A DNA stretch of 13,624 nucleotides from Magnetococcales bacterium (GTDB lineage: Bacteria > Pseudomonadota > Magnetococcia > Magnetococcales > JADFWU01), in assembly GCA_015234045.1 (NCBI GenBank), contig JADFWU010000066.1:1-13624 (forward strand), in the 5' to 3' direction. Position 1 is the stretch's first letter. Every line of letters starts with the position of its first letter. The translations under genes were made by a program, and so were the position numbers. Below are positions 1-13,624 of the stretch, piece after piece. Under the pieces are notes generated by a model, which had not been told where the DNA came from, made no database searches, and saw only the letters and a list, made by a program, of their open reading frames with translations.

Positions 1-134
1 GGGCTCAGTTTTACCCTTCAGATCTTTATTTTAACCTGTTCAAGACCCTGGTCAACGCTTTTCCGGCTGTTCTCTGGCCTATTGAGAGAGTATCCTATTT
101 GCATGGTATCAACTTCGATTCAAAGAGTACTATT

Positions 135-404
135 ATGACACAGCCTGAAAAAAAAGCCGGTGGCCTTTGGGGATTTATTGACCGCCTGGAGTGGTCCTTA
201 TTGCTGATCATGGCCCTGTTTCTCGGCTCTGCGCCATTTAAACCAGAGCCGCATCTATTTGAAAAATTACGCATGCTCTTTCAAGGCACACTCTCCAAGC
301 CTATTGATATCTTTGATCTATTATTCCACAGCTTTCCTATCATTCTGATCCTTCTAAAGCTCCATCGCTCTATCAATTCGCCTCCCGGAGATAATGAACC
401 ATGA
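135..404 (+). CDS. Small two-helix inner-membrane protein, function unknown
   Basis: 89 residues from the ATG at 135. Two hydrophobic stretches are visible, about residues 20-34 and 57-76, joined by a short loop with a PFKPEPH motif and a GTLSKPIDIFD segment. This suggests a small integral membrane protein with two helices. The pattern recalls short proteins often auto-labelled 'RND transporter' in databases, a label I would not trust as a function. The start at 135 has AAAGAG a few bases upstream; an in-frame ATG at 99 is an alternative. The frame has no stop back to base 3, so a longer protein starting outside the window cannot be excluded. The stop overlaps the next ATG as ATGA (401-404), which implies translational coupling to the kinase gene. 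Confidence 0.7.
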   Translation: MTQPEKKAGGLWGFIDRLEWSLLLIMALFLGSAPFKPEPHLFEKLRMLFQGTLSKPIDIFDLLFHSFPIILILLKLHRSINSPPGDNEP

Positions 405-949
405 ATATTGCTCTGATTGGTATGCGCAGCACTGGGAAATCCAATATTTCTCGCCGTCTTTCGGTCAAAACCAAGTGGCCGGTGCTCAGTACGGATCTTT
501 TGATATCCTATGAAAACAATGGACTGAGTATTCCTGATATTGTAGCAAACAGTAAGGGCGATTGGCGCGGATTTCGGGATATGGAATATGCCGTTATTGC
601 CAAATGTGCCGCACTGGATAAGGCGATCATTGATTGTGGTGGTGGCGTGATCGTGGATCTGGATCAATCCGGTAAAGAGATCTACAGCAGCCGAAAAATG
701 GATGCCTTGAAGAAAAACTGCACAATCATATGGCTGAAAGGCGATATTCCACGCTTGGCTGCCAAAGTGGCTAAAGACGCTGGCCGACCAAGCCTGAGTG
801 AAATAGAGTCAGCAGAAGAGATAATGGTTCGCCGCATGCCCTTCTATGAGCAGGCCGCTGATATCGTGGTGGATATTGAAGAAAAAAAACGCAGTGAAAT
901 CGCTACGGAAATCCTTCGAGCGCTTGAATATTCCATGAAAGTGGGATAG
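401..949 (+). CDS. aroK: Shikimate kinase-like protein
   Basis: 182 residues, about the usual length for shikimate kinase, which phosphorylates shikimate with ATP in the cytoplasmic chorismate (aromatic amino acid) pathway. Visible landmarks: Walker A GMRSTGKS (7-14); the shikimate-binding Asp32 in LSTDLL; GFRDME (57-62) with Arg59 and Glu62; the triple glycine CGGGV (80-82); the lid arginine in GRPSL (Arg129); and RMPFYEQAAD (145-154) with the substrate-binding arginine. Two deviations: the first acidic residue of the usual DxD pair is Ser30, and about ten extra residues lie between the GGG and lid regions compared with the short enzymes I know. GGAG at 387-390 lies ten bases before the start. 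It overlaps the upstream membrane-protein gene by four bases, and no aroB neighbour is present. Another small-molecule kinase of the same fold is possible but less likely given the substrate-site residues. Confidence 0.82.
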   Translation: MNIALIGMRSTGKSNISRRLSVKTKWPVLSTDLLISYENNGLSIPDIVANSKGDWRGFRDMEYAVIAKCAALDKAIIDCGGGVIVDLDQSGKEIYSSRKMDALKKNCTIIWLKGDIPRLAAKVAKDAGRPSLSEIESAEEIMVRRMPFYEQAADIVVDIEEKKRSEIATEILRALEYSMKVG

Positions 950-1007
950 CACTGAAATATTTTTTCCGCGCCCCTTTAAGATGACTTACAACCAACGGAG
1001 AACATGA

Positions 1008-2288
1008 ATGACCCGTTCAGAGGATCTTTTCAACCAGGCACAAACCATGATTCCTGGAGGTGTCAACAGTCCAGTTCGGGCGTTTAAGTCCGTTGGTGGA
1101 ACGCCTCGGTTTATTCAGAGCGCAAAAGGTGCCACAATCACTGATGTGGATGGAAATACCTACCTGGATTATGTTGGTTCCTGGGGTCCGATGATCGTCG
1201 GACACACACACCCTGATGTTGTTGAAGCCATTCGATCCGCGGCCGGTCGCGGTAGCTCCTATGGTGCGCCCACTGAGGCTGAGATCACCTTGGCTCAGAA
1301 AATCATTGAAGTTGTGCCCAGTGTTGAGATGGTTCGTCTGGTCAACTCCGGTACTGAAGCCACCATGAGCGCCTTGCGTTTGGCACGTGGCGCTACTGGT
1401 CGTGATGCTATTCTCAAGTTTGAAGGGTGTTATCACGGTCATGCGGATAGTCTATTGGTGGCTGCGGGGTCTGGTGCCGCTACATTTGGCGTGCCCTCTT
1501 CACCCGGTGTGCCTGAAGCGACAGCAAAGGATACCCTTACTCTGCCCTTCAATGACCTTGAAGCCGTTGAAAAACTATTCTCCAAACAAGGGTCCGAAAT
1601 CGCTGCGATTATTGTTGAACCCGTAGCCGGTAATATGGGCTGTATTCTGCCGAAACCGGGATATCTGCAAGGGTTAAGGCGTATCTGTAGCAAACATGGC
1701 GCAATTTTGATCTTTGATGAGGTAATGACCGGCTTCCGCGTGGCGCTGGGCGGTGCTCAAGCGGTTTACGATGTTCAACCTGACCTGATTACGCTTGGTA
1801 AGGTGATCGGCGGTGGACTGCCTGTAGGCGCGTATGGTGGACGTAAAGACCTTATGGAACAGATCTCACCAGCGGGACCTATCTATCAAGCCGGTACGCT
1901 ATCGGGAAATCCACTGGCAACCGCTGCGGGACTGGCTACGCTTAATCTAATCTGTGAACCGGGATTTTATGATCGAGTGGGCGCGGCAACCAAGCGGCTT
2001 GTGGACGGTTTTTCATCCATCTTCACTAAAGCGGGTGTAGCGCATGTTTGTGCCCAGCAAGGCACCATGTTCGGCCTGTTCTTTACCGATCAAAACAGCG
2101 TGGATAACTTTGCCCACTCTGCCGCATGTGATGGGAAACGGTTTAATCGCTGGTTTCATGGCATGTTGGATGCCGGTGTTTATCTGGCACCCAGTGCTTT
2201 TGAAGCGGGTTTCGTTTCCGGTGCGCATGATGAAACGGTTATTGATAAAACATTGGAAGCGGCCGAAAAAGTAGCAGGTAAAATCTAA
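1008..2288 (+). CDS. hemL: Glutamate-1-semialdehyde 2,1-aminomutase
   Basis: 426 residues, the same length as the E. coli enzyme as I recall it. It converts glutamate-1-semialdehyde to 5-aminolevulinate, the last step of the C5 route into heme and other tetrapyrroles, in the cytoplasm with pyridoxal phosphate. The PLP-binding lysine is Lys265 in [11 protein letters not shown]; the upstream FDEVMTGFR motif (236-244) supplies the ring-contacting Asp237. [11 protein letters not shown] near the N-terminus and [15 protein letters not shown] (113-127) are typical of the family. The start is set by GGAG at 997-1000, seven bases before ATG 1008; an out-of-frame ATG sits at 1004. It lies 58 bases after the kinase gene with no clear terminator between them, so co-transcription is possible. 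A hairpin follows the stop. Nothing looks broken. Confidence 0.97.
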
Positions 2289-2301
2289 CGCCATACGATA
2301 A

Positions 2302-2339
2302 AGCCGGTCAGAGGGAGGGCCAACAACCTCTGACCGGTT
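2302..2339. terminator. Hairpin after hemL (probable terminator)
   Basis: CCGGTCAGAGG (2304-2314) pairs perfectly with CCTCTGACCGG (2327-2337), an 11-base stem with a 12-base loop that is extendable by a G-T and an A-T pair. Only two T bases follow directly, so as an intrinsic terminator it is weak. Its place between two convergent genes fits a shared 3' barrier. Confidence 0.6.
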
Positions 2340-2435
2340 CTCGTTGCCACCAATGCCACTGCATCACTTTGCGGAGTGGAGTCTATTGCAGTAACACCGG
2401 TGGAAACGATTTCGGGTGTTCTATAAATTATTCAG

Positions 2436-3035
2436 CTATGCAGCGTCGTCCACTTCAGCCATATCACTATCGGTCACATCTTGGAACATAGCGATTTGAT
2501 CCTGATAGAATTTATCCAATCCTTCATTGACCAATCGCTGGGTCAGATCAACCCCGCCCTTGATGGAACCGTTCAACACGTCCATACCTTGCAGGATGGA
2601 ACGTGCCTGACGGAATCCCTCATTGATGGCACCCCGGATCAGACCTACAAACCCATCAAGAACCGCTTGGCTCTCTTCATCGGAATGGTTCTCAGTATAG
2701 GCGCTGAAAAAGCCGGTGGCTGAGGCAACAATAAATTCAGCGGTCTTCTCCGGGGTGTGATCTGCTGGATTCAGATCCTCGATCGGCTGGAAACCCTCGC
2801 TCTCTTCAAGGTGCGCATTCAATTGGGCCACGATCTTATCGATCATGGTCTCATTGGCCCGTTCAATATCGACAAATGCGGTTACTGAAACCACATCCTC
2901 CATATAGATTCGGGTCATGTCACCATCGGTTTCCTTAACCATGGTGGATCGGCGCATGGCACTGATCCCCTTGGTGCCCTCGGGCGTTCTGTACAAATCC
3001 AGCATAGCAGAACTCTGCTGATGGACTGTCAACAT
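2436..3035 (-). CDS. DUF5610 domain-containing protein
   Basis: 199 residues, no signal peptide and no membrane segment, mostly helical and acidic. Residues about 60-178 match my memory of DUF5610: TAEFIVASATGFFSAY (98-113), then GLIRGAINEGFRQARSIL (131-148), then a GVDLTQRLVNEGLDKF stretch (161-176). The family has no established biochemical function that I know of. The start is well supported: GGAG lies seven bases upstream of the ATG (complement of 3043-3046), and MLTVHQQS begins the protein. It is convergent with hemL. The only upstream minus-strand gene is a 67-residue orphan 293 bases away, and a large palindrome lies in that gap. Family assignment is by recollection of the conserved helices. 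Confidence 0.8.
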   Translation of the reverse strand: MLTVHQQSSAMLDLYRTPEGTKGISAMRRSTMVKETDGDMTRIYMEDVVSVTAFVDIERANETMIDKIVAQLNAHLEESEGFQPIEDLNPADHTPEKTAEFIVASATGFFSAYTENHSDEESQAVLDGFVGLIRGAINEGFRQARSILQGMDVLNGSIKGGVDLTQRLVNEGLDKFYQDQIAMFQDVTDSDMAEVDDAA

Positions 3036-3328
3036 GGGTCATCTCCTCGCAATAAATCAAAGATGAAGAGCACTCTCTCCACCCGCTTACCGAAAGCTCT
3101 TTTTTACTTTTCGATAAGATTCATGGCGTTCGATCTTTTTTTATTCTGTACCAATCGTGACGATGAATCAGAAGGATTAAGCCCTCCTGTTCATGATAAT
3201 TGGTACAGTGTCGAACTGCCTGATTTCGCCACATCGCCATAGCTCTCTTCCTGGAACTTATGACATGCAGACGCATTGCGGCTGTTGACCCAATTCATTG
3301 AAATACTTTTACATACTCAATCGTTGAA
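3036..3328. other. Intergenic region, no convincing gene
   Basis: This 293-base gap separates the DUF5610 gene from the 67-residue orphan, both on the minus strand. Besides the palindrome at 3147-3207 it shows a weak AAGAGC/GCTCTT pairing (3065-3070 with 3097-3102) followed by Ts. A plus-strand reading frame at 3021-3242 has no family resemblance and overlaps the DUF5610 start. No clear sigma70 promoter for the DUF5610 gene was found. Confidence 0.5.
3147..3207. repeat. 61-base imperfect palindrome
   Basis: TGTACCAAT (3147-3155) and ATTGGTACA (3199-3207) form a perfect nine-base outer stem. Inside, read on the minus strand, ATGAACAGGAGG pairs with CCTTCTGATTCAT (one bulged A, one G-U pair) around a seven-base loop. 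The whole forms one long hairpin. No T-run follows it on either strand, so it is not an ordinary terminator. The T-run at 3135-3142 lies on its wrong side. It could be a processed RNA structure, an operator or a REP-like element. Confidence 0.6.
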
Positions 3329-3532
3329 TCAATCGCCATCGCCTTGTTTAAGGGCTTTATCCAATACAGCCTGGAAATCATTCTCAGGACTGTTACTATT
3401 CTGTTCGGTCAGAATCGCCACTCTGGCGGCCTGACTCATGGCATTCGAATCCGAATGAACCGTGATACCATCACGTTCGCGGCCTTTGGATGCATATTGA
3501 TGCAATAGTTCCATTTGCGTAGCATTAAGCAT
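3329..3532 (-). CDS. Small orphan protein, 67 residues
   Basis: I do not recognise this protein. It is soluble, polar and probably helical, with MLNATQMELLHQYASKG at the N-terminus and FQAVLDKALKQGDGD at the C-terminus; there is no signal peptide, cysteine or membrane segment. The start is plausible because AAGGAG (complement of 3546-3551) and GGGGAA (complement of 3538-3543) lie just upstream. It diverges from coaE across 117 bases and points toward the DUF5610 gene, so the two could share a transcript, although a 293-base gap with a palindrome separates them. A sigma28-like box pair lies upstream. Confidence 0.6.
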   Translation of the reverse strand: MLNATQMELLHQYASKGRERDGITVHSDSNAMSQAARVAILTEQNSNSPENDFQAVLDKALKQGDGD

Positions 3533-3590
3533 GGAAATTCCCCAGCTCCTTCTTGGGCGTCTCCTTGCGTCTCGTTTCCCTTACTCTTTC

Positions 3591-3617
3591 TCATCGGCCT
3601 TATGTAAAAAAGCTGAA
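3591..3617 (-). promoter_or_regulatory. Possible sigma28 (FliA)-like promoter
   Basis: Read on the minus strand, TTCAGCTT (3617-3610), 11 bases, then GCCGATGA (3598-3591). The known enterobacterial consensus is TAAAGTTT-N11-GCCGATAA, so the -10 matches at 7 of 8 and the -35 at 5 of 8. It would give the 67-residue orphan a leader of roughly 50 bases. A chance match is quite possible. Confidence 0.22.
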
Positions 3618-3649
3618 GGGATTTTTTTAACTGTGGAAGAAATAATCAA

Positions 3650-4243
3650 ATGATCATCGGCTTAACTGGCTCCATGGGATGTGGAAAAAGCACAGTTGCT
3701 CAACTATTTACCGAACTTGGTGCCTATCTTTTGGACTCAGATAAATTAGCCAGAGAAGTGGTCGCTGTGGGCAGTGATGGACTTAAAGAGACCGTAAAAA
3801 AATTCGGCCCCACCATACTCACCCAGCAAGGCGAACTGGACCGAAAAGAGATGGGCAAAGTGGTCTCACAAGACCCAGAAAATAGAAAAGCACTGGAACA
3901 GATCATCCATCCCAGAATCCGCCAGATCCAACAAATCAGGATCGATAAATGGCAGTCCAAAGACCCCAACTGCATTATTATATTGGATATTCCACTACTA
4001 TTCGAAACAGAGGCACAAAAACGGTGTGACAAGGTGGTTGTGGTGTCCTGCGGCAATCAACAGGCACTACGCATCAAAGACCGCCCCATGGACCCAGAGC
4101 TAAGAAAAAAACTACTGGCCCGTCAAATGCCTGAAGCGGAAAAAATCAAGCAGGCGGATTGGGTGGTGGATAATGGTGGAGATTTGGAGAACACACGCAG
4201 GCAGGTGCATTTAGTTTGGGATGCGTTAATGAAAATCATGTAA
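3650..4243 (+). CDS. coaE: Dephospho-CoA kinase
   Basis: 197 residues, near the usual 200 or so. The enzyme phosphorylates the 3'-hydroxyl of dephospho-CoA with ATP, the last step of coenzyme A synthesis, in the cytoplasm. Seen in the sequence: P-loop GLTGSMGCGKST (4-15), the LLDSDKLARE segment with Asp29 and Asp31, IIHPRI (85-90) in the CoA-domain helix, LDIPLLFE (112-119), and the closing VVDNGG (172-177) equivalent to the usual IDN[NG]G. The lid around RIKDRPMD (141-148) is a little divergent from the common R-x-x-x-R form. The ATG at 3650 has GGAAGA about ten bases upstream. It stands alone, not with pilD or yacG as in many gammaproteobacteria, and is followed by an AT-rich region without an obvious terminator. 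Confidence 0.94.
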   Translation: MIIGLTGSMGCGKSTVAQLFTELGAYLLDSDKLAREVVAVGSDGLKETVKKFGPTILTQQGELDRKEMGKVVSQDPENRKALEQIIHPRIRQIQQIRIDKWQSKDPNCIIILDIPLLFETEAQKRCDKVVVVSCGNQQALRIKDRPMDPELRKKLLARQMPEAEKIKQADWVVDNGGDLENTRRQVHLVWDALMKIM

Positions 4244-4422
4244 TTTAGCAAAAAAAAACACTATTTAACAATAAATAAGTAGCAATTTCTGCACCTCGCT
4301 GAAAAACAAATAGACTGCATCATAGGAGCAAACCATTTGTTAAATCTGAAACAGATATTTATTAATTTTCAATGAGATAATTCTTTTAAGTGAATCATTA
4401 TCGCAATTTCATATTTTATTCG

Positions 4423-4450
4423 TTGACTAACTATATGTTGTAAATTTAAT
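4423..4450 (+). promoter_or_regulatory. sigma70-like promoter of the lipoprotein gene
   Basis: TTGACT (4423-4428) and TTTAAT (4445-4450) each match the sigma70 consensus at 5 of 6, with a 16-base spacer. Transcription would start near 4457, leaving a leader of about 45 bases. The surrounding region is very AT-rich, which raises the chance of accidental -10 boxes. Confidence 0.5.
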
Positions 4451-4500
4451 ATCTACTTAAGGTCAAAAACCAATTACCATTCTCTTAAATATAGGATTGA

Positions 4501-5607
4501 ATGATGTTCGTAAAAGCTATATTTCCATTTATAATATCAGCATTTTTGGTCGGATGTGGCTCAATGCAGCAACTACCAAAAACTTACGCTGAAAATGTTA
4601 CGTCTTATGGCTACATCCCATTTGACCCTTTACCTATTTTAACAGAACACAATAAAAATTGTTATGAAAAAGTGTCGGGAAATCTTTCAGAAACAAACAT
4701 AACACAACAAACTATATTGAAACTACTTCCAGACCAAACTGTTAGAATTGCTGTTGCTCAATATGACTCAAAAGGCAATTCAAGTTACGGTCCAGCTACA
4801 GTTGGCTATGAGGGAAAATCCTACCAAATAATTTTGGACTATATGAACACGGATACTTCACGAGCAAGTTTTTATGTTAAGAGAACTGTGACTCAGGTGA
4901 AAGATGATACACAAAGTATATTTCCTGATGAAAATATAAAGAAATATACAGTTGGCGAATTAATAAATCTATATGAAGAAGTTCCTGACAATATAACAAC
5001 TCAGTACGAGGTACTTATAGATCCAGAAAGCGATATCTACTATAATAGTGGAGCAACCAGGGATTACTTTAGGGAAAAGGCTGTTAAGGAAGATCAGTTT
5101 CAGCGTGTTACAATACCTGTATATGTAGGTGTCGGACTAAGGTTAACAGCCAATCTTCTTGTATTAAATGGACAGGTTAATTTGTCTGGACTACCTGCTA
5201 TTGCCGCAGAAGCAGCAGCAGGAAATTTAACAGGTTCTTTAATCGTCCAGACATTAGGTGTTACAGGGAAAAGCATTTCAACGACCCTTCCCCTGCCAAG
5301 TGAACTAAATCAAACGACCATACAAAATTCGATTCTTGCTCTAGGTTCAATTAAAGCACTGGTCACAAGTGATGAAACAAATGTAACGCCGAGAATCGTT
5401 GGTATCTATAATCCAATCGGTGGAAGTCAAAAGTTTATCAACGGAGTTATTTCTGAACTAGCTAGAAAGGAAGTTGTTTGGCGTAGAACTTGTATAGGAC
5501 TGAATAGCAATTCTGATTCACAAATAGCCAATAACCAAACAACAAATCATCAAGCGACTACTACAATTAAGGCTCAAAATGCAGAAATAACGGTTCAACC
5601 AAAATAA
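4501..5607 (+). CDS. Unknown lipoprotein in AT-rich DNA
   Basis: 368 residues; I do not recognise the family. The N-terminus is a lipoprotein signal: Met, Lys5, a hydrophobic core FPFIISAF and lipobox LVGC with Cys19, followed by GSMQQ. With no Asp at +2, the outer membrane is the likely destination. The mature part has only two further cysteines, Cys54 and Cys331, which could form a disulfide in the periplasm. A mid-region IPVYVGVGLRLTANLLVLNG (206-225) looks like beta strands. The last 30 residues are Asn/Gln/Thr-rich. ATGs at 4501 and 4504 are both possible; AGGA at 4493-4496 fits 4504 slightly better. Base use is clearly more AT-rich than its neighbours, which suggests transfer. It has its own promoter and faces the channel gene across a shared hairpin. 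Confidence 0.85.
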   Translation: MMFVKAIFPFIISAFLVGCGSMQQLPKTYAENVTSYGYIPFDPLPILTEHNKNCYEKVSGNLSETNITQQTILKLLPDQTVRIAVAQYDSKGNSSYGPATVGYEGKSYQIILDYMNTDTSRASFYVKRTVTQVKDDTQSIFPDENIKKYTVGELINLYEEVPDNITTQYEVLIDPESDIYYNSGATRDYFREKAVKEDQFQRVTIPVYVGVGLRLTANLLVLNGQVNLSGLPAIAAEAAAGNLTGSLIVQTLGVTGKSISTTLPLPSELNQTTIQNSILALGSIKALVTSDETNVTPRIVGIYNPIGGSQKFINGVISELARKEVVWRRTCIGLNSNSDSQIANNQTTNHQATTTIKAQNAEITVQPK

Positions 5608-5649
5608 ATATTGATGTTTTTAAAACGCAACCCCCCTAAAAACAACGAA

Positions 5650-5681
5650 TTAAGCCTCCGGGAATTCCGCCGGAGGCTTAA
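5650..5681. terminator. Hairpin between lipoprotein and channel genes
   Basis: TTAAGCCTCCG (5650-5660) and CGGAGGCTTAA (5671-5681) are perfect 11-base complements around a ten-base loop that itself contains the palindrome GGAATTCC. It lies between two convergent genes. The flanking T-runs are short on both strands, so termination efficiency is uncertain. Confidence 0.7.
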
Positions 5682-5763
5682 AATCCCAGCACCTCGCTTC
5701 ACCATCTTGTACAGTTCTTACTTGACTTCAAAAACAATATATCCAAGCCCACCAATCAATAAT

Positions 5764-8700
5764 CTATTCTTTTTCGACCCTCTTCTCCTGAACTTTTTCC
5801 ACCTGCATCTTCTCCTCCTGAACCTTTTCCACCTGCATCTTCTCCTCCTGAACCTTTTCCACCTGTGTCTTCTCCTCCTGCACCTTCCCTTGCACCGCTC
5901 CCTGAAAAACCACAGACTCCTCAACAGACCGAATATGCAGATCCTGTTGTGGGAAGGGGATCTCTATGCCCTCTTTTTTGAACTCTCGGAAGATGCGGTC
6001 ATTCAGACGGTCACGGACGATATTACGCAAGTCGGGATTGGGTAGGAATACACGAACTTGGAAATCCAATGAACTCATTCCATAGTTCATGAAAAATATT
6101 TGCGGAGCAGGATCTTTGAGAACGCCCGATTGTGTACTGACCAAGTCGTTGAGAACACGGCGCACTTTGCCGATATCGCTGTTATAGGAGACACCAATCG
6201 GCATCATAATACGCAATATTGCATCGGAGCGTGTCCAGTTCACCACATCCTGAGTGATTAAGGTTCGGTTGGGAACGATGATCTCCTGACGGCTCATATT
6301 GCGCACTGTGGTCGCGCGGATGTTGATGTTGGTAACACGGGCCATCTCGCCTGAGGGACCGATGGAAATAGCATCACCCACACCGATAGGACGCTCAATC
6401 AGCAGGATAATACCACTGACAAAGTTCGCTACGATCTCCTGAAGACCAAAGCCCAACCCCACACTCATGGCTGCAACCAACCAACCAACTTTGCTGTAAT
6501 CCAAATGCAGGAAAGATAACGAAAAGATAAAGCCCACAATGAACAACGTGTAGCGCGTTATGGTCAGCACGGCATAGCGCATGCTCTGATCTTCGCGCAT
6601 GCGTGGATAGATCAACAACTCAAACAGCGTTGGCAGTTGACGCAAAAACCAGATGGTTACCGCCAGAGTGAGCAAGAAGAACATCAAATCCGCAACAGTG
6701 ACAAACAACACACCACCGCTGGCATCCGACACACTGAACAGCGCCTGTTGCTGAAGGGAGTCCAACGCCGCTTGATTAATACCCCAATAGCGGGCCAACA
6801 GCCAAAATCCAGTAAGGCTCAATACCATCCAGAGCAGATGACGCGCCTGCTTAAGCAGGCGGAAGCCTGCACCAGGATCACCGCCCACCTGTCCCAACGC
6901 CTTCCGAGTCAAATTGCGCCGAACAACCAGCCGTTGCACACCCGCCATCAGCAGGCGATAGATGCCGATCAAAGCAAACAGTGTCGCCAGAGAGAGCAGT
7001 CCATTGATGGCCAACCACTTTGCACCAAAGCGATATCCAGCCATATCCAAAACCAGCATCACCACCATGAACAGAATCAATATCCAGGAAATCTTCGGCC
7101 AGTGGCGATCCAACAAGCTGGCGGATTTCTGCGCCGCACCACTACTTTTACTGGCAAAGGCCCGACGAATCAGTGGCGAACCAGGCCTGATCACCTGGTA
7201 AATCGCCAGAATCAAAGCCCCTTCAAAGAGAGTAAAACCAAGGCGCGGCAGTGCTTCAAAGTTAAAGGGATGCTCCTGCAACACACTCCAAGGCAGTAGA
7301 AAAGAGAAATAACCCAATGATGCGACATTCAAACCGCTACGTAGCGTAGCAGCCATATCCTCTGGCATGTTGAAATGAACTTCCATGATGCCAGAGGGAC
7401 CAAACAGAAGCCGACTGAGAAACCAGATAGGAAAAAAGGCTGCAAAATGAAAGAATACACTCTCTGTAACCAAACCCAAATCACCGGGCAGATCTGAGGC
7501 ACCAAAGGTTAAACCAGCCATTACCAGATAGAGCGGGAAAAACAGTGATCCCACCACAGCCGCCACAACAACGATGAAACGACCGCCAAAACTTTCTCTC
7601 ACCGTTTCCCGATCATCGGCCCGCTGTTGAACCCACAGCTTGAGACGCTTGCGAAAATAGAGCAATAATGCAGGGAGCAATCCAAATAAAAAGGCTCCTT
7701 GTAGCAATGAAGAAGGTTCAATGATCAATGACCAGAGCCGTTTGACCATCTCTGTTGAAATGATCGACAACCACCAAGAGAGAATCGAAATACGCCCATC
7801 CAAAGAGAGCATTTCATCCAGAATGGTCAACAGGGTTTGAAATTGGTACGGCTGGGCATCCTGAATCCAGAAAATCCGTGAAAGCACCACCTGTTCCAGT
7901 CTATTCAGGGTTTTATTGCGCTCTTCAATCACCAATTCCAGTTTCTGAGCATCGGTCATCACATCGCGCAACAAGCGTCTTTCCTGACCGAGCAACTGAC
8001 GGTACTCTCTTTTTAATTTATCGCTTTTATCACCAAAGCGGCGCTCTTCTTCAACGGGCAGCGTTCGGATAATACGATCAATACTGCGCTTCCAATGACC
8101 TTCCAGGTTGAAAAGCAGATTGCCCACTTGAGCCAAACGGTCTTGATACTGGTTCAAAGTGCGGCGCATATCGCCTTTGAAGGCCAATTTCAGCGCTTTT
8201 CGACGCGGTTTAATACGACTGAAGGTATCCTTGAGCACTTCGGCCACCGGACCACGCGCTCCGGCCAGTTCCACCAGATTCTTTAAATTCAGCAGCTCCT
8301 CTTTTTCGCTCTTTGAAGTGGCTTCTTGTGATAGGGTCTCGGTGGCCAACTGAGCTTTAAAACGCTCCATATCTACCAGATTCGCTTGAACCCGTAACAC
8401 CTCGGCTTCTCGGTCATTGAGCAGGCGTTCCCAAGGATCCTGTGCTGTGAGAGCGTCTTTCTCCTTTTGTGCCAACGCCTTTTTATGTTCCTCAGCTTCA
8501 ACACTCTGCTGAACCTTCAACGCATCCTGATAGAGGGCGAAATAGTCTGCCTGACGTTGATGGCGCACCCGCGCCAACTCCAGTTCCCGTTCACGAAACG
8601 CACTGTGAGTGCGTTCGAAAGCCTCTTCGCGTTCCCAGAGCATTAATCGCTCTCGCGCCAAACGCACCAGTAGATGTGTATTGTCCAACTGCTGACGCAA

Positions 8701-9330
8701 TACCGCTTTGCGTGACTCCTTCTTCTCCTGATCATATTCTGTTTGCAGCACTTCCAACTGCTTCTGTGCAGTCTCCAGGCGCGTTTGACTCTGACTGATC
8801 CGAACCGGCAGATCCGTCAGAAAATTCTCACGATCCCGGACTTCCCTACTGAGCACATCCACCAGGGCAAGACGTTCTGAAAGCTCATCCCAGGTTTTTT
8901 GAAAAATTTTCTGGTCGGGATTGGTCGGTGGTATCAGATCCGGCAAACTGTGATAGCGATTCAGCTCTTTTTCAAGACGCGCCATCTCATTGGGACGCAC
9001 CTTATCCATTTCATCAATCTCATTAGCGCGATCAATGATACTGATAAGCTCTGTGAGCAGAGTAAGATGTTCCTGAAGAGCTGCGCGGTGATGGGAAAGC
9101 GTTTCAGCGGGTAAATCTTTCTGTTTATCCAATTCATCCAGGCTGATTTTTGCCTTATCCATCAGCGCAGTCAGAGTGTCCCGTTTTAATGTCGTCGCGT
9201 GCCATGGGTTGGCTTCCGCAATCCCATTAGCCGGATAAATCAAGCATGGAATCAATAACAAAACTGAAAGAACCAGCCATACTATGCGCTGTGATTTCTT
9301 TGTTTTAATACCTGTTGAGAGCAGGTTCAT
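5764..9330 (-). CDS. mscK: MscK/KefA-family mechanosensitive channel
   Basis: 1188 residues, slightly longer than E. coli MscK (about 1120). The channel opens under membrane tension to release ions and solutes on osmotic downshock. Order of parts: signal peptide (1 to about 40); a long charged coiled-coil periplasmic region (about 45-500); about eleven membrane segments between 540 and 977; the MscS pore and beta domain (about 945-1045), with MSVGLGFGLQEIVANF (955-970) and LLIERPIGVGD (976-986) as the pore-lining and signature stretches; then the alpha/beta C-terminal domain ending near PQQDLHIRS (1127-1135). After this an extra tail, about 1146-1188, repeats a ten-residue unit of the type QVEKVQEEKM. 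The ribosome site is weak (TAGG). It diverges from the ABC gene. It could be the close relative MscM; I cannot separate the two by eye. Confidence 0.92.
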   Translation of the reverse strand: MNLLSTGIKTKKSQRIVWLVLSVLLLIPCLIYPANGIAEANPWHATTLKRDTLTALMDKAKISLDELDKQKDLPAETLSHHRAALQEHLTLLTELISIIDRANEIDEMDKVRPNEMARLEKELNRYHSLPDLIPPTNPDQKIFQKTWDELSERLALVDVLSREVRDRENFLTDLPVRISQSQTRLETAQKQLEVLQTEYDQEKKESRKAVLRQQLDNTHLLVRLARERLMLWEREEAFERTHSAFRERELELARVRHQRQADYFALYQDALKVQQSVEAEEHKKALAQKEKDALTAQDPWERLLNDREAEVLRVQANLVDMERFKAQLATETLSQEATSKSEKEELLNLKNLVELAGARGPVAEVLKDTFSRIKPRRKALKLAFKGDMRRTLNQYQDRLAQVGNLLFNLEGHWKRSIDRIIRTLPVEEERRFGDKSDKLKREYRQLLGQERRLLRDVMTDAQKLELVIEERNKTLNRLEQVVLSRIFWIQDAQPYQFQTLLTILDEMLSLDGRISILSWWLSIISTEMVKRLWSLIIEPSSLLQGAFLFGLLPALLLYFRKRLKLWVQQRADDRETVRESFGGRFIVVVAAVVGSLFFPLYLVMAGLTFGASDLPGDLGLVTESVFFHFAAFFPIWFLSRLLFGPSGIMEVHFNMPEDMAATLRSGLNVASLGYFSFLLPWSVLQEHPFNFEALPRLGFTLFEGALILAIYQVIRPGSPLIRRAFASKSSGAAQKSASLLDRHWPKISWILILFMVVMLVLDMAGYRFGAKWLAINGLLSLATLFALIGIYRLLMAGVQRLVVRRNLTRKALGQVGGDPGAGFRLLKQARHLLWMVLSLTGFWLLARYWGINQAALDSLQQQALFSVSDASGGVLFVTVADLMFFLLTLAVTIWFLRQLPTLFELLIYPRMREDQSMRYAVLTITRYTLFIVGFIFSLSFLHLDYSKVGWLVAAMSVGLGFGLQEIVANFVSGIILLIERPIGVGDAISIGPSGEMARVTNINIRATTVRNMSRQEIIVPNRTLITQDVVNWTRSDAILRIMMPIGVSYNSDIGKVRRVLNDLVSTQSGVLKDPAPQIFFMNYGMSSLDFQVRVFLPNPDLRNIVRDRLNDRIFREFKKEGIEIPFPQQDLHIRSVEESVVFQGAVQGKVQEEKTQVEKVQEEKMQVEKVQEEKMQVEKVQEKRVEKE
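5781..5897. repeat. 30-base tandem repeat in the 3' end of the channel gene
   Basis: Four units of 27, 30, 30 and 30 bases start at 5781, 5808, 5838 and 5868. The second and third units differ only in their last two bases; the first lacks three bases and the fourth is degraded. One strand is almost all pyrimidine in stretches. The repeat codes in frame for the QVEKVQEEKM-like tail, so unit gain or loss would lengthen or shorten the tail without a frameshift. Confidence 0.85.
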
Positions 9331-9352
9331 GGCATAAGCCTATGATTACAAG

Positions 9353-9382
9353 TTGATCTTAGAGCTACGGAAAAAATATATT
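9353..9382 (+). promoter_or_regulatory. Weak candidate promoter of the ABC/M16 pair
   Basis: TTGATC (9353-9358), an 18-base spacer and TATATT (9377-9382) match sigma70 boxes at 4 of 6 and 5 of 6. The inverted repeat arm at 9364-9378 occupies the spacer. No other good pair was seen for this gene. Confidence 0.35.
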
Positions 9383-9416
9383 AATCCACTCCGAAATAAT
9401 CTATTTTTTCCGTAGC
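9364..9416. repeat. Perfect 15-base inverted repeat between divergent genes
   Basis: GCTACGGAAAAAATA (9364-9378) is exactly complementary to TATTTTTTCCGTAGC (9402-9416), with 23 bases between. It lies in the 119-base gap between the divergent channel and ABC genes. The left arm falls between the candidate -35 and -10 boxes of the ABC gene, so it could be an operator for a dimeric regulator. A hairpin in either leader RNA is the alternative. Confidence 0.75.
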
Positions 9417-9449
9417 CCTTATGAGAACAATGCTGTCAAAATCATCTCT

Positions 9450-10103
9450 ATGAGTATTGCGATTTTATCAGCCCATCAGCTAACTTGGCAAAGTCAATAT
9501 ATCACCTTTGGACCACTTGACCTGGAATTTAATGAAGGTGAGCGCATTGCCATTCTTGGTGAAGAGGCTTCTGGATTATCAACGCTTTTGCGTCTACTTT
9601 CTGGTCTTATCCAGCCAAAACAAGGCATAATAAACCTGCTTGGCAAATCATTGGCTACGGTAGACGATCGTCAGCGGGCGAACATGATAGGTGTGCTGTT
9701 TGATCACGTTGACCAACAGTTTCTAACCGCCACTGTGGGTGCGGAAATATCACTGGCACATCATGTTGAACTGGATTCAACCCGCAGTGCGGCCTATCTC
9801 TCTCAAGCAGGTCTGGCGCATATGGATTTGCAGCGCCCACTACACCAGTTAAGTGCCTCTGAACGATATCGCGTGGCTGTGGCATCCGTATTGGCAGCCA
9901 AACCGCGTATTATTCTGGCCGATGAACCGGGCTCTGCGCTATCGGATCACGGTGAACTCGAATTTGCTGATTCATTACGCGCTCTGTGTGACCGTACCGG
10001 TGTAACCATGGTGACCATGACAAGCCGGAAAAGTCGGGCAAAGTTATTTGGTGATCAAATAATTACATTGACAAAGGGCCGTATTAGGGATGAAGGCGTA
10101 TAG
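9450..10103 (+). CDS. Degenerate ABC-type ATPase domain protein
   Basis: 217 residues, a single ABC nucleotide-binding domain resembling the ATPases of energy-coupling and cobalt-type importers. Its motifs are eroded. Walker A reads GEEASGLST (37-45), with Leu43 where the lysine should be. The Q-loop glutamine position is Asp85 in LFDHVDQQF. The signature reads LSASE (134-138) instead of LSGGQ. The D-loop reads SALS (162-165). The switch histidine position is Met190 in VTM. Only Walker B is normal: IILADE with Asp158 and Glu159. The frame is intact for its whole length, so this is an expressed-looking pseudo-ATPase rather than a decayed gene. No permease lies nearby. There is no clear ribosome site before ATG 9450. 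Its stop is one base before the ATG of the M16 peptidase gene, so the two are probably translationally coupled. The function is unknown; a regulatory or scaffold role is inference. Confidence 0.85.
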   Translation: MSIAILSAHQLTWQSQYITFGPLDLEFNEGERIAILGEEASGLSTLLRLLSGLIQPKQGIINLLGKSLATVDDRQRANMIGVLFDHVDQQFLTATVGAEISLAHHVELDSTRSAAYLSQAGLAHMDLQRPLHQLSASERYRVAVASVLAAKPRIILADEPGSALSDHGELEFADSLRALCDRTGVTMVTMTSRKSRAKLFGDQIITLTKGRIRDEGV

Positions 10104-10104
10104 C

Positions 10105-11448
10105 ATGCAAGAAAACCACAACCATGCCGGGTCAGCCAAATATCAACAGTCTCAGATTGATCCTGTTACACTGCCCGAACCGGAACACCATCAGATCCCA
10201 TTGGATAATGGCTTAACCGTGCATGTTTTTCCCATGCCCTGGCGTCATGAGGTTGGTATTACTCTGTTGGTCAGAGCGGGCAGTCGCTTTGAAACAGCTG
10301 AAGATTCCGGCATTGCCCATTTTTTGGAACATATGATTTTTAAAGGAATCGAACGCATTCCAGACCCGACTGATCTGCACACCTATCTTGAAAGTCTGGG
10401 TGCGGATATGAACGCCTCCACCGGTCAGGAAACCAATGCCTATTGGGTCACCCTGCCACCAGAAAATATGCAGGAAGGGTTTTTGACGTTTTGTGAAATG
10501 TTCACCCATCCCGCTTTTTCAGATCTTCAAACTGAACGAAAAATCATTCTTTCAGAAATGCGTGAGGATGAAAACGATGAAGGCGAGGTGATCAACTCAT
10601 CCATTCTCAGCGCTCAAATGCTCTGGCCGGATCATCCCCTTGGTCGTCCTATTTTGGGCAGTCGTGAAAGCGTCAATGCGGTTACTGTAGAGAGTTTGCG
10701 TCGATTTTTAGAACAGTGCTATACCGGTTCCAACCTGGCAATCGCTTTTTTTGGTCCTGTCACACCAGATCACTGCGTGGCGCTGTGCAAACAGGCTTTG
10801 GGCGGTTTTCCTGCTGGATCACCGGCTGAACTCCAAACAGTACCCCCTTTCACATCCGGGCCACATTGGCAGGCGGTTAATGATCGCAATGCTCAGTTAT
10901 TACTGACACTTTCGTTTCGTACCGCTGGTTATCACGCACTTGAAAGGCATCTGCTATCTGCAATTCAACGGGTGTTGGATGATGGATTTGCCTCTCGTCT
11001 TCAGGCCAAACTTCGGGAAAAACAAGGCTTGGCCTATGAACTGTGGGCTGGTTACCAACCCTTTTCTGATACCGGTTCTTTTGAACTGGGTGCCTCCGTG
11101 GCACCGGATCAGTTGGAGGTTGTTTTTCACGCACTGCTTGAGCAGTTGAACCAACTGCATACCCATCCACCGGATGAAGCCGAATGGACACGGGTTCACA
11201 ATCGCTGGCGTTTTTCGCTGACCAGTGCGTTGGATCATCCTGGTAATCTACTGGAACGCTTTGTTTCTGATCCACTATTCAATGTGCAAGAGTCGTTCTC
11301 CTCTGCCTGGGATCACATCCGCCATCTCACGCCTGAGGATATCGCTCAAAGTGCCGCCCAGCTGTTTAAACCTGAAAATATGGTGGTTACCCTGGTTGGC
11401 TCCGGTGCAACAGACCGAATTGATCAACTCAAAAAGATGATCCCCTGA
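10105..11448 (+). CDS. M16-family zinc metallopeptidase
   Basis: 447 residues from ATG 10105. The inverted zinc motif HFLEH (His72, Glu75, His76) sits in DSGIAHFLEHMIFKG, and the third ligand Glu152 lies 76 residues after His76 in ILSEMREDEND, the spacing known for M16. A second lobe follows, with HPLGRPILGSRE (177-188) and the substrate-arm motif REKQGLAY (304-311). The length and single HxxEH fit the bacterial processing-peptidase-like subgroup, which resembles mitochondrial processing peptidase beta. No signal peptide is visible, so it is likely cytoplasmic. An earlier in-frame ATG at 10090 would overlap the ABC gene by 14 bases; I chose 10105 because GAAGG lies about nine bases upstream and the spacing is typical. 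Such peptidases cleave peptides in an enclosed chamber. The substrate is unknown. Confidence 0.92.
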   Translation: MQENHNHAGSAKYQQSQIDPVTLPEPEHHQIPLDNGLTVHVFPMPWRHEVGITLLVRAGSRFETAEDSGIAHFLEHMIFKGIERIPDPTDLHTYLESLGADMNASTGQETNAYWVTLPPENMQEGFLTFCEMFTHPAFSDLQTERKIILSEMREDENDEGEVINSSILSAQMLWPDHPLGRPILGSRESVNAVTVESLRRFLEQCYTGSNLAIAFFGPVTPDHCVALCKQALGGFPAGSPAELQTVPPFTSGPHWQAVNDRNAQLLLTLSFRTAGYHALERHLLSAIQRVLDDGFASRLQAKLREKQGLAYELWAGYQPFSDTGSFELGASVAPDQLEVVFHALLEQLNQLHTHPPDEAEWTRVHNRWRFSLTSALDHPGNLLERFVSDPLFNVQESFSSAWDHIRHLTPEDIAQSAAQLFKPENMVVTLVGSGATDRIDQLKKMIP

Positions 11449-11514
11449 CGGTTTCGTGTCACCCTGTTGACTGACATGCGATTATTGGTTAAATATGGCT
11501 AGCATAATCGTTAG

Positions 11515-11543
11515 TTTTCAACATGTTAGGCTTTTGGTATACA
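11515..11543 (+). promoter_or_regulatory. Weak candidate promoter of the 62-residue orphan
   Basis: TTTTCA (11515-11520), 17 bases, TATACA (11538-11543): each box matches sigma70 at 4 of 6. It would start RNA near 11550, just upstream of the 5' hairpin. A TTGACT at 11467-11472 is an alternative -35 but its -10 partner is poor. Confidence 0.3.
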
Positions 11544-11555
11544 TATTGCGTGTTA

Positions 11556-11594
11556 TTGGGAAACGTTGATCCTTTTGAACATGGAGTTTCCCAA
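11556..11594 (+). promoter_or_regulatory. 5' leader hairpin covering the ribosome site of the orphan gene
   Basis: TTGGGAAAC (11556-11564) is exactly complementary to GTTTCCCAA (11586-11594). The right arm begins at the last G of the Shine-Dalgarno GGAG (11583-11586) and ends on the A of the start codon at 11594, and the rest of the GGAG sits in the loop. When folded, it would hinder ribosome entry. A translational control role is inference. Confidence 0.55.
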
Positions 11595-11782
11595 TGATCG
11601 GTCTACTATCTCGTAAAGAGCACTCTGATGAAGGTCTGCCGCCCAAGACCCAACAAACCATGGTAGTTCTAGACCGTCTGGAACTTCCTGAATGGGATGA
11701 GCGTCTCTACCTTCGTAAGCATAATCAAACGGTTCCATCCTATGGTCCATTTACTGTTCGTGCTTCTCGCTGGCGTGATTGA
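11594..11782 (+). CDS. Small orphan protein, 62 residues
   Basis: I do not recognise this protein. It is soluble and charged: MIGLLSRKEHSDEGLPPK, then a VVLDRLELPEWDERLYLRKH core, then VPSYGPFTVRASRWRD. It has no cysteine, signal peptide or membrane segment. Support for a real gene is unusually good for its size: GGAG at 11583-11586 is seven bases before the ATG, a candidate promoter precedes it, and a strong intrinsic terminator follows 24 bases after the stop. It forms its own transcription unit between the M16 peptidase and the convergent sspB gene. Two conserved-looking aromatic spots (PEWDERLY and SYGPF) suggest a binding peptide, but this is a guess. Confidence 0.7.
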   Translation: MIGLLSRKEHSDEGLPPKTQQTMVVLDRLELPEWDERLYLRKHNQTVPSYGPFTVRASRWRD

Positions 11783-11806
11783 TTCTCTCTGAGTCCAGCT
11801 TCTGTC

Positions 11807-11840
11807 AAAAAAAAACCCCGGAATTTCCCGGGGTTTTTTT
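11807..11840. terminator. Strong bidirectional intrinsic terminator
   Basis: CCCCGG (11816-11821) and CCGGGG (11828-11833) form a six-base GC stem around a six-base loop, flanked by nine As on the left (11807-11815) and seven Ts on the right (11834-11840). It therefore reads as a rho-independent terminator on both strands, serving the 62-residue orphan on plus and sspB on minus. Confidence 0.95.
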
Positions 11841-11867
11841 GTATCCGCAACTCTGCTGAAACCATTC

Positions 11868-12431
11868 TCACTCTACCAGTTTCAAAAATCCTTTGCCCTT
11901 TCCTGGGCCGGGTTTCGGTGAATCTGGATCAGGCTTACTGGAACCATCCGTAGATTTTTCTTTAGGCAGTCCGCCATCAAGCACCTGCAAGACCGGTTTT
12001 TTTTCTGCTTTTCGGCCAAGATCAGCAGGTTTTAGTTCTGCCTGGTTCGGCATAGGCATGGTTCCGAGCCCTTCGAGCTGGAACGCTTGGTCCATGTCCA
12101 GATTCTCGCGAATATCCTTGGGCATTGAATTGGGCCAGAACATACCGTGACCGGTATCTGGATTGAACGCACCCCACAACGCACCATAGGGAATGACACA
12201 GTAGTGTGGAATACCACTGAAACGCAGTTCAGACTCAATGGCCTTTTCTGTAATTTCAATAGGCTGTGGCATTTTGCTATTGAGAATCAAGCGCAAACCC
12301 GGATCGCTCACAAAGCGGCGTGGTACTTCCACCTCTTTGCGCGTAGCATCCAGACAGAGCATGACTCGGCCTTCCAACTCCAAAAGAAGTCGGACCACTT
12401 CAGATTTTTCAGGCTGTTGTATATCGTCCAT
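11868..12431 (-). CDS. sspB: SspB-family ClpXP protease adaptor
   Basis: 187 residues (E. coli SspB has 165). SspB binds ssrA-tagged, ribosome-rescue products and hands them to ClpXP for degradation in the cytoplasm. The folded domain spans about 10-103. Recognisable stretches are the CLDATRKEVEVPRRFV strand region (26-41), LRFSGIPHYCVIPYGALWGAF (69-89, equivalent to the FGGIPRQVSVPLAAVLAIY region of E. coli), and the GHGMFWPNSMP turn. A long flexible Pro/Gly/Lys/Ser-rich linker (about 125-180) follows and ends in FLKLVE (182-187), which fits the ClpX-binding XB tail typified by ALRVVK. Its usual partner sspA is not adjacent. The start has no strong Shine-Dalgarno sequence. It shares the terminator at 11807-11840 with the convergent orphan. 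Confidence 0.9.
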   Translation of the reverse strand: MDDIQQPEKSEVVRLLLELEGRVMLCLDATRKEVEVPRRFVSDPGLRLILNSKMPQPIEITEKAIESELRFSGIPHYCVIPYGALWGAFNPDTGHGMFWPNSMPKDIRENLDMDQAFQLEGLGTMPMPNQAELKPADLGRKAEKKPVLQVLDGGLPKEKSTDGSSKPDPDSPKPGPGKGKGFLKLVE

Positions 12432-12562
12432 GGGTATATTTTAGTCAGAGGTTACTGTTTTCAGCAAGGATGATCGCTGATCCAAAGGTTTCATTATTGT
12501 ACTATTACAAAAATATCGGGCTTTGTTGGTCATCTCGTTTATTATGGTAACAGAAGTAGCGC

Positions 12563-12568
12563 TATAAA
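12563..12568 (+). promoter_or_regulatory. Possible -10 box of fpr
   Basis: TATAAA (12563-12568) matches the sigma70 -10 at 5 of 6 and would give a leader of about 50 bases. No convincing -35 box sits at the right distance, so an activator-dependent promoter or a chance match are both possible. The rest of the 192-base gap between sspB and fpr shows no gene. Confidence 0.25.
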
Positions 12569-12623
12569 TGGTATATGACAAGCGTTTGCGCATTCACAAA
12601 AATTCGATTTATGGAGATACGCA

Positions 12624-13451
12624 ATGCCAGCAACAGAATCGCCCTATAATGCAACACTGGTTAGCCGTCAGGATTTGACACCGCAGTTAACGGTTTTTCG
12701 AGTTAAACCCGATGTCACGCCCTACCCGTTTAAACCCGGTCAGTTTGCTGTTTTGGGTCTACAACGCAATGCGGAAAGAATTCCCGAAGCCGCAGCAGAA
12801 GAGCCGTTGGACCCTGCCAAAGCAGACCGATTGATCCGTCGAGCCTACTCCATCAGCTCTGCAAGTCAAGAAGATGGTTTTTTGGAATTCTATCTCTCTT
12901 TGGTAACCAGCGGACAGCTTACACCGCGTCTATTCAATCTCAAGGAACAGGATAGACTCTTTCTCGGCAAGGGTGCAGCAGGGCATTTTACCTTGGATCT
13001 GGTACCAGGAGATAAAGATATTCTCATGGTCGCTACCGGTACTGGTTTGGCACCGTATATCAGCATGCTACGCACCATCTCTCTGGGTGAAGGATGCCCT
13101 GTCCGCAAGATCACTGTGCTGCATGGTGCCGCCTATTCCTGGGACCTTGGCTATCGCCGAGAGCTGGAAGCGTTGACACGCAGCTGTCCATCACTGCAAT
13201 ACCTGCCTGTGATCTCACGCCCTGAAGAGGATAAAAGCTGGAACGGGCTAACAGGCCGTCTCACTGCCTGGATCTCCAACCCACAGTTGGAATCATTGAG
13301 TGGATTTAGCCTGACACCTGAGCAGACCCATGTTTTTCTGTGCGGCAATCCCGGCATGATTGAGGATTCTGAAACGCTTTTGACAGGCCGTGGTTATACC
13401 GTTGGTACGCGCAAGGAACCCGGTAGTCTGCATCGTGAAAAATATTGGTAA
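12624..13451 (+). CDS. fpr: Ferredoxin (flavodoxin)-NADP+ reductase
   Basis: 275 residues (E. coli Fpr has 248). It moves electrons between NADPH and ferredoxin or flavodoxin through FAD, in the cytoplasm, supporting iron-sulfur and oxidative-stress functions. FAD domain: PFKPGQFAVLGL (35-46) and the FAD motif RRAYSIS (72-78). NADP domain: ATGTGLAPYISML (137-149), CGNPGMIEDSE (240-250), and the C-terminal GSLHREKYW ending in the aromatic Trp275, which stacks on the flavin in bacterial-type reductases. An acidic Ala/Glu-rich loop, about 49-68, is inserted before the FAD motif compared with E. coli and accounts for much of the extra length. GGAG at 12613-12616 is seven bases before the ATG. It stands alone, with hairpins after the stop. 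Confidence 0.93.
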   Translation: MPATESPYNATLVSRQDLTPQLTVFRVKPDVTPYPFKPGQFAVLGLQRNAERIPEAAAEEPLDPAKADRLIRRAYSISSASQEDGFLEFYLSLVTSGQLTPRLFNLKEQDRLFLGKGAAGHFTLDLVPGDKDILMVATGTGLAPYISMLRTISLGEGCPVRKITVLHGAAYSWDLGYRRELEALTRSCPSLQYLPVISRPEEDKSWNGLTGRLTAWISNPQLESLSGFSLTPEQTHVFLCGNPGMIEDSETLLTGRGYTVGTRKEPGSLHREKYW

Positions 13452-13465
13452 GAGAGTGATCGTGA

Positions 13466-13488
13466 AGTGGCCGCGCAATGCGGCCACT
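13466..13488. terminator. GC-rich hairpin after fpr
   Basis: AGTGGCCGC (13466-13474) pairs perfectly with GCGGCCACT (13480-13488) around a five-base loop, starting 15 bases after the fpr stop. The T-run behind it is poor, so it may protect the 3' end as much as terminate. Confidence 0.6.
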
Positions 13489-13539
13489 CATATAGTGATT
13501 TCGATCTGAAATTAGACAATGAATCACAACCTGAATGGA

Positions 13540-13611
13540 AGCCCTGGTGATGTTTTTGCGCCGCTTTTGATATGCGAAGCAGATCATCAGAGTAAAAACA
13601 TCACCAGGGCT
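13540..13611. repeat. Perfect 18-base inverted repeat, 72 bases overall
   Basis: AGCCCTGGTGATGTTTTT (13540-13557) is exactly complementary to the segment 13594-13611, with 36 bases between. The inner part holds a further small pairing, CGCTT with GAAGC. The T-run lies inside the stem, and no T-run follows the right arm. No gene was seen from 13452 to the window edge. Confidence 0.8.
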
Positions 13612-13624
13612 GAAACGGTTGACT

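Follow-up and report, generated by a model that had tools for sequence, protein, structure and literature searches.

Locus organization

The window, i.e., the whole stretch of 13,624 nucleotides analysed here, belongs to the draft genome of a Magnetococcales bacterium (117 contigs; hereafter G000). We use the name dABC for the ABC ATPase-like gene at positions 9450–10103 and for its Magnetococcales family. The features considered below are listed in window coordinates.

9364–9416, no strand: strong inverted repeat 5' of dABC, between divergent genes, with CTACGGAAAAAATA arms (fold z-score -6.6)
9450–10103, forward: dABC, ABC ATPase-like gene of a Magnetococcales family (ORF, Pfam, alignment)
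9558–9584, forward: Walker A, G-E-E-A-S-G-L43-S-T, carrying the family-wide Glu39 (alignment)
9702–9704, forward: Asp85, where the Q-loop Gln is expected (alignment)
9744–9746, forward: Glu99, acid at the ECF ATPase position that docks the Arg of the T component (alignment; role from PMC6828968)
9849–9863, forward: signature LSASE, residues 134–138 (alignment)
9909–9926, forward: Walker B strand IILADE with Asp158-Glu159 intact (alignment, 30/30)
9942–9944, forward: Ser165 in the place of the D-loop Asp, SALS (alignment)
10023–10028, forward: Ser192-Arg193 in place of the switch His-Asp, THD to TSR (alignment)
10090–11448, forward: M16 peptidase gene with an HFLEH zinc motif, overlapping the dABC stop (ORF, Pfam; overlap read from the sequence)

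The forward-strand open reading frame of dABC encodes 217 amino acids, contains no internal stops and matches Pfam ABC_tran (2e-22), in line with a preliminary description of this DNA that had reported an intact frame for an ABC-type domain. The AlphaFold2 model is a confidently predicted, complete ABC fold (mean pLDDT 93). Comparison in an alignment that held canonical ECF ATPases and the 29 other family sequences bore out Leu43 (codon TTA, 9576–9578), Asp85, LSASE, SALS and the surviving Walker B ILADE (residues 155–159), all of which had been pointed out before. The switch residue had been given as Met190; the alignment places it two residues on, at Ser192. Measured against a canonical hydrolytic ABC ATPase, the protein has the Walker B Asp-Glu and lacks the Walker A Lys, the switch His and LSGGQ. 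The statement that almost every catalytic motif is lost was overstated, as Asp158-Glu159 is intact. Directly after Asp85 follows a Q-helix remnant, HVDQQF (residues 86–91), which retains the D, Q and F of the motif.

The M16 peptidase gene overlaps dABC by 14 bases, with an in-frame ATG also present at 10105, and its HxxEH motif is intact. On the other side, the CTACGGAAAAAATA inverted repeat is perfect and sits between dABC and a divergent mscK-like gene. At its C-terminal end, this MscK-like gene carries a tandem repeat (5781–5887; 30-base unit, 3.5 copies) that gives QVEKVQEEKM repeats. Elsewhere in the window, positions 401–949 encode a shikimate-kinase-fold protein, for which the best NCBIfam match was a homoserine kinase model, below its cut-off.

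Distribution of the dABC family

A profile built from the first dABC orthologs (A1) was used to separate the family from other ABC proteins. It identified 30 full-length members in 29 genomes (two in G040) at 204–287 bits, with other ABC proteins of the order reaching at most 152 bits. Counting a C-terminal fragment in G009 that is cut at a contig edge directly 5' of the M16 gene, dABC was present in 30 of 48 Magnetococcales genomes. No match was detected at E 1e-46 among approximately 250 other genomes sampled across the phylum, and a scan with one peptide pattern (A3) placed no altered-switch member from outside Magnetococcales in the 31 matches with the highest scores. On the phylogenetic tree, all family members grouped together, apart from the canonical EcfA outgroups (support 100/100), and the nearest relatives of the window dABC were about 45% identical to it. 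Judging by these searches, the dABC family is known to date from magnetotactic-coccus-type bacteria alone. A limited literature search returned no published description of it.

Active-site motifs across the family

Motifs were counted on an alignment of the 30 full-length dABC sequences with canonical ECF ATPases. The switch His is replaced by Ser in all 30 sequences, and the next residue is Arg in 28. The Q-loop Gln is retained in five sequences and the second signature Gly in two. The D-loop Asp position is occupied by Ser in 20, Asp in eight and Ala in two. EPT has become EPG in 29 sequences, and all 30 have Glu39 at the Walker A position where both canonical outgroups carry Asn. Glu39, Gly161, Ser192 and Arg193 are new near-invariant active-site residues of the family. 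The Walker B Asp-Glu, with its invariant Glu159, and Glu99 are each present in 30 of 30 sequences. The Walker A Lys is retained in 28 of 30, with Leu found only in the window protein and that of G013.

The five changed motifs that had been treated as one pattern are thus of two kinds: changes at the switch, at the signature, at the Q-loop and, for the most part, at the D-loop run through the whole family, and K43L is confined to the window and G013. No orthologs with normal motifs, which would have pointed to error or decay in the window, were found, since the switch is altered in every full-length sequence. As read from the alignment, dABC is a family in which the firing residues are replaced and the docking residue and the ATP-binding core are retained. 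Because Lys43 persists in 28 of 30 sequences, most members, namely those bearing this residue, probably still bind ATP; comparison with other ABC proteins suggests that ATP hydrolysis would be impaired. The label pseudo-ATPase fits insofar as hydrolysis residues are altered family-wide, but in the strict sense it suits only G000 and G013, given the 28 sequences with Lys. The D-loop Asp reaches across to touch Ser/Asn in the Walker A of the other protomer, and an acid at position 39 together with the D-loop change from Asp to Ser would fit a rearranged yet dimeric interface.

Selection and the loss of Lys43

Pairwise dN/dS was 0.14–0.26 for six dABC ortholog pairs, values that describe the family and not the window's own branch and that include four most distant pairs with high dS. 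The other 26 dABC share 35 columns with at least 90% conservation, and the window protein retains 32 of these. The three exceptions (K43L, E98A, and A201G) are either unique to it or uncommon. The terminal branch of the window dABC was 0.81, compared with 0.82–1.13 for other isolated lineages. The marks of a pseudogene were not found: the frame of the window gene is unbroken, and the family dN/dS shows no relaxed selection. The earlier view that the gene is selected, and is not in recent decay, is supported by these values, and the dN/dS near one that would have spoken for decay was not seen in the six pairs. The alignment and dN/dS values indicate that most motif losses are ancient, shared throughout the family and subject to purifying selection, and that the loss of Lys is later and lineage-restricted.

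A sequencing error at codon 43 had been named as a possible explanation for Leu43. At least two base changes separate AAA or AAG from TTA (window) or TTG (G013), and a single base-call error is therefore excluded. The two Leu-bearing lineages were not grouped in either of the two trees. In the dABC tree, G013 paired with G001 (87/85); in the tree of M16 plus the T protein described below, its partner was G005 (82/89). When the window and G013 were forced into one clade, the dABC data did not reject it (p-AU 0.12), and M16 plus T gave a borderline value (0.054). By these phylogenies, Lys43 was likely, although not provably, lost twice independently, in the window lineage and in G013.

The M16 peptidase and other neighbours

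The M16 gene lies directly 3' of dABC in 12 genomes belonging to at least seven families. Among 41 genomes searched, M16 (E ≤ 1e-40) was detected in 26 of 26 with dABC, and the 12 genomes without M16 were all without dABC. dABC and the peptidase probably serve a common process. In some lineages dABC has been relocated: from a reading of the proteins, it lies beside sox-type genes in G010 and G023, and a SoxB-like gene stands between dABC and M16 in G003. A functional link to Sox was considered and rejected, as sox-type genes were seen near dABC in these three genomes only, by reading of the proteins. In G036 and G043, the synteny check revealed the fumarase neighbour without an adjoining dABC.

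Relationship to ECF ATPases

The best NCBIfam models for the window dABC were those of ECF ATPases (TIGR04520/TIGR04521), at 100–102 bits and hence below their cut-offs of 315–330. Among solved structures, the best single-domain match was EcfA (4huq_B, 148.5 bits), higher total scores being those of two-domain chains. The top Foldseek match was CbiO of CbiMQO (5x3x, TM 0.90), and PhnK was also among the best fold matches. Within the order, the genes of the next-best matches to dABC adjoin CbiQ. By sequence and predicted fold, dABC derives from ECF-type (EcfA/CbiO) ATPases.

In ECF ATPases, an acid in the first helix of the helical subdomain docks the Arg of the T component, and the Q-helix motif is X-P-[DE]-X-Q-hydrophobic (PMC6828968). 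The acid corresponds to the invariant Glu99. The Q-helix motif is partly retained across the family, with its Gln in only 3 of 30 sequences.

A candidate partner: the divergent EcfT/CbiQ-like T protein

A second profile (A2) describes a divergent CbiQ-like protein, here the T protein, that is distinct from canonical CbiQ. Of the 48 Magnetococcales genomes, 41 encode it; approximately 250 other genomes of the phylum yielded no match. In G000, the T gene occupies positions 1274–1984 of contig C35. When A2 was compared with the PDB, EcfT chains were the only meaningful matches (8.6e-22), aligned over nearly the whole length. The T protein is present in 28 of 30 dABC genomes. In 18 of these, G000 among them, no canonical CbiQ was found and the T protein was the only CbiQ-type protein, which therefore makes it the only candidate there.

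The coupling Arg of EcfT contacts the A subunit (PMC3246461, PMC6828968). Among 26 dABC genomes in which the second coupling Arg of the T protein could be read, 25 have a basic residue there. Five T proteins read from G002, G004, G012, G024 and G031, all of which are without dABC, have Gln or Leu instead. Four of these five form one clade, so that they represent one or two independent loss events. Co-occurrence of dABC and T was weak (Fisher test, p 0.086), because 13 genomes have a T protein without detected dABC. The coupling Arg is intact in five of the 13 (G030, G036, G042, G043, and G046), three of which are <80% complete. Distance co-variation between dABC and T beyond the species signal was also weak (mirror-tree, partial r 0.21), and the two genes were not adjacent in any genome examined.

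Searches for the S components BioY and CbiM revealed no BioY in the 48 genomes and no CbiM in G000. Biotin transport was accordingly rejected as a function, as was nickel or cobalt transport via CbiM, which is missing from G000 and many other dABC genomes despite the presence of larC after the T gene. This larC gene (nickel insertion, by reading) lies 3' of the T gene in eight genomes, which represent six families (G000, G001, G002, G003, G010, G013, G018, and G023). At the G000 locus (C35, 1244–3225), it overlaps the T gene. In genomes other than G000, a fimV-like gene often directly precedes the T gene. Lower-scoring CbiM-like proteins (E 1e-27 to 1e-32) occur in G007 (C20), G008 (C221), G016 (C50), G026 (C24), G039 (C39) and G040 (C30), all without a canonical CbiQ match. 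The T protein of G004 (C35, 21004–21726, L207) falls into the f13-type clade and is 58% identical to that of G031, and the M16 of G004 groups with that of G020; this suggests a horizontal replacement in a genome from which dABC is absent.

Proposed role and alternatives

With rather better than even confidence, we favour the reading that dABC is the diverged A-type (EcfA/CbiO-derived) subunit in an ECF-like pair that is specific to the order and encoded at separate loci, with hydrolysis slow or absent and the window version a nucleotide-independent scaffold. A dABC homodimer would sit on the unlinked EcfT/CbiQ-like membrane protein (contig C35 in G000) and act as an ATP-binding clamp, hydrolysing slowly or not at all. 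In the window lineage, where Lys43 is also gone, dABC may serve the T protein as a scaffold that needs no nucleotide, and the M16 peptidase is probably part of the same process as this pair. The regulatory or structural partner role that had been proposed for the gene is thereby sharpened: the unlinked T protein is the best candidate, alongside a strongly co-occurring M16. We think it rather unlikely that the ECF-derived A–T complex no longer transports and that dABC is a nucleotide-gated clamp (nucleotide-independent in two lineages) coupling the EcfT-like protein to the cytosolic M16.

Some of the same evidence could be read differently. The gene order shared by dABC and M16 in 12 genomes, their overlap in the window, a co-occurrence tighter than that of dABC with T, and the fold match to PhnK would all suit a soluble ABC protein that acts as an adaptor for M16, in the manner of PhnK or SufC, and never touches an EcfT-type membrane protein. 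Such an adaptor leaves unexplained, however, the invariant acid at the T-docking position, the ECF ancestry and the otherwise orphan EcfT-like protein in 28 of 30 dABC genomes, and we regard it as possible but doubtful. The near-invariant Glu39, Gly161, Ser192 and Arg193 and the invariant Glu159 would also suit a rebuilt catalytic site, in which case dABC would be a fully active, chemically unusual ATPase with Glu39, Arg193 or another family residue standing in for the switch. This appears quite improbable: replacement of Lys43 in G000 and G013, probably independent, would hardly be tolerable for an active enzyme, and changes of the H-loop and signature accompany loss of hydrolysis in degenerate ABC sites (PMC7756269).

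Heterodimeric ABC exporters commonly have degenerate sites (PMC7756269), and dABC might form half of such an NBD pair, with a canonical EcfA giving the single active site. Neither a second EcfA-type ATPase nor a canonical CbiQ was found in G000, however, and canonical EcfA elsewhere adjoins its own CbiQ and CbiM, so that we consider this very unlikely. Recent decay of the ATPase in the window lineage, to which the private or rare K43L, E98A and A201G could be ascribed, is already largely refuted and scarcely credible: the frame is intact and overlaps the next gene, conserved positions and family dN/dS are as given above, and the other changes of the window protein are common to its orthologs.

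An A dimer that hydrolyses ATP is the defining feature of ECF transporters. If the favoured reading of dABC as the A-type subunit of a split pair is true, this would be a natural ECF-type module in which ATP binding is separated from hydrolysis. The Lys-bearing and the two Leu-bearing dABC would offer a natural series for what each residue still does, and dABC would be a testable partner for the orphan EcfT-like genes of magnetotactic cocci, M. marinus MC-1 probably among them.

Comparison with known systems

The degenerate sites of heterodimeric ABC exporters (Pdr5, TAP, and ABCG5/G8) resemble dABC in that the Walker A Lys, signature and H-loop are replaced in a conserved protein. They differ in having a second canonical site, a canonical partner not being found in G000. 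EcfA/CbiO proteins are closest to dABC in sequence and fold. Both have an intact Walker B and the acid that docks T, and dABC retains part of the Q-helix motif. Unlike them, dABC has a Ser switch in all members, has mostly lost the Q-loop Gln and the signature Gly, has no linked T or S gene and is shorter at the C-terminus, with the Lys also gone in the window protein. The candidate T protein, for its part, is like EcfT/CbiQ in its two coupling-helix Arg motifs and in its only meaningful PDB matches. It is unlike them in that its gene lies after fimV and/or before larC and not beside an ATPase, and in that its first Arg motif is LR/RLG-like, not ARG/ARS. For the chloroplast ABCI10/ABCI12 module, we found no report of an altered switch in the ATPase; as an ECF-type A–T pair with no S component identified (PMC6828968), this module is like the proposed dABC pair.
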